Source: Serinicoccus kebangsaanensis
GTDB taxonomy: Bacteria > Actinomycetota > Actinomycetes > Actinomycetales > Dermatophilaceae
Length of the DNA: 64,000 nt
Assembly: GCF_008919445.1 (NCBI RefSeq)
Contig: NZ_VSLG01000006.1
Span: 1 to 64,000 of the forward strand
Direction of reading: 5' to 3'
Shown here: piece after piece, positions 1 to 64,000 of the stretch
Layout: each line of letters begins with the position of its first letter
Position numbering within the stretch: the stretch's first letter is position 1
Translations under genes and position numbers: made by a program
The notes under the pieces: generated by a model
Told to the model about the DNA's origin: nothing
Database searches by the model: none
What the model saw: only the letters and a program-made list of their open reading frames with translations

Positions 1-124
1 GCTGATCACCTACCCGCCCTCACCACCTGAACCCAAACGAGGGATCACAGCGCTACACCACTCCACTGGGCTTGACCGGACCCCACGCTGGTCGCCGAGG
101 CCAAGAGGTTCACGCATCTGTTGA

Positions 125-294
125 CAAGACACCCGTGCTAAACGGGCTGACCGGGACTGCCCCGGGTACGAACGGACTGCCTCGCGGACCACGGAGCGTA
201 ACGGGAGCCGTCCGAAGCTGTTGACGACCAAGGGCGGTGACGTCACGGTCGCGCTGCCCAAGCTGCGCCAGGGCAGCTTCTTCCCGTCCAGTCG
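125..294 (+). mobile_element. Fragment of an IS256-family (mutator) transposase
   Basis: Reading in the frame of position 125, the translation contains ASRTTERNGSRPKLLTTK followed by GDVTVALPKLRQGSFFP. This resembles the early-middle part of IS256-type transposases, where an RNG..R sequence precedes the conserved PKLR.GS(F/Y)FP motif. A stop at 122-124 lies directly upstream and the similarity ends abruptly near 293, so only about 55 codons remain. The piece has no DDE residues and cannot be active. Family assignment is from memory of the motif; no search was run. Confidence 0.55.
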
Positions 295-569
295 AGGACC
301 TTCACTTCCCTCTTGGCGGTGCTCGCTTCCGCTCCGCGCTGGAGGACGTCCTCCAAATGCTCGTCGACGAGTTCGGCATCGATGCAGCCGACCAGTGGGA
401 GTCGCACCTAGCCCAGGGTCGTCAAGACTGGCGCCATCACCAACTTGCCGCCGCAATACGCGACAACCAGAAGCACGCCGCCGACACGTTGGCCGGACTC
501 GGCTACACCGTCGAGCCACCCCTCGAGGGCTTCCCAGAAGGGCCGGGCCGACAGGTCAGCAGCTACTAG
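290..569 (+). pseudogene. 3' remnant of an unidentified protein gene
   Basis: From about 290, in a frame different from the transposase fragment, the translation looks like real protein (EDLHFPLGGARFRSALEDV, then helical sequence ending GLGYTVEPP) and stops at 567-569. It has no plausible start of its own, because the reading frame enters directly from the transposase fragment. I read it as the C-terminal part of a gene joined to insertion-sequence debris. I do not recognise the family. Positions 570-846 show no gene, only a short direct repeat around 667-708. Confidence 0.35.
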
Positions 570-846
570 CACCGGCACCACGACGGTATGGGCGCTGGAC
601 GCTCATCCCGACCGAGGTGAGCGGCAGATATTTGGGCCGTGGCCGGTCACGGCGCCTTCACACCTTGGACCACTCGACAGGACCGCACCTCGGACCACTC
701 GACAGGACGGCCATCGTGCCTACCCGGCCGTCAATGCTGGAAGTGCGCAACGCCCAAGTGTGTTCGTCGAGTGATGGCGCAGCGGCCACTCACGTATCGA
801 TAGAGGCGCTCAGGAGTCCGATGTCGGAGCCCGTTAAGGTCGAGGA

Positions 847-1371
847 GTGTGCTCACACGACGCGTCGCAAGCCAGTAGGACGGCAGCAGTGATTACGGTG
901 TCGGGACGGTCCTCCGACGGGCTTCGCGAGGATGAGTCGGGCCGCCGCCTCACGGTGGCTCTCCGGGAGTTGGGGTATGCCGTCGAGTCCCCGATGGTCG
1001 TCCCGGACGGTGTCGAGTCGGTCGCGAGGGCGCTGCGCGACGCCGTCGAGGACGGAGCCCGCCTCGTCGTGACCACCGGCGGCACGGGGATGGGTCCGCG
1101 CGACCTCACGCCCGAGGGCACCAGGCAGGTCATCACGCGGGAGAACCCCGGCCTCGCCGAGCTCATCCGCCGGGAGGGCTCCCGGCAGACCCCCTACGCC
1201 GCAGTCTCCCGGGGCGTCGTCGGCGTCGTCGACTGGCCGCAGGAGCGCGGCGTCGGCGGCACCCTCGTCATCAACCTGCCCGGCCGCCCCGCGGCCGTAA
1301 CCGAGGGGATGGACATCATCGGGCCGCTGCTCGGCCATCTGGTCGATCAAGTAGTGGGGGGCGACCACTGA
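847..1371 (+). CDS. moaB: MoaB/Mog-type molybdenum cofactor biosynthesis protein
   Basis: 174 aa. It belongs to the MoaB/MogA fold that adenylylates molybdopterin before metal insertion. Visible hallmarks are the N-terminal strand VITVSGR, the nucleotide-binding TTGGTGMGPRD segment followed by LTPEGT, and a C-terminal INLPGRP motif, all typical of the family. The GTG at 847 is chosen because it has an upstream AAGG; a GTG at 889 is the alternative. The stop codon ends at 1371, where the moaA reading frame begins. It supplies cofactor for the neighbouring nitrate reductase. MoaB and MogA are not separable by eye. Confidence 0.85.
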   Translation: MCSHDASQASRTAAVITVSGRSSDGLREDESGRRLTVALRELGYAVESPMVVPDGVESVARALRDAVEDGARLVVTTGGTGMGPRDLTPEGTRQVITRENPGLAELIRREGSRQTPYAAVSRGVVGVVDWPQERGVGGTLVINLPGRPAAVTEGMDIIGPLLGHLVDQVVGGDH

Positions 1372-2403
1372 TGATGATCCGCGAGCCGCTGGTGGACGGC
1401 TACGGCCGGGTCCACCGGGACCTGCGCATCTCCGTGACCGACCGGTGCTCGCTGCGCTGCACCTACTGCATGCCCGAGGACGGCGTGCCCTGGTTGCCCC
1501 GGGCGACCATGCTCACCACCGAGGAGGTCGTGCGCCTCGCCGACGTCGCCGTCTCGATGGGGATCGAGGAGATCCGGCTCACCGGCGGCGAGCCGCTGCT
1601 GCGCCGCGACCTCGTGGACGTCGTCGCCGGGCTGGCCTCGCTGGACCCGGCGCCCGAGATCAGCATGACGACCAACGCGGTCGGGCTGGCCAAGAACGCC
1701 TCGGCGCTGCGCGAGGCCGGCCTCACCCGGGTCAACGTCAGCCTGGACACGCTGCGGCGCGACGTCTTCATCGAGCTCGCGAAGCGCGACCGGCTCAAGG
1801 ACACCCTCGACGGCGTGCGCGCCGCTGCGGAGGCCGGGCTGGTGCCGGTCAAGATCAACACCGTGCTCATGCGGGGGGTCAACGACGACGCCGAGGACGT
1901 GGTCGGGCTGCTGACCTTCGCCCTGGAGCACGGCTACGAGCTGCGCTTCATCGAGCAGATGCCGCTGGACGCCCAGCACGGCTGGGACCGCTCGCAGATG
2001 ATCACCGGCGAGGAGATCCTCGCGAAGCTGCGCACCGGCTACGACCTCACCCCTCAGCCGGACGAGGCGCGCGGCAGCGCACCGGCCGAGCTCTTCGACG
2101 TGCGGCCGTGGGGGGCCGGCCCCGAGGTCGAGCCGCTGGGCACGGTCGGCGCCATCGCCTCGGTGACCATGCCGTTCTGCGGCAGCTGCGACCGGGTGCG
2201 GCTCACTGCCGACGGCATGATCCGCCACTGCCTCTTCGCCGCCGGGGGAGACCGACTTGCGGACCCCCCTGCGCGAGGGCGCCCCGGACGACAAGCTGGC
2301 CGCGCTGCTCCGGGCCTCGATCACCGCCAAGCTGCCCGGGCACGGCATCAACCAACCCGACTTCCTGCAGCCGCCCCGGCCCATGAGCGCCATCGGCGGC
2401 TGA
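1371..2403 (+). pseudogene. moaA: GTP 3',8-cyclase MoaA, frameshifted near its 3' end
   Basis: Radical-SAM enzyme of the first step of molybdopterin synthesis (GTP to cyclic pyranopterin precursor). The N-terminal CxxxCxxC cluster motif is present (RCSLRCTYCMPEDG), as is the first part of the C-terminal cluster (CGSCDRVRLTADG, HCLFA). After HCLFA the frame is lost at a run of five G at 2244-2248. Deleting one G restores the expected ending (ETDLRTPLREG, then a GHGINQPDF..PPRPMSAIGG-like tail) with a stop at 2401-2403. Uninterrupted, the actual frame runs into unrelated sequence until about 2480. This is either a real inactivating or phase-variable slip, or a homopolymer sequencing error. Confidence 0.85.
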
Positions 2404-2409
2404 GACCGG

Positions 2410-2649
2410 TCAGCCCCCGGCGAAGGGCGGCAGCACGTCGAGTACGGCGTCCTGGGCCAGGGGTAGGGACCGGTCGCTGACGTAGCGACCTTCGTGCAGC
2501 ACCGAGCTGCAGGAGAGCACGCGGGCGAGCTCGGCGCCGTGGAGCTCGGCGAGCTGGTCGAGCAGGCGGCCCAGGTCCTCGGCGGGCACCTGCTCGGTCT
2601 CGGTGCCTGCCGCTTCTGCGGCGGCAGCGAAGTACCTCACGGTCGCCAT
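2410..2649 (-). CDS. moaD: MoaD/ThiS-family molybdopterin synthase sulfur carrier
   Basis: 79 aa ubiquitin-like sulfur carrier. It starts MATVRYFAAAAEAAG and ends in the diagnostic Gly-Gly (PPFAGG), which is adenylylated and thiocarboxylated to deliver sulfur to molybdopterin. It is the last gene of the minus-strand nar operon, 3 bp after the mobA stop, and converges on moaA with a gap of only 6 bp. No MoaE partner is in the window. Confidence 0.88.
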   Translation of the reverse strand: MATVRYFAAAAEAAGTETEQVPAEDLGRLLDQLAELHGAELARVLSCSSVLHEGRYVSDRSLPLAQDAVLDVLPPFAGG

Positions 2650-2652
2650 CGT

Positions 2653-3333
2653 CTATCCCTTCGTGTGTGGTTCGTCCGTCATCGCCGGCTCCCGCCGCAG
2701 GCGATGTTCCCAGTGCCGGGCGTCGGCCCAGGTGTCTATGTCCCCGAGGTGCTCCCGCCCGGACTCCTCGTCCTGCCAGCGCAGGTCGGCGACAAGGCGG
2801 CGGACCGAGACGTCACGGACCTCCCCCAGCCGTCCCAACGCCCTCTCGAGCGAGACCAGGCGGTAGAGGGCCAGCAGCCACTGGCGGTGACCCTGAGCGT
2901 CCTGGTGACCGACGGCGTCCACGTGCTCCGCCGCGCCGTCCACCGAGGCGCGCAGCGCGGCCAGCGCGACCGCAGCGCCGGGCTGGTCGACCGCCACGAC
3001 TGCCGCCCAGTCGGCTGACCGGGCACCGGCCTGTCCTCCGCTAGGGCGGTGGACGCCCGCGTCGCCCTCAGCGCCGGCGCCCAGCGCCGCCAGTCCCGCG
3101 GCGATGCCCGCGACCGGGCCCCCGTCGGGGGGCTCCTCCACCGTCCGGAGCACACCCGCTGGCACAGGAGTATCGCCCACGACCACCACCCGGCCCCCGA
3201 GCAGCGGCTGAGCGTCGAGCACCCGTGCCAGCAGCGACCGGCCGCCCACCTCCAGCGCCGCCTTGTCCCGGCCCCCGAGCCGCGTGCCGCGGCCGCCGGC
3301 CAGGACCAGGAGGTCCACGACCTGTCCGGGCAC
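2653..3333 (-). CDS. mobA: Molybdenum cofactor guanylyltransferase (MobA-like NTP transferase)
   Basis: About 226 aa. The N-terminus has the nucleotidyltransferase loop LAGGRGTRLGGRDKAALEVG; a later VAVDQPG segment corresponds to the metal-binding region, and QWLLALYR and DIDTWADA match the family's C-terminal half. The enzyme would attach GMP to Mo-molybdopterin to make the bis-MGD cofactor of NarG. The start is taken as the GTG at 3331-3333, just after the upstream cupin stop; a longer reading frame to 3420 overlaps that gene and has no family-like sequence. Co-transcription with narGHJI links it to nitrate reductase maturation. Confidence 0.78.
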   Translation of the reverse strand: MPGQVVDLLVLAGGRGTRLGGRDKAALEVGGRSLLARVLDAQPLLGGRVVVVGDTPVPAGVLRTVEEPPDGGPVAGIAAGLAALGAGAEGDAGVHRPSGGQAGARSADWAAVVAVDQPGAAVALAALRASVDGAAEHVDAVGHQDAQGHRQWLLALYRLVSLERALGRLGEVRDVSVRRLVADLRWQDEESGREHLGDIDTWADARHWEHRLRREPAMTDEPHTKG

Positions 3334-3335
3334 GG

Positions 3336-3719
3336 TCAGGAGTCCGGGAGCGAGAGCGTGAGCAGGCAGACGCTGTCCACGGCGGCGGTGACCTCGTGCC
3401 GCTCCGACGGTATGACGCACGCCGTACCCGCGGGCATGGTGTGCGACGACCCTTCGCTGGACAACGTCACCCGGCCGGAGAGGCAGAGCAGGGAGGCCGG
3501 GCCGGGCGCGTCGTGCTCGGGCAGGCCGCCACCGGCGGGCAGGCCGAGCAGGACCAGGTTCTGACCGGGCTGGCGCAGTACCGCGCGCACCGCCCGGCCG
3601 CGACCCGTGGAGCGTGCCTCCTCCACGAGCGTCTCACCCTGCGCGCGCAGGTCGACGACCGCCGAGGCGCCCTGCGCGCGGGACTGGCCAGGCTCGTCGA
3701 GCACGGGGGGCTCGTTCAC
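3336..3719 (-). CDS. Small cupin-domain protein in the nar operon
   Basis: 127 aa. The sequence has two cupin-like halves (VLLGLPAGGGLPEHDAPG, LCLSGRVTL, then TACVIPSERHEV), suggesting a single small beta-barrel, with His and Glu positions that could bind metal. The GTG start at 3719 overlaps the narI TGA (GTGA), so it is translationally coupled to narI. Small cupins are found in other actinobacterial nar operons, but no function is established. A role in sensing or maturation would be guesswork. Confidence 0.7.
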   Translation of the reverse strand: MNEPPVLDEPGQSRAQGASAVVDLRAQGETLVEEARSTGRGRAVRAVLRQPGQNLVLLGLPAGGGLPEHDAPGPASLLCLSGRVTLSSEGSSHTMPAGTACVIPSERHEVTAAVDSVCLLTLSLPDS

Positions 3720-4462
3720 TGGACCCGCTCCCAGCCGCGCTTCTGCGCCCGGGTGCCGGTCGCCGTCCCGGGCCGCTCGTCGCGGCTGCGGTAGACGATG
3801 TAGGGCCGGGTGAAGTAGCCGATCGGTGCGGAGAAGACGTGCACCAGGCGGGTGAAGGGCCACATCGCGAAGAGCAGGAAGGCGAGCAGGGCGTGCAGCT
3901 GGAATCCGATCGGCGCGCCCTCCATGAGCGAGGCGTCGGGCTGGAACCAGAAGATCTGCCGGAACCACGGCGAGACACCGTCGCGGTAGTTGTAGTGATC
4001 GCCCGCGATACCCAGGTTGAGCAGGGTGCCCGCGATGGTGTTCCACATGCCCAGCACGATGACGACGGCGAGCACGGCATACATGGCCTTGTCGTTGACC
4101 GTCGTGGCGCGGAAGACGGGCCCGACGGTACGGCGCCGGTAGACGAGGATGGCCAGCCCGACCAGGCAGGCGATGCCCGCCGGCAGCCCGCCGAGCAGCG
4201 CCACGATGTGATACAGCTCCTGGCTCATCCCGGCCCGCTCGGTCCAGCTCTGCGGCACGATCAGCCCCATGAAGTGGCCGACCGCCACGAAGAGGATGCC
4301 GAAGTGGAACAGCGGGCTACCGATCCGCAGCAGCTTGTCCTCGTAGAGCTGGGAGCTTCGGGTGGTCCACCCGAACTTGTCGTAGCGATAGCGCCAGACG
4401 TGCCCCACGACGAAGGTCGCCAGGCAGATGTAAGGGAAGATCACCCAGAGGAAGGTGCTCAT
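3716..4462 (-). CDS. narI: Respiratory nitrate reductase gamma subunit (cytochrome b)
   Basis: 248 aa membrane diheme cytochrome b that oxidises menaquinol and passes electrons to NarH. About five hydrophobic helices are visible, beginning STFLWVIFPYICLATFVVG. Histidines fall in the expected helix positions (for example SPLFHFGILFVAVGHFMG and FQLHALLAFLLF). The ATG at 4462 overlaps the narJ stop (ATGA); a longer frame to 4534 lies inside narJ. The C-terminus is a basic cytoplasmic tail. Confidence 0.95.
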   Translation of the reverse strand: MSTFLWVIFPYICLATFVVGHVWRYRYDKFGWTTRSSQLYEDKLLRIGSPLFHFGILFVAVGHFMGLIVPQSWTERAGMSQELYHIVALLGGLPAGIACLVGLAILVYRRRTVGPVFRATTVNDKAMYAVLAVVIVLGMWNTIAGTLLNLGIAGDHYNYRDGVSPWFRQIFWFQPDASLMEGAPIGFQLHALLAFLLFAMWPFTRLVHVFSAPIGYFTRPYIVYRSRDERPGTATGTRAQKRGWERVQ

Positions 4463-5226
4463 CGGGGGGCTCCTACGGGGATGGTCGGGCCGAGAGACTG
4501 GGGGGCGTGCGGTGTGCTGCCGGGGGGCGCGCACCCGTCGGCCGGGGGTGTGCGTAGGCCGTCGAGGTCGGGGTCCATGGCGTAGGGCGCGTCGTCGATC
4601 CCGACCGTCTCCTGCGGCGGTCCTTGGGCGATGAGCCGCGCGAGGGCCTGCTCGTCGTCGCCGTCGAGGTCGGGCAGGGTGGCCCGAAGGGCCGCGACCA
4701 CGTCCAACCAGGGTGAGCCGCGCCGGTCCAGGGCCCGCCGGAGGAGCTCGATGCCGACCCGATGGTCGTTGAGGACCTTCCAGCCCGTGCCGGGGGCGAC
4801 GGTCGCGCCGAACTCCAGGACGACGGGCAGGTAGTCAGGGAGCTCTGCATCGGCGTCATCCAGCTCGACCCCGTGCTGGCGGTAGAGCTGCTTGAACTGC
4901 ACCAGTGCCACGCCCCGGTTGCGGGTGTCCCCGTGCAGGAAGTAGGTCAGGTGCAGGGCGCACTTGCGGGTGACGTCGAAGGTGTCGACGTAGTCGCGCT
5001 GCAGCTCGGGCAGGCCGACGGCCTCCGCGTGCTCGAGGAACCGGCTCAGCGGCTCACCGGCCGACGGCGGCAGGTTTCCGGCCACCTCCCGGAGCGCCGC
5101 CAGGTGCCTGGGCAGGTCCTCGCGGGGGTAGTCCAGCAGCAGTGAGCACAGCTGCCAGGCGTCCGCCTGCGCGCGCGCGTCGAACCGGGGACTGCTGCGC
5201 CTGTGGCGCCGCCAGGGCATCATCAC
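4459..5226 (-). CDS. narJ: Nitrate reductase molybdenum cofactor assembly chaperone
   Basis: 255 aa. It carries the all-helical TorD/NarJ fold pattern, including LLLDYPREDL near the N-terminus and the family stretch YVDTFDVTRKCALHLTYFLHGD around the middle. NarJ holds apo-NarGH until cofactor and clusters are inserted, and is not part of the mature enzyme. The first codon is GTG at 5226, overlapping the narH TGA; two ATG codons follow immediately. The C-terminus is an acidic, proline-rich tail. Confidence 0.94.
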   Translation of the reverse strand: MMMPWRRHRRSSPRFDARAQADAWQLCSLLLDYPREDLPRHLAALREVAGNLPPSAGEPLSRFLEHAEAVGLPELQRDYVDTFDVTRKCALHLTYFLHGDTRNRGVALVQFKQLYRQHGVELDDADAELPDYLPVVLEFGATVAPGTGWKVLNDHRVGIELLRRALDRRGSPWLDVVAALRATLPDLDGDDEQALARLIAQGPPQETVGIDDAPYAMDPDLDGLRTPPADGCAPPGSTPHAPQSLGPTIPVGAPR

Positions 5227-6998
5227 TGCTGCCCTTCGTCCGCGCCGGCGACGTTGTCCGGTCGAGCCTGGCCGTCCTCGAGCACGGACCCGTCGTCGGT
5301 GCGCTGGTGCGGGCTGCCGCCACCCGCGGAGGCCTCGACGTTGTGCTCGCGCTGGGGGAAGAGACCCTCGGGCATGCCGCGCCCGTCCCAGTTGAGCAGG
5401 TTGACGCGACCGCGCTTGCTGCCGCCGGAGACGAGGGTTTCCGACTGGGCCCGCTCCTGGAGCATCTTGAGGTTCTCCACCGCGACCGGGGTGACGGCGC
5501 CGCGGCCCGAGCCTTCGCCGAACGGGCCGGAGGAGTCGAGCAGCTCGTCGTCGAAGGAGCTCACGGGGCAGTCCGTGGCCAGCTCCTCCAGGGCGTGCGC
5601 CTGCTCCCCGTGGGCGGTCGGGATGACGTAGCGGTCGCCGTACTTGGCGATCGCCAGGAGGCGGAACATCTCGTACATCTCCTCCTCCTCCATGCCGACG
5701 GCCTCGGCGATGTGCGCCTGGGGGTCACGGCCCAGGTTGATGTCGCGCATGTAGGACCGCATCGCGGCCAGTCGGCGCAGCACGTCCTCGACCGGCCGGG
5801 TGTCGCCGGCGGTGAAGAGGTTGGCGAGGTACTCGATCGGGATGCGCAGCGCGTCGATGGCTGCGAAGAGGTTGTCCTTGTCCTCGGCGTCGTAACCGGT
5901 GTCCTTGATGACGTCGACGACCGGCGACAGTGGCGGGATGTACCAGACCATCGGCATGGTGCGGTACTCCGGGTGCAGGGGCAGCGCGACCTTGTAGTCG
6001 GTGATGAGCTTGAGGACGGGGCTCTTCTTCGCCGCCTCGATCCAGTCGCCGGGGATGCCCGCGCGCTCGGCCTCGCGCTGGACCGCCGGGTCGCGGGGGT
6101 CGAGGAAGACGCTGCGCTGAGCTTCGTAGAGGTCGTGCTCGTTCTCGACCGCGGCGGCCTCGAGCACCTTGTCGGCGTCGTAGAGCATCAGGCCGATGTA
6201 GCGCAGCCGGCCCACGCAGGTCTCGGCGCACACGGTCGGGATGCCGACCTCCACGCGTGGGTAGCAGAAGGTGCACTTCTCGGCCTTGCCGGTCTTGTGG
6301 TTGAAGTAGACCTTCTTGTAGGGGCAGCCGGTGACGCACATGCGCCAGCCGCGGCACTTGTCCTGGTCGACCAGCACGATGCCGTCTTCCTCGCGCTTGT
6401 AGATGGCGCCGGAGGGGCAGGAGGCAGCGCAGCTGGGGTTGAGGCAGTGCTCGCAGATCCGCGGCAGGTAGAACATGAACGTCTGCTCGAACTCGAATTT
6501 CACCTTGTCCTCGATGCCCTTGAGCATCGGGTCCTTGGCGGTGTGCTCGGTGGAACCGCCGAGGTCGTCGTCCCAGTTGGCCGACCACTCGATGTTGATG
6601 TGCTTGCCCGAGATGAGCGACGTGGGCCGCGCGACGGGAAAGGTGTCCTGCGCCGGGGCGTTGAGCAGCGTCTCGTAGTCGTAGGTCCAGGGCTCGTAGT
6701 AGTCCTGGATCGAGGGCATCTTGGGGTTGGAGAAGATGTTGAGCATCTTGTTGAGGCGTCCGCCGGCGCGCAGCTTGAGCCGGCCGTTGTCGGCCCGTAT
6801 CCAGCCGCCCTTCCACTCCTCCTGGTCCTCGTATCCCCGGGGGTAGCCCAGGCCCGGTCGGGTCTCGACGTTGTTGAACCAGACGTACTCGGTGCCCTGA
6901 CGGTTGGTCCACGCCTGCTTGCAGGTGACCGAACAGGTGTGGCACCCGATGCACTTGTCCAGGTTCATGACCATGGCCATCTGTGCCATGACGCGCAT
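5223..6998 (-). CDS. narH: Respiratory nitrate reductase beta subunit (Fe-S)
   Basis: 591 aa, longer than the roughly 510 aa of the E. coli protein; the extra length is a C-terminal extension from about residue 500 rich in Gly, Ser and Asp. Ferredoxin-type cysteine groups are intact: CIGCHTCSVTCKQAW, CEHCLNPSCAASCPSGA, then CRGWRMCVTGCPYKK with a following CTFC, and CAETCVGR. The Trp in the CxxW group is the known mark of the [3Fe-4S] cluster of NarH. It transfers electrons from NarI to NarG. The start MRVMAQM lies 43 bp after the narG stop. Confidence 0.95.
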   Translation of the reverse strand: MRVMAQMAMVMNLDKCIGCHTCSVTCKQAWTNRQGTEYVWFNNVETRPGLGYPRGYEDQEEWKGGWIRADNGRLKLRAGGRLNKMLNIFSNPKMPSIQDYYEPWTYDYETLLNAPAQDTFPVARPTSLISGKHINIEWSANWDDDLGGSTEHTAKDPMLKGIEDKVKFEFEQTFMFYLPRICEHCLNPSCAASCPSGAIYKREEDGIVLVDQDKCRGWRMCVTGCPYKKVYFNHKTGKAEKCTFCYPRVEVGIPTVCAETCVGRLRYIGLMLYDADKVLEAAAVENEHDLYEAQRSVFLDPRDPAVQREAERAGIPGDWIEAAKKSPVLKLITDYKVALPLHPEYRTMPMVWYIPPLSPVVDVIKDTGYDAEDKDNLFAAIDALRIPIEYLANLFTAGDTRPVEDVLRRLAAMRSYMRDINLGRDPQAHIAEAVGMEEEEMYEMFRLLAIAKYGDRYVIPTAHGEQAHALEELATDCPVSSFDDELLDSSGPFGEGSGRGAVTPVAVENLKMLQERAQSETLVSGGSKRGRVNLLNWDGRGMPEGLFPQREHNVEASAGGGSPHQRTDDGSVLEDGQARPDNVAGADEGQQ

Positions 6999-7041
6999 GT
7001 TGTCTCTTTTCCTCAGGTCGGTATGTCGTGCGTCGGGTGGT

Positions 7042-10000
7042 TCAGTACGTCACCGGGGCGGTGCGCCGGCGGATGACCGTGACCTCGTCACGGTTGCTGC
7101 CGATGGGCCCGATGTAGTTGAAGAAGTAGGAGAACTGGGCGTAGCCGCCGACGATGTGGCTCGGCTTGAGCAGGATCCGCGTGAGGCTGTTGTGGATGCC
7201 GCCGCGCTTGTTGTCGGTCTCGGTCAGCGGCACGTCGATGAGCCGGTCCTGGGCGTGGTGCATGAAGACCGTGCCCTCGGGCATCCGGTGGCTGACGATG
7301 GCCCGGCAGGCGACCACGCCGTTGCGGTTGACCGCCTCGATCCAGTCGTTGTCCCGCACGCCGATCTTGGCCGCGTCCACGTCGGACATCCAGATGGTCT
7401 GGCCGCCGCGCGAGAGCGAGAGCATGAACAGGTTGTCCTGGTACTCGCTGTGGATGGACCACTTGCTGTGCGGGGTCAGGTAGCGGACCGCGACCGCGAC
7501 CGCACCGTCGTGGTCGCTCTGCTGACCGACCGGGTCCTCGCCGAAGAGCGTGGTCATGTTCAGCGGCGGCCGGTAGGTCGGCAGCGACTCGCCCATCCCC
7601 TGCACCCAGTCGTGGTCGAGGTAGAAGTGCTGCCGGCCGGTCAGGGTGTGGAACGGTTTGGAGCGTTCGATGTTGATCGTGAACGGTGCGTAGCGCCGCC
7701 CTCCGCTCTCCGAGCCGGACCACTCCGGGGAGGTGATGACCGGTACCGGCGCAGCCTGGGTGTCGGCGAAGGTGATCTGCTTGCCCTCGTGCTCGGCCGA
7801 CAGGTCGTGCAGCTGGGTGCCGGTCCGCTTCTCCAGGAACCGGAACCCCTGCGTCGCCAGGTGGCCGTTGCTGACGCCGGACAGGTGCATGATCGCATCG
7901 GCGACCTGGATGTCGGTCTCGATCCTCGGTTGCCCGTCCGCGATACCGCCGCGGACGGTGCCGTTGCGTCGGCGCAGGATGTCGACCTCGCGGCCGACCT
8001 CGTACTTGACGCCCTTGGTCAGCATGCCGACCTTCTCCAGCAGCGGGCCTATGGAGGTCATCTTGTCGTAGACGGTGGTGTAGTCGCGCTCGACCTCGGC
8101 GACTACCGGCATGGTGCGTCCCGGGACCGGCTCGACCTCGCCGGTGCGCCAGTCCTGGACCCGGCCGTGCACGGTCGCCATCGCCTCCGGGGTGTCGTGC
8201 CACAGCGGTTTGGTCACGACGTCCTTGCGGGTGCCCAGGTGGTCGACCGCCAGCTGGGAGAAGCGCCGGGCGATGGCCTTCCACGCCTCCCAGTCGCTCT
8301 TGGCCTGCCACGGCGGGGCGATCGCAGGGTTGAAGGAGTGGATGAACGGGTGCATGTCCGTGGTGTTGATGTCGTGCTTCTCGTACCACGTCGCGGCCGG
8401 GAGCACGACGTCGGAGAACAGCGTGGAGCTGGTCATCCGGAAGTCGAGCGTCAGCAGCAGGTCGAGCTTGCCCTCGCCGGCCTGCTCGGGCCAGGCCACG
8501 TCCTGCGGCCGGTGCTCCGGTGCGGCCTGCGTCGCCTTCACCGCATGGTCGGTGCCCAGCAGGTGCTTGAGGAAGTACTCGTTGCCCTTGGCCGAGGAGC
8601 CGAGGAGGTTGGAGCGCCACAGCGACAGGATCCGGGGGTAGTTGTCCGGGTGCTCCGGGTCCTCGACCGCGAAGCGCAGGGTGCCGTCCTTGAGCCGGCT
8701 GGCGACGTACTCCCCGGCGGCCATGCCGGCCTCGGCGGCCTCGTCGGCGACCTGGAGGGAGCTGCGGTCGAACTGCGGGTAGGACGGGACCCACCCCAGC
8801 CGGACGGCCTGGGCGAGCAGGTCCATCGTGGAGCGCCCGGTGAAGGCGCCGGTCGCGCCGTTGACCGCGTCGGCGTCGAAGGTGTCGTAGCGGTACTGGC
8901 TGGTGTGGACGTACCAGTAGGACGTCTGGTTCATGTGCCGCGGCGGCCGCACCCAGTCCAGGGCGAAGGCGAGGTGCTGGAAGCCCATGATCGGGCGGAC
9001 CTTCTCCTGGCCGACGTAGTGCGCCCAGCCACCGCCGTTGCGGCCCTGGCAGCCGGTGATCGAGGTCAGCACCAGCAGGGCGCGGTAGATCTGGTCGGAG
9101 TGGTACCAGTGGTTGATGCCGGCGCCCATGAGGATCATGCCGCGGCCCTGGGTGTCGATCGCGTTCTGCGCCCACTCGCGGCCGATCCGGATGATCTGCT
9201 CCACCGGGACGCCCGTGATCTCCGCCGCCCAGGCGGGGGTGGCGGGGGCCGAGGGGTCGTCGTATCCGGACGGCCACGCCCCCGGGAGCCCGTCGCGGCC
9301 CACGCCGTACTGGGCGAGCATGAGGTCCAGGACCGTGGTGACCAGCCGGTCGCCGACCCGGCGGACCGGCACGCCCCGGCGCTCCAGCACCTGGCTGCCC
9401 TCGAGGTTGTCGAAGCGCGGCAGCGCCACCTCGACCGCCTCGCCGGTGTCGCCGTAGAGGGAGAGCACCGGGCGGATGTCACCCAGGTCGAGGTTCCACC
9501 GGCCCTCACCCTCCTCGCCGAAGCGGTGGCCGATGGAGCCGTTCGGGATCGCGACCTCGCCGGTCGCCCCGTCGAGGACCGCCGGCTTCCACATGGCGTT
9601 CTCGCTGCCGGCCTCGGGGTGGCCCTCCAGGTCGCCGGCGACGAGGAACTTACCCGGTCGAAAGCTCCCGTCACCGGCGTCATCGAGCGTCACCAGGTAT
9701 GGCAGGTCGGTGAAGCGCTGGTTGTAGTCGGTGAAGAAGTCGACCTGGCGGTCCACGAAGAACTCGCGCATGACGACGTGCCCCATACCCATCGCCAGCG
9801 CACCGTCGGTGCCCGGGGCGGAGGCGACCCACTCGTCGGCGAACTTGACGTTGTCGGCGTAGTCCGGCGCGACCGCGATGACCTTCTGGCCGCGGTAGCG
9901 CGCCTCGACCATCCAGTGGGCGTCGGGGGTGCGGGTCAGCGGGACGTTGGAGCCCCACATGATGAGGTAGCCCGCGTCCCACCAGTCGCCGGACTCGGGC

Positions 10001-10749
10001 ACGTCGGTCTGGTCGCCGAACATCTGCGGGGAGGCGTTGGGCAGGTCGGCGTACCAGTCGTAGAAGGACAGCATGGGCGCGCCGATGAGCTCGTGGAACC
10101 GGGCTCCGGAGGCGTAGGACACCGGGGACATGGCCGGGATGGGTGAGAACCCCGCGATGCGGTCCGGGCCGAACCGCTTGACCGTGTAGACGTGGGCCGC
10201 GGCGACGAGGTCGACGACGTCCTCCCAGCTGGCCCGCACCAGGCCGCCCTTGCCGCGCGCCGCCTTGTAGGCCCGTGCCTTCTCCTCGTCCTGGACGATC
10301 GAGGCCCAGGCCAGCACGGGGTCGCCGTACTGCTGGCGGGCGGCTCGGAACATCTCCAGCAGGGTGCCGCGCACGTAGGGGTAGCGCACCCGGGTCGGGC
10401 TGTAGGTATACCAGGAGAAGGCCGCCCCGCGGGGGCAGCCGCGCGGCTCGTACTCCGGCTTGTCCGCGCCGGTCGAGGGGTAGTCGGTCTGCTGGGCCTC
10501 CCAGGTGATGATCCCGTCCTTGACGTAGACCTTCCAGGAGCACGAGCCGGTGCAGTTGACGCCGTGCGTGGAACGAACCACCTTGTCGTGGCTCCATCGG
10601 TCTCGGTAGAAGGAGTCGCCGCTGCGGCCGCCCTCGAGGCTCAGCGTCCGCCGGTCGTCTGAGACCCGCCCTCGGGTGAAGAACCGGCGGGTCCCGACCA
10701 GGGCGTCGCTGAGCGGGCCGTCGAGGCGGGCAGAGGTGATGTCGCTCAT
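7042..10749 (-). CDS. narG: Respiratory nitrate reductase alpha subunit (Mo-bisMGD)
   Basis: 1235 aa catalytic subunit, nitrate to nitrite, facing the cytoplasm. The N-terminal FS0 cluster motif is present with its atypical histidine (H62, C66, C70, C105). The stretch GDQTDVPES is where the family's molybdenum Asp ligand is expected. There is no twin-arginine signal, consistent with cytoplasmic NarGHI rather than an archaeal or periplasmic type. The ATG overlaps the stop of the upstream regulator (ATGA), so the reductase operon is coupled to it. Length and conservation look intact. Confidence 0.97.
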   Translation of the reverse strand: MSDITSARLDGPLSDALVGTRRFFTRGRVSDDRRTLSLEGGRSGDSFYRDRWSHDKVVRSTHGVNCTGSCSWKVYVKDGIITWEAQQTDYPSTGADKPEYEPRGCPRGAAFSWYTYSPTRVRYPYVRGTLLEMFRAARQQYGDPVLAWASIVQDEEKARAYKAARGKGGLVRASWEDVVDLVAAAHVYTVKRFGPDRIAGFSPIPAMSPVSYASGARFHELIGAPMLSFYDWYADLPNASPQMFGDQTDVPESGDWWDAGYLIMWGSNVPLTRTPDAHWMVEARYRGQKVIAVAPDYADNVKFADEWVASAPGTDGALAMGMGHVVMREFFVDRQVDFFTDYNQRFTDLPYLVTLDDAGDGSFRPGKFLVAGDLEGHPEAGSENAMWKPAVLDGATGEVAIPNGSIGHRFGEEGEGRWNLDLGDIRPVLSLYGDTGEAVEVALPRFDNLEGSQVLERRGVPVRRVGDRLVTTVLDLMLAQYGVGRDGLPGAWPSGYDDPSAPATPAWAAEITGVPVEQIIRIGREWAQNAIDTQGRGMILMGAGINHWYHSDQIYRALLVLTSITGCQGRNGGGWAHYVGQEKVRPIMGFQHLAFALDWVRPPRHMNQTSYWYVHTSQYRYDTFDADAVNGATGAFTGRSTMDLLAQAVRLGWVPSYPQFDRSSLQVADEAAEAGMAAGEYVASRLKDGTLRFAVEDPEHPDNYPRILSLWRSNLLGSSAKGNEYFLKHLLGTDHAVKATQAAPEHRPQDVAWPEQAGEGKLDLLLTLDFRMTSSTLFSDVVLPAATWYEKHDINTTDMHPFIHSFNPAIAPPWQAKSDWEAWKAIARRFSQLAVDHLGTRKDVVTKPLWHDTPEAMATVHGRVQDWRTGEVEPVPGRTMPVVAEVERDYTTVYDKMTSIGPLLEKVGMLTKGVKYEVGREVDILRRRNGTVRGGIADGQPRIETDIQVADAIMHLSGVSNGHLATQGFRFLEKRTGTQLHDLSAEHEGKQITFADTQAAPVPVITSPEWSGSESGGRRYAPFTINIERSKPFHTLTGRQHFYLDHDWVQGMGESLPTYRPPLNMTTLFGEDPVGQQSDHDGAVAVAVRYLTPHSKWSIHSEYQDNLFMLSLSRGGQTIWMSDVDAAKIGVRDNDWIEAVNRNGVVACRAIVSHRMPEGTVFMHHAQDRLIDVPLTETDNKRGGIHNSLTRILLKPSHIVGGYAQFSYFFNYIGPIGSNRDEVTVIRRRTAPVTY

Positions 10750-11627
10750 GCGGGGTCTCCTGGTGCGGTGGCGGGGGTGTCGGTCGGGGTCTCGGGGTCG
10801 TCCGCCGGGATGGCGTGCTGGGAGGACCCCCAGCGCGCGGGTCCGGGCTCGATGGGCTCGCCCGGCGGGGTACGGCCGCGCAACAGCAGCGCATGGCAGG
10901 TGGCGGGGGCCACGAACGGACGCAGGCTGACGCCCGCCGTGTCCTCACCGGCCACCTCCAGGGCACCCTTGAGCAGCCCACGGTGCACGCCGCACACGAC
11001 CTCCGGGCTCTCCCGGGCCAGGTCGAGGAAGGGACAGTCGCGCAGCGTGATGCGCACGTCGCCCTGCCGGCCGGACATCTCGAGGTCAGGGGTGTAACCC
11101 CATTCCTGGAGCAGGTCGACCACAGCCCCCACCTTGCCCACCCACTCACCGGTGGTGCGGGCGGGCTCCGCCAGCGGCTCCGTCCCGTCGGCACCCAGGC
11201 GTCGACGCACCCACTGGGCCCCCGCCTCTTCCGGGGTCGGACTCTCGCCTTGGGTGGGGTCCAGCGCGCTGGCCAGCACGGTCGCCAGGACCTGGAAAGG
11301 CCCCTCGATCGCGGGCTCCGGTGCCGCCTGCGCCACGGCCGAGGCGACATACCGTTTGGCTGGACGGCCCGCGCCACCGCTACGCACGACGTGGGTGTCC
11401 ACCAAGCCGCCGTCGACCAGCTGGTCGAGGTGGAAGCGCACCGTCGTGCTGTGCAGCCCCATCTCCTGGCCGAGCTCGGCGGCGGTCAGGCCGGTGTCAC
11501 GGGTGGGGCGGCCGGACACGGCCAGTGGTGGCAGTGCCCGCAGCCGCTCGATGATCGAGCGCCGGACGGCGGAGGCCATCAACGAGTTTGCCCCACGGGA
11601 CGGCCCGGCGGGCTCGGTACCGGACAT
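10746..11627 (-). CDS. ArsR/SufR-like winged-helix regulator heading the nar operon
   Basis: 293 aa. Residues about 15-95 form a winged helix (RRSIIERLRALPPLAVSG, TAAELGQEMGLHSTTVRFHL, GRPAKRY wing) like the COG2345 group of predicted transcriptional regulators. The C-terminal half carries C198, C212, H215 and C244 in a DCPFLDLAR..VVCGVHRG..ATCHAL arrangement, which in related proteins can ligate an Fe-S cluster or metal. The C-terminus is a Pro/Thr/Asp tail. It begins with a good AAGGAG site and overlaps narG, so it probably controls its own operon and the divergent narK operon. A redox- or NO-sensing role is inference. Confidence 0.78.
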   Translation of the reverse strand: MSGTEPAGPSRGANSLMASAVRRSIIERLRALPPLAVSGRPTRDTGLTAAELGQEMGLHSTTVRFHLDQLVDGGLVDTHVVRSGGAGRPAKRYVASAVAQAAPEPAIEGPFQVLATVLASALDPTQGESPTPEEAGAQWVRRRLGADGTEPLAEPARTTGEWVGKVGAVVDLLQEWGYTPDLEMSGRQGDVRITLRDCPFLDLARESPEVVCGVHRGLLKGALEVAGEDTAGVSLRPFVAPATCHALLLRGRTPPGEPIEPGPARWGSSQHAIPADDPETPTDTPATAPGDPA

Positions 11628-11660
11628 CGAGGACTCCTTTTAGTGGATGTTTCCCGCTCA

Positions 11661-11689
11661 ATCTAAGCCACGTGTCACCCCCTGCGCAA
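11661..11689 (-). promoter_or_regulatory. Probable promoter of the regulator-narGHJI operon
   Basis: On the minus strand, TTGCGC (11684-11689) and TTAGAT (11661-11666) are separated by 17 bp, about 35 bp upstream of the regulator ATG, which is preceded by AAGGAG. The spacing fits a sigma-70-like promoter; the hexamers are only moderate matches. Confidence 0.35.
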
Positions 11690-11742
11690 TCAGGGCCGCC
11701 GATGAGGTGACCACTGACAAAATCGCAGGTAGACGAACTATT

Positions 11743-11824
11743 ACGACATTCCGTCGTGCTCGAATTCGGGTGTCGCGTACGCCACGACCCTACGGATGCG
11801 GAGTAGCCTCCTACGGGGTGTAGG
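11743..11824. promoter_or_regulatory. Cluster of inverted repeats in the nar/narK divergent promoter region
   Basis: Three short dyads lie between the two divergent operons. ACGAC..GTCGT occupies 11743-11757 with a 5-bp spacer; CTAC..GTAG occupies 11790-11806 with a 9-bp spacer; CCTAC..GTAGG occupies 11810-11824 with a 5-bp spacer. The last two share half-sites and sit 50-85 bp upstream of narK. They are candidate operators, possibly for the adjacent winged-helix regulator. No known FNR-type site was seen. Confidence 0.4.
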
Positions 11825-11875
11825 ATCAGCGCGGACATCATTTAGATGAGTCTGTTCCTTCTAATGAGGAGAGCC

Positions 11876-13279
11876 ATGAGCACCCCTGCCCCCGCGACCG
11901 GCCCGGTGTCGGCCTCGCGCTCTGGCGCCACCCGGGTCATGTGGACGTCCACCGTGGCCTTCACGCTGATGTTCGCGGTGTGGCTCATGTTCGGGATCCT
12001 GGGCAAGCCCATCCAGCAGGAGTTCGGTCTCACCGACACCCAGCTCTCCTGGGTCAGCGCGCTGGCCGTGCTCAACGGGGCGATGTGGCGCCTGCCGGCG
12101 GGGATGCTCGCGGACCGGATCGGGGGACGCAAGGTGATGACCGCGATGCTCGCCATCACCGCGGTGCCAGCGTTCCTGGTCAGCCTCGCCGAGAGCTACG
12201 CGATGCTGCTGGTGCTGGCGTTCCTCGTCGGCTTCGCCGGCAACGCCTTCAGCGTGGGCATCGCCTGGAACGCCGCCTGGGCGCCGCGCGAGCGGCAGGG
12301 ATTCGCTCTCGGGCTCTTCGGCGCCGGCAACGTCGGCGCGTCGGTGACCAAGTTCATCGGGCCCCCGATCATCGCGGCTACCGCCGGCACCACGGTCGTC
12401 CTGGGCCTGCAGGGCGGCTGGCGGCTCATCCCCGTCGTCTACGCCGTCCTGCTACTGGTCATGGCGGCAGCACTGTGGGTCCTCACCCCCTCCCAGGACC
12501 GGATGCCCGGGGCCAGCAGGCCCCTGGGCGAGATGCTCGCGCCGCTGTCGCAGGTGCGGGTGTGGCGGTTCAGCCTCTACTACGTCGCCGTGTTCGGCGC
12601 CTACGTCGCGCTGTCCGCCTGGATGCCGCTCTACTACATGAACAACTTCGGGGTCTCCCTGGCCGCAGCCGGCCTGCTCACCGCGGTGTTCATCTTCCCC
12701 GCCTCGCTGCTGCGGCCCGTGGGCGGCTGGTTCTCCGACCGCTGGGGCGCACGCCGGGCGATGTACGGCACCTTCTTCGTCATGCTGGCCACCTCAGGCG
12801 TCCTCATGATGCCCAATGGCCACGTCGTCATCAACCACGCGGACGGGACGCAGTCGGAGCACCTGGGCTACGCGATGCACATCGTGCCCTTCACCATCCT
12901 GCTGTTCCTGCTCGGCTGCGCCATGGGCGTGGGCAAGGCCGCGGTCTACAAGCACATCCCCGAGTACTTCCCCGGCAACGTCGGCCCGGTCGGCGGCCTG
13001 GTGGGCATGCTCGGCGGCCTGGGCGGCTTCTTCCTGCCGCCACTGTTCGCCTACACCACGGCCTGGTCCGGCTTCCCCACGTCCACCTTCTTCGTCATCT
13101 TCCTGCTCACCGCCCTCTGCCTGGTGTGGATGCACCTGACGGTCGTGCGGATGCTGCACGAGCGCTCGCCCGAGGTGTCCGCCGACATCGAGGTCCCGAC
13201 GCACACCACCGAGCCCGCACCTGCCGGCATCCCAGCCGGCTCCACCCACAGCACGACCCTCGAGGAGACCCGCGCATGA
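11876..13279 (+). CDS. narK: Nitrate/nitrite transporter, NarK family (first copy)
   Basis: 467 aa MFS transporter with about 12 membrane helices. The two glycine-rich nitrate-signature regions appear as GFAGNAFSVGIAWNAAWAP and, later, MGVGKAAVYKHIPEYFP. Its shape is closer to NarK1-type nitrate/proton symporters, but this is a loose judgement. The ATG at 11876 is chosen because AGGAG lies 5 bp upstream; an earlier in-frame codon at 11846 has no such site. Its stop overlaps the start of the second transporter (ATGA). Confidence 0.9.
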   Translation: MSTPAPATGPVSASRSGATRVMWTSTVAFTLMFAVWLMFGILGKPIQQEFGLTDTQLSWVSALAVLNGAMWRLPAGMLADRIGGRKVMTAMLAITAVPAFLVSLAESYAMLLVLAFLVGFAGNAFSVGIAWNAAWAPRERQGFALGLFGAGNVGASVTKFIGPPIIAATAGTTVVLGLQGGWRLIPVVYAVLLLVMAAALWVLTPSQDRMPGASRPLGEMLAPLSQVRVWRFSLYYVAVFGAYVALSAWMPLYYMNNFGVSLAAAGLLTAVFIFPASLLRPVGGWFSDRWGARRAMYGTFFVMLATSGVLMMPNGHVVINHADGTQSEHLGYAMHIVPFTILLFLLGCAMGVGKAAVYKHIPEYFPGNVGPVGGLVGMLGGLGGFFLPPLFAYTTAWSGFPTSTFFVIFLLTALCLVWMHLTVVRMLHERSPEVSADIEVPTHTTEPAPAGIPAGSTHSTTLEETRA

Positions 13280-14673
13280 GCACCGTCGACAACCACCGCA
13301 CCGGAGGGGAGTGGCTGCAGTCCTGGGACCCGGAGAACGAGCAGACCTGGGACAAGGGTCTGGCCTGGCGGACCCTGTGGATCACCACCTTCTGCCTGAC
13401 CCTCGCCTTCGTGGCGTGGTTCCTGCCGAGCGCGATCATCCCCAAGCTCAACGCGCTGGGCTACGAGTTCACCAAGAGCCAGCTCTACTGGATGGCTGCC
13501 ATGCCCGGCCTGTCCGCCGGACTGTTCCGCCTGGTGTGGATGGTGCTGCCCCCGATGCTGGGCACCCGTAAGATGGTCAGCCTCACCACGCTGCTGCTGA
13601 TCGCCTCCACCCTCGGCTGGGGGGTGCGCGTGCAGGCACCGACCGCCCCCTACTGGGAGCTGATGGTCCTCGCCTTCCTCGCCGGCATCGGCGGTGGAGC
13701 CTTCTCGGGCTTCATGCCCTCGACCTCCTACTTCTTCCCGAAGAGGAAGCAGGGCACCGCGCTCGGCCTGCAGGCCGGGATCGGCAACTTCGGCGTCTCG
13801 CTGGTCCAGCTGCTGACGCCCTACCTCATCGCCATGGGTGCCCTGGCCGTGTTCGGCAGCAGCCAGCAGCTGCAGATACCGGGCCAGCAGGCCCAGCAGG
13901 TCTGGTACCAGAACGCGGCGTTCGTCTGGATCCCGCTCATGGTCGTCGGCGCCGTGCTCGCCTGGACGATGCTCAAGTCGGTCCCCGTCAAGGCCAACAT
14001 CCGCCAGCAGTTCGACATCTTCTCCAACCAGGACACCTGGTGGATGACGGTGCTCTACATCATGACCTTCGGCACATTCTCCGGGCTCTCGGCACAGTTC
14101 GGGCTGCTCATGGCCAACCTCTACGGCATCGGCAACGAACAGATCGTCAGCGGCTCCGGGCCGGACGCACAGATGCTCATCCCCGGGTATGCCGTGCCCG
14201 ACGTGGTCGCCTTCGTCTTCCTCGGCCCCCTCATCGGCGCCGGTGCCAGGGTGCTGTTCTCCCCGCTCACCGACCGGATGGGCGGCGCCATCTGGACCCT
14301 CATCTCCGGGCTGGGACTCATCGCCTCGATCGCCGTGACCATCCCGGCGCTGACCCCGGACACCAGCTCCGCCGAGGCCCTCAGCGCAGACTTCCGGCAC
14401 TTCCTCCTCGGCATGCTCGCGATCTTCCTCTTCGCCGGCATCGGCAACGCCTCGACGTTCAAGCAGATGCCGATGATCTTCGAGCGCCGGCAGGCGGGGG
14501 GTGTCATCGGGTGGACGGCCGCGATCGCCGCCTTCGGCCCGTTCCTCTTCGGCGTCGGCCTGACGATCATGAGCCCGACCCTCTTCTACCTGATCGGCAT
14601 CGCCTGGGCCGTGATGTGCGTCGCCATCACCTGGATGCGCTACGCCCGCCCGGGCGCCCCCAAGCCCGGCTGA
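13276..14673 (+). CDS. narK: Nitrate/nitrite transporter, NarK family (second copy)
   Basis: 465 aa MFS protein with a hydrophilic N-terminus of about 35 residues, then about 12 helices. Signature segments are GIGGGAFSGFMPSTSYFFP and GIGNASTFKQMPMIF, and extended loops separate helices as in NarK2-type nitrate/nitrite exchangers. It is clearly divergent from the first copy, so the pair looks like the NarK1-NarK2 division of labour (fused in some proteobacteria) kept as two overlapping genes. It would export nitrite in exchange for nitrate. Confidence 0.9.
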   Translation: MSTVDNHRTGGEWLQSWDPENEQTWDKGLAWRTLWITTFCLTLAFVAWFLPSAIIPKLNALGYEFTKSQLYWMAAMPGLSAGLFRLVWMVLPPMLGTRKMVSLTTLLLIASTLGWGVRVQAPTAPYWELMVLAFLAGIGGGAFSGFMPSTSYFFPKRKQGTALGLQAGIGNFGVSLVQLLTPYLIAMGALAVFGSSQQLQIPGQQAQQVWYQNAAFVWIPLMVVGAVLAWTMLKSVPVKANIRQQFDIFSNQDTWWMTVLYIMTFGTFSGLSAQFGLLMANLYGIGNEQIVSGSGPDAQMLIPGYAVPDVVAFVFLGPLIGAGARVLFSPLTDRMGGAIWTLISGLGLIASIAVTIPALTPDTSSAEALSADFRHFLLGMLAIFLFAGIGNASTFKQMPMIFERRQAGGVIGWTAAIAAFGPFLFGVGLTIMSPTLFYLIGIAWAVMCVAITWMRYARPGAPKPG

Positions 14674-14726
14674 CCGGCTGCCTGCCACCTGCCCACCACC
14701 GTCCACGACGAACACCGGAGGACCCC

Positions 14727-15023
14727 ATGACCCACACCGAGCTCCCCCTCGCCCAGGTCCGCGAGGGCGGTTGCGGCTGCGGTTGCAGCGACGAGGGCGT
14801 GCCCGCCCTCGACGCCCGCCAGATCCCCCACGCGCTGCGCCACGCGAGCATCCTCGGCGCCCTGTCCGGGCTGCGTCCGGGACAGCAGATGGACCTCGTC
14901 GCCCCGCACGACCCCCTGCCGCTGCTCGCCCAGATCACCGACCGCGAGGGAGAGGCCATCAGCTGGGACTACCGGGGCAGCGGCCCCCAGGCCTGGACCC
15001 TTCGGTTCACCCGCGCCGCCTGA
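14727..15023 (+). CDS. DUF2249-domain protein
   Basis: 98 aa. It begins with a cysteine knot (GGCGCGCSDEG, residues about 13-24) followed by a DUF2249-like domain (LDARQIPHALRHASILGALSGL and ending SWDYRGSGPQAWTLRF). DUF2249 proteins are repeatedly found with denitrification and NO-response genes, often beside hemerythrins, but lack a defined reaction. GGAG precedes the ATG. One base separates it from the next gene, so it is in the narK-nirK operon. Confidence 0.8.
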   Translation: MTHTELPLAQVREGGCGCGCSDEGVPALDARQIPHALRHASILGALSGLRPGQQMDLVAPHDPLPLLAQITDREGEAISWDYRGSGPQAWTLRFTRAA

Positions 15024-15024
15024 G

Positions 15025-15507
15025 ATGTGCACCTACTGCGGCTGCGAGTCAATTGGGGTCATCGGCCGGTTCATGGCCGAGCACACCGACATCATCAACG
15101 CCTCCGGTGAGCTGCGCCGGGCGTGCGAGGGCGGCAGTACCCCGCAGGTCGTGGCGGCCGTCGACCGGGTCGAGGCGCTGCTGCACCCGCACACCCGCGA
15201 CGAGGAGACCGGGCTGTTCGCCGTACTGCGCCGCCAGGAGGAGTTCACCGACCACATCGACAGCCTCTGCTCGGAGCACACCACGCTCGATGCCCAGCTC
15301 GAGGCGATCCGGAGGGCCGGCGCGGACGTCGACCCCGTGCTCGTCGACACCTTCCTGCACGACCTGCGTCACCACATCGACAGGGAGGACAACGGTCTGT
15401 TCCCCGCTGCGGCGATCGCTCTCGACGCCCCCGACTGGGCCGAGGTGGACGAGGCGACGCCGACCCCGATGGCGAAGGCGCAGGGACAGGCACCGCACCC
15501 AGGATGA
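15025..15507 (+). CDS. Hemerythrin-domain protein, probably NO/O2 handling
   Basis: 160 aa. The helical hemerythrin pattern is visible: FMAEHTDI, LLHPHTRDEETGLF, SEHTTLDAQLE and LHHHIDRED-like FLHDLRHHIDREDNGLFP supply the His and Glu ligands of a di-iron centre. The N-terminus MCTYCGCES carries three cysteines, reminiscent of the N-terminal Cys motif of RIC/ScdA iron-centre repair proteins. Given its position upstream of a nitrite reductase, binding or detoxifying NO or repairing Fe-S clusters is the likely job (inference). Confidence 0.82.
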   Translation: MCTYCGCESIGVIGRFMAEHTDIINASGELRRACEGGSTPQVVAAVDRVEALLHPHTRDEETGLFAVLRRQEEFTDHIDSLCSEHTTLDAQLEAIRRAGADVDPVLVDTFLHDLRHHIDREDNGLFPAAAIALDAPDWAEVDEATPTPMAKAQGQAPHPG

Positions 15508-16673
15508 GGACGAGCACGGGCCTCGCCGGCCGTAGCCCGCGCTGCACCCCGCTGCTCATCGCCGGCGGTGGACTGGCCCTGCTGGCCGGCTTGGACGCCG
15601 CACTCACCCTGGCCGGTCTGCCCGCCCCCTTCGGCAGCGCGCGGCTCGCGGTCCTGCACGGGCCGCTCATGGTGCTCGGGTTCCTCGGCACCGTCATCGC
15701 CCTCGAACGCGCCGTCGCCCTGCGCGCGACCTGGTCCCTCCTCGCGCCTGCACTGCTGGGCGCCGGGGCCCTCGCCCTGGTACTGCTGCCCCAGCCGCTG
15801 CTCGGACGGCTGCTACTCGTGCAGGGCATGCTGCTGCTCGTCGTGGTCTACCTCGCGCTGTGGCGGCGTAACCGCGACCTGCTCGTGGCCGTCCAGGCTC
15901 TCGGCGCCGTCCTCGCCGCCGCGGCCGCGCTGCTGCTCAACCGCGTCCAGGTGGCGGCCGTCGTGCCGCTGCTGATCGGCTTCGTCGTGCTGACCATCGC
16001 CGCCGAGCGCGTCGAGCTGGCCCGCCTGGCGATGCCGACCATCTCCCGGGCCGCCCTCACCGCCCACGCCACAGGCCTGAGCGGCGCCGCCGTCGCGGCC
16101 GTGCTGTGGCCCTCGACGGGAGGGCGCCTGCTGGGGGTGTCCTTGATGCTTCTAACGGCCTGGCTCGTCCGACACGACATCGCCCGCCGGATGGTCCGCA
16201 CGAGCCGGCTGCCGCGCTTCGCCGCCGCCGCGCTCCTCGCCGGCTACGGGTGGCTCGCCGTCGGCGGGCTGAGTCTGGTCCTGATGGGGTCGTCGACGGT
16301 CTCGGCCGCCGGGTACGACATCGTGGTCCACGCGACCTTCCTCGGCTTCGCGATGTCGATGATCCTGGCCCACGCCCCGGTGATCCTGCCCGCCGTGCTG
16401 CGGGTGCGCCTGCCTTACACCACGCTCATGTGGGGCCCCCTGGTCCTGCTGCACGTCACCCTGCTCGGTCGGTTCCTGACGTTGGCCGTCGGCACGACGA
16501 CCGGCTGGCACGCCGCGCTCATCGGCAACGTCGCAGCCGTCCTGCTCTTCATCACGGTGGCGGTCATCACCTCGGCCGGCGCCCGGCGCCACCGAACCGG
16601 ACGCGCACGGCATACCCGCCACCGCTCCCCCACCCCTACGACCGAGGAACACGAGCCCGCATGCCTGTCCTGA
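15504..16673 (+). CDS. NnrS-like polytopic membrane protein
   Basis: 389 aa with 11-12 hydrophobic helices and a short basic tail. Several histidines lie in or next to helices (LHGPLMVLGFLGTVIALERA, VVHATFLGFAMSMILAHAP), a pattern that recalls the heme-copper NnrS proteins that protect denitrifiers from NO stress. I cannot confirm the family by eye. The ATG overlaps the hemerythrin stop, and its own stop lies 13 bp inside the nitrite reductase gene, so the four genes are tightly coupled. Confidence 0.6.
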   Translation: MRTSTGLAGRSPRCTPLLIAGGGLALLAGLDAALTLAGLPAPFGSARLAVLHGPLMVLGFLGTVIALERAVALRATWSLLAPALLGAGALALVLLPQPLLGRLLLVQGMLLLVVVYLALWRRNRDLLVAVQALGAVLAAAAALLLNRVQVAAVVPLLIGFVVLTIAAERVELARLAMPTISRAALTAHATGLSGAAVAAVLWPSTGGRLLGVSLMLLTAWLVRHDIARRMVRTSRLPRFAAAALLAGYGWLAVGGLSLVLMGSSTVSAAGYDIVVHATFLGFAMSMILAHAPVILPAVLRVRLPYTTLMWGPLVLLHVTLLGRFLTLAVGTTTGWHAALIGNVAAVLLFITVAVITSAGARRHRTGRARHTRHRSPTPTTEEHEPACLS

Positions 16674-19423
16674 CCAGCCCTACCGTCCCCGACGCCCCGC
16701 GAGCGACCGGTCCCGCCCGTCCGGGCGGCACACGGGGCAGGTGGCCGCTGCGCGACTACCCCGGCGTGCTGTGGATGGTGCTCGCGGTGGCCACGACCTT
16801 GGTGCACCCTTTCGTGCCCGACTCGCGCTGGCTCATGGTGCACCTGGTGCTGCTCGGCGCCCTGACGCACTCGATCATGGTGTGGAGCACCCACTTCACC
16901 CAGGCGCTGCTGAAGACCGCGCCCGGCCTGGACGACCGGCGCCAGCAGAACCGCCGCCTGATCCTGCTCCTGGTCGGCACCACGACCATCCTGGTCGGCG
17001 TGCCCACGGCGCAGTGGTGGGTCACCGCGACGGGCGCGGCGCTGGTCACCGCCGCCGTCGTCTGGCACGGCGTGCAGCTCTTCCGCCGGCTGCGCTCGGC
17101 GCTGCCGGGCCGGTTCCGGGTGACGGTGCGGTACTACCTGGCCGCGGCCGTCTGCCTGCCAGTCGGCGTCGCCCTGGGCGCCACCCTCGCGCTGGGTCTC
17201 GACGACGCGACGCACGGCCGCATCCTGCTGGCGCACATCACCGTCAACATCCTCGGCTGGGTCGGGCTCACCGTCACCGGCACCCTGCTCACCCTGTGGC
17301 CCACGATGCTGCGCACCCCCATCGGGCCCGAGGCGGAACGGCGCGCGCGCCAGGCCCTGCCCGGACTCGCCGGCGCGATCGCGCTGCTCGTGACCGGCGC
17401 CCTGGCTGACCTGCGGTGGGTCACCGTCGCCGCGCTGAGCCTGTACGCCCTGGCGCTGGCGTGGTGGGCCTCCGCGGTCCTCGCGCCGGCTCGGACCGCC
17501 CGCCCGCGCGAGTTCGCCCCGGCCTCGGTCGGTCTGTCGCTGGTCTGGTGGCTGGCCGGCATCGTGGTCGTCCTCGTGCGGCTCTCGACCACGCAGACGT
17601 GGGCCGAGTTCACCGACGGCTTCGGCCCCACCACCGCGATCCTCGTCGTCGGGTTCGCCGCGCAGCTGCTGGCGGGAGCGCTGTCCTACCTGGTGCCGTC
17701 GGTGCTCGGCGGCGGCAAGACCGTCGTGCGAGCCGGGCAGACGTGGTTCGACCGGTGGGGTACCGCCCGGCTGGTCCTCATCAACGCCGGCCTGCTCCTG
17801 TGCCTGCTGCCCGCCCCGAGCATCGTCCGCGTCATCCTGTCCGTCCTCGTCGTGCTCGCCCTTGCCGCCTTCGTCCCGCTGATGCTCGCCGGGATCCGCG
17901 CCGCGGTGCGCGCGAAGAAAGAGGTGGAGACGGCCCGCGCCCGGGGAGAACGCCCGGCCGGGGCGGCCCCCACGCTGGGCACTCCCGCCGGCAAGCCCGA
18001 CCGGATGCCCTCGGTCTGGTCCGGCGGGCAGTTGGTGGCTGCGGTGTCCGCGCTCGTGCTGGCCGTGTCGATCGGCGTCGCGCTCGACCCTCCCGCAGCC
18101 GGCCTGGGCCTATCCGGGGACGCGAGCAGGGAGCCCGTGGTCGCCCCCACCGGCGCCACCACCACCGTGCAGGTGGCCGCCGTCGACATGCGCTTCGAGC
18201 CCGCCCGTATCGAGGTGCCCCGCGGTGACCGCCTCGTGGTCGAGCTGACCAACACCGACCCGGCCACCGTGCACGACCTGCAGATGCTCGGCGAGCGGAC
18301 CCCGCGCCTGGCCCCCGGCGAGTCCGCCACGCTCGACCTGGGTGTCGTCGGAGAGCCGGCGCAGGGTTGGTGCACGATCGTGGGCCACCGGCAGATGGGA
18401 ATGGTCCTGGACGTCGTGGTGACCGGGGACGACCAGGTGTCCCTCGCCGCTGAGGACCTTACCGGCCACGACACCGAGGGAAACGACACCGACGGCCCAG
18501 CCTCGATGCACCTCGACCCGCAGACCCCGGTGACGGACCCGGTCGACCCAGCTCTGCCGCCGGTGACGACGAAGGCGGGCACCACGCACCAGCGCACCCT
18601 CAGGGCGACCGAGGAGGAGCTCGAGGTCGCCCCCGGCATCACTCAGCTCCGCTGGACCTTCAACGGTCGGGTCCCGGGTCCGACGCTGCGCGGCAAGGTG
18701 GGGGACGTCTTCGAGATCACCCTGGTCAACGACGGGACGATGGGTCATTCGATCGACTTCCACGCCGGGGCCCTGGCCCCTGACGAGCCGATGCGCACCA
18801 TCCCACCCGGGGAGTCGCTGGTCTATACCTTCACCGCACAGCGGGCCGGGATCTGGATGTACCACTGCTCGACCATGCCCATGACCAGCCACATCTCGGC
18901 CGGCATGCACGGCGCCGTCATCATCGACCCACCCGAGGGCCTGCCTCCGGTCGACCAGGAGTACCTGCTCGTCCAGTCCGAGGTACACCTCTCCCCCGCC
19001 ACAGATCACGCAGAAGCGCCTGCTGCGGAGGTCGACGCCGTGGCGGCCGCCTCGGACCGGCCAAGCTTCGTCACCTTCAACGGCATCGCCAACCAGTACG
19101 ACGAGCACGTTCTCGACGTCGTGGTCGGAGACCGCGTGCGGCTCTGGGTGCTGGACGCCGGCCCGAACCGTTCGACGTCCTTCCACGTCGTCGGCGGCCA
19201 GTTCGACACCGTCTACGCCGAAGGGGCCTGGCGTCTCGGGGGTCCCGAGGCTCCGGCCGAGGACGCAGGAGCACAGACCCTGGGCCTCATGGCCGCCCAG
19301 GGCGGCTTCGTCGAGCTGACCTTCCCCGAGGCGGGGTCCTACCCGTTCGTCTCCCACGCCATGGCCGACGCCGAGCGCGGCGCCCACGGGGTCATACGGG
19401 TCACTACGCGGACCGATGATTGA
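16661..19423 (+). CDS. nirK: Membrane-anchored cupredoxin and copper nitrite reductase fusion
   Basis: 920 aa, about 2.5 times a normal NirK. Residues about 25-480 hold roughly a dozen membrane helices with conserved His (HLVLLGALTHSIMVWSTHF). Residues about 500-590 are a cupredoxin with a type-1 copper set (H538, C571, H576, M579 or M581). Residues about 630-918 are an AniA/NirK two-domain reductase: type-1 ligands H696, C736, H744, M749; type-2 ligands H701, H735, H899; catalytic D699 and H842. All expected residues are present, so nitrite reduction to NO on the outer face is predicted. The cupredoxin may feed electrons from a membrane donor. ATG at 16661. Confidence 0.88.
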   Translation: MPVLTSPTVPDAPRATGPARPGGTRGRWPLRDYPGVLWMVLAVATTLVHPFVPDSRWLMVHLVLLGALTHSIMVWSTHFTQALLKTAPGLDDRRQQNRRLILLLVGTTTILVGVPTAQWWVTATGAALVTAAVVWHGVQLFRRLRSALPGRFRVTVRYYLAAAVCLPVGVALGATLALGLDDATHGRILLAHITVNILGWVGLTVTGTLLTLWPTMLRTPIGPEAERRARQALPGLAGAIALLVTGALADLRWVTVAALSLYALALAWWASAVLAPARTARPREFAPASVGLSLVWWLAGIVVVLVRLSTTQTWAEFTDGFGPTTAILVVGFAAQLLAGALSYLVPSVLGGGKTVVRAGQTWFDRWGTARLVLINAGLLLCLLPAPSIVRVILSVLVVLALAAFVPLMLAGIRAAVRAKKEVETARARGERPAGAAPTLGTPAGKPDRMPSVWSGGQLVAAVSALVLAVSIGVALDPPAAGLGLSGDASREPVVAPTGATTTVQVAAVDMRFEPARIEVPRGDRLVVELTNTDPATVHDLQMLGERTPRLAPGESATLDLGVVGEPAQGWCTIVGHRQMGMVLDVVVTGDDQVSLAAEDLTGHDTEGNDTDGPASMHLDPQTPVTDPVDPALPPVTTKAGTTHQRTLRATEEELEVAPGITQLRWTFNGRVPGPTLRGKVGDVFEITLVNDGTMGHSIDFHAGALAPDEPMRTIPPGESLVYTFTAQRAGIWMYHCSTMPMTSHISAGMHGAVIIDPPEGLPPVDQEYLLVQSEVHLSPATDHAEAPAAEVDAVAAASDRPSFVTFNGIANQYDEHVLDVVVGDRVRLWVLDAGPNRSTSFHVVGGQFDTVYAEGAWRLGGPEAPAEDAGAQTLGLMAAQGGFVELTFPEAGSYPFVSHAMADAERGAHGVIRVTTRTDD

Positions 19424-19649
19424 ACACCCACCGCCGCCGGAGGGATCGCTGCGCAAGCCGAGTCCGCCCCGGTGTCCGTCCGCGGCTGAGGGCAGCTCAG
19501 GCACCTGGGTCTGGAGGACCAGGTCGTCCTGACGGACGTGCAGCATACGTGCACCACGGCTGGCGCCTCGTGGCTCGTATTGGCCACTGCTCGCTTGCTC
19601 GAAAGACTGCCGGGATGGCGGTCGTTGAGTGGCGGCGGGCGCAGTCCGC

Positions 19650-20240
19650 TCAGGTCCGTGCAGGCGAGTCGCGAGGCTCGCGGGGCACGAGCCGGGTGAG
19701 CTGTGTCACGTGCCGGGGTTCGAGCTCAGCCAACGAGGACACGCCGAGCAGGGTCATGGTGCGTTCGATCTCGCTGCGCAGGATGGCGATGGTGCGGTCG
19801 ACGCCTTCGCGCCCGCCGGCCATCAGGCCGTAGAGGTAGGCCCGGCCGATGAGCGTGAACTTGGCTCCGAGGGCGATGGACGCGACGATGTCGGCTCCGT
19901 TCATGATGCCGGTGTCGATGATGACCGTGGCGTCCTTACCCACCTCGCGGACGACCTGCGGCAGGAGGTGGAAGGGGACCGGCGCGCGGTCGAGCTGGCG
20001 CCCACCGTGGTTGGACAGCACGATGCCGTCGACGCCGGCTTCGACCAGCCGGGCGGCGTCGGAGACGTTCTGCACGCCCTTGACCACGATCTTGCCCGGC
20101 CACATGTCGCGGATGACGTCGAGGTCGTCGTAGCTGATGATCGGGTCCATGGCGGCGTTCAGCAGCTCTCCGACGGTTCCTCCGGTGGTGCTGAGGGAGG
20201 CGATTTCCAGCGTGGGTGTGGTGAGGAAGTCGAACCACCA
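19650..20240 (-). pseudogene. lldD: 5'-truncated L-lactate dehydrogenase (lldD) remnant
   Basis: About 197 codons matching the C-terminal half of FMN-dependent L-lactate dehydrogenase: [23 protein letters not shown], the active-site [32 protein letters not shown] and the ending [14 protein letters not shown]. Similarity begins abruptly at 20240; the upstream frame reaches a stop at about 20247-20249, so the N-terminal half, including the start, is missing. An internal ATG at 20150 could make a 166-residue fragment, but it would lack part of the barrel. The FMN-site half that remains is intact, suggesting recent truncation by rearrangement. Confidence 0.85.
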
Positions 20241-20455
20241 CCCCCGTCAACGCCGAGGAGGTGAGCTGCCCACCACGTGATCCACCCCGCAGAGGGTGGG
20301 GACATCCACCTGGCCAAAACCGGGGACTTCCAACTGGCCGTGGACATCGAGTAGAGACCATCATGACCACACCAGCCGGTCTGGATGCGTGACTAACCAC
20401 TGTCACCCGCAGGTGCAGCAGTCCCGAAGCCCGAGCAGAAAAGCCGGGTATGCCT
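20241..20455. other. Rearrangement junction with short repeats
   Basis: Non-coding stretch between the lldD stump and the response regulator. At 20290-20350 two related segments follow each other (GGGGACATCCACCTGGCC and GGGGACTTCCAACTGGCC). Such repeated short motifs are seen at ends of IS21-type elements, but no transposase gene remains and the identification is tentative. Confidence 0.3.
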
Positions 20456-21076
20456 TCACCGCAGTAGGCCGGAGTCACGTGCAGAAGCGACGGCGGCGGT
20501 GCGGGAGGAGACGCCGAGCTTGGTGTAGATGTGCACGAGGTGTGATTTCACGGTCGCGTCGCTGATATGCAGTAGTGCCGCGATGTCGTTGTTCGTCGCG
20601 CCGTCTGCGACGAGTCGCAGCACTTCGGTCTCGCGGGCGCTGAGGTTGGGTTGCGGGGAACGCATCCGGGCGAGCAGTCGTCCCGCGATCGCGGGGGCGA
20701 GGGCGGTCTCGCCTGCGGCTGCGGCACGGATTGCAGCGATGAGCTCCTCGAGTGGGGCGTCTTTGAGGAGGTAGCCGCTGGCTCCGGCTTCGACGGCGCC
20801 GAGGATGTCGCTGTCGGTGTCGTAGTTCGTGAGCACCAGCACGGCAGGCGGATGGTTGAGTGCGCGGATGCGGCGGGTCGCGTCGGCTCCGGTCTGGTCG
20901 GTGCCGAACTGCAAGTCCATGAGCACCACGTCCGGTATCAGATCGCTCGCGAGGGCGACGACATCGTCAGGGGTTGCCGCTTCCCCGATCACGTCGAGGT
21001 CGGGGTCGCCTGAGAGCATCGCACGTAAGCCCGTGCGGACGACGGGGTGGTCATCGGCAAGCACGATCCGGATCAC
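20456..21076 (-). CDS. NarL/LuxR-family response regulator
   Basis: 206 aa. It has a receiver domain (VLADDHPVVRTGLRAML, phospho-acceptor Asp in VVLMDLQFG, VLTNYD, Lys in GYLLKDAPLEEL) and a C-terminal LuxR helix-turn-helix (LSARETEVLRLVADGATNNDIAALLHIS, KSHLVHIYTKLGV). Its ATG overlaps the stop of the kinase gene upstream on the minus strand (ATGA), giving a standard kinase-regulator pair. The divergent ABC exporter is the likely target. Confidence 0.93.
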   Translation of the reverse strand: MIRIVLADDHPVVRTGLRAMLSGDPDLDVIGEAATPDDVVALASDLIPDVVLMDLQFGTDQTGADATRRIRALNHPPAVLVLTNYDTDSDILGAVEAGASGYLLKDAPLEELIAAIRAAAAGETALAPAIAGRLLARMRSPQPNLSARETEVLRLVADGATNNDIAALLHISDATVKSHLVHIYTKLGVSSRTAAVASARDSGLLR

Positions 21077-22269
21077 GATGCCGCCTCGCTTCCGGTGAGA
21101 AGCGGCAGTCGCGCGGTGACCGTGGTGCCCTGTTGAGGGGCCGAGGCGATGGTGAGGGTGCCGTCGAGTTGTTCGAGGCGCTCACGCATGGCGTGCAACC
21201 CGAAGGAGTCAGCCTCATGCGAGTCGGCGACCGCGGAGGACACCTCAAAGCCGCGCCCGTCATCGCGTACCACCAGAGATACCGTGGCGTTGTCTCGGGT
21301 GAGTTCGGCGGTGATGCGGGTGGCGTTCGCGTGGCGGATCGTGTTCGAGAGCGCGCCCTGAAAGATCCGCAGCAGCGCGATCTGGGTTCCCATCGGCAAG
21401 TCGAGTTCCTCGGCACTCACCTCGACTGGGATGGACGCGCGGTCGGACTGTTCCTGACCGAGGCGGTGCAGGGCGGGGGCGAGTCCGTCGCCGAGTCGGG
21501 TCGGGGTGAGCTCGCGGATGATCTGCCTCGTGTCGGCGAGGCTGTCGGCCGCGGTCTCACGGGCGAGCCGCACGTACCCGGCACCGGGCTCGGGGGTGTC
21601 GCGTTCAGCGGCACGCAACAGCATCTGGATCGAGGACAGGCCCTGGGCGACGGTGTCGTGGATTTCACGAGCGAGCCGGGCGCGCTCCGCCAGTGCGCCC
21701 TGTTCGCGTTCGGTCTGGGCGAGTTGCTGCCGAGTGCGGATCAGCTCGGCAACGAGCCGTTCGCGCTCTTCGGCTTCACGCCGAAGCGCACGGTAGGCGA
21801 GCCCGATCAGTAGGGCGACGCCGGCGCCCACCAGTGGGCCGATCACCCCGCCGACGCTGAACCCGAGATGGAGGCCGAGGGCGAGGATCGCGAACGCGGT
21901 CGTGACCACGATCGCCGCGACCCCTCCACGTCCGGGCAGGACGTGGAGGTAGAGGAAGAACAGCGGGAAGACGAGGTAGGCCCCCTCGGGGCTCAGCCAC
22001 GTCAGCACCGCCCACAACAGCGTGAGCGCGGCGATCCAGCCGACGGCGTCACCGCGCCGGGAGACTCCTGATTCGCCTTGTGGCCGCGCCGCCCATGCAC
22101 CGGCGAGATACACCGCGACGAACGCGATCCCCATGACCAGCGTCCATGTCGCAGCCGGCGAGGAGACGACGTATGCGCGCACAACCGTGAAGCCCGCGAG
22201 CCCGATCAGGAGGGTGTGCAGGCCGAACCGGAGACCGGTGAACACCGGGGCGAGGGTCGAATGCGACAT
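21073..22269 (-). CDS. Sensor histidine kinase, NarL-type partner (HisKA_3)
   Basis: 398 aa. Five or six N-terminal membrane helices (to about residue 150) have little external loop, so it probably senses a membrane or cell-envelope signal. A coiled linker (EERERLVAELIRTRQQLAQTE) leads to HisKA_3 with the phospho-acceptor H204 (LAREIHDTVAQGLSSIQ) and a HATPase domain (NTIRHANATRI, DDGRGF, GLHAMRERLEQL). The architecture resembles kinases that control peptide-resistance ABC transporters (inference). Confidence 0.92.
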   Translation of the reverse strand: MSHSTLAPVFTGLRFGLHTLLIGLAGFTVVRAYVVSSPAATWTLVMGIAFVAVYLAGAWAARPQGESGVSRRGDAVGWIAALTLLWAVLTWLSPEGAYLVFPLFFLYLHVLPGRGGVAAIVVTTAFAILALGLHLGFSVGGVIGPLVGAGVALLIGLAYRALRREAEERERLVAELIRTRQQLAQTEREQGALAERARLAREIHDTVAQGLSSIQMLLRAAERDTPEPGAGYVRLARETAADSLADTRQIIRELTPTRLGDGLAPALHRLGQEQSDRASIPVEVSAEELDLPMGTQIALLRIFQGALSNTIRHANATRITAELTRDNATVSLVVRDDGRGFEVSSAVADSHEADSFGLHAMRERLEQLDGTLTIASAPQQGTTVTARLPLLTGSEAAS

Positions 22270-22419
22270 GACGCTCCGAGCCTATGCGAGCGGTGTTGCC
22301 CGGCCATCAACCGAAAGTTGGACCGTGAATCCCACGGTTTGGGCGATGCCCGGCCCTGCCTGCGCGAAGGAGGGTTGAAGGGTAGCTCGGGCAGAGTGCG
22401 CGAGCGGAAAGGCATCATC

Positions 22420-23511
22420 GTGTTCGTCGCGTGGAGAGAGTTGCGGTTCGCCCGCGGCCGGTTTCTCCTCATCGGGGCCGTCGTCGCCCTGATCACCCTG
22501 CTCGTCGGCTTCCTCTCCGGCCTCACCGGGGGTCTGGCCGCCCAGAACATCTCTTCCGTGCTGCAGTTGCCCGGGGACCGGCTCGTGCTGCAGCAGCCCG
22601 AGAACAGCGACCCCAGCTACGCAACATCCTCCCTCGACGAGAACACAGTCACGGCATGGGAACAGGCGGACGGGGTCGAGTCGGTGACACCCATCGGGAT
22701 CGTCCAATCGCGGGCCTCGGCCAGCCGCATCGACGACCCGACCGGGGTTGCCCTCTACGGGCTGCCACAGCATGCTTCGGGTACCCAGTCGAACCCCCTG
22801 TTCGACCTCGCCCCGGTCCACGACGACGAGGTCGGTGTCTCCTCCGGAGCCGCCGATGATCTCGGCGTCGAGACTGGTGACACGATCTCGATCACCGGCA
22901 CTGATTTCACCGTCAGCGTCGTCGGCGATGATCTTTGGTACAGCCACACACCGGTTATCGCCTTGACCCCAGAGGCGTGGAGCGAGGCAAGCAAGCGCGT
23001 CGGCGGCACAGGCGAAGCGACGGTGCTCGCCGTCACCGCCAACGCAGACTGGGAAGCCATAGGTGCAGCAACCGGCACGGTCGCCGAAACACCGCTGGCG
23101 AGCCTGACCGCGCTAGAAGCGTTCCAATCCGAGATCGGGTCGCTCGGGCTGATGATCGCGATGCTGTTCGGGATCTCCGCCCTCGTCGTAGGCGCGTTCT
23201 TCACGGTCTGGACGATGCAGCGTGCCGGTGACATGGCCGTGCTCAAAGCCCTCGGTGCGACCACCGGGTCGCTCGTGCGCGACTCACTCGGCCAGGCGTC
23301 CATCGTCCTGATCGCCGGGATCGGTGTCGGCCTCGCCGCCGTGATCGGGCTCGGCACCGTCGCGGGGCAGGCGCTGCCGTTCATCATCAGCCCGATCACC
23401 ACTCTCGCTCCAGCCGTCGTGATGGCGGTCCTCGGCCTCGCAGGAGCCGCGTTCGCGCTGCGCTCCGTCACCAAAGCTGACCCCCTCACCGCCCTTGGGA
23501 GCAACCGATGA
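22420..23511 (+). CDS. FtsX/MacB-type ABC transporter permease
   Basis: 363 aa. One N-terminal helix (FLLIGAVVALITLLVGFLSGL), a large extracytoplasmic region of about 210 residues, then three C-terminal helices with the FtsX-type segment (MQRAGDMAVLKALGATTGSLV). GTG at 22420 follows AAAGG. Its stop overlaps the ATPase start. Together they form a compact two-gene exporter divergent from the two-component system, a layout typical of antimicrobial-peptide or lipid-targeting systems. The substrate is not readable from sequence. Confidence 0.88.
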   Translation: MFVAWRELRFARGRFLLIGAVVALITLLVGFLSGLTGGLAAQNISSVLQLPGDRLVLQQPENSDPSYATSSLDENTVTAWEQADGVESVTPIGIVQSRASASRIDDPTGVALYGLPQHASGTQSNPLFDLAPVHDDEVGVSSGAADDLGVETGDTISITGTDFTVSVVGDDLWYSHTPVIALTPEAWSEASKRVGGTGEATVLAVTANADWEAIGAATGTVAETPLASLTALEAFQSEIGSLGLMIAMLFGISALVVGAFFTVWTMQRAGDMAVLKALGATTGSLVRDSLGQASIVLIAGIGVGLAAVIGLGTVAGQALPFIISPITTLAPAVVMAVLGLAGAAFALRSVTKADPLTALGSNR

Positions 23512-24224
23512 TCCAACTACAGAACGTCACCCTCACCTTCCCCGACGGGGAGAACCGCATCACCGCCGTAGACAACGCCAGCCTCCGCGGGAACAACGGC
23601 ACCGTCACCGGCATCACCGGCCCCTCCGGGTCGGGCAAGTCCAGCATCCTCGCCGTCGCCGCGACCCTTCTCCGCCCCGACTCTGGCGGAGTTCTCATCG
23701 GCAACGGCAGCGACATGACCGACGCCGCCCAGCTCCCGAAGCACGAGGCCACGCAACTGCGCCGTGAGGGCATCGGCATCGTGTTCCAGCAGTCCAACCT
23801 GCTGCCCGCGCTCACGGCGCGCGAGCAATTGCAGGTCATGGCCAGGCTCGGCGGCGGCACCAGCCGGAACAAGCGAGCGAAGATCGACGCCCGTGTCGAC
23901 GAACTCCTCGACGCCGTCGGCCTCACCGAGCACGCAGGCAAGCGCACGCACCAGCTCTCCGGCGGGCAACGGCAACGGATCGCGATCGCCCGCGGCCTCG
24001 TCCACGAACCCGAAGTCCTCCTCATTGATGAGCCGACCAGCGCCCTGGATCAAGAACGCGGAGCGAAGATCATGGAACTCATCTCCCGCCTCACCCACGA
24101 ACGCGACACCGCCACCCTGCTCGTCACCCACGACCTCGCGCACCGCCACACCCTGGATGATCTCGTCACGGTCCTCGACGGTCGTATCACTACCCCAATC
24201 GCTGGGCGCGCGCTTATACGCTGA
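23508..24224 (+). CDS. ABC transporter ATP-binding protein (MacB/LolD type)
   Basis: 238 aa. Complete nucleotide-binding domain: Walker A GPSGSGKSS, Q-loop IVFQQSNLLPALTARE, signature LSGGQRQRIAIARG, Walker B LLIDEPTSALD and switch His in LLVTHD. It overlaps the permease by 4 bp (ATGA). The short C-terminus has no regulatory domain. Codon and word usage in this two-component/ABC block lacks the GTATGC signature common elsewhere, in keeping with an acquired segment. Confidence 0.93.
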   Translation: MIQLQNVTLTFPDGENRITAVDNASLRGNNGTVTGITGPSGSGKSSILAVAATLLRPDSGGVLIGNGSDMTDAAQLPKHEATQLRREGIGIVFQQSNLLPALTAREQLQVMARLGGGTSRNKRAKIDARVDELLDAVGLTEHAGKRTHQLSGGQRQRIAIARGLVHEPEVLLIDEPTSALDQERGAKIMELISRLTHERDTATLLVTHDLAHRHTLDDLVTVLDGRITTPIAGRALIR

Positions 24225-24544
24225 ACTGGACGGCCGAGCAACGAGAAGAGGAGTATCGAGAAGTTGGGGACCGCTGCACGGACCGGTAACACCCGCATGT
24301 CGACCTGAGCGATGCTGAAAGACTGTGCGGTGTCCCCCACTGCAGGCTCAGGCCCCTGCCCCCGCCCCGTCGCGCAAGCAGCGCACGTGCATCAGTAACT
24401 CAAATGGGGCAAGCACCCTCGCACCGCACTGGCCCCGAAATCGCAGGTCAGAGATGCCCGGCTGCCGGAGCCACCTATTTCACCAACAGCAGACTGAAGG
24501 GCAGACTTGAGAGCCCAAATCGCCTGCGCCGCAAGCGATTCCAG
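24225..24544. other. Gene-free stretch between the ABC exporter and tRNA-Thr
   Basis: No convincing coding frame, integrase, inverted repeat or copy of the tRNA 3' end was seen here. It abuts the 3' end of the tRNA gene, a position often used by integrating elements. Confidence 0.5.
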
Positions 24545-24617
24545 AGCCGGCGAAGGGACTCGAACCCTCAACCACCTATTTACAAGACAGGTGCGCTACC
24601 AATTGCGCCACACCGGC
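24545..24617 (-). tRNA. tRNA-Thr (anticodon TGT)
   Basis: The minus strand folds as a 73-nt cloverleaf: acceptor GCCGGTG pairs with CGCCGGC, the D arm contains GGCGC..TTGGTA..GCGC, the anticodon stem-loop is CCTGT-CTTGTAA-ATAGG with anticodon TGT, and the T arm is GAGGG-TTCGAGT-CCCTT. The discriminator is T and CCA is not encoded. It reads ACA codons. Confidence 0.93.
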
Positions 24618-24662
24618 AGACCCGATCCCACAGCGCCGGGCCGACCGTCGATGCTACCGGTC

Positions 24663-25616
24663 TCAGCCGACGACGTTGGCGTTGAGCCACTTCTGCAGGC
24701 CGGCGACCGTGCGGTGGTTCATGTAGGTCGAGCCGTCCCGCGAGATGCCGATGTGGTTCTGCAGCGCGGCCTGGGACTTCGGACCCCAGATGCCGTCCAC
24801 GCCGGTGCCGACCTCGGCCTGCACCGCACGGATCGTGCGGTTGTCCCAGCGGCCGGTCTCGGGCACGCCGACCCAGCGCTGGATCGCCGTGGTCGTGAGC
24901 GGTCCGCGGATGCCGTCCGCGACCAGCGGCGCCAGGTGCGAGCCGCCGCCCCCACCGCCGCCCCCGCCGTCGTCCCCCACGCGGCTCATGATGCTGGCGC
25001 TGATCCACCCCGAGCGGCCCTCGAGCTTGACCCACCCGTTGCTCGCCGCGCCCTGGAACCGGCTGCCGTGGCCGGCGCCGCCGATGACGCGGTGGTGGGT
25101 GCCCGGGCCGGACCGGATGTTGGCGCCGGCACCGGCGGTGACCCGCCAGGTCTCGCTCTCGCCCCGGGGCGGCGTGGGCTCCGGGTCCGGCTCGGGAGCG
25201 GGGTCGTTGCCACCGCCCGGGTAGGGCGCCAGCCCGTTGCTCATGGTCAGCCCGGCACGCACCGAGCACACCGGCCACGCGCCCGGCCCCTGGGCGCGCA
25301 GCACCCGCTGGGCGACGGTGATCTGCTCCACCTTGGTGGCCTTGTGGGCATACCCGGCGAACTCCTGCCCCCCGAACCCCGTCCAGGTCGGGTGCCAGAA
25401 CTGCAGCCCGCCGTAGAAGCCGTTGCCGGTGTTGATGCTCCAGTTGCCGCTCGACTCGCAGTCGGCGACCCGGTCCCAGACGTTCTCGTCGGCGGCGGCA
25501 CCCTGCGCGGTCAGTCCGACCGTGGCCAGGGAGGCGGTGCCGGCGAGGGTGGCATGGCCGGCACGGCGCAGGGCGGCGCCGGTGCGGGCGACGCGGTGAC
25601 GGGCAGGGCGGGCCAT
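24663..25616 (-). CDS. rpf: Resuscitation-promoting factor-like muralytic protein
   Basis: 317 aa secreted protein. A signal peptide with basic start and Ala-rich h-region ends near GAAADEN. It is followed by the Rpf transglycosylase-like domain with the catalytic Glu in DCESSGNWS and the GFYGGLQFW motif, a Pro/Glu linker, an SH3-like domain (GANIRSGPGTHHRVIG, GWISASIM), a Gly-rich linker, and a peptidoglycan-binding region with two repeats (DGIRGPLTTTAIQRWVG, DGIWGPKSQAALQ). The ATG at 25616 follows GGAAGG. It cleaves peptidoglycan and stimulates growth resumption. A near-consensus CRP-type site lies about 90 bp upstream. Confidence 0.9.
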   Translation of the reverse strand: MARPARHRVARTGAALRRAGHATLAGTASLATVGLTAQGAAADENVWDRVADCESSGNWSINTGNGFYGGLQFWHPTWTGFGGQEFAGYAHKATKVEQITVAQRVLRAQGPGAWPVCSVRAGLTMSNGLAPYPGGGNDPAPEPDPEPTPPRGESETWRVTAGAGANIRSGPGTHHRVIGGAGHGSRFQGAASNGWVKLEGRSGWISASIMSRVGDDGGGGGGGGGSHLAPLVADGIRGPLTTTAIQRWVGVPETGRWDNRTIRAVQAEVGTGVDGIWGPKSQAALQNHIGISRDGSTYMNHRTVAGLQKWLNANVVG

Positions 25617-25705
25617 GGTGGGTCCTTCCGGATGTGACACGTGTGACGCCTGGGACGAGGCGCCCGGACCACGCTAAGGCAGGTCAGGGCAGGTGGGAAG
25701 ACCTA

Positions 25706-25721
25706 TGTGACGAGTCTCACG
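25706..25721. promoter_or_regulatory. CRP/GlxR-type binding site upstream of rpf
   Basis: TGTGA, a 6-bp spacer, then TCACG: one mismatch from the actinobacterial CRP/GlxR consensus TGTGA-N6-TCACA. It lies about 90 bp upstream of the rpf start and beyond the 3' end of the kinase gene. The M. tuberculosis CRP homologue is known to act on rpfA, which makes the placement credible. Confidence 0.5.
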
Positions 25722-25767
25722 TGCACAAATGCGTCGGGTGAGGCAGGTGTGACGGTATGCGCGTGGC

Positions 25768-27708
25768 TCAGCGGAGCCCGAACGGCAGGTAGTCCAGGGG
25801 CGACGTCCCGCCCGGCAGCGGCCACCAGGACACGACGTCCCCGTCCAGCAGGGACCAGTAGGCCAGCGCCGCCCCGCCCACCAGGCAGAGCGTGATGAGG
25901 ATGAGCGTGGGCACGCCCCGCGGCACGGTCCCCCGAACCAGGGTGCGCGACCCGCGGCGCAGCGAGGTGCTCGCCGGGCCCCACCACCCGAGCCACCCGC
26001 CGACGAGGGAGCCCAGACCCATCGAGACCGGGTGGGCGATCCCCACACCCGGCGCGAGCTCGGTGGTGGTGAGCAGTCCGGAGACGACCATCGCGACCAC
26101 CGCCGCCACGGCCAGCGGCAGCAGCAACGAGAGCAGCGTGGACAGCGCCGCCGCCACGAGGTGCCACGGCGAGGCGAGCACCGTCAGGGGCACGTCGCTG
26201 CGCCGTCGACCGGCCTCGTGCCGGCGCACCACGAGCCCGGTCAGGGTGCGGTCGACCGTCCGCGTCGTCAGGCCCCACGCGGCGTACAGCCCCCACGCGA
26301 GCAGCGGCGCCGCCGCGGCCACGGCGGAGAAGCCGAGCAGCATCGCCGCGAGGGTGCCGCTGCGGGCGCTGCGACCGATCCGCGGGTCCGGCTGGCCCTG
26401 CTCCGGGTCGGCCGGGCCGGGCGCCCCCTGGCCGGGGTATGCCTGCTGCCCGCCCGTCTCCGGCCGTGCGGCCTCGGCGCGTGGCCCCGGCTGGTGCGAG
26501 GGGCCCGCCCAGCCCTGCGCCCGCGCGCCAGGTCCGGCGGTGGTGCGCTGCTGGTCGGGCGACTGCGGCCACTGCTGCGGCTCCCGCGGCTGCACGAGCG
26601 GCTGGGGCGCGGCCCCGCGGGCCGGCTGCTGCCACTGGCGCGTCCTCGGCCCGGCGGGGGTCGACCGGGTCGGGTCGGGCGCCCGTCGGGGAGCCTCCCG
26701 GGTGTGCGACACCTGCGGCGTCACCTGGGTCGCGTCCACCCCACGCTCGACCGGCTCCTGCGGCGGGCGGGGCAGCGCGCCGGTGACGTCCTCGCCGCGG
26801 GCATACAGCTCGACCGCCTCGAGCACCTCCTCGGCGCTCGGCCGCCACGACGGGCGCGGCGACAGGGCAGTGGCCAGCAGCGGCGCCAGCTCGGGGTCCA
26901 CCCCATCCAGCTGGACGCGCCCGCGGACCACCCGGTCGAGGACGACCGTCATCGGGCCGCGGCCGAAGGGCGGGTGCCCGGACGCGGCATACGCCAGGCA
27001 GGCCGCCCAGCCCCACCAGTCGGTGGCCTCGGTGATCTCGCCGCCGTCGACCAGCTCCGGCGAGAGATAGCCAGGCGTGCCCATGACCAGGCCGGTCGAG
27101 GTGAGGCGCACGTCGTCGGCGACCTGGGCGATCCCGAAGTCGATCACCACCGGGTCGAGCCGGTCACCCTCACCGTCCAGCAGGACGTTGCCGGGCTTGA
27201 GGTCCCGGTGCACGATCCCGAGCGCGTGGATCGCCTGCAGCGCCCCGGCGAGTCCCCGGGCCAGCCGCAGCAGCGCTTCCCGCCCCAGCGCGCCGCGCTC
27301 CTCGATGACGACGTCCAGCGGCCGCCCGGGGACGTACTCGGTCACGATGTAGGGCGCCGGCCCGTCCACGTCGGCGTCGATCACCGCGGCGACCTGCGGG
27401 TGGTGCACCCGCGCCAGCGTGCTCACCTCACGGCGCAGCCGCGCCCGGGCGCCCTCGTCGTGCGCGATGTGCGGGCGCAGCACCTTGATCGCGACCACGC
27501 GGCCACGCTCGTCCTCGGCGCGCCAGACGACACCCATGCCGCCCTCGCCGATCCGCTCGCGCAGGGTCCACGGGCCGAGCGTGCGCGGCACGACCATCGG
27601 CACCGCCTCGGTCTCCTCGGTGCCCACGGCGACGCCCCGACCGGTCGCGGGCACCGCGCGCGTGGCGTCACGGCGCGCGTCGTCGGCGCGAGGCAGGTCG
27701 GTGGTCAC
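25768..27708 (-). CDS. Serine/threonine protein kinase with C-terminal membrane domain
   Basis: 646 aa. A PknB-type kinase domain spans about residues 45-300: glycine loop IGEGGMGVVW, Lys in VVAIKVLRPH, catalytic HRDLKPGNVLL, DFGIAQ, and an activation segment with TPGYLSPE. A Pro/Gln/Arg-rich linker of about 150 residues follows, then four or five membrane helices near the C-terminus. There are no PASTA repeats, so it is not a muropeptide-sensing PknB. GTG at 27708 is chosen because TACCGT lies 7 bp upstream, a leaderless-type start; the frame extends upstream without kinase-like sequence. Confidence 0.85.
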   Translation of the reverse strand: MTTDLPRADDARRDATRAVPATGRGVAVGTEETEAVPMVVPRTLGPWTLRERIGEGGMGVVWRAEDERGRVVAIKVLRPHIAHDEGARARLRREVSTLARVHHPQVAAVIDADVDGPAPYIVTEYVPGRPLDVVIEERGALGREALLRLARGLAGALQAIHALGIVHRDLKPGNVLLDGEGDRLDPVVIDFGIAQVADDVRLTSTGLVMGTPGYLSPELVDGGEITEATDWWGWAACLAYAASGHPPFGRGPMTVVLDRVVRGRVQLDGVDPELAPLLATALSPRPSWRPSAEEVLEAVELYARGEDVTGALPRPPQEPVERGVDATQVTPQVSHTREAPRRAPDPTRSTPAGPRTRQWQQPARGAAPQPLVQPREPQQWPQSPDQQRTTAGPGARAQGWAGPSHQPGPRAEAARPETGGQQAYPGQGAPGPADPEQGQPDPRIGRSARSGTLAAMLLGFSAVAAAAPLLAWGLYAAWGLTTRTVDRTLTGLVVRRHEAGRRRSDVPLTVLASPWHLVAAALSTLLSLLLPLAVAAVVAMVVSGLLTTTELAPGVGIAHPVSMGLGSLVGGWLGWWGPASTSLRRGSRTLVRGTVPRGVPTLILITLCLVGGAALAYWSLLDGDVVSWWPLPGGTSPLDYLPFGLR

Positions 27709-28012
27709 AGGTTCCACGGTATGCGCTCTTCCTGGATCTGCGGTGTGTTCGCGGTGGACATGGTGTGGCGGCGCAGCGCACGTGCGGGTGAACGACGAGG
27801 AACTGGCGATGGTTCCCTCCGCCGACCGCGACGTGACCTGGGCTCGCGGAGGCGCCCGCCGGAGGCCCACCTGACGATGAGCAGCGGAAGGGTCCTGACT
27901 GCACGGTTCTGGACGTGCAGCCAGGACAGTTCGACTGCTCATGTTCGGCGAGGGGGGTCGCCACCTCATAGGCTGGGCACCGACGACGACCGTGGGGGAC
28001 CTGGAGGAACGC
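27709..28012. other. Divergent intergenic region, kinase and otsA
   Basis: No gene. It holds the kinase -10 element at its left end and a TAGGCT hexamer at 27968-27973, which is a plausible -10 for otsA about 40 bp before the ATG. Confidence 0.45.
27716..27721 (-). promoter_or_regulatory. -10 element (TACCGT) for a probable leaderless kinase mRNA
   Basis: TACCGT on the minus strand ends 7 bp before the GTG, with no ribosome binding site between. This fits the actinobacterial TAnnnT leaderless pattern seen at many genes in the window. Confidence 0.5.
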
Positions 28013-29482
28013 ATGAGCAGCCGGCAGACCTACGACTTCGTGATCGCCGCCAACCGGCTGCCGGTGGACCGGCACGTCCACCCGGACGGCAGCTACGAGT
28101 GGCGGACTGCCCCGGGCGGCCTGGTCACGGCCATGGAGTCGGTCATGCGCGGCTGGGAGAGCGGTGCCGCTTGGGTCGGCTGGGCCGGCTTCCCCGGCGA
28201 GGCGCCCGAGCCGTTCGACGACGGCAAGCTCCGGCTGCACCCGGTGCCGCTGTCCGGCAAGGAGCTGTCCGACTACTACGAGGGCTTCTCCAACGACACG
28301 CTGTGGCCGCTCTACCACGACGTCATCGTGGCGCCGACCTTTCACCGCTCGTGGTACACCTGCTACCGGGAGATCAACCAGCGCTTCGCGGACGCGATCT
28401 GCGAGGTCGCCGCCGAGGGCGCCACGGTGTGGGTCCACGACTACCAGCTGCAGCTGGTGCCGGCGATGGTGCGCGACCAGCGCCCGGACCTGCGGATCGG
28501 CTGGTTCAACCACATCCCCTTCCCGCCGGTCGAGCTCTTCGCCCAGCTCCCCTGGCGCGAGTCTGTCCTGCGCGGGCTGCTGGGCGCGGACTTCCTCGGC
28601 TTCCAGCGCCCGGACGACGCCCGCAACTTCGGCCGCGCCTGCCGCGCCGTGCTCGGCGCCACCACCAAGGGCGAGAAGGTCGAGTGGGTCGGCACCGACG
28701 ACGGGCGGCTGGGGGCGGCGCCCCGGACGGTCCGCGCCGCCGCGGTCCCGATCTCCATCGACGCGTCGGGCTTCCGCGAGCTCGCGGACTCCCCCGAGGT
28801 GACCGCGCGCGCGGCGGAGATCCGTGCCTCCCTCGGCGACCCCGAGGTCGTCCTGCTGGGGGTCGACCGGCTCGACTACACCAAGGGGATCCGGCACCGG
28901 CTGCGTGCCATCGGCGAGCTCTTCGAGGACGGCGAGATCGCCCCCGACCAGGTCACCTTCGTCCAGGTGGCGACGCCGAGCCGCGAGCGGGTCGAGGCAT
29001 ACCGCACGCTGCGGGAGCAGATCGAGGGGATGGTGGGGCGGATCAACGGCGACGTCTCGCACCTCGGCGCGACGGCGATCCACTACCTGCACCAGTCCTA
29101 CGGCCGGGAGGAGATGGCGGCGCTCTTCCGGGTCGCCGACGTCATGCTGGTGACGCCGCTGCGGGACGGGATGAACCTCGTGGCCAAGGAGTACGTCACC
29201 GCCCGCCACGACGGCGGCGGCGCGCTGGTCCTCTCCGAGTTCACCGGCGCCGCGGAGGAGATGCCGCAGGCCTACCGGTGCAACCCGCACGACATCGCGG
29301 GCCTGAAGGAGACGATCCTCCGGGCGATCCGCGCCGACCCCGAGGAGAAGGAGCGGCGGATGCGCTCGCTGCGCCGCCGGGTCCGCAAGCACGACGTGCA
29401 GAGCTGGGCCGGCGACTTCCTCGCCGGTCTGGAGGCCGCCCCCGAGCGACCCTCCCGCAGCGGCGCGAAGGGCGACTCGTGA
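28013..29482 (+). CDS. otsA: Trehalose-6-phosphate synthase
   Basis: 489 aa GT20 enzyme that joins UDP- or GDP-glucose and glucose-6-phosphate. Family hallmarks are present: the N-terminal IAANRLPV segment with the PGGLVTA loop, WVHDYQLQLVP, GWFNHIPFPPVELFAQLPWR, the LLGVDRLDYTKGI motif, and RDGMNLVAKEYV near the donor site. The ATG at 28013 follows GGAGG. It overlaps otsB by 4 bp (GTGA). The pathway gives trehalose as osmolyte or reserve and sits beside the maltodextrin regulon. Confidence 0.95.
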   Translation: MSSRQTYDFVIAANRLPVDRHVHPDGSYEWRTAPGGLVTAMESVMRGWESGAAWVGWAGFPGEAPEPFDDGKLRLHPVPLSGKELSDYYEGFSNDTLWPLYHDVIVAPTFHRSWYTCYREINQRFADAICEVAAEGATVWVHDYQLQLVPAMVRDQRPDLRIGWFNHIPFPPVELFAQLPWRESVLRGLLGADFLGFQRPDDARNFGRACRAVLGATTKGEKVEWVGTDDGRLGAAPRTVRAAAVPISIDASGFRELADSPEVTARAAEIRASLGDPEVVLLGVDRLDYTKGIRHRLRAIGELFEDGEIAPDQVTFVQVATPSRERVEAYRTLREQIEGMVGRINGDVSHLGATAIHYLHQSYGREEMAALFRVADVMLVTPLRDGMNLVAKEYVTARHDGGGALVLSEFTGAAEEMPQAYRCNPHDIAGLKETILRAIRADPEEKERRMRSLRRRVRKHDVQSWAGDFLAGLEAAPERPSRSGAKGDS

Positions 29483-30264
29483 GCCTCTCCCCCGACCTCG
29501 CCGCCGCGGTCGCGGACTTCGCCGCGCTGGACCGGGTGCTCGTCGCCACCGACTTCGACGGGGTCCTCGCCCCGCTCGTGCTGGACCCGATGGACTCCCG
29601 GCCCGTGGACGGCGGTATGCCCGCGCTCACCTCGCTGGCCCAGCTCCCCGGGACCACGGTCGCCCTGGTCAGCGGGCGGGCGCTGGAGCCGCTGCGCCAG
29701 CTCTCCGGCGCGCAGGAGCCGCTGGTGCTCGTGGGCAGCCACGGCGCCGAGGACTCCCGGCACGCGGGCGGGCTGGCCCTGGACGAGCACCAGCGTGGGC
29801 TGCTGGCCACCCTCGACGACGAGCTGGCGGCGCTGCGCGAGCAGCACCCCGGCATCCGGGTCGAGACCAAGCCCGCCGCCCGGGTGGTGCACACCCGGGG
29901 TCTGGCGGAGCCGGAGGCGCAGGCCGCCCTGGCCTCCGCGCGCGGGCTGGGGCAGCGCCACACCGGCGTCGAGGTGACCCCCGGCAAGGGCGTCGCCGAG
30001 CTGGCGGTCGCGCACGTCGGCAAGGGGGTCGCACTGGTCGACCTCGCCGGAGAGGTCGGCGCGGACGCCGTGTTCTACGCCGGTGACGACCTCACCGACG
30101 AGCACGGGTTCGCGGCGCTGGCCGACGACCCGGACGCCGCTCGCGCCGCCCGGGCCCTGACCGTGCGGGTCGGCGACGGCGAGACCCGGGCGCGCTTCCG
30201 GGTGGCCGACGAGGACGCCGTGGTCGAGCTGCTCAAGGCCCTCCTGGCCGCACGCCGCGCCTGA
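29479..30264 (+). CDS. otsB: Trehalose-6-phosphate phosphatase
   Basis: 261 aa HAD-superfamily phosphatase completing trehalose synthesis. Motif I is ATDFDGVLAPL (nucleophile and acid/base Asp), motif II is ALVSGR, and motif IV is YAGDDLTDEHGF. Lys in TPGKGVAEL supplies motif III. The GTG start overlaps the otsA stop. The array of 32-bp repeats begins 3 bp after its stop codon. Confidence 0.93.
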   Translation: MSLSPDLAAAVADFAALDRVLVATDFDGVLAPLVLDPMDSRPVDGGMPALTSLAQLPGTTVALVSGRALEPLRQLSGAQEPLVLVGSHGAEDSRHAGGLALDEHQRGLLATLDDELAALREQHPGIRVETKPAARVVHTRGLAEPEAQAALASARGLGQRHTGVEVTPGKGVAELAVAHVGKGVALVDLAGEVGADAVFYAGDDLTDEHGFAALADDPDAARAARALTVRVGDGETRARFRVADEDAVVELLKALLAARRA

Positions 30265-30267
30265 AGC

Positions 30268-30359
30268 CCACCGGGCGTCGCTCGTGGTTGCCTCAGGCAC
30301 CACCGGGCGTCGCCCGTGGTTGCCTCAGGCACCACCGGGCGTCGCTCGTGGCCACCTCA
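30268..30359 (+). repeat. 32-bp tandem repeat cluster A (3 units)
   Basis: Three units starting at 30268, 30300 and 30332, each opening CCACCGGGCGTCG. They lie between the convergent 3' ends of otsB and the lacI-type gene; the third unit covers the latter's stop codon. The second unit can fold CGGGC-gtc-GCCCG with flanking CCA/TGG. Confidence 0.9.
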
Positions 30360-31430
30360 GCGCGGGGCCGGCCCGGTCGACTCGCGCAGGATGAGCTCGG
30401 GGTCGAAGAGGTATTCCCGGCGGTCCACCGGCTCCCCCGCGATCTCCTCGAGCACCGCGGTGACCGCCGCCTCCGCCATGCCCATGACGTCCATCCGGAC
30501 CGTGGTCAGCGGCGGGTCCACGAAGGTCATGAACGGCACGTCGTCCCCGCCGACGATGGACAGGTCACCGGGGACGCTGCGACCCAGCTGGCTCGCGGCC
30601 CGGAAGACGCCGAGCGCCATGACGTCCGAGCCGCAGATGATCCCGGTCGCGCCCGCCTCGATGAGCTGGCGACCGGCCGCGGCACCGCCCTCGACGGAGA
30701 AGAGCGTGGTGCAGATCAGCTCGTCCAGGTCGAGGGCGCCCTCGCCCGTGGACAGGTCGGCCATCGCCTCCCGGAAGCCCTCGATCCGCCGCTGCACCGG
30801 CACGTAGCGCGCCGGCCCGGTGGCGAAGCCGATGCGGGTGTGCCCGAGGTCCCGCAGGTGGCGGACGGCGAGCCGCATCGACGCCTGGTCGTCGTGGCTG
30901 ATGAAGGTGGCGTCGATCCCCTCGCGGTAGCCGTTGACCAGCGCGATCGGCAGCCCTCGGTCCCGCAGCGAGGTGTAGCGCTCGACGCCCGCCCGGCTGT
31001 CCGCGTGGTAGCCGCTGACGAAGACGATGGCCGACACCCCGCGGTCCAGCAGCATCTGGACGTACTCGTCCTCGTGCACGCCGCCGGGCGTCTGGGTGCA
31101 CAGCACGGGCGTGAAGCCGGCGGCCGCCATCTGCGTCTCGATCGACTGGGCGAACATCGGGAACACCGGGTTCGTGAGCTCCGGCGTGATCAGCCCGACC
31201 AGCCCGGCGCTGTTGCGCCGCAGCTTGCTCGGCCGCTCGTAGCCGAGGACGTCGACGGCGGTCAGCACCGCCTGCCGGGTCGCGCCCGCGACCCCCGGCT
31301 TGTCGTTCAGCACCCGACTCACCGTGGCCTCGCTGACCCCCGCGTATGCCGCGAGGTCCGCCAGCCTGCCGCGCGCGCCGCCGGGCGCGGGCACCTCGGC
31401 GCTCCGCTTGGAGGGGGTCGTCGTGCTCAC
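30357..31430 (-). CDS. LacI-family regulator of the maltodextrin regulon
   Basis: 357 aa. N-terminal LacI helix-turn-helix with hinge (RLADLAAYAGVSEATVSRVLNDKPGV, ETR-like ATRQAVLTAVDVLGY) and a periplasmic-binding-protein-like sugar sensor (GLITPELTNPVFPMFAQSIE, GFATGP, CGSDVMALGVFRAA, VPGDLSIVGGDDVPF). The GTG at 31430 overlaps the glucosidase stop (GTGA), placing it at the end of the mal operon. It is probably a MalR-type repressor acting on the TGCAAG palindrome upstream of malE; the effector would be maltose or a maltodextrin. Confidence 0.9.
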   Translation of the reverse strand: MSTTTPSKRSAEVPAPGGARGRLADLAAYAGVSEATVSRVLNDKPGVAGATRQAVLTAVDVLGYERPSKLRRNSAGLVGLITPELTNPVFPMFAQSIETQMAAAGFTPVLCTQTPGGVHEDEYVQMLLDRGVSAIVFVSGYHADSRAGVERYTSLRDRGLPIALVNGYREGIDATFISHDDQASMRLAVRHLRDLGHTRIGFATGPARYVPVQRRIEGFREAMADLSTGEGALDLDELICTTLFSVEGGAAAGRQLIEAGATGIICGSDVMALGVFRAASQLGRSVPGDLSIVGGDDVPFMTFVDPPLTTVRMDVMGMAEAAVTAVLEEIAGEPVDRREYLFDPELILRESTGPAPR

Positions 31431-33346
31431 CAGCCACCTCGGTAGGTCTCGGGCACCGGATCCCAGTCCGGTGCGATGGTCGGCCACGTCCAGACGGTGA
31501 CGCCCGGCCCGGACGAGGACAGGCGCACAGCGTCCGACACGGTGTCCAGCGTGGCGGTGTCGCCGCAGCGGTGCTCTGCGTCGGCGACACCGGGGAGATG
31601 CTCGCCCGGGAGCGGCACACTGTCGTGCGCGGCCCGGGCGACGTGCACCAGGGCGGTCTGCTCCGGGTGCTCCCGCAGGAACACCATCGCATCACCCTCG
31701 GCGTGAAGCCAGCGCATGCCCCCGCCCCACAGCGCGGCGCACCCGTGGCGCAGCGCGATGAGCTCGCGGTAGTGCTCGGTGAGCTGCTCGTCCCACAGAC
31801 CGTCGCCGGCCTCACGGGACGCCCACGGCATCGGGCGACGCCCGTCCTCGCCGAAGTCCCCCGGCATACCGATCTCGTCGCCGTAGGTGATCATCGGGAT
31901 GCCCGGCATGGTGAGCAGCAGCCCCGCCGCGACCTTGACCTGCGCGACGTCGTCGCCGACCAGGGTGCGCACCCGGGTGGTGTCGTGCGAGCCGACCAGC
32001 GTCATGCTGTGCACCCAGGAGCGCCACGGCACGATCGAGGAGAACTCGCGCATCGTCGCCGCCACGAGCTCGGCCCCCAGCCGGGGCACCTGGAGCGGGC
32101 TGCCGAGGAACTTCGGCGCGAAGCCCGGCGCCCGCAGCCAGGTCCACACCGGGCGGGTGAAACCGGAGTAGTTCATCACCCCGTGCCAGCCGTCGCCGTC
32201 GACGTCGCGGCTGTGGTCGTGCGTGTGCTCGGCGACGAGCAGCCCCTGCCCGCCGGTCGCCCGGTCCACGGCCGCCCTCGTCTCCCGCGCCACCTGGTGG
32301 GTGAGGTCGTCGAACTTGTACCGCCCGGTCATGTTGGCGACGTCCACCCGCCAGGAGTCGAAGCCGCGACCCTCCCCGAGCCAGCGCTCGATCACCGACT
32401 CCGGGCCCTCGGTCAGGCGGGCCCGCAGCGCGGCGTTGCTGTGGTCCAGCTTCGGCAGACTGGGCACGCCCAGCCAGGTGACCCAGGAGCCGGGCCGCGC
32501 CTCGTCCCGCACGTACCACCCGCCGAACTCGCCGTCCGGGTCCTGCTGGGCCGCGGCATACCACTCGTGCGCGTCGCCGGTGTGGTTGGTGGTGATGTCG
32601 CCCATGACGCGGATGCCGCGCTCGTGCGCGGCCTCCTGCAGCCGCAGCAGCGCGGCGTCACCCCCGAGCACCGGGTCCACCGCCTCGAAGGTGGACGCGT
32701 CGTAGCGATGGTTGGAGCGGGCCGGGAAGACGGGCGTGAGGTAGAGGACGTCGACGCCCAGGTCGACCAGGTGGTCGAGCCGCTCGCGCACCCCGTCCAG
32801 GGTGCCGCCGAAGACCTGCACCGGACCCTCGGCGCGGGTCAGCGAGACCGGGTCCTCCCAGCGCGCCGGCAGCGCCCAGTCGGGCAGGTCGGCACGCGGA
32901 CCTCCTCGGTCGCCCTCGGGCTCGGCGCCCGCGTCGCGGGCGAAGCGGTCGGGGAAGACCTGGTAGACGACCGCGCGCTGCGCCCACTCCGGCGGCGCCG
33001 GGTGGGTGACCAGGCGGAAGTCGCTGGTGTCGGGGACGTCGCGCGGGTGCATACCGTCACCGTTGAGCCAGCGGTATCCCTCACCCTCGAGCAGGAAGCG
33101 GTAGGTGGTGACCGGGTTGTGGCAGGTGACCTCCGCCTGCCACCAGTCCTCGTGCGCACCGCGGTGCAGCCGCCGAGCGGCGCTGAAGAACTGCTCGCCG
33201 TCCGGGGTGGTGCGCACGTGGACCGCCGCGACGCCAGCTGTGTGCGGCACCCGCACCCGGACCGAGACCACCGATCCGGGCGCGGGAGTCGCGTCGCTGA
33301 CGTAGAGCGGCGACCCGTCGTGGTGGGGATCAGCCGGGTCGGTCAC
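31427..33346 (-). CDS. GH13 alpha-glucosidase / neopullulanase-type enzyme
   Basis: 639 aa. An N-terminal beta-sandwich (residues about 1-115) precedes the (beta/alpha)8 barrel. The four GH13 regions are intact: DITTNHTGD, GFDSWRVDVAN (nucleophile Asp), LLVAEHTHD (acid/base Glu) and LVGSHDTTRV. No signal peptide is visible, so it acts on maltodextrins already imported. Maltodextrin glucosidase, neopullulanase and cyclomaltodextrinase cannot be separated by eye. GTG overlaps the malG stop. Confidence 0.88.
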   Translation of the reverse strand: MTDPADPHHDGSPLYVSDATPAPGSVVSVRVRVPHTAGVAAVHVRTTPDGEQFFSAARRLHRGAHEDWWQAEVTCHNPVTTYRFLLEGEGYRWLNGDGMHPRDVPDTSDFRLVTHPAPPEWAQRAVVYQVFPDRFARDAGAEPEGDRGGPRADLPDWALPARWEDPVSLTRAEGPVQVFGGTLDGVRERLDHLVDLGVDVLYLTPVFPARSNHRYDASTFEAVDPVLGGDAALLRLQEAAHERGIRVMGDITTNHTGDAHEWYAAAQQDPDGEFGGWYVRDEARPGSWVTWLGVPSLPKLDHSNAALRARLTEGPESVIERWLGEGRGFDSWRVDVANMTGRYKFDDLTHQVARETRAAVDRATGGQGLLVAEHTHDHSRDVDGDGWHGVMNYSGFTRPVWTWLRAPGFAPKFLGSPLQVPRLGAELVAATMREFSSIVPWRSWVHSMTLVGSHDTTRVRTLVGDDVAQVKVAAGLLLTMPGIPMITYGDEIGMPGDFGEDGRRPMPWASREAGDGLWDEQLTEHYRELIALRHGCAALWGGGMRWLHAEGDAMVFLREHPEQTALVHVARAAHDSVPLPGEHLPGVADAEHRCGDTATLDTVSDAVRLSSSGPGVTVWTWPTIAPDWDPVPETYRGGW

Positions 33347-34317
33347 TTCACCGAGCCCGCCGTCATCCCGCCGATGAGCAGTCGCTGCAGGCTGAGGTAG
33401 ACCAGCACCACCGGCAGCGAGGCCAGGAGAGCACCGGCCACGAACTGGCCGAAGTACTCGTTCTGGTTGGCCTCGCGGGTGTTGTAGAGCCCGACCGCGA
33501 GGGTCTGGGTCTCGGCCTGGGTGAGGAAGATGCTCGCGAGGAGGAACTCACCCCACAGGCCGACGAAGGCCAGGATGCCCACGGTGGCCAGGATCGGCCG
33601 GACCAGCGGCAGGATGATGGTGAGGAAGACGCGGGCATGGCTGGCGCCGTCGATCTTGGCCGCCTCGTCCAGCTCCCGGGGGATGGTGTCGAAGTAGCCC
33701 TTGAAGAGCCAGATATTGGAGCCCATCGCCCCACCCAGGTAGACCAGCAGCAGACCCCACAGGGTGTTGAGCCCGATCTGGGGGATGATCTCGCCGACGT
33801 TGGCGAAGGTGATGTAGAGCGCGATGAAGGCGAGCATCGCGGGGAACATCTGGACCAGCAGGATGAACAGCAGCCCGAACCGGCGACCGGTCCACCGGAG
33901 CCGGGAGAAGGCATACGCCGCGGCGGCCCCCAGCACGAGCGTGGCGAGCGTGGCGACACCGCAGATGATGAGCGAGTTGCGGTACCACGCCCAGTACGGG
34001 CGCGCGCCGTCGTTGAAGAGGTCGTTGAAGTTGTCCAGGCCAGGCCGGGTGGGCAGCAGCCCCGAGGTCGACAGCGTGCCGGCGTTGTTGAAGGCCGAGG
34101 ACACGATGAAGATGATCGGGAAGAGCGCGAAGGCCAGGCAGAGGAGCGCGAGCGCGTGCCTCCACCAGACCGCCCGGAAGGACGTGCGGCGCGACTTGGT
34201 CGTCACGGTGTAGACGTCGGACGCCTTGGTGTCGAGCCGGCCGTCGCGCGCCTTGTCGCTGCCGTGCGCGTCGACCGCGCCCATGGTCGTGTTGGTGGGG
34301 TCCTGAGGAGAAGTCAT
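33343..34317 (-). CDS. malG: Maltose/maltodextrin ABC permease MalG
   Basis: 324 aa. A cytoplasmic N-tail of about 50 residues, then six helices. The EAA loop contacting the ATPase reads ELDEAAKIDGASHARVF, and the MalG-type motif LLPTRPGLDNFNDLF appears in the first loop. It is separated from malF by a single base, so it is co-transcribed. Confidence 0.92.
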   Translation of the reverse strand: MTSPQDPTNTTMGAVDAHGSDKARDGRLDTKASDVYTVTTKSRRTSFRAVWWRHALALLCLAFALFPIIFIVSSAFNNAGTLSTSGLLPTRPGLDNFNDLFNDGARPYWAWYRNSLIICGVATLATLVLGAAAAYAFSRLRWTGRRFGLLFILLVQMFPAMLAFIALYITFANVGEIIPQIGLNTLWGLLLVYLGGAMGSNIWLFKGYFDTIPRELDEAAKIDGASHARVFLTIILPLVRPILATVGILAFVGLWGEFLLASIFLTQAETQTLAVGLYNTREANQNEYFGQFVAGALLASLPVVLVYLSLQRLLIGGMTAGSVK

Positions 34318-34318
34318 G

Positions 34319-35953
34319 TCAGTTCACGTCCTCGAGCGCGGCGGTCTGGCGGAATCCGAAGTAGCTGACGATCGCCACCAGGAAGAAGATGATGACCGAG
34401 ATGGCGGAGGCGAAGCCGAAGCTCGGCGTCGCACCGCCCAGGGCCAACCGGTAGGCGAGGCTGATGAGCAGGTCGGTGGACCCGATCGAGCTCTGGCCCC
34501 CCACGAAGGGTCCGCCCTCGGTGAGCAACCAGATGAGGGAGAAGTTGTTGAAGTTGAAGGCGAAGGACGCGATCATCAGCGGCCCGACGGCGACGAGGAG
34601 CAGCGGCATGATCACCCGCCGGATCGTGGTGAACGCCCCGGCCCCGTCGATCTGGGCGGCCTCCTTGACGTCGCTCGGGATCGCCTGGAGCGCGCCCGTG
34701 CAGACGATGAACCAGTAGGGGAAGCCCAGCCAGAGGTTGGTGATGAGCACCGAGGCCCGGGCCCACCACGCGTTGCCGGTCCAGTTGATGTCGAGCCCGA
34801 AGAGGTTGTTGATCAAGCCGAAGTCGGGGTTGAACATCGAGGCCCAGACCAGCGCCGTCACGTAGATCGGGAGCGCGTAGGGAAGGATCAGCAGCGATCG
34901 GTAGATCCCCTTGCCCTTGAGCCGGTCGTCGTTCATCAGGATGGCGATGGCCATGCCCAGGATGAACGTCGCGAAGACGGTGAAGGCGGCGAAGAAGACA
35001 TTCCACACGAAGACCTTGGTCAGGCCCTCGCGCAAGGTCGCGTTGGTGAAGGCGCTCGTGTAGTTCTCGAAGCCGACGAACTCGCGCCAGCCCTGCGGCA
35101 GCGCGGCGCCCTCGCCGCTCTCCGGGACGAAGTTGGCGTCCTCGGCGACGTAGACGGTGCCCGTCACCGTGTCGGTGATGGTGTCGGCCGCCTCGTCGTA
35201 GACCTTGGTGGGTGTCCCGATGAAGGCCTCGGACAGACCCACCTGGCGGATGCCGGCCGTCTGCTCGCCCGCGTCGTCGAAGACGGGCACACCGAAGTCG
35301 GCGAGGTCGTCGGACCGCTCGTTGACCTCCTGCGGGGTCAGCGTCGTCCACCCCTCGGCGGAGGTGATCCGACCGGTCGGGCCGGCCTCGACCCCGTCCG
35401 CGGGCAGCTCCTCCAGGCCGTCGAGATTGCCGACGTAGTACGCCCCCTCGGCGTCGGTGAGCAGGTAGGCCAGGTCACCGGTGGCGACGTCGGTCCCCTC
35501 CGGCACGGCGATGTTCAGGGCATACCTGCTGCTGCCCTCGACCTCCCGCACCGAGTTGGCCGTGATGGAGGCGATCGCCTCCTCCTTGGAGCTGATGTGC
35601 CCGTCACCGAAGTTGGTGAAGGAGATCTGCACCGTGTAGACCAGCGGCCAGATCTGCAGCAGGAGCATGAGCAGCACACCCGGGAAGAGGTACTTCGCCG
35701 GGATCGCCCGCTTCGTCGCATACACCGCCAGGACGCACAGTCCGATGAAGGCGACGAGGGAGACCATGAGCCAGTGGCCGGCCTCGATGATCTGCTGGGC
35801 CATCCAGCCCAGCACGACCAGACTCAGCAGGATCAGGCCCCACTTGACGATCTGGACCCACAGCGGGGTCCGGGAACTGAACTTGAGGTGCTCGCCGCTC
35901 GGTTCGAGGTTGTCGATCGCGGCGTCGACCTCGCGGCTCGTGGTGTCGGACAT
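34319..35953 (-). CDS. malF: Maltose/maltodextrin ABC permease MalF
   Basis: 544 aa. Two N-terminal helices, a third, then a large extracytoplasmic domain of about 190 residues as in E. coli MalF (the P2-type loop), followed by five helices. The EAA loop is VKEAAQIDGAGAFTTIRR. The ATG at 35953 is preferred over one 15 bp upstream because AGAGGGA is then correctly spaced. It follows malE after about 100 bp. Confidence 0.92.
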   Translation of the reverse strand: MSDTTSREVDAAIDNLEPSGEHLKFSSRTPLWVQIVKWGLILLSLVVLGWMAQQIIEAGHWLMVSLVAFIGLCVLAVYATKRAIPAKYLFPGVLLMLLLQIWPLVYTVQISFTNFGDGHISSKEEAIASITANSVREVEGSSRYALNIAVPEGTDVATGDLAYLLTDAEGAYYVGNLDGLEELPADGVEAGPTGRITSAEGWTTLTPQEVNERSDDLADFGVPVFDDAGEQTAGIRQVGLSEAFIGTPTKVYDEAADTITDTVTGTVYVAEDANFVPESGEGAALPQGWREFVGFENYTSAFTNATLREGLTKVFVWNVFFAAFTVFATFILGMAIAILMNDDRLKGKGIYRSLLILPYALPIYVTALVWASMFNPDFGLINNLFGLDINWTGNAWWARASVLITNLWLGFPYWFIVCTGALQAIPSDVKEAAQIDGAGAFTTIRRVIMPLLLVAVGPLMIASFAFNFNNFSLIWLLTEGGPFVGGQSSIGSTDLLISLAYRLALGGATPSFGFASAISVIIFFLVAIVSYFGFRQTAALEDVN

Positions 35954-36052
35954 CGGCGTCCCTCTCATGCTGCGGCGGTGCGGGATTCGGTGGACGGGAG
36001 AGGTCCCGGTCCGGCGGTGGCTCGGGCCACCGCCGGACCGGGACGGCCGGGG

Positions 36053-37393
36053 TCAGCGGCCGATGTTGGAGACGATCTCCTCCTGAGCCGCCGAGAGGCG
36101 CTCGGCGGGGTCGGCGCCGCCGACAATGTCGGCGGTGGCCTGGCCCAGGGGCTGCCACACGGCGTTCATCGCCGGGATGTTCGGCATCGGCGAGGCACCC
36201 TCGCCGGCCGCGGCCCAGGCCTCGATGTCCTCGTCCTCGGCGGACACGGTGTCCAGGGCCGACTGCAGGGCCGGGGGACGCTGGCCCGCCTCGAAGAGCG
36301 CGAGCTGCATGTCCTCGGTGGTGACGTAGGTGTTGACGAACTCCTGCGCCAGGGTCGGGTTCTGCGCACCTGAGGCGACGTAGAACATCTGAACCCCGAG
36401 GAACGGCACCGGCTCGCCGCCGTCCTCGAACGCCGGGATCGGGTCGATGGCGTACTCGATGTCGGCGCCCTCGACGTTGGGGATGGTCCACGGACCGGCG
36501 ATCATGTAGGGCGTGCGGCCCTCGGCGAAGAGCGACTCCATGGTCGGGAAGTCGATGTTGACGTTGAGCGCGTTCTCCTCGGCCAGCCACGCCATCTTCT
36601 CGGCGCCCTGGATGGTCTCCTCGGAGTCGATGATGACGTTCTGGGCGTCCCAGCCGCCGTCGTCGTTGGTGCCGAAGATGCCGCCGCCGTAGGCGGACAG
36701 GTAGGGGTAGGCGTGGTAGGCGTCGCCGACCGAGGACACGACGGTGACCATCGGCTGGTCCGCGTCACCGGCGTCGACCAGCTCCTGGCCGGTGGAGACG
36801 AGCTCCTCCATGGTGGCCGGGGCGTCGGGGGCGAGCGCGGTGTTGCGGATGAGGCCGAGCGACTCGGTGGCGTAGGGGACGCCGTAGATCTGGCCGTCGT
36901 ACTGCGTGGCCGCGAGGGACTCCTCGGTGAACAGGCCCTGGGTGTCGGACGACATCTGGACCGGCTCGACGATGCCGTTCTGGACGAACTCGCCCAGCCA
37001 GTCGTGGGCGCCGACGACGATGTCCGGGCCCTGGTCGACGTTGGCGGCGTCCTTGAACTGCTGGCGGACGTCGGTGGCCACCTGGACCTGGGTCGTGATG
37101 CCGTACTCCTCCCCGAACTGCTCGGCCCACTCGGTCAGGATCGGGGCGCGGACGTCGTCGGACCAGATGACGAGCTCGGCGTTCTCGTCGCGGACGGGGG
37201 CCTCGGTGGAGGCGGCGTCGTCTCCGGCGGCCTCGTCCTCGGAGCCCTCTTCCGAGCCCTCGTCGGAACCAGCCGACTCCTCGGCGGCGTCGCCGCCGGC
37301 GTCGGTGGTGTCCTCGGTCGAGTCGCCGCCGCAGGCGGACAGCAGCAGCGCCGCCGCGCTGGTGATGGCTACAGCACCGGTGGTGCGCTTCAT
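36053..37393 (-). CDS. malE: Maltose/maltodextrin-binding lipoprotein MalE
   Basis: 446 aa. A lipoprotein signal with lipobox LLSAC (Cys at residue 21) is followed by a very acidic, Gly/Ser/Glu/Asp-rich linker of about 45 residues, then an extracellular solute-binding protein type 1 domain (ELVIWSDDVRAPIL, QFKDAANVDQGPDIVVGAHDW, IYGVPYATESLGLIRN, YMIAGPWTI). It follows a good AAGGAG site. As first gene of the operon it is directly downstream of the operator region. Confidence 0.93.
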   Translation of the reverse strand: MKRTTGAVAITSAAALLLSACGGDSTEDTTDAGGDAAEESAGSDEGSEEGSEDEAAGDDAASTEAPVRDENAELVIWSDDVRAPILTEWAEQFGEEYGITTQVQVATDVRQQFKDAANVDQGPDIVVGAHDWLGEFVQNGIVEPVQMSSDTQGLFTEESLAATQYDGQIYGVPYATESLGLIRNTALAPDAPATMEELVSTGQELVDAGDADQPMVTVVSSVGDAYHAYPYLSAYGGGIFGTNDDGGWDAQNVIIDSEETIQGAEKMAWLAEENALNVNIDFPTMESLFAEGRTPYMIAGPWTIPNVEGADIEYAIDPIPAFEDGGEPVPFLGVQMFYVASGAQNPTLAQEFVNTYVTTEDMQLALFEAGQRPPALQSALDTVSAEDEDIEAWAAAGEGASPMPNIPAMNAVWQPLGQATADIVGGADPAERLSAAQEEIVSNIGR

Positions 37394-37503
37394 GGTTCTC
37401 CTTCGAACAGTGGTGGATCCCGGCCCGGCGCTGCTCGAGGAGCGGCGACGGTGCCGCGGTTGCCGTCACGGAAGGTGTGGCCGACATCCGGTGCCAGACA
37501 GTA

Positions 37504-37537
37504 TGCAAGAAGGCATCGGCGAGTGCAAGAACTTGCA
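37504..37537. promoter_or_regulatory. MalR/LacI-type operator with an upstream half-site
   Basis: A perfect inverted repeat TGCAAG-AA-CTTGCA lies at 37524-37537, and an extra TGCAAG half-site lies at 37504-37509, exactly 20 bp away, or two helical turns. It sits 110-145 bp upstream of malE. CTTGCA-type palindromes are the known operators of actinobacterial MalR regulators, so the lacI-type gene at the operon end is the likely binder. Confidence 0.7.
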
Positions 37538-37565
37538 AAGATTCGGTAGGTCACGATCTGCTAAC

Positions 37566-37579
37566 GTGACGCTCGTCAC
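37566..37579. promoter_or_regulatory. CRP-type palindrome in the malE/msmK divergent promoter
   Basis: Perfect 14-bp inverted repeat GTGACG-CT-CGTCAC, which has the GTGA-N6-TCAC geometry of CRP/GlxR sites. It overlaps a TAACGT hexamer at 37562-37567 and lies midway between malE and the ATPase gene. It may couple maltodextrin uptake to cAMP or carbon status (inference). Confidence 0.5.
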
Positions 37580-37710
37580 CGGCAACGGCGCCTGTCGACG
37601 GCATGCTCCGCCACCCGCGCCGACCGGCGATGACCCTGCGTCACCCGACGTCGGGTCCGTCCTTTACAACGGATCGTCCGGCACGTACCTGCCGGTGAAG
37701 GAGAAGCATC

Positions 37711-38793
37711 ATGGCAACGGTGACCTACGACAAGGCCACGCGCATCTACCCGGGAGCAGACACCCCCTCGGTCGACGAGCTCGAGATCGAGATCGCCGAC
37801 GGTGAGTTCCTCGTCCTCGTCGGCCCCTCCGGCTGCGGCAAGTCCACCTCGCTGCGCATGCTCGCGGGGCTGGAGGAGGTGAACGGCGGTCGCATCCTCA
37901 TCGGCGACAAGGACGTCACCCACATGCCGCCCAAGGACCGCGACGTCGCGATGGTCTTCCAGAACTACGCGCTCTACCCGCACATGTCGGTCGCCGACAA
38001 CATGGGCTTCGCCCTCAAGATCGCCGGCAAGTCCAAGTCCGAGATCCGCGAGCGGGTCGAGGAGGCCGCCAAGATCCTGGACCTGACGCAGTACCTCGAG
38101 CGCAAGCCGAAGGCCCTCTCCGGTGGTCAGCGTCAGCGCGTGGCGATGGGCCGCGCGATCGTGCGCCAGCCGCAGGTCTTCCTCATGGACGAGCCGCTGT
38201 CGAACCTGGACGCCAAGCTGCGCGTGCAGACCCGCACCCAGATCGCCTCGCTGCAGCGCCGCCTCGGCGTCACCACCGTCTACGTCACCCACGACCAGGT
38301 CGAGGCGATGACGATGGGCGACCGCGTGGCGGTCCTCAAGGACGGCATCCTGCAGCAGTGCGACAGCCCGCGGCACATGTACGACCACCCGAACAACGTC
38401 TTCGTCGCCGGCTTCATCGGCTCCCCGGCCATGAACCTCATGACCGTGCCGGTCGCCGACGGTGGCCTCAAGCTCGGTGACTACGTCCACCCGGTGGAGC
38501 GCGAGGTGCTCGCCAACGCCGGCAGCGAGGTCGTGCTCGGCGTGCGCCCGGAGGACGTCGACCTGTCCGACTCGGGCCGCGGGCTGCCGATCGAGATCGA
38601 CGTCGTCGAGGAGCTCGGTGCGGACGCCTACATCTACGGCGAGCTGCCCGGCTCCGGCCCCACCGACAAGCCGTTCATCGCGCGCGTCGACGGCCGCACG
38701 CCGCCGAAGAAGGGCGAGGTCGTCCACTTCACCCCCAAGGGCGACCACGTGCACATCTTCAACGCTGAGTCCGGCGAGCGCATCAGCAACTGA
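37711..38793 (+). CDS. msmK: Sugar ABC transporter ATPase (MsmK/UgpC/MalK type)
   Basis: 360 aa. An ATPase domain (Walker A GPSGCGKSTS, signature LSGGQRQRVAMGRA, Walker B VFLMDEPLSNLDAKLR, switch THDQVEAMTMGD) is followed by a MalK-type TOBE/regulatory domain (VVLGVRPEDVDL). An AAGGAG site precedes the ATG. It is divergent from malEFG rather than inside the operon, as in actinobacteria where one MsmK-like ATPase serves several sugar importers. MalK is an equally valid name. Confidence 0.9.
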   Translation: MATVTYDKATRIYPGADTPSVDELEIEIADGEFLVLVGPSGCGKSTSLRMLAGLEEVNGGRILIGDKDVTHMPPKDRDVAMVFQNYALYPHMSVADNMGFALKIAGKSKSEIRERVEEAAKILDLTQYLERKPKALSGGQRQRVAMGRAIVRQPQVFLMDEPLSNLDAKLRVQTRTQIASLQRRLGVTTVYVTHDQVEAMTMGDRVAVLKDGILQQCDSPRHMYDHPNNVFVAGFIGSPAMNLMTVPVADGGLKLGDYVHPVEREVLANAGSEVVLGVRPEDVDLSDSGRGLPIEIDVVEELGADAYIYGELPGSGPTDKPFIARVDGRTPPKKGEVVHFTPKGDHVHIFNAESGERISN

Positions 38794-38816
38794 GCGCCCG
38801 ACCGGCCGCACGTCAC

Positions 38817-38850
38817 GAGGCCGCCTGCCCCCACCGGGGCGGGCGGCCTC
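38817..38850 (+). terminator. Hairpin terminator after the sugar ABC ATPase
   Basis: A 15-bp stem (GAGGCCGCC..GGCGGCCTC outer, GCCCC..GGGGC inner, one T-G pair) with a 4-nt loop lies 24 bp after the stop. There is no U-tract, as usual in actinobacteria. Confidence 0.75.
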
Positions 38851-38865
38851 GCCGCATCCCCGGAC

Positions 38866-39019
38866 CCACCGGGCGTCGCTCGTGGTCACCTCAGGCCCCA
38901 CCGAGCGTCGCTTGTGGTTGCCTCACGCCCCACCGAGCGTCGCCTGTGGTTGCCTCACCACCCACCGAGCGTCGCCTGTGGTTGCCTCACCACCCACCGA
39001 GCGTCGCTTGTGGTGACGA
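38866..39019 (+). repeat. 32-bp tandem repeat cluster B (5 units)
   Basis: Five units beginning at 38866, 38898, 38930, 38962 and 38994, exactly 32 bp apart. They follow the terminator of the sugar ABC ATPase. The first unit matches cluster A; the others share CCACCGAGCGTCGC(C/T)TGTGG. Confidence 0.92.
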
Positions 39020-39113
39020 CCGTCGTCCACACCTCCGCGGCGGCTCTCGGCAACGTCCACAGATCCGGAGGTGACTCTGTTCGCGGCATACCGTCGCCAG
39101 GCACCGTGACCAG

Positions 39114-40145
39114 ATGGTGTCACTCGCGACTCTCCCCCGGACCCCCTTCAGCTATGCCGATGCCCTGGCCCTGGGGGTGACGCGACAGCAGCTGCGGCGT
39201 GCACTCAAGGAGGGTGCGATCGTCCGGCTGCGGCGTGGTTGGTATGCCGTCGTCGGGGTGGACGTGGCTGCCGGAGAACGCTGGGAGATGACGCGTCAGG
39301 ACCACCTGCAGCGGGTGAGAGAGGCACTGGTCGCCCATCCGGGGTGCGCCGCCGGCCACGACAGCGCCGCGATCGTCGACCAGTTGCCCCTGGTCGTCTC
39401 CCCCACGGCAGAGGTGGAGCTTGTCCGGATCGAGGACGCCCCGAGCTCGCGCCGGCTGCCCGGCGTCACCATCCATCACACGGACTCGATGGAGACCACC
39501 ACCGTGATGGTGGACGGGATCCGGTGCACGACGAGGGCCAGGACAGCGGCGGACGTGCTGCGCACCCGTCGCCTCCCCCACGGCCTGGCCATGCTCGACG
39601 AGGCGGTCCGGGCGGGGCAGGTCTCCGCGCACGAGGTGCGGGCCGTGCTGGATTCGCAGCATCGATGGGTCGGCCGACCCAAGGCACTGCGGGTGCTCGA
39701 TCTGCTCGACGGACGCCGCGAGAGCTGGGGGGAGTCCTACTCCGCCGGCGTGATCGCGCTCGCCGACCTGCCGCAGCCCATCCCCCAGGTCGACCTCTAC
39801 GACGAGAACTTCGTCTTCGTGGCTCGCCTCGACGGCCTGCTCGATCATGAACTCGTCGCCACCGAGTCGGACGGCCAGGCGAAGTACCGGATCGGCGCCA
39901 CTCCCGACACGGCTGAGCCACTTGCACGCGCCGCTCTGGCGGCGGAGTCGATCAGACAGGCCAGGATCGAGCGGCTGGGACTCGCGGTCGCACGGTGGAT
40001 GACCGAGGAAGCCATGCGGCATCCCGAGGTGGTGAGCCAGCGCATACACGCTGCCACCTCGCGGGCGCTCAACAACACCTTCATCGGCTGGGTCAGGTGG
40101 GACGGGGCCTTCCGGAAGCTGCCGCTCCTGCCTCGGACGGCGTGA
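39114..40145 (+). CDS. AbiEi-like antitoxin/winged-helix protein with DUF559-type domain
   Basis: 343 aa. The N-terminus is a winged helix of the AbiEi_4 type (SYADALALGVTRQQLRRALKEG, LRRGWYAV), followed by a middle region (IHHTDS, RCTTRARTAADVLRT) and a C-terminal DUF559-like fold (FVARLDGLLDHELVATESDG, AKYR) with acidic residues in nuclease-like positions. Such proteins are common in actinobacteria, usually annotated as type IV antitoxin family. No AbiEii toxin lies next to it, so a toxin-antitoxin role is unsupported. Confidence 0.7.
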   Translation: MVSLATLPRTPFSYADALALGVTRQQLRRALKEGAIVRLRRGWYAVVGVDVAAGERWEMTRQDHLQRVREALVAHPGCAAGHDSAAIVDQLPLVVSPTAEVELVRIEDAPSSRRLPGVTIHHTDSMETTTVMVDGIRCTTRARTAADVLRTRRLPHGLAMLDEAVRAGQVSAHEVRAVLDSQHRWVGRPKALRVLDLLDGRRESWGESYSAGVIALADLPQPIPQVDLYDENFVFVARLDGLLDHELVATESDGQAKYRIGATPDTAEPLARAALAAESIRQARIERLGLAVARWMTEEAMRHPEVVSQRIHAATSRALNNTFIGWVRWDGAFRKLPLLPRTA

Positions 40146-40178
40146 GCCAACCACAGACGACGCCCGGTGGGTGATGGG
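40143..40178 (-). repeat. Single unit of the 32-bp repeat (cluster C)
   Basis: One unit in the opposite orientation (GAGCCAACCACAGACGACGC..) starts at the 3' end of the AbiEi-like gene. Confidence 0.8.
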
Positions 40179-40190
40179 AGGTGCCGGGCC

Positions 40191-40196
40191 TACGCT
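40191..40196 (+). promoter_or_regulatory. -10 element (TACGCT), leaderless-type, for the DUF4032 gene
   Basis: TACGCT lies 6 bp before the ATG, with no ribosome binding site. Confidence 0.55.
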
Positions 40197-40202
40197 TGAG
40201 GT

Positions 40203-41450
40203 ATGCCGCTCGACATCAGCGCGATCAAGCCGGACCCGGCGATGCTGGATCTGCCGTGGGAGGTGCCGCTCGAGGAGTGGCCGGAGAGCCACCTGGCCGC
40301 GCTGCCCCGCGGCATCTCGCGGCACGTCGTCCGCTTCGTCAAGCTCAGCGGCAACGTCATCGCGGTCAAGGAGATCGCCGAGCCGCTGGCCCGGCGCGAG
40401 TTCCAGACGCTGCGCAACCTGGGCCGGATCGACCTGCCCACGGTGCAGCCGCTCGCCGTCATCTCCGGCCGGACCGACGCGGCCGGAGAGACCCTGGACG
40501 CCTGCCTGGTCACCCAGCACCTGAAGTTCTCCCTCCCCTACCGCGCCGTCTTCAGCCAGCGGATGCGCCCCGACACCGCCCGGCGCACCCTCGACGCGCT
40601 CGCCGTGCTGCTCGTCCGGCTGCACCTGGCCGGCTGCTTCTGGGGCGACGTCTCCCTCTCGAACACCCTCTTCCGCCGCGACGCGGGCGACTTCGCGGCA
40701 TACCTCGTGGACGCCGAGACGGCCGAGATCCACCCGCAGCTCTCCCCCGGTCAGCGCGAGCACGACCTCTTCGTCGCGCACGGCAACATCGCCGGCGAGC
40801 TGATGGACCTCGAGGCCGCCGGCAGCCTGGACGAGGGCGAGGACCCGATCGAGATCGCCAACCGGATCATGCACCGCTACGACCTGCTGTGGAACGAGCT
40901 CACCGGCGAGGAGCGCTTCGAGCGCGGCGACCGGTGGCGCGTCGACGAGCGGATGCGCCGGCTCAACAACCTCGGGTTCGACGTCGACGAGCTGGAGATG
41001 ACCACCGACTTCGACGGCGCCTACATCCGGATCCAGCCCAAGGTCGTGGACGCTGGCCACCACTCGCGCCGGCTGATGCACCTCACCGGTCTCGACGTCG
41101 AGGAGAACCAGGCCCGGCGGCTGCTCAACGACCTGGACGCCTACCGCGCCGCGCACGACCGGCAGGACGAGGACGAGGAGCTGGTGGCCCACGACTGGCT
41201 GGCCCGGGTCTACGAGCCGATCACCCGGTCCGTCCCGCGCGAGCTGCGCACCAAGCTGGAGGCGGCCGAGCTCTTCCACGAGATCCTCGAGCACCGGTGG
41301 TACCTCTCCGAGCAGCAGGGCTACGACTTCGCGCTCGAGGAGGCGGTGCAGGACTACGTCGCGACCGTGCTGCCGAGCAAGCCGGACGAGATCTCCATCC
41401 TCGGCGTCGACACCGAGGAGATCCCCATCCGGGCCAGGGTCTCGCGGTGA
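40203..41450 (+). CDS. DUF4032-domain protein (kinase-like fold)
   Basis: 415 aa soluble protein. The N-terminal half has a lipopolysaccharide-kinase-like pattern: FVKLSGNVIAVKEIAE with a candidate ATP-binding Lys, LVRLHLAGCFWGDVSLSNTLF resembling a catalytic loop with GD..LSN, and YLVDAETAE in place of a DFG-type motif. The C-terminal half is the DUF4032 region (YEPITRSVPREL, LFHEILEHRWYLSEQ). The function is unknown. It is transcribed alone and converges on the next gene with a 5-bp gap. Confidence 0.82.
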   Translation: MPLDISAIKPDPAMLDLPWEVPLEEWPESHLAALPRGISRHVVRFVKLSGNVIAVKEIAEPLARREFQTLRNLGRIDLPTVQPLAVISGRTDAAGETLDACLVTQHLKFSLPYRAVFSQRMRPDTARRTLDALAVLLVRLHLAGCFWGDVSLSNTLFRRDAGDFAAYLVDAETAEIHPQLSPGQREHDLFVAHGNIAGELMDLEAAGSLDEGEDPIEIANRIMHRYDLLWNELTGEERFERGDRWRVDERMRRLNNLGFDVDELEMTTDFDGAYIRIQPKVVDAGHHSRRLMHLTGLDVEENQARRLLNDLDAYRAAHDRQDEDEELVAHDWLARVYEPITRSVPRELRTKLEAAELFHEILEHRWYLSEQQGYDFALEEAVQDYVATVLPSKPDEISILGVDTEEIPIRARVSR

Positions 41451-41455
41451 CCATG

Positions 41456-42190
41456 TCAGGTATGCACGGCCGTGGCCCGGCGCACTGACCCGGCCCGCGC
41501 ACGCCCGACCGCGACGACCCCGGACGCCACCGCGCCGATGACCAGCGCGATCCCGACCACGTAGACCGACACCCCGGCATACCCCTGGGGCACGAGGTCG
41601 GGGTTGTTCGGGTTGAGGAACGGGTAGGGGTACCAGAAGTCGGCGCCGGTCACCGGGTTCGGCACGAGCGGTCCGCGGACGAGGGTGTAGACGACCCAGA
41701 CGATCGGGACGACCAGGATGGTGCCGACGGCGCGCCACGGCAGGCCGCGACGGAGCGGGGCGAGCGTCAGGTCGAGGAGCAGGAGCACCGGGCCGACGAC
41801 GTGCAGGACCTCGTTCGACCAGGCCACGGTCGTGCCCTGCGGCAGCTCGATACCGCGCAACAACGTGTTGTAGACGACCCCGGTGACCAGCATGTATGCC
41901 GTCACGCAGGCCAGTGCGACCGCGAGGGCCGGTGGCTCGCGGCGAGAGTTGTCGCCCCCCGACCGCAGCAGCCACATGCCCGCCCAGGCCAGCACGACGA
42001 CCGACCCGACGTTGGACAGGATGGTGAAGAAGCTGAAGAAATTGACCGTGGTGAGCCCCAGGTCACGCCCCGCAGCGGCCGCCCCGCCGATCGTCACGCG
42101 GGCCTGCGCGACGACGGCGGCCAGGATCAGCCCCGCCGCGACCAGCCGGACGACCGCCCACGTGGTGCGCCACTCGGCCGACCGGATCAC
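41456..42190 (-). CDS. Pr6Pr family membrane protein
   Basis: 244 aa, six hydrophobic helices, with the FAR-17a/AIG1-like pattern (NFFSFFTILSNVGSVVVL, VVYNTLLRG, WSNEVLHVVGPVLLLLD, WYPYPFLNP). Homologues are plant-type integral membrane or lipid hydrolase-related proteins; the bacterial role is unknown. GTG at 42190 is chosen because TATCGT lies 6 bp upstream; the frame continues upstream through repeat DNA and is not real there. Confidence 0.78.
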   Translation of the reverse strand: MIRSAEWRTTWAVVRLVAAGLILAAVVAQARVTIGGAAAAGRDLGLTTVNFFSFFTILSNVGSVVVLAWAGMWLLRSGGDNSRREPPALAVALACVTAYMLVTGVVYNTLLRGIELPQGTTVAWSNEVLHVVGPVLLLLDLTLAPLRRGLPWRAVGTILVVPIVWVVYTLVRGPLVPNPVTGADFWYPYPFLNPNNPDLVPQGYAGVSVYVVGIALVIGAVASGVVAVGRARAGSVRRATAVHT

Positions 42191-42196
42191 GAGCAC

Positions 42197-42202
42197 ACGA
42201 TA
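42197..42202 (-). promoter_or_regulatory. -10 element (TATCGT), leaderless-type, for the Pr6Pr gene
   Basis: TATCGT on the minus strand ends 6 bp before the GTG and decides between two nearby GTG codons. Confidence 0.5.
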
Positions 42203-42211
42203 GCGGCCGGT

Positions 42212-42373
42212 GGCCAACCACGGGCGACGCCCGGTCGGGCCTGAGCCAACCACGAGTGACGCCCGGTCGGGGGTGAGCCCACCACGGGCGACGCCCGGTC
42301 GGGCCTGAGCCAACCACAGGCGACGCCCGGTGGGTGCTGAGCCAACCACAGGCGACGCCCGGTCGGGGGTGAG
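42212..42373 (-). repeat. 32-bp tandem repeat cluster D (5 units)
   Basis: Five inverted-orientation units; the core GACGCCCGGT starts at 42226, 42258, 42290, 42322 and 42354, exactly 32 bp apart. It lies between the rlmB 3' end and the start of the Pr6Pr gene. Confidence 0.92.
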
Positions 42374-42400
42374 GGGCGGCGCGTCGGGCCGGGGGACGGG

Positions 42401-43375
42401 TCAGCCGCGGGTGCCGCCGCGCAGGCTGGCGATCTCGTAGAGCGTGACCGCTGTGGCGATGCCCGCGTTGAGCGACTCGGTCACCGCCGCCATCGGGATC
42501 GACACGACCTGGTCGCAGGTCTCGCGCACCAGCCGGGAGAGCCCCTTGCCCTCGGATCCCACCACGACGACGAGGGGTTGGTCGGCCAGGTCCAGCCCCG
42601 GCAGCTCCACGTCACCGTCGGCGTCCAGGCCGATGACGAAGAACCCCGCCTTGCGGTAGGCCTCGAGCGCCCGGGTGAGGTTCGTCGCCTGGGCGACGGG
42701 GATGCGGGCGGCGGCACCGGCCGAGGTCTTCCACGCGGCGGCGGTCACGCCGGCCGAGCGACGGGCGGGCACGAGCACCCCGTGCGCCCCGAAGGCCCCG
42801 GCCGAGCGGATGATCGCCCCCAGGTTGCGCGGGTCGGTGATGCCGTCGAGAGCCACCACGAGCGGGGTGCCCGGCAGCTGCTGCGCCACGAGGTCGTCCG
42901 GGTGGGCGTAGTCGTAGGGCGGGACCGCCAGGACCAGCCCCTGGTGGACGGCGCCGTCGGTCATCCGGTCCAGCTCGCCGCGGGGCGACTCCATCACCGG
43001 GACGCCGGCCTCGGTCGCCAGCGCGATGCTCTCCCTGACCCGGTCGTCGGACTCCATCCGGGTCCCGACGTAGAGCGCGGTCCCGGGCACCCCGGTCCGC
43101 AGCGCCTCGAGCACGCTGTTGCGCCCGGTCACCATCTCGGTCGAGGCCTTCGCCCCGCCCCGCCGCGCCCCGGACGACCGGCCGGCGCCGCCGGAGCCGG
43201 AGCCGGTCTTCTCGGTCCGTGCCGCCCTGCGCGCCGCGGGGTGACCGGTCCGGTCCTGCGCGCGAGGGGTCGGGCCCTTGCCCTTCAGCTGCTTGCGGCG
43301 CTGGCCGCCGGAACCGACGACCATGCCCTTCTTGTTGCTCGTGCGCGCGGCGCGCCGCCGCTGGTTGCCTGCCAT
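42401..43375 (-). CDS. rlmB: 23S rRNA (guanosine-2251-2'-O)-methyltransferase RlmB
   Basis: 324 aa SPOUT/TrmH-family enzyme. A highly basic, Gly/Ser-rich N-terminal extension of about 75 residues precedes the substrate-binding domain ([21 protein letters not shown]). The three knot motifs are [37 protein letters not shown] and [20 protein letters not shown]. The ATG at 43375 is 13 bp after cysS, its usual actinobacterial neighbour. Confidence 0.92.
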
Positions 43376-43388
43376 GTCCTTCGCTCCT

Positions 43389-44843
43389 TCAGCGCAGCGC
43401 CCAGCGGGCACCCGCCGGGGTGTCCTCGATGACCACGCCGAGCGAGGTCAGGTGGTCCCGGATGGCGTCGGCGCGGGCGAAGTCCTTGTCCGTCCGCGCC
43501 TGGGCCCGGGCGTCCAACCGCTCCTGCACCAGCGCCGCGAGCACCTCCCCACCCCGGTCGGTGCCGGTCCTGCCCGTCCAGCGCGCGTCCAGCGGGTTGG
43601 CCCCGATGACGTCGAGCATCGCCGCGACCTGCAGCACGGTATGCCGCAGCTCACCGCCGGAGGCGACGTCACCGCCCGCCTCGAGCAGCTTGTTGCCGTC
43701 CCGGACGGCGTTGAACACGACGGCCAGCGCCTCCGAGACGTTGAGGTCGTCGTCCATCGCCGCGCGGAAGGCCGCGGGGAAGGCGTCCTCCGCCGCGGCG
43801 GCGCGCTCGGCCTCCACGATCTCCTCAGGGGTGCTCCCGAGCGCCTCGATCGCCCGCTCCAGGAAGCCCTCGATCCGCTCCACCGAGGCGAGCGCCTCGT
43901 CCAGCGAGCCCTCGGCATACTCTATGACGGAGCGGTAGTGCACCGCGCCCAGGTAGAAGCGCAGCACCAGCGGCCGCACCGTCCGGGTCAGCTCCATCAC
44001 GGCGAGCGCGTTGCCCAGCGACTTGCCCATCTTGGCGCCCTTCACGGTCACCCAGGCGTTGTGCAGCCAGAGGTTCGCGAAGCCGAGGCCCGCCGCGCGG
44101 GACTGGGCCTGCTCGTTCTCGTGGTGCGGGAAGCGCAGGTCGACGCCACCCCCGTGGATGTCGAAGGTGTCCCCGAGATACTTGCGGGCCATCGCCGAGC
44201 ACTCCAGGTGCCACCCGGGACGGCCCTCGCCGTAGGGCGTCGGCCAGCTCGCCGTCTCCGGCTCGCCGGCCTTGTGCCCCTTCCACAGGGCGAAGTCGCG
44301 GGGGTCCCGCTTGCCGCGCGGATCCGCGTCCCCCGCCGGCTCCATGTCCTCCAGCCGTTGACGGGTCAGCGAGCCGTAGTCCGGCCAGGACCGCACGTCG
44401 AAGTAGACGTCGCCCGAGCCGTCCTCCGCGGCATACGCGTGACCCTTGGCGACGAGCGCGTCGATGAGCGCGACCTGCTCGGTGATGTGCCCGGTCGCGC
44501 GCGGTTCGTAGGTCGCCGGGAGCACACCCAGCAGGTCCAGCGCGGCGCTGGTCTCCCGCTCGTGCAGGTAGGACCAGGCCCACCACGGGCAGTCTGCGTC
44601 CGCCGCCTTGGTCAGGATCTTGTCGTCGATGTCGGTGACGTTGCGGACCAGGGTGACGTCGTAGCCGTGCCCCTGCTCCAGCCACCGCCGCAGGATGTCG
44701 AAGGCGACGGCGAAGCGCACGTGGCCGATGTGCGGGCTGCCCTGCGTGGTGAGGCCGCAGATGTAGATGCCCGCCCTGCCCTCGTGCAACGGCACGAAGG
44801 GCCGCAGCTCCCGGGTGGCGGTGTCGAACAGGTGCAGGCTCAC
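43389..44843 (-). CDS. cysS: Cysteinyl-tRNA synthetase
   Basis: 484 aa class I synthetase. HIGH motif reads [24 protein letters not shown] reads [11 protein letters not shown], and zinc ligands are visible in CGLT, the [12 protein letters not shown] segment and FPHHENE. GTG at 44843 gives the family-like start [12 protein letters not shown]; an upstream TTG at 44852 is less likely. TAACCT lies 8 bp before the GTG, suggesting a leaderless mRNA. ispF, normally its upstream partner in actinobacteria, is 9.7 kb away. Confidence 0.94.
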
Positions 44844-44851
44844 AAGAGTCA

Positions 44852-44857
44852 AGGTTA
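44852..44857 (-). promoter_or_regulatory. -10 element (TAACCT), leaderless-type, for cysS
   Basis: TAACCT on the minus strand ends 8 bp before the cysS GTG. No ribosome binding site is visible. Confidence 0.45.
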
Positions 44858-44964
44858 CGGGCTGCGGACGGGTATGCCGCCCGCTGGCCGGGTGCCCGTG
44901 CTCCTCCCCCGGGTGGAGACAGATCTCCGTCCCTGGCCCGATCCCGAGACCGCCGAGGGCGCCC

Positions 44965-44970
44965 TAGCCT
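44965..44970 (+). promoter_or_regulatory. -10 element (TAGCCT), leaderless-type, for the GPP34 gene
   Basis: TAGCCT lies 7 bp before the ATG. Confidence 0.5.
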
Positions 44971-44977
44971 GATCGGC

Positions 44978-45646
44978 ATGCTCATCGCTGAGGAGTTCCT
45001 GCTCGTCACCCGCGCCGACGACGGCCTGGACCGGGTCGGTCACGCCGACCTCGTCGTCGCCGGGGCACTGCTGTGCGAGCTGGCGCTGACCGAGCGGGTC
45101 GCCCTGGAGGACGGCCGGCTGAGCGTCGTCGACGCCAGCTCGACCGGCGACGACCTGCTCGACGAGGCCCTGGTCCGCTTCGGCGAGAAGGCAGGCAAGA
45201 AGCCCAAGGACGTGCTCGCGCGGATCGGTCGCGGGCTGCCGCAGCTCGCGCTGGAGCGGTTGCAGCGGGCCGAGGTGATGCAGGAGGAGCAGGCGCGGGC
45301 CCTCGGGGTGCGGTGGTGGTCCCGCTGGCGGGTGGTCGACCCGGCCCGGCGCGACACCCTGCGCGGCGAGCTGCTCTCCGTCCTCACCGGCCAGAGTCGG
45401 GTCGATGGACGGACCGGCTCGCTGGTGTCCCTGCTGCACGCGACCAACGCCGTCGGCCACGCGCTCCCCAAGGACCAGCGCCTCGGCATACCGCTGCGGG
45501 ACCTGCGCCGCGACGCCAAGGAGATCGCCCAGGGACGCTGGGCCTCCGGCGCGGTCGCCGAGGCGGTGCAGGCGGCGATGGCGGCGGGCACAGCGGTGGC
45601 CGTGGCGGCCAGCGCCGGCGCAGGAGACGGTGGCGGCGGCTCCTAG
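44978..45646 (+). CDS. GPP34 (GOLPH3-like) family phosphoprotein
   Basis: 222 aa. It starts LIAEEFLLVTRADDG and continues with the helical GPP34 pattern (LVVAGALLCELALTERVAL, DDLLDEALVRFGEK, LRGELLSVLTG, LLHATNAVGHALP, LRRDAKEIAQGRWAS). In eukaryotes the fold binds PI4P; in actinobacteria these proteins are common and uncharacterised. The Gly/Ala-rich tail is low complexity. The gene appears monocistronic. Confidence 0.85.
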   Translation: MLIAEEFLLVTRADDGLDRVGHADLVVAGALLCELALTERVALEDGRLSVVDASSTGDDLLDEALVRFGEKAGKKPKDVLARIGRGLPQLALERLQRAEVMQEEQARALGVRWWSRWRVVDPARRDTLRGELLSVLTGQSRVDGRTGSLVSLLHATNAVGHALPKDQRLGIPLRDLRRDAKEIAQGRWASGAVAEAVQAAMAAGTAVAVAASAGAGDGGGGS

Positions 45647-45677
45647 CCGCTCGGTCCACCCGGACCCGACCCGCCGC

Positions 45678-45683
45678 TAGTCT
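45678..45683 (+). promoter_or_regulatory. -10 element (TAGTCT), leaderless-type, for the hydrolase gene
   Basis: TAGTCT lies 7 bp before the ATG. Confidence 0.5.
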
Positions 45684-45690
45684 CGGGTCC

Positions 45691-46521
45691 ATGGCCTGGT
45701 CCCGGGTGCCGGTCGGGGACGCCACCCTCGAGGTCGACGTCCTCGGGGAGGGCGAGCCGGTCCTGTGGATCCAGACCGCGCTCCTCGCCGACGAGCTGGT
45801 GCCCTGCGCGCGGCACGTCGCCGCGACCGGACGGTATGCCTCGGTCCTGCAGCACCGGCGCGGGTATGCCGGCAGCAGCCCGGCCGAGCCGCCCGGCTCG
45901 GTCGACCGGGACGCCGCGGACGTGCTGGCGCTCCTGTCCGCCCTCGACCTGCCGCGCGTGCACGTCGTGGGGCTCTCCTACGCGGGTGCGGTGGCGCTCG
46001 AGGTGGCGCGGGTCGCCCCGCAGCGGGTGGCCACTCTCACCCTGATCGAGCCACCGCCGAGGCACGTGCCCGCCGCCGAGGAGTTCGTCGCGGCCAACCG
46101 GGGCCTGCTCGAGAGCTACCGCCGCCACGGTCCGGAGCGCGCGCTAGAGGAGTTCCTGACGCTGCTCGCCGGCCCGGGCTGGGTCGATGAGTACGACGCT
46201 CTCCTGCCCGGCTGCGTGGCGCAGATGTCCCGTGACGCCGCCACCTTCTTCGACGTCGACATCCCCGCGCTGCTGGGCTGGGAGCTCTCCGCCACCGGTG
46301 CCGGCGGGGTCAGCGGCCCGGTCCTGTCGCTCGGCGGGTCGGGCAGCGGGCCCTGGTTCGCCCAGGTGCGGGAGTGGGTCCGGGAGCTCTTCCCCGCCGC
46401 CGAGGAGCGGGTCGTCCCGGGGGCGGGGCACGACCTCGCGCTCACCCACCACGCCAAGGTGGCGCGGTCGATCCTGGACTTCCTGCAGGCCCATCCCGTC
46501 CCGGGGCGACCTGCGCCGTAG
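45691..46521 (+). CDS. Alpha/beta-hydrolase fold protein
   Basis: 276 aa. The nucleophile elbow is VVGLSYAGAVAL (Ser in GxSxG) and the catalytic His is in PGAGHDLALTHH. The oxyanion-side HG motif is replaced by WIQTAL. It is cytoplasmic, with no signal peptide. The substrate is unknown; esterase, lipase or haloperoxidase-like activities are all possible. Ten bases separate it from the next gene, which has its own -10 element. Confidence 0.82.
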   Translation: MAWSRVPVGDATLEVDVLGEGEPVLWIQTALLADELVPCARHVAATGRYASVLQHRRGYAGSSPAEPPGSVDRDAADVLALLSALDLPRVHVVGLSYAGAVALEVARVAPQRVATLTLIEPPPRHVPAAEEFVAANRGLLESYRRHGPERALEEFLTLLAGPGWVDEYDALLPGCVAQMSRDAATFFDVDIPALLGWELSATGAGGVSGPVLSLGGSGSGPWFAQVREWVRELFPAAEERVVPGAGHDLALTHHAKVARSILDFLQAHPVPGRPAP

Positions 46522-46524
46522 GGT
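46519..46524 (+). promoter_or_regulatory. -10 element (TAGGGT), leaderless-type, for the GH31 gene
   Basis: TAGGGT overlaps the hydrolase stop codon and lies 6 bp before the ATG. Confidence 0.5.
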
Positions 46525-46530
46525 CGGCCC

Positions 46531-48825
46531 ATGCCGATCGTCCACCAGAACGACCGCTGCCGACTGACCGCCCTCACCCCGCACCTGCTGCGCGTCGAGT
46601 GCTCCCCCACGGGCACCTTCACCGACGCACCGACCCAGGTCGTGGTCGAGCGTGACCTCACCAGCGGCCACGGCTTCGACGCCCAGGTCGAGCCCTGGCG
46701 AGGCGGGGTCCGCGTGGTCACCGACGGCTTCGAGCTGCGCTACGACGGCGCCGAGCCGACCGCGCACGGACTCAGCGTGCAGGTCCGCGGCGGGGTCACG
46801 TCATACCACTCGACGTGGCGCTTCGGGGAGCCGGTCGAGGCGCCCTTGCCGGGCACCACGCGGACCCTGGACGGCGTTGACGGGCGCACGCCCCTGGAGC
46901 CCTCGATCCTGTCCCGCGGGGGCTACGGCGTCCTCGACGACTCGGCCTCCCTGGTCCGCACCGGCCCGGAGCTCACCGACCTCGCGTCCCGGGAGCCCGG
47001 CGCGGTCGACCTCTACGTCTTCACCCACGGGCTCGACTTCCGCGCGGCGCTGCGCGACTTCCACGCCCTGACCGGACCGGTCCCCCGCGTGCCGCGCTTC
47101 GTCCTCGGCAACTGGTGGAGCCGCTACCACCCCTACTCGGCGCAGGAGTACACCGCTCTCCTGGACCGGTTCGCCGCCGACCGGCTGCCGTTCTCCGTGG
47201 CCGTGATCGACATGGACTGGCACGTCGTGGACGTCGACCCCGCCCTCGGCAGCGGGTGGACCGGCTACACCTGGGACCCAGCGCTCTTCCCCGACCCTGC
47301 CGCCTTCCTCGCCGACCTGCACGAGCGCGGGCTGGTGGTCACGCTCAACGACCACCCGGCCGACGGCATCCGCGCGCACGAGGCCGCCTATCCCGCCATG
47401 GCCACGGCGATGGGGATCGACCCCGCCTCGGGGGACCCGGTCGAGTTCGACCCCAGCTCGGAGCGCTTCTGGCGGGCCTTCTTCGAGCACGTCGCCGGGC
47501 CGCTGACCGAGCAGGGCGTCGACTTCTGGTGGATCGACTGGCAACAGGGCACGCACAGCGCGGTCCCCGGCCTCGACCCGCTCTGGATCCTCAACGAGCG
47601 GCACTTCGCCGAGCAGGAGGCGCAGGGGCGCCGGCCGCTGATCTTCTCCCGCTATGCCGGTCCCGGCAGTCATCGGACGCCGATCGGCTTCAGCGGGGAC
47701 ACGCTCATCAGCTGGGCCTCGCTCGCCTTCCAGCCCGAGTTCACCGCGAGCGCGGCGAACATCGGCTACGGCTGGTGGAGCCACGACATCGGCGGGCACT
47801 GGCACGGGGCCAAGGACGTCGAGCTGGCGGTCCGCTGGGTGCAGCTGGGGGTCTTCTCGCCGATCAACCGGCTGCACGCGTCGGCGAGCCCGTTCCAGGG
47901 CAAGGAGCCGTGGCGGTTCGGCCCCGAGGGCGAGCGGCTGATGGGCGAGGCGCTCCGGCTGCGGCACCGGCTGCTGCCCTACCTCGCCACGATGGCCGAG
48001 CGGTCGGCCACCGAGGGCGTCGCGCTGGTGGAGCCGGTCTACCACCGTCACCCCGAGCGGGAGGAGGCGTATGCCCACCGCACGACCTTCTTCTTCGGCG
48101 CCGACCTGCTGTGCGCGCCGGTGGTGACGCCCCGGGTCCCCGGCGCGGGGCTGGCCGCTACCCCGCTGTGGCTCCCGCCCGGGCAGTGGTTCGACGTCCA
48201 GACCGGCCGCCGCTACGACGCGGGCGAGCACGGACGGACGCTCACGGCATACCGCGACCTGGCGCACACCCCCGTCTTCGCCCGCGCCGGGACGGTGCTG
48301 CCGCTGACCGCCGGCGACGAGGTGGGGAACGGGGTGGAGCTCCCCCAGCACCTGGAGGTCGTGGTCTTCCCCGGTGCCGACGGCGAGCACCTGCTGGTCG
48401 AGGACGACGACGGCCCGGAGGCGACGCGCCGGCTGGCCCGCACCCCGCTGCGCTACGACGACGCCGGCGCACGCCTGATCGTCGGCCCGGTCGACGGGGA
48501 CCACGAGCTGGTCCCGGAGGGTCGGACCTGGTCGGTGCGGGTCGCGGGAGCCGACCACGCCCCCGTCGTCGTGACCACCCGACCGGGGGAGGCGGCGGAC
48601 GTCGAGCTCCCCCGGCCCGACTCTCCTGATCCGCTGGCCGAGTGCTTCGACCTGCTCGACGCGGCCGAGGTGGGCCACCACGCGAAGGAGCGGGCCTGGG
48701 CCGTGCTGCAGCGTGGGCTGGGTGAGGGTGGTGCCGGGGCGGCGCGGGTCGCCGACGAGCTGCGCTCGGTCCGTCTCGACGACGCCCTCGTCGGCGCGCT
48801 GACCGAGATCGTCACCGCGAGCTAG
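46531..48825 (+). CDS. GH31 alpha-glucosidase/alpha-xylosidase-type enzyme
   Basis: 764 aa. An N-terminal beta-sandwich, then a barrel with the GH31 marks: RFVLGNWWSRYHPYSAQEY, the IDMDWH segment, nucleophile Asp in DFWWIDWQQGTHS, acid/base Asp in GFSGDTLISW, and a late HDIGGHWHG. No signal peptide is seen, so it acts inside the cell. Substrate specificity cannot be read. Its 3' end overlaps the convergent yidC stop by 4 bp. The last 70 residues extend past the usual family end. Confidence 0.9.
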   Translation: MPIVHQNDRCRLTALTPHLLRVECSPTGTFTDAPTQVVVERDLTSGHGFDAQVEPWRGGVRVVTDGFELRYDGAEPTAHGLSVQVRGGVTSYHSTWRFGEPVEAPLPGTTRTLDGVDGRTPLEPSILSRGGYGVLDDSASLVRTGPELTDLASREPGAVDLYVFTHGLDFRAALRDFHALTGPVPRVPRFVLGNWWSRYHPYSAQEYTALLDRFAADRLPFSVAVIDMDWHVVDVDPALGSGWTGYTWDPALFPDPAAFLADLHERGLVVTLNDHPADGIRAHEAAYPAMATAMGIDPASGDPVEFDPSSERFWRAFFEHVAGPLTEQGVDFWWIDWQQGTHSAVPGLDPLWILNERHFAEQEAQGRRPLIFSRYAGPGSHRTPIGFSGDTLISWASLAFQPEFTASAANIGYGWWSHDIGGHWHGAKDVELAVRWVQLGVFSPINRLHASASPFQGKEPWRFGPEGERLMGEALRLRHRLLPYLATMAERSATEGVALVEPVYHRHPEREEAYAHRTTFFFGADLLCAPVVTPRVPGAGLAATPLWLPPGQWFDVQTGRRYDAGEHGRTLTAYRDLAHTPVFARAGTVLPLTAGDEVGNGVELPQHLEVVVFPGADGEHLLVEDDDGPEATRRLARTPLRYDDAGARLIVGPVDGDHELVPEGRTWSVRVAGADHAPVVVTTRPGEAADVELPRPDSPDPLAECFDLLDAAEVGHHAKERAWAVLQRGLGEGGAGAARVADELRSVRLDDALVGALTEIVTAS

Positions 48826-49586
48826 GGGGCAGGCGCTGCGGGAGGCGCGCTGATCCGCCGCAGGCTGGCCCGCTCCAGCAGCCCCCAGATCGAGCTGGTG
48901 ACGAGGTAGAGCCCCGCGGCCAGCGGCAGCGACCCGACCGCCAGCACGGTCAGGAAGGACATGAGCGGCACCACCCGGGTCATCTGCTCCATCGAGTCCT
49001 GCATCGCCCGCTGCCCCTCGGTCATCCGCTCCCGCGCGCCCGGGTCGAGCCGCTGCGCGTGCTCCCGGTCCTGGGCCATGTGACGGCGCAGCTGCCGTGC
49101 GGCGAACGCGGCGACGAGGAGGGTGAGCGCGATCAGCGCCAGGAAGATCCAGCGCCCACCCGGCTCGGTGGTGACGAGGTGGTCGGAGAGCGGAACGCCG
49201 AGCAGGGTGTGCCCGAGCAGCTCGTTGGTCCGGCCGCCGATCTCGGGCGCCGTGAACAGGCGGTAGATCATCGAGAAGATCGGGATCTGGATCAGGAGCG
49301 GCAGGCACCCGGGCAGCGGCGAGACACCCTCCTCCCGGTGCAGGTCGAGGATGGCCTGCTGCATGGCCTGCGGATCCTTGCGGTGCTGCTCCCGCAGCTC
49401 GGCCAGTCGGGGTTGCAGGTCGCGCCGCCGGACCGTGCCGCGGGCGGTGCCCCGGTTGAGCGGATGGAGGGCGAGCCGGACCAGCACGGTCACGGCCACG
49501 ATGACCAGGGCCGGCGGAAGCCACTGGTCGAGCACGGCGAGCAGGTCGTGGAGATGGATGAGGACGGGGTCGAGAAAGCGGAACAC
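48822..49586 (-). CDS. yidC: YidC/Oxa1-family membrane insertase (short paralogue)
   Basis: 254 aa. Five helices with the conserved core (VLVRLALHPLNRGTARG, LAELREQHRKDPQAMQQAI, PLPGCLPLLIQIPIFSMIYRLF, SLPLAAGLYLVTSSIWGLLER). The Arg in the first helix (VLVRLALHP) fits the hydrophilic-groove residue. GTG at 49586 is chosen because AGGAG lies 9 bp upstream; the frame extends to 49613. Not next to rnpA/rpmH, so this is a second copy. Pairing with a DUF6412 gene is common for such paralogues. Confidence 0.86.
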   Translation of the reverse strand: MFRFLDPVLIHLHDLLAVLDQWLPPALVIVAVTVLVRLALHPLNRGTARGTVRRRDLQPRLAELREQHRKDPQAMQQAILDLHREEGVSPLPGCLPLLIQIPIFSMIYRLFTAPEIGGRTNELLGHTLLGVPLSDHLVTTEPGGRWIFLALIALTLLVAAFAARQLRRHMAQDREHAQRLDPGARERMTEGQRAMQDSMEQMTRVVPLMSFLTVLAVGSLPLAAGLYLVTSSIWGLLERASLRRISAPPAAPAP

Positions 49587-49695
49587 GTGGGTGCACTCCT
49601 GGGTTGGTGGCACACCGCTGTCGGGTATGCCGTGGGCTGGCGGGGTCCGTGTGCCGACCCGGCCGCCCCCTCAGATCAGGGGTGCAGCGGTCGGC

Positions 49696-49974
49696 TCAGC
49701 CCAGCCCAGGTGCCCGAGGGCGGGTCGGCCCCGGCCGGTCGGGGTCCGTGGAGCGCACGCCGTGCGCGCGGCATACCTCGCTGCGGTGCTGCACCGACAC
49801 GACCTCGGCGCGCAGCGGCTGCGCGAGGTGACGCGCACCGAGCAGCGTCATGCCGGCCAGGGCCAGCGTCAGCAGCAGGTGGTCCGGCGACGAGCTGGCC
49901 GACACCACCGCCACGAGGGTGAGCAGCGACAGCACGAAGCCCACGAGGGGCAGGTGCTCCCGGTGGCCGCTCAT
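49696..49974 (-). CDS. DUF6412-type small membrane protein
   Basis: 92 aa. Two helices (PLVGFVLSLLTLVAVVSA and LLLTLALAGMTLLGARHLAQ), then a tail with CRAHGVRSTDPDRPGP, matching the small proteins commonly encoded beside the short YidC. TAGGCT lies 6 bp before the ATG. A client or accessory role for YidC is inference. Confidence 0.65.
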   Translation of the reverse strand: MSGHREHLPLVGFVLSLLTLVAVVSASSSPDHLLLTLALAGMTLLGARHLAQPLRAEVVSVQHRSEVCRAHGVRSTDPDRPGPTRPRAPGLG

Positions 49975-49980
49975 GGCCCT

Positions 49981-49986
49981 AGCCTA
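49981..49986 (-). promoter_or_regulatory. -10 element (TAGGCT), leaderless-type, for the DUF6412 gene
   Basis: TAGGCT on the minus strand ends 6 bp before the ATG. Confidence 0.55.
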
Positions 49987-49995
49987 CGGCCTCCC

Positions 49996-50625
49996 TCAGT
50001 GGCCGCGGTCGATCCACTCCTGCCGGTGCGGCTTCTCCTCGCCGATCGTCGTGGTGTCCCCGTGGCCGGTGTGGACCACGGTGTCGTCGGGCAGGGTCAG
50101 CAGCCGGTCCGTGATCGACTCCACGATGAGGTCGAAGTCGCTGAACGACCTCCCGGTCGCTCCCGGACCGCCCTCGAACAGGGTGTCGCCGGAGAAGACC
50201 ACGCCCAGGTCGGGGACGTGGAAGCAGCACGCCCCCGGGGCGTGCCCGGGCGTGTGCAGCACCTCGATGGTGACCCCGGCGACGTCGATCCGCTGGCCGT
50301 CGCCCAGGTCCGCGTCCCAGCGCCGGTCGGGGTGCGTCAGCTCCCAGACCGGCGCATCGTCGGGGTGCAGGTGCACGGGCGCGTCGACCAGGTCACGCAG
50401 CTCGAGGGCCGCGTCGACGTGGTCGCTGTGGGCGTGCGTGAGCAGGATCGCCCGGACCTGCCGGTCACCGACGAGGCGCGCGATGGCGCCGGCGTCGTGC
50501 GGCGCGTCGACGACGACGCACTCGGTGTCGTCGCCGAGCACCCAGACGTTGTTGTCCACCTCCCAGGACCCGCCGTCCAGGTCGAAGGTGCCGCTGGTGG
50601 TCGTGTGGTCGATCCGGGCGCTCAT
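49996..50625 (-). CDS. MBL-fold hydrolase, mycothiol formaldehyde pathway
   Basis: 209 aa. Metallo-beta-lactamase fold with the zinc motif [11 protein letters not shown], then [20 protein letters not shown] and HTGHGDTT. It overlaps the mycothiol dehydrogenase gene by 4 bp (ATGA). In actinobacteria this pairing is usual; the hydrolase probably cleaves S-formylmycothiol or a related thioester (inference from context). Confidence 0.85.
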
Positions 50626-51740
50626 GCGGAGGCTCCCTCGTCCAGGACGACCACGGACCGCAGGACGGTGCCCCCGTGCATCGCGTCGAAGGCCGACTCC
50701 ACGTCGCCGAGCCCGATCCGCTCGGTGACGAAGGCGTCCAGGTCGAAGCGGCCCTGCCGGTAGAGGTCGATGAGCATGGGGAAGTCGCGGCTGGGCAGGC
50801 AGTCGCCGTACCAGCTCGACTTGAGCGCACCACCGCGGCCGAAGACGTCCAGCAGCGGCAGGGTGATCTCCATGTCGGGGGTGGGGACGCCGACGAGCAC
50901 GACCGTCCCGGCCAGGTCGCGGGCGTAGAACGCCTGCCGGTAGGTCTCCGGGCGGCCCACCGCCTCGACGACCACGTCGGCCCCGTTGCCCCCGGTGAGC
51001 TCCTGGATCGCCTCGACCGGGTCCTGCTCGGTGCTGTTGACGGTGTGCGTGGCTCCGAAGCCCCTGGCGGTCTCGAGTTTGCGGTCGTCCACGTCGACGG
51101 CGATCACGGTGGTGGCGCCGGCGAGCGAGGCTCCGGCGATGGCGGCGTCGCCCACGCCTCCGCAGCCGATCACCGCGACCGAGTCACCGCGGCCCACACC
51201 ACCGGTGTTCACGGCGGCACCGAAGCCGGCCATGACGCCGCAGCCCAGCAGGCCCGCGGCGACGGCCGAGGCCTCGCGGTCGACCTTGGTGCACTGCCCC
51301 GCGTGGACCAGGGTCTTCTCCACGAAGGCGCCGATCCCCAGGGCCGGGCTGAGCTCGGCGCCGGCCATCTCGTCACCCTCGGCGAGAGTCATCTTCTGGC
51401 TCGCGTTGTGGGTGGCGAAGCAGTACCACGGCTGGCCCTTGGCGCACGCCCGGCACTGGCCGCACACGGCGCGCCAGTTGAGGATCACGAAGTCCCCCGG
51501 CTCGACCTCCGTCACCCCGTCACCGACCGCCTCCACGGTGCCTGCCGCCTCGTGCCCCAGGAGGAAGGGGAACTCGTCGTTGATCCCGCCCTCGCGATAG
51601 TGCAGGTCCGTGTGGCACACGCCGCACGCCTCGACCTTGACCACCGCCTCGCCCGGGCCGGGGTCGGGGACGACGATGTCGACGAGCTCGACGTCGGCTC
51701 CCTTGCTGCGGGCGATGACACCCTTCACGGTCTGCGGCAT
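50622..51740 (-). CDS. mscR: S-(hydroxymethyl)mycothiol dehydrogenase
   Basis: 372 aa zinc-dependent medium-chain dehydrogenase of the NAD/mycothiol-dependent formaldehyde dehydrogenase type. Catalytic zinc motif [14 protein letters not shown] and [12 protein letters not shown], structural zinc [15 protein letters not shown], Rossmann motif [15 protein letters not shown]. The ATG at 51740 has GGGAGGAA upstream. It oxidises the formaldehyde-mycothiol adduct and can also reduce S-nitrosomycothiol in M. tuberculosis, which is of interest in a strain making NO. Confidence 0.9.
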
Positions 51741-51971
51741 GCTCGGTTCCTCCCGGAGGTTGGCGACGCGACTGCGCCCACGGTATGCCGGAGCGCCAGC
51801 CAGCGCACCCGCACCCCTCCCGCGTACCTGGCGCATACCTGTGCCGTCGCTCGTGACCCAGGCGTGCTCCTCGGCACGTCCGTGACCCAAGGTCAGGCAC
51901 AGGAAACGGCACAAGGGTGGTTATCCACAGGGCTCCAGCGCGAGGTATGCCGTTCCCGCCACCCTGGACCC

Positions 51972-52937
51972 ATGCCCGCCGCCGAACCCCGCTTTCCCGA
52001 CATCGCCGGCCAGCGCGGCCTGGCGACCCACGCCCAGCTCCTGGCCGCCGGGTGGAGCACACCGCAGATCCGGCACCGGCGCTCGACGACCTGGCAGACC
52101 GCATACCCCCGGGTGGTCGCGCCGCACCGTGGCCCGCTGGACGCCGACACCCTGCTGGTGGCGGCCGCGCTGTGGGCGGGCGACCGGGCGGTGCTGACCG
52201 GGCTGCTGGCGCTGCGCCAGCTCGGGCTGACGACCCCGCGGCTGCACGGGGCATACTTCCTCGTCCCGGACACCGCCCGCGCCCGTCGGCACGGTGATCT
52301 GGAGCTGATCCGCACCACCCGGCCGGTGCGGGTCGGCAGCCGCTCGGGGATCGTCGCCCTCACCCCGGCCGCCCGGGCCGTGGCGGAGGCTGCCGCCCGC
52401 GAGAACCTCGCCGACGACGCCCTGGAGGCGCTCACGATCTCCGTGCTCCAGCGCGGCATGACGAGTCCGCACGAGCTCGAGCTCGAGCTGTGTCACCGGC
52501 CGCATGCCGAGGTCGGGGCCGCGCGCCGCGGCCTGGACGCCTTCCGTGGGGGCGCGTGGTCACGTCCTGAGGCGACGCTGCGCCGGATCTGGGACAGCCG
52601 GTCCGACCTGCCGCCACTCCTGACGAACCCCCGGCTCGAGCACGCCACGACGGGGCAGTACCTGGGGTGCCCGGACGGCTACCTGCCCCGTCTCGGGGCC
52701 GCCATCCAGGTGCACTCCCGCCAGCACCACCAAGGGATCGACGACCGTGGCGCTGACCGGTGGGCGGGCACGGTGGAGAAGGACGCCGATCTCGTCGCGG
52801 CCGGCGTGAAGGTTCTCGGCGTCACTCCGTGGACGCTCTACCGCCGGCCGGGCACGTTCCTGAGCCGGGTCGACGCCCTGGTCAGCCTCGGGCCGCCGAC
52901 ACCGATGCCCGCGGTCCGCGTCGTGCCTCCGCACTGA
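51972..52937 (+). CDS. Second AbiEi-like protein with degenerate nuclease-like domain
   Basis: 321 aa. N-terminal winged helix (HAQLLAAGWSTPQIRHR), a middle region (LLALRQLGLTTPRLHGAYFLV, TPAARAVAEAA) and a C-terminal DUF559-like part (LGCPDGYLPRLGAAIQVHSR). Where active family members usually carry E-x-D followed by SREYH, this protein reads IQVHSRQHH, so the acidic pair is lost and nuclease activity is unlikely. No toxin partner is adjacent. Confidence 0.68.
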   Translation: MPAAEPRFPDIAGQRGLATHAQLLAAGWSTPQIRHRRSTTWQTAYPRVVAPHRGPLDADTLLVAAALWAGDRAVLTGLLALRQLGLTTPRLHGAYFLVPDTARARRHGDLELIRTTRPVRVGSRSGIVALTPAARAVAEAAARENLADDALEALTISVLQRGMTSPHELELELCHRPHAEVGAARRGLDAFRGGAWSRPEATLRRIWDSRSDLPPLLTNPRLEHATTGQYLGCPDGYLPRLGAAIQVHSRQHHQGIDDRGADRWAGTVEKDADLVAAGVKVLGVTPWTLYRRPGTFLSRVDALVSLGPPTPMPAVRVVPPH

Positions 52938-52955
52938 GGCACTCCTGAACCTCTC

Positions 52956-52997
52956 CCCGTGACACGGGCGTGCACCTGGGCACGCCCGTGTCACGGG
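52956..52997 (+). terminator. Strong bidirectional hairpin terminator
   Basis: A perfect 18-bp inverted repeat with a 6-nt loop, starting CCCGTGACACGGGCGTGC, lies 19 bp after the AbiEi-like gene and about 55 bp before the sortase gene. Confidence 0.8.
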
Positions 52998-53037
52998 CCT
53001 CTGCACAGGCGTGCGCACGATCCGATGCACGGCGGCA

Positions 53038-53043
53038 TACAGT
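53038..53043 (+). promoter_or_regulatory. -10 element (TACAGT), leaderless-type, for the sortase gene
   Basis: TACAGT lies 7 bp before the GTG. Confidence 0.5.
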
Positions 53044-53050
53044 CTCCGGT

Positions 53051-53836
53051 GTGACCCCAGCGCCCCGCGGACCGGCGCGCGCCACCGCCGGCGTGCTCGG
53101 CGAGCTCCTGGTCACGGCGGGCGCACTCGTCCTGCTCTTCGCCCTCTGGCAGTTCTGGTGGACCGACGTGGTCGCGGACGCCGCGGCGGACGACCGGGTC
53201 GCGGCGCTGCAGGAGTCCTTCGCGCTGGAGGCACCGGATAGCCCCGACGCCGACCTCGCGGCTCCGTCGACCGCCCCGGACGATGCGACCGCGGAGCCGG
53301 AGGGCACACAAGGCACCCCGGACAGCGCGGACCGTGACAGCGACCCCGGACCCGGAGAGAGCCAGGCACCGCCGTCCGGCTCGGACCTGGCGCTGGTGCA
53401 CCTGCCGACGATCGGTGAGTTGCGGCCCGTCTCCCAGGGTGTCGACCTGGCCATCCTCAACCTCGGGGTCCTCGGCCACTACCCGAGCAGCGACCTGCCC
53501 GGTGAGGTCGGCAACTTCGCCGTCGCCGGGCACCGGACCACCTACGGTGCCCCGCTGTGGGCGATCGGCGAGCTGCGCACCGGCGACCCGGTGGTGGTGG
53601 AGACCGCGCGCGGGTGGTTCGTCTATGCGATGGACCGGACCGAGATCATCCTGCCCAGTCAGACCGAGGTCATCGCCCCCGTCCCCGGCGAGCCCGGGGA
53701 GGACCCGACCGAGGCCTGGATGGTGATGACCCCCTGCCACCCCAAGTTCAGCGCCGAGCAGCGGATCGCCGCCTTCGCCCGGCTGGAACGGTTCGTCCCG
53801 CGCACCGACGGTGCCCCCACGGAGATCGGAGGTTGA
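53051..53836 (+). CDS. Class E sortase
   Basis: 261 aa. One N-terminal membrane anchor (ELLVTAGALVLLFALWQFWW), a Pro/Asp/Glu-rich linker of about 65 residues, then the sortase barrel: LHLPTIGEL-like start, His in FAVAGHRTTYGAPL, catalytic Cys in MTPCHPKFSAEQR and the following Arg. It joins surface proteins with LAXTG-type signals to the wall. TPC replaces the common TLTTC. No substrate gene is adjacent. Confidence 0.9.
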   Translation: MTPAPRGPARATAGVLGELLVTAGALVLLFALWQFWWTDVVADAAADDRVAALQESFALEAPDSPDADLAAPSTAPDDATAEPEGTQGTPDSADRDSDPGPGESQAPPSGSDLALVHLPTIGELRPVSQGVDLAILNLGVLGHYPSSDLPGEVGNFAVAGHRTTYGAPLWAIGELRTGDPVVVETARGWFVYAMDRTEIILPSQTEVIAPVPGEPGEDPTEAWMVMTPCHPKFSAEQRIAAFARLERFVPRTDGAPTEIGG

Positions 53837-53837
53837 G

Positions 53838-53999
53838 ATGTATGCCGCCCTCTGGCGGGTCCTGCCCGGCCCGGTCGCGGTGAGGCTCGCGCTGCTGCTC
53901 CTGCTGGCCGCGGTCGTGGTGGTGGTCTGCTTCGCCTGGGTCTTCCCGACGATCGCGCCCCTGCTCCCGATCAACGACCCCGACGTGCAGGCACCCTGA
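53838..53999 (+). CDS. Small single-helix membrane protein after the sortase
   Basis: 53 aa. One helix (LALLLLLAAVVVVVCFAWVF) and a short tail ending LLPINDPDVQAP. It starts 1 bp after the sortase stop with GGAGG well placed. Similar tiny proteins follow class E sortases in other actinobacteria; the function is unknown. Confidence 0.75.
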   Translation: MYAALWRVLPGPVAVRLALLLLLAAVVVVVCFAWVFPTIAPLLPINDPDVQAP

Positions 54000-54011
54000 C
54001 CGCCGCTGCCC

Positions 54012-54017
54012 TACCCT
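54012..54017 (+). promoter_or_regulatory. -10 element (TACCCT), leaderless-type, for the P-loop kinase gene
   Basis: TACCCT lies 6 bp before the ATG. Confidence 0.5.
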
Positions 54018-54023
54018 TCCTCC

Positions 54024-54500
54024 ATGGTCGGCACGGTGATCCTCATGTGCGGGCCGGCTGGCGCGGGGAAGACGACGTATGCCCGCCGGCTCGAGGCGCA
54101 GGGAGCGACCCGGCTCTCCTACGACGAGGAGTACTGGAGGCGCGGCTTCCGCGGCGTGCACCCCGTGCCCAGGCAGCTCGCCACCGAGGTCCAGCACGAC
54201 CTGGACGCGCGCCTGGCCGAGGCGGTTGGGCAGGGCGACGTGGTGCTCGACTACGCGTTCTCGACGCGTGCCGTGCGGGACGAGTACCGCGCGCTGGCCG
54301 CCTCGCTCGGTGCTCCCACCCGGCTGATCTTCGTGACGGCACCGATGGAGGTGCTGGAGGCCCGGGTCCGCGCCAGGACCGGTGCGCACGCCGACGACGC
54401 TCGGCTGGACCCGGATGTGCTCCGCGGCTACGTGGAGGGCTTCGAGGCACCGACCGCGGACGAGCACCCGGAGGTCGTCAGCACGGACGGGCCGGCGTAG
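54024..54500 (+). CDS. Small P-loop kinase-like ATPase (AAA_33 type)
   Basis: 158 aa. Walker A CGPAGAGKTTYARRL, then SYDEEYWRRG and VVLDYAFSTRAVRDEYR in the places of the DxD-like substrate and Walker B strands, and a lid-like RVRARTG. The layout resembles zeta-toxin/chloramphenicol-phosphotransferase-like small kinases. The substrate is unknown. A related domain is fused to IspD just downstream. Confidence 0.8.
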   Translation: MVGTVILMCGPAGAGKTTYARRLEAQGATRLSYDEEYWRRGFRGVHPVPRQLATEVQHDLDARLAEAVGQGDVVLDYAFSTRAVRDEYRALAASLGAPTRLIFVTAPMEVLEARVRARTGAHADDARLDPDVLRGYVEGFEAPTADEHPEVVSTDGPA

Positions 54501-54556
54501 ACCACCACGAGCGACGCCCGGTCGGGTCCAGGGCAACCACAGGCGACGCCCGGTCA
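54498..54556 (-). repeat. 32-bp tandem repeat cluster E (2 units)
   Basis: Two inverted-orientation units, with the core GACGCCCGGT starting at 54513 and 54545, 32 bp apart. They sit between the convergent P-loop kinase and ispF genes, and the second reaches the ispF stop. Confidence 0.85.
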
Positions 54557-55057
54557 GGGGGTGGGGGTCGCCGGCACGACGAGCGCGGTGGCGAGGCAGG
54601 CGATGCCCTCGCCCCGGCCGGTGAGACCGAGACCGTCCGTGGTCGTCGCGCTGACCGACACGGGTGCCCCGCCGAGAGCCGCGGACAGCGCCGCGACCGC
54701 CTCCTCGCGTCGCGGTCCCACCTTCGGCCGGTTGCCGATGACCTGCACCGCGACGTTGCCGATCTCCCACCCCGCCTGCCGCAGCAGGTCGAGGACGTGA
54801 CCGAGCATCTGCGCCCCACCCGCGCCGGCCATCTCCGGCCGGCCGGTGCCGAAGACGGACCCCAGGTCGCCGAGACCGGCCGCGGACAGCAGCGCGTCGC
54901 AGGCGGCGTGCGCGGCCACGTCGCCGTCGGAGTGACCCTCGATGCCCCGCTCCCCCGGCCAGACGAGGCAGGCGAGGTGCAGCGGACGGTCGTCGTCGGC
55001 ATACCCGTGGACGTCCACGCCGATCCCGGTCCGTGGCAGCGCCCGCCCGGCGCTCAT
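54554..55057 (-). CDS. ispF: 2-C-methyl-D-erythritol 2,4-cyclodiphosphate synthase
   Basis: 167 aa. MEP isoprenoid pathway enzyme. Metal ligands are in GIGVDVHGY and [17 protein letters not shown]; the substrate loop GDLGSVFG and the C-terminal [17 protein letters not shown] are family-typical. The ATG at 55057 overlaps the ispD stop (ATGA). Confidence 0.94.
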
Positions 55058-56283
55058 CGGCAGGCCTCCTCGATCAGGGCGGCGGCGTCCGCCACGCAGG
55101 TGCGGCCGGTGTCGATGGTGAGCTCGGCCGAAGGCCAGGGCGCCCAGGCCCGGGCCCGCACGTCGTCCCAGGTCGGGAGCCGGTGACCGGAGATGTCGCC
55201 AGCACGCTGCTGCACCCGCTCGCGGTGCGTGCGCTCGTCGGCACAGACGAGGTCGACCCGCACCAGCCGGACCCGGTGCTCGCGCGCCAGCTCCTCCCAG
55301 GCGTGACGCACCTCGGGCACCGCGTTGACCATGTCCGCGACGACCCCCAGCCCCACCCGCAGCTGGTCGGCGGCGACCGCGAAGGTCGCGGCATACCCCT
55401 GCGCCCCGAGGTCGTCCTCGGCCATGCCCCCGCGCACCAGACCCTGCTCGACGGTGTCGACGCGCAGGTGGGCCGCGCCGAGCCGCCGGCAGACCTCGCG
55501 CGCCACGGACGTCTTGCCGACGCCGGGCAGACCGCTGAGCGCGACGAGCGCAGGACCTGCCGGAGCCGGCCCGGACCCGGTGACCCACGACGTGGCCAGC
55601 GCGAGGTCGTGCGGCGTGGTGACCTTCATCGCCCGCGGGTCACCGGGCACGACGGCCACGTGCCCCCCGGCCGCCTCCACCAGACCCGCGTCGTCGGTAT
55701 GCCCTCCGTCACCGGAGGCGTGGTCGTGGGCGTGCTGCAGCGTCTCGCGCAGGAACCCCTGGGGGGTCTGCACGGCGCGGAGACTGCTGCGGTCCGGGGT
55801 GCCGGTGACGACCTCCACACCGTCCGCCCCCTCGACCGCCTTGATCGTGTCGGTCACCGGCAGCGCCGGCACCACGGCCGCGTGGCCGGAGCGCACCGCG
55901 GCCACCACTCGGTCGAAGACGGCTGGCGGGGCGAAGGCCCGCGCGGCGTCGTGCACGAGGACGACCCCCACGTCCGGCGGCAGGGCGGCGAGTCCGGCGG
56001 CCACCGACGCGCGCCGCTCGGCGCCGCCGGGCACGACCTGGACCGCGACGTCCGCATGCTGCCGGGCGTCGTGGAGCGCATCGGTCACCTGCTGCAGCGG
56101 CGGCCCGGGGGGCGCCACCACGACCACATGGGTCAGGCCCGCGGTGTCCGCGGCGTGGTGCAGCGCGTGGGCGACGAGAGCCTGTCCCTCCGGCTCGTCG
56201 GGGATGCGGACGAGCGCCTTGGGGATGCCCGCGCCGAGGCGGGTGCCCTGGCCGGCAGCGACCAGGATCAGCCCGACGTTCAG
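55054..56283 (-). CDS. ispD: IspD cytidylyltransferase fused to a P-loop kinase domain
   Basis: 409 aa. Residues 1-235 are 2-C-methyl-D-erythritol 4-phosphate cytidylyltransferase ([58 protein letters not shown]). Residues about 243-409 are a separate small kinase with Walker [11 protein letters not shown] at 250-259 and [14 protein letters not shown]. No ATG, GTG or TTG is available: the frame meets CarD's stop as CTGAACGTC, so CTG at 56283 is the apparent start, in the place where related genes would have an ATGA overlap. Confidence 0.87.
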
Positions 56284-56762
56284 GAGGCGAGGACCTCGTC
56301 GAGCGTGGCCTCTGCGGTGTCCTCGTTGGTCTTCTCGGCCAGCGCGAGCTCGCTCACCAGGATCTGGCGGGCCTTGGACAGCAGGCGCTTCTCGCCGGTG
56401 GACAGACCGCGGTCCTTGTCCCGCCGCCACAGGTCGCGCACGACCTCGGCCACCTTGATCACATCGCCCGACGCGAGCTTCTCGAGATTCGCCTTGTAGC
56501 GGCGCGACCAGTTGGTCGGCTCCTCGGTGTGCTCGGCCCGCAGCACGGCGAAGACCTTGTCCAGGCCCTCCTTGCCGACGACGTCGCGCACACCGACCAG
56601 GTCGCAGTTGTCGGCCGGCACCTCGATCGTGAGATCGCCCTGGGCGACCTTCAGCTTCAGGTAGAGCTTCTCCTCGCCCTTGATGGTTCGCGTCTTCATC
56701 TCTTCAATGAGAGCGGCCCCGTGGTGGGGGTAGACAACCGTCTCTCCGACCTTGAACGTCAT
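56280..56762 (-). CDS. carD: CarD-family transcription regulator
   Basis: 160 aa. N-terminal RNA-polymerase-interaction domain ([49 protein letters not shown]) and a helical DNA-binding domain with the conserved Trp segment ([37 protein letters not shown]). CarD stabilises open complexes at rRNA and housekeeping promoters and is essential in mycobacteria. It is followed by ispD and ispF, as in M. tuberculosis. TTGTCA and TATCAC on the minus strand near 56850 are weak promoter candidates. Confidence 0.95.
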
Positions 56763-57005
56763 CGTGGTAAAGCCCCTTTCGGCGACCTCCAGGATACCAC
56801 GCATGGCGGGGGTCGGGTCCTCACGAGAGTGATATTCCTGCTGGTCAGGGGGTTGACAACGGGAGATCGGTGTGCATCCGGCACCGGGGTCGGGGCCGCT
56901 GGGGCCGGCCCGGCACGGCCCCCCTCGGCGGGGTCCGCAGGACACGCCCCGGACGGTGTCTGTGCAGGTGGCGGGGTAGACCAGCCGCCGGACCCGGGCG
57001 GGCGA

Positions 57006-57011
57006 TAGGCT
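57006..57011 (+). promoter_or_regulatory. -10 element (TAGGCT), leaderless-type, for the lipoprotein gene
   Basis: TAGGCT lies 6 bp before the GTG. Confidence 0.55.
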
Positions 57012-57017
57012 GTCCGC

Positions 57018-57569
57018 GTGACGACTGCACGGACCTCCCGCCCCTCCCGTCGGGCCGCGGCGCTGACCGCCGCCCTGGCCGGCGTCGCCCTCGCCGGGTG
57101 CTCGGTCAACTCCCCCACCACGACGCTGCTGGAGTATGCCCCGGCGGACGGGGTGGAGATGGACGGCGCGGCGGTCGACGTGCGCGACCTGCTGCTGGTC
57201 AGCCACGGGGAGGGTGCTCCCGCCGTCGTGTCCGGCTCGGTGATCAACCAGACCGACGAGCCGGTCACGGTCTCGGTGGCGGTGAACGGCACCACCCTGA
57301 CGCCGGAGCTCACCGTCGACCCACGCAGCTCCGCCCGGCTGGACGGCACCGCCGCGGACGGCTCGGAGGGAGAGCGGATGATCCTCCCCGCACTGGAGTC
57401 CCCGGCCGGCCAGAACGTCGAGGTGCGGTTGAGCGCGGGCGACCTGGAGACGCTGTCGGCGACCGCGCCGGTGCTGCTCCCGCGCGGGCAGTACGCGCAG
57501 TTCGCGGACGACGCCGGCGGCACCGTCGAGCCCCCGGCCGAGGAGGACGAGGGAGGCGGCGACCACTGA
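57018..57569 (+). CDS. Small lipoprotein between carD and phoU
   Basis: 183 aa. Arg-rich start, short hydrophobic segment and lipobox VALAGC (Cys at residue 28), then a beta-rich domain ([35 protein letters not shown]) and an acidic tail. Comparable lipoproteins lie at the same locus in other actinobacteria. No function is known. Confidence 0.82.
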
Positions 57570-57591
57570 CGGTCGGCCTCCCCGCCCCGGC

Positions 57592-58290
57592 TCAGCCCTC
57601 CCGCGGGACGCGCCCGGGGAAGCGCTCGTCGTCGCCCGGCAGCTGCTCGTCGTGCCACACCCCGGTCACCAGGTAGACCACCCGGAGGGCGACCGACACG
57701 GCGTGGTCGGCATACCGCTCGTAGTAGCGGGAGAGCAACGTCGCATCGACCGTGACCTGAGCCCCCTGCGACCACGCCGGGTCCAGCAGGGTCTGGAAGA
57801 CCTCGCGGTGCAGGCGGTCCATGGTGTCGTCCGCCTTCATCAGCTCGCTGGCGCCGTCCGCGTCCTTGCTGCCGATGATCTCGCCGGCCCGCAGCACCAT
57901 GGCCTGGGCGGTCGTCGCCATCTCCGCGAAGATCGGGCGCAGCTGCTCGGGGAGGGCGTGGGCGGGGTACCGCAGCCGGGTCAGCTTGGCGACGTGGCGG
58001 GCGAGGTCGCCGCTGCGCTCGAGGTCCGAGCTCATCCGCAGCGCGGTCACCATCTGGCGCAGGTCGGTGGCCACCGGCTGCTGCCGGGCCAGCACGTCGA
58101 TGGCCCGGTTGTCGAGGTCGCGCCGCAGCGCGTCGATGAGCTGGTCGTCGGAGATGACCTCCTGCGCGAGGGTCAGGTCGGTGTCCATCAGGGCGGACGT
58201 CGCCCGCTCGAGCGCGGTCGCTGACAGCCGGCTCATCTCCACCAGCTGCTCGCTGATGAGGTCCAGCTCCTCGGTGAACGCGCTGCGCAT
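57592..58290 (-). CDS. phoU: Phosphate signalling/transport regulator PhoU
   Basis: 232 aa, two three-helix bundles. Family motifs are [16 protein letters not shown], the metal-binding-type [19 protein letters not shown] and [23 protein letters not shown]. It is divergent from senX3-regX3, the phosphate two-component system it restrains; in mycobacteria PhoU-type proteins signal Pst activity to SenX3. Confidence 0.94.
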
Positions 58291-58472
58291 GGCCTGCTCC
58301 TTGTCGATGACGTGAACGGTCGGTCGGCTACCCATTGTCGTCCACCCGGACGGCCGGCACCGCATCAGAAGGTGACAGCCGGACATGAACGCCGCGCATC
58401 GGCCGGGTGAATACTCGGCCGTGGGGCACCGTGCCGTCACTGACTGTGCACGACCTGGTCTCCGGATCAGCC

Positions 58473-58478
58473 TAGGCT
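58473..58478 (+). promoter_or_regulatory. -10 element (TAGGCT), leaderless-type, for senX3
   Basis: TAGGCT lies 6 bp before the GTG. Confidence 0.55.
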
Positions 58479-58484
58479 GGTCAC

Positions 58485-59747
58485 GTGACACCCCTGATCG
58501 CGGGCCTGCTCGGGCTCGTCGGAGGCCTGCTCCTGGCGGCCCTGGTCTGGTCGCTGGCCCGGCCCGCCGGCCGCGACCTCGCCGACCCCTCCGAGCAGCA
58601 GCGCCCCGACGTGGTGCCCGAGGGGGCCAAGGAGGTGCTCTCGGTCCTCCGGTCGGGAGCCATCGTCGTCGATAGCGCCGCCCGGGTTCACGTGGCCACC
58701 GGCGCCGCCCTCGCCTTCGGGCTGGTCCGCGGGGACGACCTGGTCAACACCCGCCTCCGCGAGCTCGTCAGCCAGGTCCTCGCCGAGCGGGTGGTCGCCG
58801 AGGCCGAGCTGGAGTTCTACCGCGACCCGCTGTCCGCCGGCCCGGTGCTGCTGTCGGTGCGGGTCGCGCCGTTCGGCGACGGGCTGGCGCTCATCCTCGT
58901 CGACGACCGCACCCAGGCCCGGCGGGTCGAGGCGGTGCGACGGGACTTCGTGGTCAACGTCAGCCACGAGCTCAAGACGCCGGTCGGCGGTCTGGCGCTG
59001 CTCGCCGAGGCCGTCCTGGACGCCGCCGACGACCCCGAGGCGGTGACCCGCTTCGCCGGCCGGATGAAGATCGAGAGCGAGCGGCTGACCCGGCTGGTCG
59101 CGGAGATCGTCGACCTGTCACGGCTCCAGGGCAGCGACCTCATGGCCGACATGGTGGTGGTCGACGTGTCCGCCTGCGCCGCCGAGGCCGTGGAGCAGAC
59201 CCGCGTGGTCGCGGGCGAGCGCACCGTCGTCGCGGCACCCGCCGGTCGGCGCGAGACGCTGCAGATCTACGGCGACCACGAGCTGATCACGACCGCGATC
59301 CGCAACCTCGTGACCAACGCGATCGCCTACTCCGAGGACGGCACCCGGGTGGGGGTGGTGACCCGGCGGGTGGACGACGTGGTCGAGGTCTCGGTCTCGG
59401 ACCAGGGCCGTGGGATCTCGAACGCGGACCAGGAGCGCATCTTCGAGCGCTTCTACCGCGTCGACCCGGCCCGGTCCCGACGCACCGGCGGCACCGGGCT
59501 CGGTCTGTCGATCGTCAAGCACATCAGCGCCGGCCACGGGGGCAGCGTGTCGGTCTGGAGCGAGGAGGGCCAGGGGTCGACCTTCACCCTCCGCCTGCCC
59601 GCCGTGGTCGGTGACGCCCAGGAGGTCGGCAGCCCCGCGCCCTACCGCCAGGGGCACCCGGCCACCGTGCCCGACCCCGCCCACGGGGACAGCCCGCCCA
59701 CGGCCGCACCGGTGGCCGCCACCTCGCGACGAAAGGTGACCAGATGA
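58485..59747 (+). CDS. senX3: Phosphate sensor histidine kinase SenX3
   Basis: 420 aa. One N-terminal helix (LIAGLLGLVGGLLLAALVW) is apparent, then a PAS-like region, HisKA with H161 (VVNVSHELKTPVGGLALL) and HATPase (NLVTNAIAYSED, DQGRGISNADQERIFERF, GTGLGLSIVKHI). The Pro/Ala-rich C-tail is variable. It senses phosphate limitation with PhoU and phosphorylates RegX3. The stop overlaps regX3 (ATGA). Confidence 0.93.
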   Translation: MTPLIAGLLGLVGGLLLAALVWSLARPAGRDLADPSEQQRPDVVPEGAKEVLSVLRSGAIVVDSAARVHVATGAALAFGLVRGDDLVNTRLRELVSQVLAERVVAEAELEFYRDPLSAGPVLLSVRVAPFGDGLALILVDDRTQARRVEAVRRDFVVNVSHELKTPVGGLALLAEAVLDAADDPEAVTRFAGRMKIESERLTRLVAEIVDLSRLQGSDLMADMVVVDVSACAAEAVEQTRVVAGERTVVAAPAGRRETLQIYGDHELITTAIRNLVTNAIAYSEDGTRVGVVTRRVDDVVEVSVSDQGRGISNADQERIFERFYRVDPARSRRTGGTGLGLSIVKHISAGHGGSVSVWSEEGQGSTFTLRLPAVVGDAQEVGSPAPYRQGHPATVPDPAHGDSPPTAAPVAATSRRKVTR

Positions 59748-60427
59748 CCAGGATCCTGGTGGTGGAGGACGAGGAGTCCTTCTCCGACCCGCTGTCCTAC
59801 CTGCTCGAGAAGGAGGGGTATGACGTCACCGTCACCGAGTCGGGGACGGACGGGCTGGCCGAGTTCGACCGCAACGGCGCCGACCTGGTCCTGCTCGACC
59901 TGATGCTGCCCGGGATGTCTGGGGTGGATGTGTGCCGTGCGCTGCGGCAGCGCTCCAGCGTCCCGGTGATCATGCTCACCGCCAAGGACTCCGAGGTCGA
60001 CAAGGTGGTCGGGCTCGAGCTCGGCGCCGACGACTACGTCACCAAGCCCTACTCCGGTCGCGAGCTGCTCGCCCGGATCAAGGCGGTGCTGCGCCGGCTC
60101 AGCGAGCCCGAGGAGCTGATGCCCTCCACGGTGGAGTCGGGCCCGGTGCGGATGGACGTGGAGCGGCATACCGTCTCCATCGACGGGGAGTCGGTGTCGC
60201 TGCCGCTCAAGGAGTTCGAGCTGCTGGAGATGCTGCTCCGCAACGCCGGCCGGGTGCTCACCCGGGGCCAGCTCATCGACAGGGTCTGGGGCAGCGACTA
60301 CGTGGGCGACACCAAGACCCTGGACGTGCACGTCAAGCGGCTGCGCGCCAAGGTCGAGCCGGACCCCTCGAACCCGCGGCACATCATCACGGTGCGCGGG
60401 CTGGGCTACAAGTTCGAGACCACCTGA
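59744..60427 (+). CDS. regX3: Phosphate response regulator RegX3
   Basis: 227 aa OmpR/PhoB-family regulator. Receiver with acidic pocket in VVEDEESFSD, phospho-acceptor Asp in LVLLDLMLPGMSG, LTAKDSE and KPYSGRELLARI; C-terminal winged helix (LPLKEFELLEMLLRNAGRVL, VDVHVKRLRAKVEPDPSNP-like segment, RGLGYKFE). A RegX3 regulon would include phosphate uptake genes outside this window. Confidence 0.95.
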   Translation: MTRILVVEDEESFSDPLSYLLEKEGYDVTVTESGTDGLAEFDRNGADLVLLDLMLPGMSGVDVCRALRQRSSVPVIMLTAKDSEVDKVVGLELGADDYVTKPYSGRELLARIKAVLRRLSEPEELMPSTVESGPVRMDVERHTVSIDGESVSLPLKEFELLEMLLRNAGRVLTRGQLIDRVWGSDYVGDTKTLDVHVKRLRAKVEPDPSNPRHIITVRGLGYKFETT

Positions 60428-60612
60428 CCGACCGCACAGTTTGCACGCACCGACCGCGCACTGTGCAGCCGCAGACGCAGACCGTGCGGCCGGTCGAGAC
60501 AAACCGTGCAGCCGCAGACGCAAACCGTGCGGCCGGTCGACACAAACCGTGCGGCCGGTCGACGCAAACCGTGCGGCCGGTCGAGGCAAACCGTGCGGCC
60601 GGTCGGGGTCAG
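60428..60612. repeat. 22-bp tandem repeat array between regX3 and gpmA
   Basis: Six direct copies of AAACCGTGCGGCCGGTCGAC-type units; CCGTGC begins at 60482, 60504, 60525, 60547, 60569 and 60591 (21-22 bp apart). Degenerate pieces reach back to the regX3 stop. The unit contains CGGCCG and GTCGAC-like dyads. It lies between convergent genes. Confidence 0.88.
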
Positions 60613-60648
60613 GGGTGGTGCGGTGGGTGGTGAGGTGCGAGGTCGGGG

Positions 60649-61404
60649 CTACTTCTTGCCCTGGTTGGCGACCTCCTGGATCGCCTCGGCGGCGGCCTCG
60701 GCGTCCAGATAGCGGCCTCCGGGGGTGACCGGCACCAGCTCGGCGTCCAGCTCGTAGAGCAGCGGGATGCCGGTGGGGATGTTCAGCCCGGCGATGTCGT
60801 CGTCGCTGATCCCGTCGAGGTGCTTGACCAGGGCGCGCAGGCTGTTGCCGTGCGCCGCCACCAGGACGGTCTTGCCCTCGCGCAGGTCGGGCACGATGTC
60901 GCTGTCCCAGTAGGGCAGCATCCGCGCGACCACGTCCTTGAGGCACTCGGTGCGGGGCAGGTCGTCGCCGAGCGCGGCATACCGGGGGTCCCCGGCCTGG
61001 GAGAACTCGTCGTCGTCCTCGATGGGCGGCGGCGGCGTGTCGAAGCCGCGGCGCCACGCCATGAACTGCTCCTCGCCGTACTTGTCCCGCGTCTGCGCCT
61101 TGTTCAGCCCCTGCAGCGCGCCGTAGTGCCGCTCGTTGAGCCGCCAGTGGCGGTGCACCGGGATCCAGTGCCTGTCCGCGACGTCCAGCGCGGTGTTGGC
61201 GGTGGTGATCGCCCGCCGCAGCAGCGACGTGTGCAGCACGTCGGGCAGCAGGTCCTCCTCGCGCAGCAGCTCTCCGGCGCGACGCGCCTCCTCGTGGCCG
61301 GTCTCGGTCAGGTCGACGTCGACCCACCCGGTGAAGAGGTTCTTCTCGTTCCACTGGCTCTCGCCGTGGCGCAGCAGGATCAGGGTGTGTGCGGCCTCGC
61401 TCAT
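60649..61404 (-). CDS. gpmA: 2,3-bisphosphoglycerate-dependent phosphoglycerate mutase
   Basis: 251 aa. The phospho-His motif is [36 protein letters not shown] and the second catalytic His in [16 protein letters not shown] are intact. It interconverts 3- and 2-phosphoglycerate in glycolysis. The ATG at 61404 has its own TAGGGT element 7 bp upstream, overlapping the end of the YbjN-like gene. The mshA-ybjN-gpmA/senX3-regX3 grouping also occurs in M. tuberculosis. Confidence 0.95.
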
Positions 61405-61411
61405 GCCGCCC

Positions 61412-61417
61412 ACCCTA
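61412..61417 (-). promoter_or_regulatory. -10 element (TAGGGT), leaderless-type, for gpmA
   Basis: TAGGGT on the minus strand ends 7 bp before the gpmA ATG. Confidence 0.5.
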
Positions 61418-61421
61418 CCGA

Positions 61422-61937
61422 TCAGCCCGGGTCGGCCCCGGCGTCGGTCAGCGACTCCAGCTCGGCACGGAACGCCTCGAGGTTGGCCGTCGACTCGCCA
61501 CGCTCCAGGCGCCATGCCCACTCGCGCCGGATCGAGGTCCAGAAGCCGAGCCGGAGCATCTCGTTGAACGGCTCGTCGCAGGCCGCCAGGACCGCGCCGA
61601 GCAGCTCGTCCAGGACGTGCTCGTCCAGGCCGACCAGGGGCACCCGACCGGTGAGGTAGACGTCCCCGCTGGCGTCGACGGCATACCCCACCCCGGGCAG
61701 CCGCAGCGCCCGCCGCAGCAGGTAGCGGTAGAACGCCTCGTGGTTCTCGTCCGGGTTGCGGATGACGAAGGCCCGCAGCTCCACCGCCCGCTCGCCGACC
61801 ACGAGGGAGACCACGGTCCGCAGCTTGCGCTCCCCCGGCAGCGCGACGACCGTCTCGCCGCGCCGGGTGCCCTCCTCCCACTCCACCTCCAGCGCGTCCA
61901 GCAGGGCGCGCAGCGTGTCCAGGGGCGGCTCAGGCAT
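61422..61937 (-). CDS. YbjN-domain protein
   Basis: 171 aa, alpha/beta fold of the YbjN/type III chaperone-like family ([68 protein letters not shown]). It overlaps the mshA 3' end by 8 bp, and its homologue lies beside mshA in M. tuberculosis (Rv0487). The role is unknown. Confidence 0.88.
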
Positions 61938-63222
61938 CGGGTCCTCCTCGACGGGCGGTCACCGCGGCAGCATAGGCATCCAGCAGGGCGTCGACGGTCC
62001 GCTCCCAGGAGTATGCCTGCGCGTGCGCCACCGCCCGGGTCGACGCGCTCTCCCGCTCCTGCGGCCGGGTCAGCCGCGCGAGGGTGGCGCCGATGGCGTC
62101 CGCCCAGTCACCGGGGTCGTGGCCGTCGACCAGCACTCCGGCGTCACCGACCGCCTGCGGGAGCCCGCCCACCCGCGCGGCCACGACGGGCGTGCCGCAG
62201 GCCAGCGCCTCGACCGCGACCAGGCCGAACGACTCGTGGTGCGAGGGCACCGTCACCAGGTCGGCGGCCCGCATCCAGGTCGCGAGCTGCTCGCGCGACA
62301 CCGGCGGGCCGAGCCGGACCAGGTCGTCGATCCCCTCCTCGTCCGCGAGCTGCCGCAGCGCCCCCGGCCGCGCCAGCCCGGAGCCGGACGGGCCGCCGAG
62401 CACCGCGACGACGAGGCGGTCGCGCCAGGACAAGTCCCGCCGCACCAGCTCGCCGGCCGCGCGCACGAGCACGTCCGGACCCTTGAGCGGCTGGATGCGC
62501 CCGACGAAGAGCAGCACCGCGGCGTCGGCCGGCAGGCCCACCTCGCGGCGGGCCTGCCCCCGGTCGCCCGGCCGGAACGTCTCCAGCGCCACCCCGGGAG
62601 GGACGACGTGCACCCGGTCCGGCGCGGCGGCATACAGCTCGACCAGGTCACGGGCCTCGGCCGGGGTGTTGGCGACCAGCGCGTCGGCCCGGTCCACCAG
62701 CTCCTGCTCCCCCGCGATCCGCGCAGCGGGCTCCGGGGACTCCCCCTCCGCCAGGGACCGGTTCTTGACCCGGGCCATGGTGTGCATGGTCTGCACCAGC
62801 GGGACGTCGAACCGGCGCGAGGTGAGGCCGCCGGCCTGGCCGGAGAGCCAGTAGTGCGCGTGGATGACGTCGTAGTGCCCCTCCGCCAGCCCGGCGACGT
62901 GCCGGGACAGGTCGTCGGCGAAGGCGCACAGGTGACCGGGCAGGTCGCCCTTCGGCACCGTGTCCAGCGGACCGGCGGGCACGTGGTGGACGGCGACGTC
63001 CAGGCCCGGCTCGAGCTCGACGCTCTCCCGCTGCTCGCGGCTCGTGGCCCGGGTGAAGATGTCGACCTCGACCCCGCGTCGGGCCAGCCGGGTGGCGGTC
63101 TCCACGACGTAGACGTTGAGCCCGCCGGCGTCTCCCGTCCCGGGGCGCTGCAGCGGGGAGGTGTGCAGCGAGACCATGGCGACCCGTCGCACCGGCGGCT
63201 GCCGGGTCCCGTCGTCGCTCAC
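61930..63222 (-). CDS. mshA: D-inositol-3-phosphate glycosyltransferase (mycothiol synthesis)
   Basis: 430 aa GT4 enzyme that makes GlcNAc-inositol-phosphate, the first step of mycothiol synthesis. N-terminal VAMVSLHTSPLQRPGTGDAGGLNVYV, IHAHYWLSGQAG, HTMARVKN, the LLFVGRIQPLKGPDVLV donor domain and HHESFGLVAVEALACGTPVVA are diagnostic. GTG at 63222 is chosen; the -10-like CAGACT lies 6 bp upstream. The longer frame to 63252 has no support. Confidence 0.93.
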   Translation of the reverse strand: MSDDGTRQPPVRRVAMVSLHTSPLQRPGTGDAGGLNVYVVETATRLARRGVEVDIFTRATSREQRESVELEPGLDVAVHHVPAGPLDTVPKGDLPGHLCAFADDLSRHVAGLAEGHYDVIHAHYWLSGQAGGLTSRRFDVPLVQTMHTMARVKNRSLAEGESPEPAARIAGEQELVDRADALVANTPAEARDLVELYAAAPDRVHVVPPGVALETFRPGDRGQARREVGLPADAAVLLFVGRIQPLKGPDVLVRAAGELVRRDLSWRDRLVVAVLGGPSGSGLARPGALRQLADEEGIDDLVRLGPPVSREQLATWMRAADLVTVPSHHESFGLVAVEALACGTPVVAARVGGLPQAVGDAGVLVDGHDPGDWADAIGATLARLTRPQERESASTRAVAHAQAYSWERTVDALLDAYAAAVTARRGGPDA

Positions 63223-63228
63223 GCCGCC

Positions 63229-63234
63229 AGTCTG
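63229..63234 (-). promoter_or_regulatory. Possible -10 element (CAGACT) for mshA
   Basis: CAGACT on the minus strand ends 6 bp before the GTG; a one-base departure from TAnnnT. Confidence 0.3.
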
Positions 63235-63262
63235 GCACGCGGGCCGGGTCACCCCGGCGACC

Positions 63263-63268
63263 TAGGCT
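63263..63268 (+). promoter_or_regulatory. -10 element (TAGGCT), leaderless-type, for the methyltransferase-like gene
   Basis: TAGGCT lies 6 bp before the ATG. Confidence 0.55.
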
Positions 63269-63274
63269 GGCGGT

Positions 63275-64000
63275 ATGCCGCCCGCCGTCAGCCGCCCGTC
63301 CGGCACCGTGACGCGGGGCACCACCAACCCCAACCGGCTGCGGCGGGTGGACCGCTGGATCGGGTATGCCCTGGGCGGGCTGCTGCGCTCCTCCCCGACC
63401 CCGCCGGTGGTCGTGGACCTGGGCTTCGGTGCCTCCCCGGTCACCGTACTGGAGCTGGCGGACCGGCTGACGCCCCTCCGCGGCGACGTCCGGCTCGTGG
63501 GGGTCGAGATCGACCCCGAGCGGGTCCGGCGCGGGCAGCAGGTGGCCGCCCGGCCGTCCGTCGACTTCGTGCTGGGCGGCTTCGAGGTGCCGCTGCCGCC
63601 GGGCCTCGGCGCCGACGCCCGGCCGACGGTCGTGCGGGCGTTCAACGTGCTGCGGCAGTACGACGAGCCCGAGGTGTGGCCGGCCTGGTCCCAGGTCGCC
63701 CAGCGGCTGGCGCCGGACGGCGCCCTGGTCGAGGGCACCTGCGACGAGCTGGGCCGGCTCGCGTCCTGGGTCGACGTGCGGCGCGACGACGGCGGAGGTC
63801 CGCGACCGGTCACGCTGACGCTGTCGCTGCGACTGGCCGGGCTGGAGCGCCCCTCCGTGGTGGCGGAGCGGCTCCCGAAGGCGCTCATCCACCGCAACGT
63901 ACCCGGGGAACGGGTGCACGACCTGCTGCAGGCCCTGGACCGGGCGTGGGAGCGTGCCGCACCGATGGCCAGCTTCGGCGCACGGCAACGCTTCGTGGCC
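63275..64000 (+). CDS. SAM-dependent methyltransferase-like protein, runs off the window
   Basis: At least 242 aa; the frame is open to the end of the window. VVVDLGFGASPVTVLELADRL resembles the SAM-binding motif I, followed by an acidic strand end VRLVGVEIDPERV; later LVEGTCDELG and LTLSLRLAGLERPSVV. The gene is divergent from mshA by about 50 bp. The family is not certain and the substrate is unknown. Confidence 0.75.
   Translation, partial: MPPAVSRPSGTVTRGTTNPNRLRRVDRWIGYALGGLLRSSPTPPVVVDLGFGASPVTVLELADRLTPLRGDVRLVGVEIDPERVRRGQQVAARPSVDFVLGGFEVPLPPGLGADARPTVVRAFNVLRQYDEPEVWPAWSQVAQRLAPDGALVEGTCDELGRLASWVDVRRDDGGGPRPVTLTLSLRLAGLERPSVVAERLPKALIHRNVPGERVHDLLQALDRAWERAAPMASFGARQRFVA

Follow-up and report, generated by a model that had tools for sequence, protein, structure and literature searches.

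A three-part copper nitrite reductase (NirK) was previously described for Propionibacterium acnes and other Actinobacteria in a survey of NirK proteins (Decleyre et al. 2016, PMC4770552). The P. acnes-type enzyme is ~900 aa long and consists of a ~400-aa transmembrane part, which that survey calls "of unknown function", followed by a cupredoxin with the motif CX4HX4M and then by a Clade II NirK (PMC4770552). The same survey reports that some actinobacterial NirKs have the cupredoxin without the membrane domain, and for the Hyphomicrobium NirK it quotes two earlier observations, i.e., that the N-terminal cupredoxin is too distant from the core for effective electron transfer and that a mutant of the cupredoxin copper is more active (PMC4770552).

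The protein studied here, likewise ~900 aa long, shows no architectural difference from the P. acnes-type three-part NirK. A first-pass annotation of this DNA had implied that the fusion architecture was novel, an implication that falls away since the architecture was already reported for Actinobacteria (PMC4770552). What is new relative to that survey is the predicted fold of the membrane part, its invariant histidines, its stand-alone homologues, and a partner gene.

Gene, domains and copper ligands of the fusion

The window, i.e., the whole stretch of DNA analysed, is 64,000 nucleotides long and comes from Serinicoccus kebangsaanensis. The fusion gene and its parts lie in the window as follows.

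16661 to 19423, plus strand: three-part fusion gene of 920 aa (12-TM membrane domain, tether helix, cupredoxin, and NirK), from the ORF, Pfam, the alignment, and an AlphaFold2 model
16733 to 17941, plus strand: membrane domain, residues 25-427, 12 helices with a predicted heme-copper-oxidase-type fold and invariant H61 (helix 2) and H192 (helix 6), from models, Foldseek, and the alignment
18023 to 18085, plus strand: tether (13th) membrane helix, residues 455-475, from model helices and the loop charge pattern
18146 to 18436, plus strand: cupredoxin domain with type-1 copper ligands H538, C571, H576, and M581, from Pfam, the alignment, and the model
18578 to 19408, plus strand: NirK domain with type-1 ligands H696, C736, H744, and M749, type-2 ligands H701, H735, and H899, and catalytic D699 and H842, from the alignment, the model, and PDB matches

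The fusion gene starts with an ATG that has a GAGGAA motif 11 nt upstream, and this start overlaps the stop of the upstream gene by 13 nt. Pfam places Cupredoxin_1 at residues 498-560 of the protein and Cu-oxidase_3 (multicopper oxidase) at residues 651-759, and the NCBIfam model Cu_nitrite_red (TIGR02376) matches with E = 1e-52 and 179.5 bits, which is below its curated cut-off of 296.3. The AlphaFold2 model, generated with 44 relatives, has a mean pLDDT of 88 and contains 12 membrane helices within residues 25-427 and one more, the 13th, at residues 455-475, followed by a cupredoxin fold (~496-592) and a NirK of two domains (~640-916). The helices of the model and the charge pattern of the loops support a placement of the copper domains on the outer side of the membrane by the predicted tether helix. 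The fusion protein is carried by most sampled genomes of the genus. Because it is the single Cu-oxidase_3 match in its own genome and most congeners have it at full length, we do not regard it as an artefact of assembly.

The ORF, Pfam, and AlphaFold2 agree with the first-pass annotation, which had read the protein as a 920-residue membrane/cupredoxin/NirK fusion in this domain order and had held that all type-1, type-2, and catalytic residues (D699 and H842) could be placed. Indeed, the cupredoxin ligands (C571-x4-H576-x4-M581, i.e., the CX4HX4M motif, together with H538), the NirK type-1 ligands H696, C736, and H744, the type-2 ligands H701, H735, and H899, and both catalytic residues are kept in 44/44 relatives, while M749, the remaining type-1 ligand, is methionine in 40 of the 44 and leucine in the other 4. 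The label "AniA-type" is loose: the best PDB matches of the copper part in both sequence and fold searches are NirK structures, the nearest being the Bradyrhizobium four-domain NirK (6the) and the Hyphomicrobium cupredoxin-NirK (2dv6), with AniA ranked lower. Judged by its sequence, the fusion belongs to the dissimilatory copper nitrite reductases, in their actinobacterial three-part form.

Scanning bacterial genomes yielded at least 557 related loci. Among the best 80 of these, essentially all are labelled actinobacterial (with one Acidobacteria label and one unverified Bacillus), and the closest are from Serinicoccus and Ornithinimicrobium at 91-94%. The fusion is encoded in a single frame in 71 of these best 80, and the remaining "membrane-only" loci among them partly reflect frameshifts or the runs of N that mark contig gaps. 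The three-part NirK is a common and widespread enzyme type, present in hundreds of actinobacteria, and the membrane module is the interesting, testable part of this otherwise known type.

The membrane domain, its histidines and its homologues

When the membrane domain was modelled alone, the prediction reached a pLDDT of 92.5 and a pTM of 0.91. All 50 of the matches listed by Foldseek against the PDB are subunit I of a heme-copper oxidase or NO reductase (ba3, aa3, cbb3, bo3, cNOR, and qNOR types), with TM-scores mostly of 0.45-0.63 (cbb3 6xkw_n, 0.60; aa3 8ugh_4A, 0.63) and a probability mostly of 1.00, at E-values that are marginal (best 1.4e-3). At the sequence level, the domain matched no oxidase, no NorB, and no solved structure, and Pfam gave no match to COX1 (PF00115) in the fusion protein. 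The models thus support a divergent 12-helix module with a predicted heme-copper-oxidase subunit I fold, at most a putative member of that family.

In an alignment of 67 homologues (44 fused and 23 stand-alone), H61 in helix 2 and H192 in helix 6 are the sole histidines invariant in all 67. Placed by helix number, both lie toward the outer end of their helices, the side where the cupredoxin emerges, and along with them Y159, R151, and W57 are invariant or nearly so. In oxidases, a helix-10 histidine pairs with helix 2, and the helix-7 and helix-10 pairs hold the active site of oxidases and NO reductases. The membrane domain has no histidine beyond H192, and the helix-7 and helix-10 ligands are absent, so that there is no full oxidase-like site and the domain is very unlikely to be an oxidase or NO reductase; since helix 10 also lacks the histidine partner of helix 2, any heme would need H61/H192 or some other pairing. 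The first-pass annotation had seen in the membrane histidines a hint of heme or copper. The modelled oxidase-type fold and the universal H61 and H192 lend this indirect support, but the hint does not extend to the other histidines, as H136 is specific to the fused homologues and H49, H70, H78, and H185 vary across the alignment, nor are the helix-7 and helix-10 ligands there to strengthen it. Within the membrane part, a putative metal site is indicated by the invariant pair only.

Among 198 genomes from across the phylum, stand-alone versions of the membrane domain, ~410-490 aa in length, occur in other classes. A NirK-like gene directly adjoins the stand-alone homologue in 5 of 23 loci, and in 2 further loci of the 23 a cupredoxin/multicopper-type gene lies beside it. 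In rhizobia, a ~450-aa "hypothetical protein" adjoins DUF2249 genes near nnrS and nirK, and in Shinella and Rhizobium near nor as well. A profile of this rhizobial family matched the profile of the fused and stand-alone domains over 345 columns with a probability of 94% (E = 1e-7), against 0.2% for the reversed sequence and 0.2% for an unrelated 12-helix MFS family. The rhizobial helix-2 and helix-6 histidines align with H61 and H192, and the two families have in common the H-x6-GW spacing in helix 6, as would fit a remote homologue of the membrane domain. The rhizobial protein is, however, stand-alone, with NirK encoded by a separate gene in those genomes, unlike in the fusion. A helix-10 glutamine at first taken as common to both families was dropped because its positions in the two families differ by five. 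The replicons carrying the rhizobial homologue, which is placed between DUF2249 genes, include pSymA of S. meliloti and p42f of Rhizobium etli, with a further case in Shinella. When plasmids were searched for the membrane domain, other phyla gave no useful matches. In haloarchaea, DUF2249 genes are also found near nirK and nor, and DUF2249 has been associated with the oxidase superfamily (PMC11218638).

The operon and the upstream partner gene

An apparent operon ends with the fusion, which is preceded there by two NarK genes, a DUF2249 gene, a hemerythrin-like gene, and the partner gene. The neighbouring features are the following.

7042 to 10749, minus strand: narG, respiratory nitrate reductase alpha subunit (Pfam)
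10746 to 11627, minus strand: HTH regulator, divergent from the operon (Pfam, NCBIfam)
11846 to 13279, plus strand: NarK-type nitrate/nitrite transporter 1, at the head of the apparent operon (Pfam, NCBIfam)
13276 to 14673, plus strand: NarK-type nitrate/nitrite transporter 2 (Pfam, NCBIfam)
14727 to 15023, plus strand: DUF2249 protein, same operon as the fusion
15025 to 15507, plus strand: hemerythrin-domain protein (HHE), same operon as the fusion (Pfam)
15504 to 16673, plus strand: partner gene of 389 aa without a Pfam family, expected to have many membrane helices, with conserved H52, H276, and H290

The narG product would make the nitrite used by the fusion. Homologues of the HTH regulator are found near the fusion in 52/80 loci (best 80 of at least 557).

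The hydrophobic segments of the partner protein were assigned by eye; the second carries an invariant H52-G53, and a late one carries H276 and H290, likewise invariant. Among 395 genomes of the class, it is present in 31 of the 58 that have the membrane domain and in none of the 337 others (Fisher p = 2e-30, uncorrected for kinship). A weak full-length profile similarity connects the partner to the fused membrane domain (66%, E = 5.5e-5, against 0.3% for the reversed control). NnrS was considered as an identity for either protein and rejected, as neither matched PF05940 and profile comparisons gave 0.1-0.5%; the NnrS of S. meliloti, used as a positive control for PF05940, was detected with E = 2e-113. 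Searches of the fusion's own genome returned no match to an NO reductase or a globin, nor to NnrS, although the NnrS search was silent in control genomes too and is weak evidence. Of the 58 sampled genomes that have the membrane domain, 47 likewise gave no match to an NO reductase.

Electron supply to the reductase and comparison with known systems

The route by which electrons reach nitrite reductase in actinobacteria was not found in the literature searched. The bcc-aa3 supercomplex is in use in actinobacteria, which are not known to have a soluble cytochrome c, so that on general grounds their NirK would need a tethered donor. We tentatively prefer, with somewhat less than even confidence, to read the fusion as a self-contained membrane-bound path from menaquinol through the membrane module or modules to the cupredoxin and NirK. 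The membrane module, alone or with the partner protein, would hold a heme or other metal near the outer membrane side and would take electrons from menaquinol; these would then pass to the fused cupredoxin copper and from there to NirK, first to its type-1 and next to its type-2 copper, where nitrite would be reduced to NO. This reading is favoured by the conservation of the copper ligands and of D699 and H842, by the oxidase/NOR subunit I fold of every listed match, by the invariance of H61 and H192 toward the cupredoxin side, by the prevalence of the fusion among the best 80 loci and the position of some stand-alone homologues and of the rhizobial one near nirK, and by the restriction of the partner protein to genomes with the fusion. 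It is weakened by the cupredoxin distance and the more active mutant in Hyphomicrobium, by the marginal Foldseek E-values, and by the lack of any sequence match to oxidases. A narrower version, possible if rather doubtful, is that the module is a pared-down relative of the heme-copper oxidases which lost the O2/NO site, kept one cofactor site made of the helix-2 and helix-6 histidines, and now acts as a menaquinol dehydrogenase. If true, a single polypeptide would lead from quinol to nitrite, i.e., a quinol:nitrite oxidoreductase on an oxidase scaffold.

The oxidation of menaquinol could instead fall to the partner protein through a bis-histidine heme, with the fused domain mainly docking the partner and presenting the cupredoxin. 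The partner's H52, H276, and H290 come nearer to the low-spin heme pair of oxidases than do the fused domain's histidines, and its gene adjoins the fusion, is translationally coupled to it, occurs solely where the fusion is present, and encodes a protein with some profile similarity to the fused domain. Nevertheless, the partner is missing in 27 of the 58 genomes with the membrane domain and is therefore not required everywhere, and we consider this arrangement fairly unlikely.

Roles in NO handling, sensing, or copper/heme maturation have been proposed for NnrS-type proteins, and the membrane domain might be a module of this kind that protects the cell or loads NirK rather than an electron donor. 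Such a role would suit the NO-stress-type neighbours (hemerythrin and DUF2249), the rhizobial homologue next to nnrS and DUF2249, and a genome in which NO must be handled otherwise, given that no NO reductase, globin, or NnrS was matched there. Nonetheless, the domain has no detectable relation to PF05940, and covalent fusion through a cupredoxin is a better fit to electron transfer, leaving this role unlikely.

Quite improbable, in our judgement, is a plain anchor, with the cupredoxin fed by the bcc complex or by some other tethered carrier. Those lineages whose cupredoxin-NirK lacks the domain can do without it (PMC4770552), but a single helix would suffice for anchoring, the (near-)invariant H61, H192, Y159, R151, and W57 indicate a constraint beyond it, and the domain also exists stand-alone. 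A one-chain nitrite-to-N2O enzyme, in which the membrane domain would act as the NO reductase, is very improbable and was rejected, because despite the predicted oxidase/NOR-type fold and the lack of any other NOR match in the genome, the domain has no histidine after H192 and the helix-7 and helix-10 active-site pairs are missing.

For the preferred path from menaquinol to nitrite and its alternatives alike, the predicted oxidase-type fold, the two universal histidines, the stand-alone homologues beside nirK, and the partner gene make the role of the membrane part open to specific tests. That role also bears on the release of NO and N2O, because most of the sampled genomes with the fusion have no recognisable NO reductase.

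The membrane domain may resemble subunit I of heme-copper oxidases and NO reductases in its predicted 12-helix fold, and it likewise has histidines in helices 2 and 6, but it differs in having neither the helix-7 and helix-10 histidine ligands nor detectable sequence similarity. The Hyphomicrobium denitrificans enzyme (2dv6, 6tfd), the top fold match, also joins an N-terminal cupredoxin to NirK and aligns with residues 509-915 of the fusion (E = 8e-47), but, unlike the fusion, it has no membrane domain. As in the fusion, electron-transfer domains are tethered to NirK in the Bradyrhizobium heme-cupredoxin-NirK (6the, core domain) and in the Ralstonia NirK-cytochrome c (4ax3). In those two systems, a soluble c-type heme domain serves as the tethered donor, whereas in the fusion its place would be taken by a 12-helix membrane module.

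Neighbours of the fusion gene

15504-16673, + strand: second polytopic protein, no Pfam family
19650-20150, - strand: 166-aa ORF just 3' of the fusion

Across 395 genomes, the second polytopic protein is obligately associated with the fusion, in that all 31 carriers also have the fusion, versus none of the 337 genomes without it, and this protein is a candidate partner handling quinol or NO. The downstream ORF looks like a truncated remnant; by eye, its product resembles the C-terminal part of an L-lactate (alpha-hydroxyacid) dehydrogenase of the FMN-dependent type.

Nitrogen oxide gene content

By gene content, Serinicoccus kebangsaanensis (G000) is a partial denitrifier: its whole genome holds nitrate reductase and nitrite reductase genes, and neither an NO reductase (PF00115 matches ctaD only) nor a globin was detected there.

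The membrane domain in other genomes

Stand-alone genes for the membrane domain, with neither cupredoxin nor NirK:
L124:853-2106
L140:7288-8592

Uncharacterised polytopic proteins, Alphaproteobacteria:
L142:13235-14590 (S. meliloti pSymA)
L199:6001-7359
L200:5998-7350
L202:5053-6396

At locus L124, the stand-alone gene directly follows an HTH regulator like that at 10746-11627. The alphaproteobacterial protein is remotely homologous to the membrane domain of the fusion; its helix-2 and helix-6 histidines are invariant, and its gene is adjoined by DUF2249 genes and nnrS-nirK.
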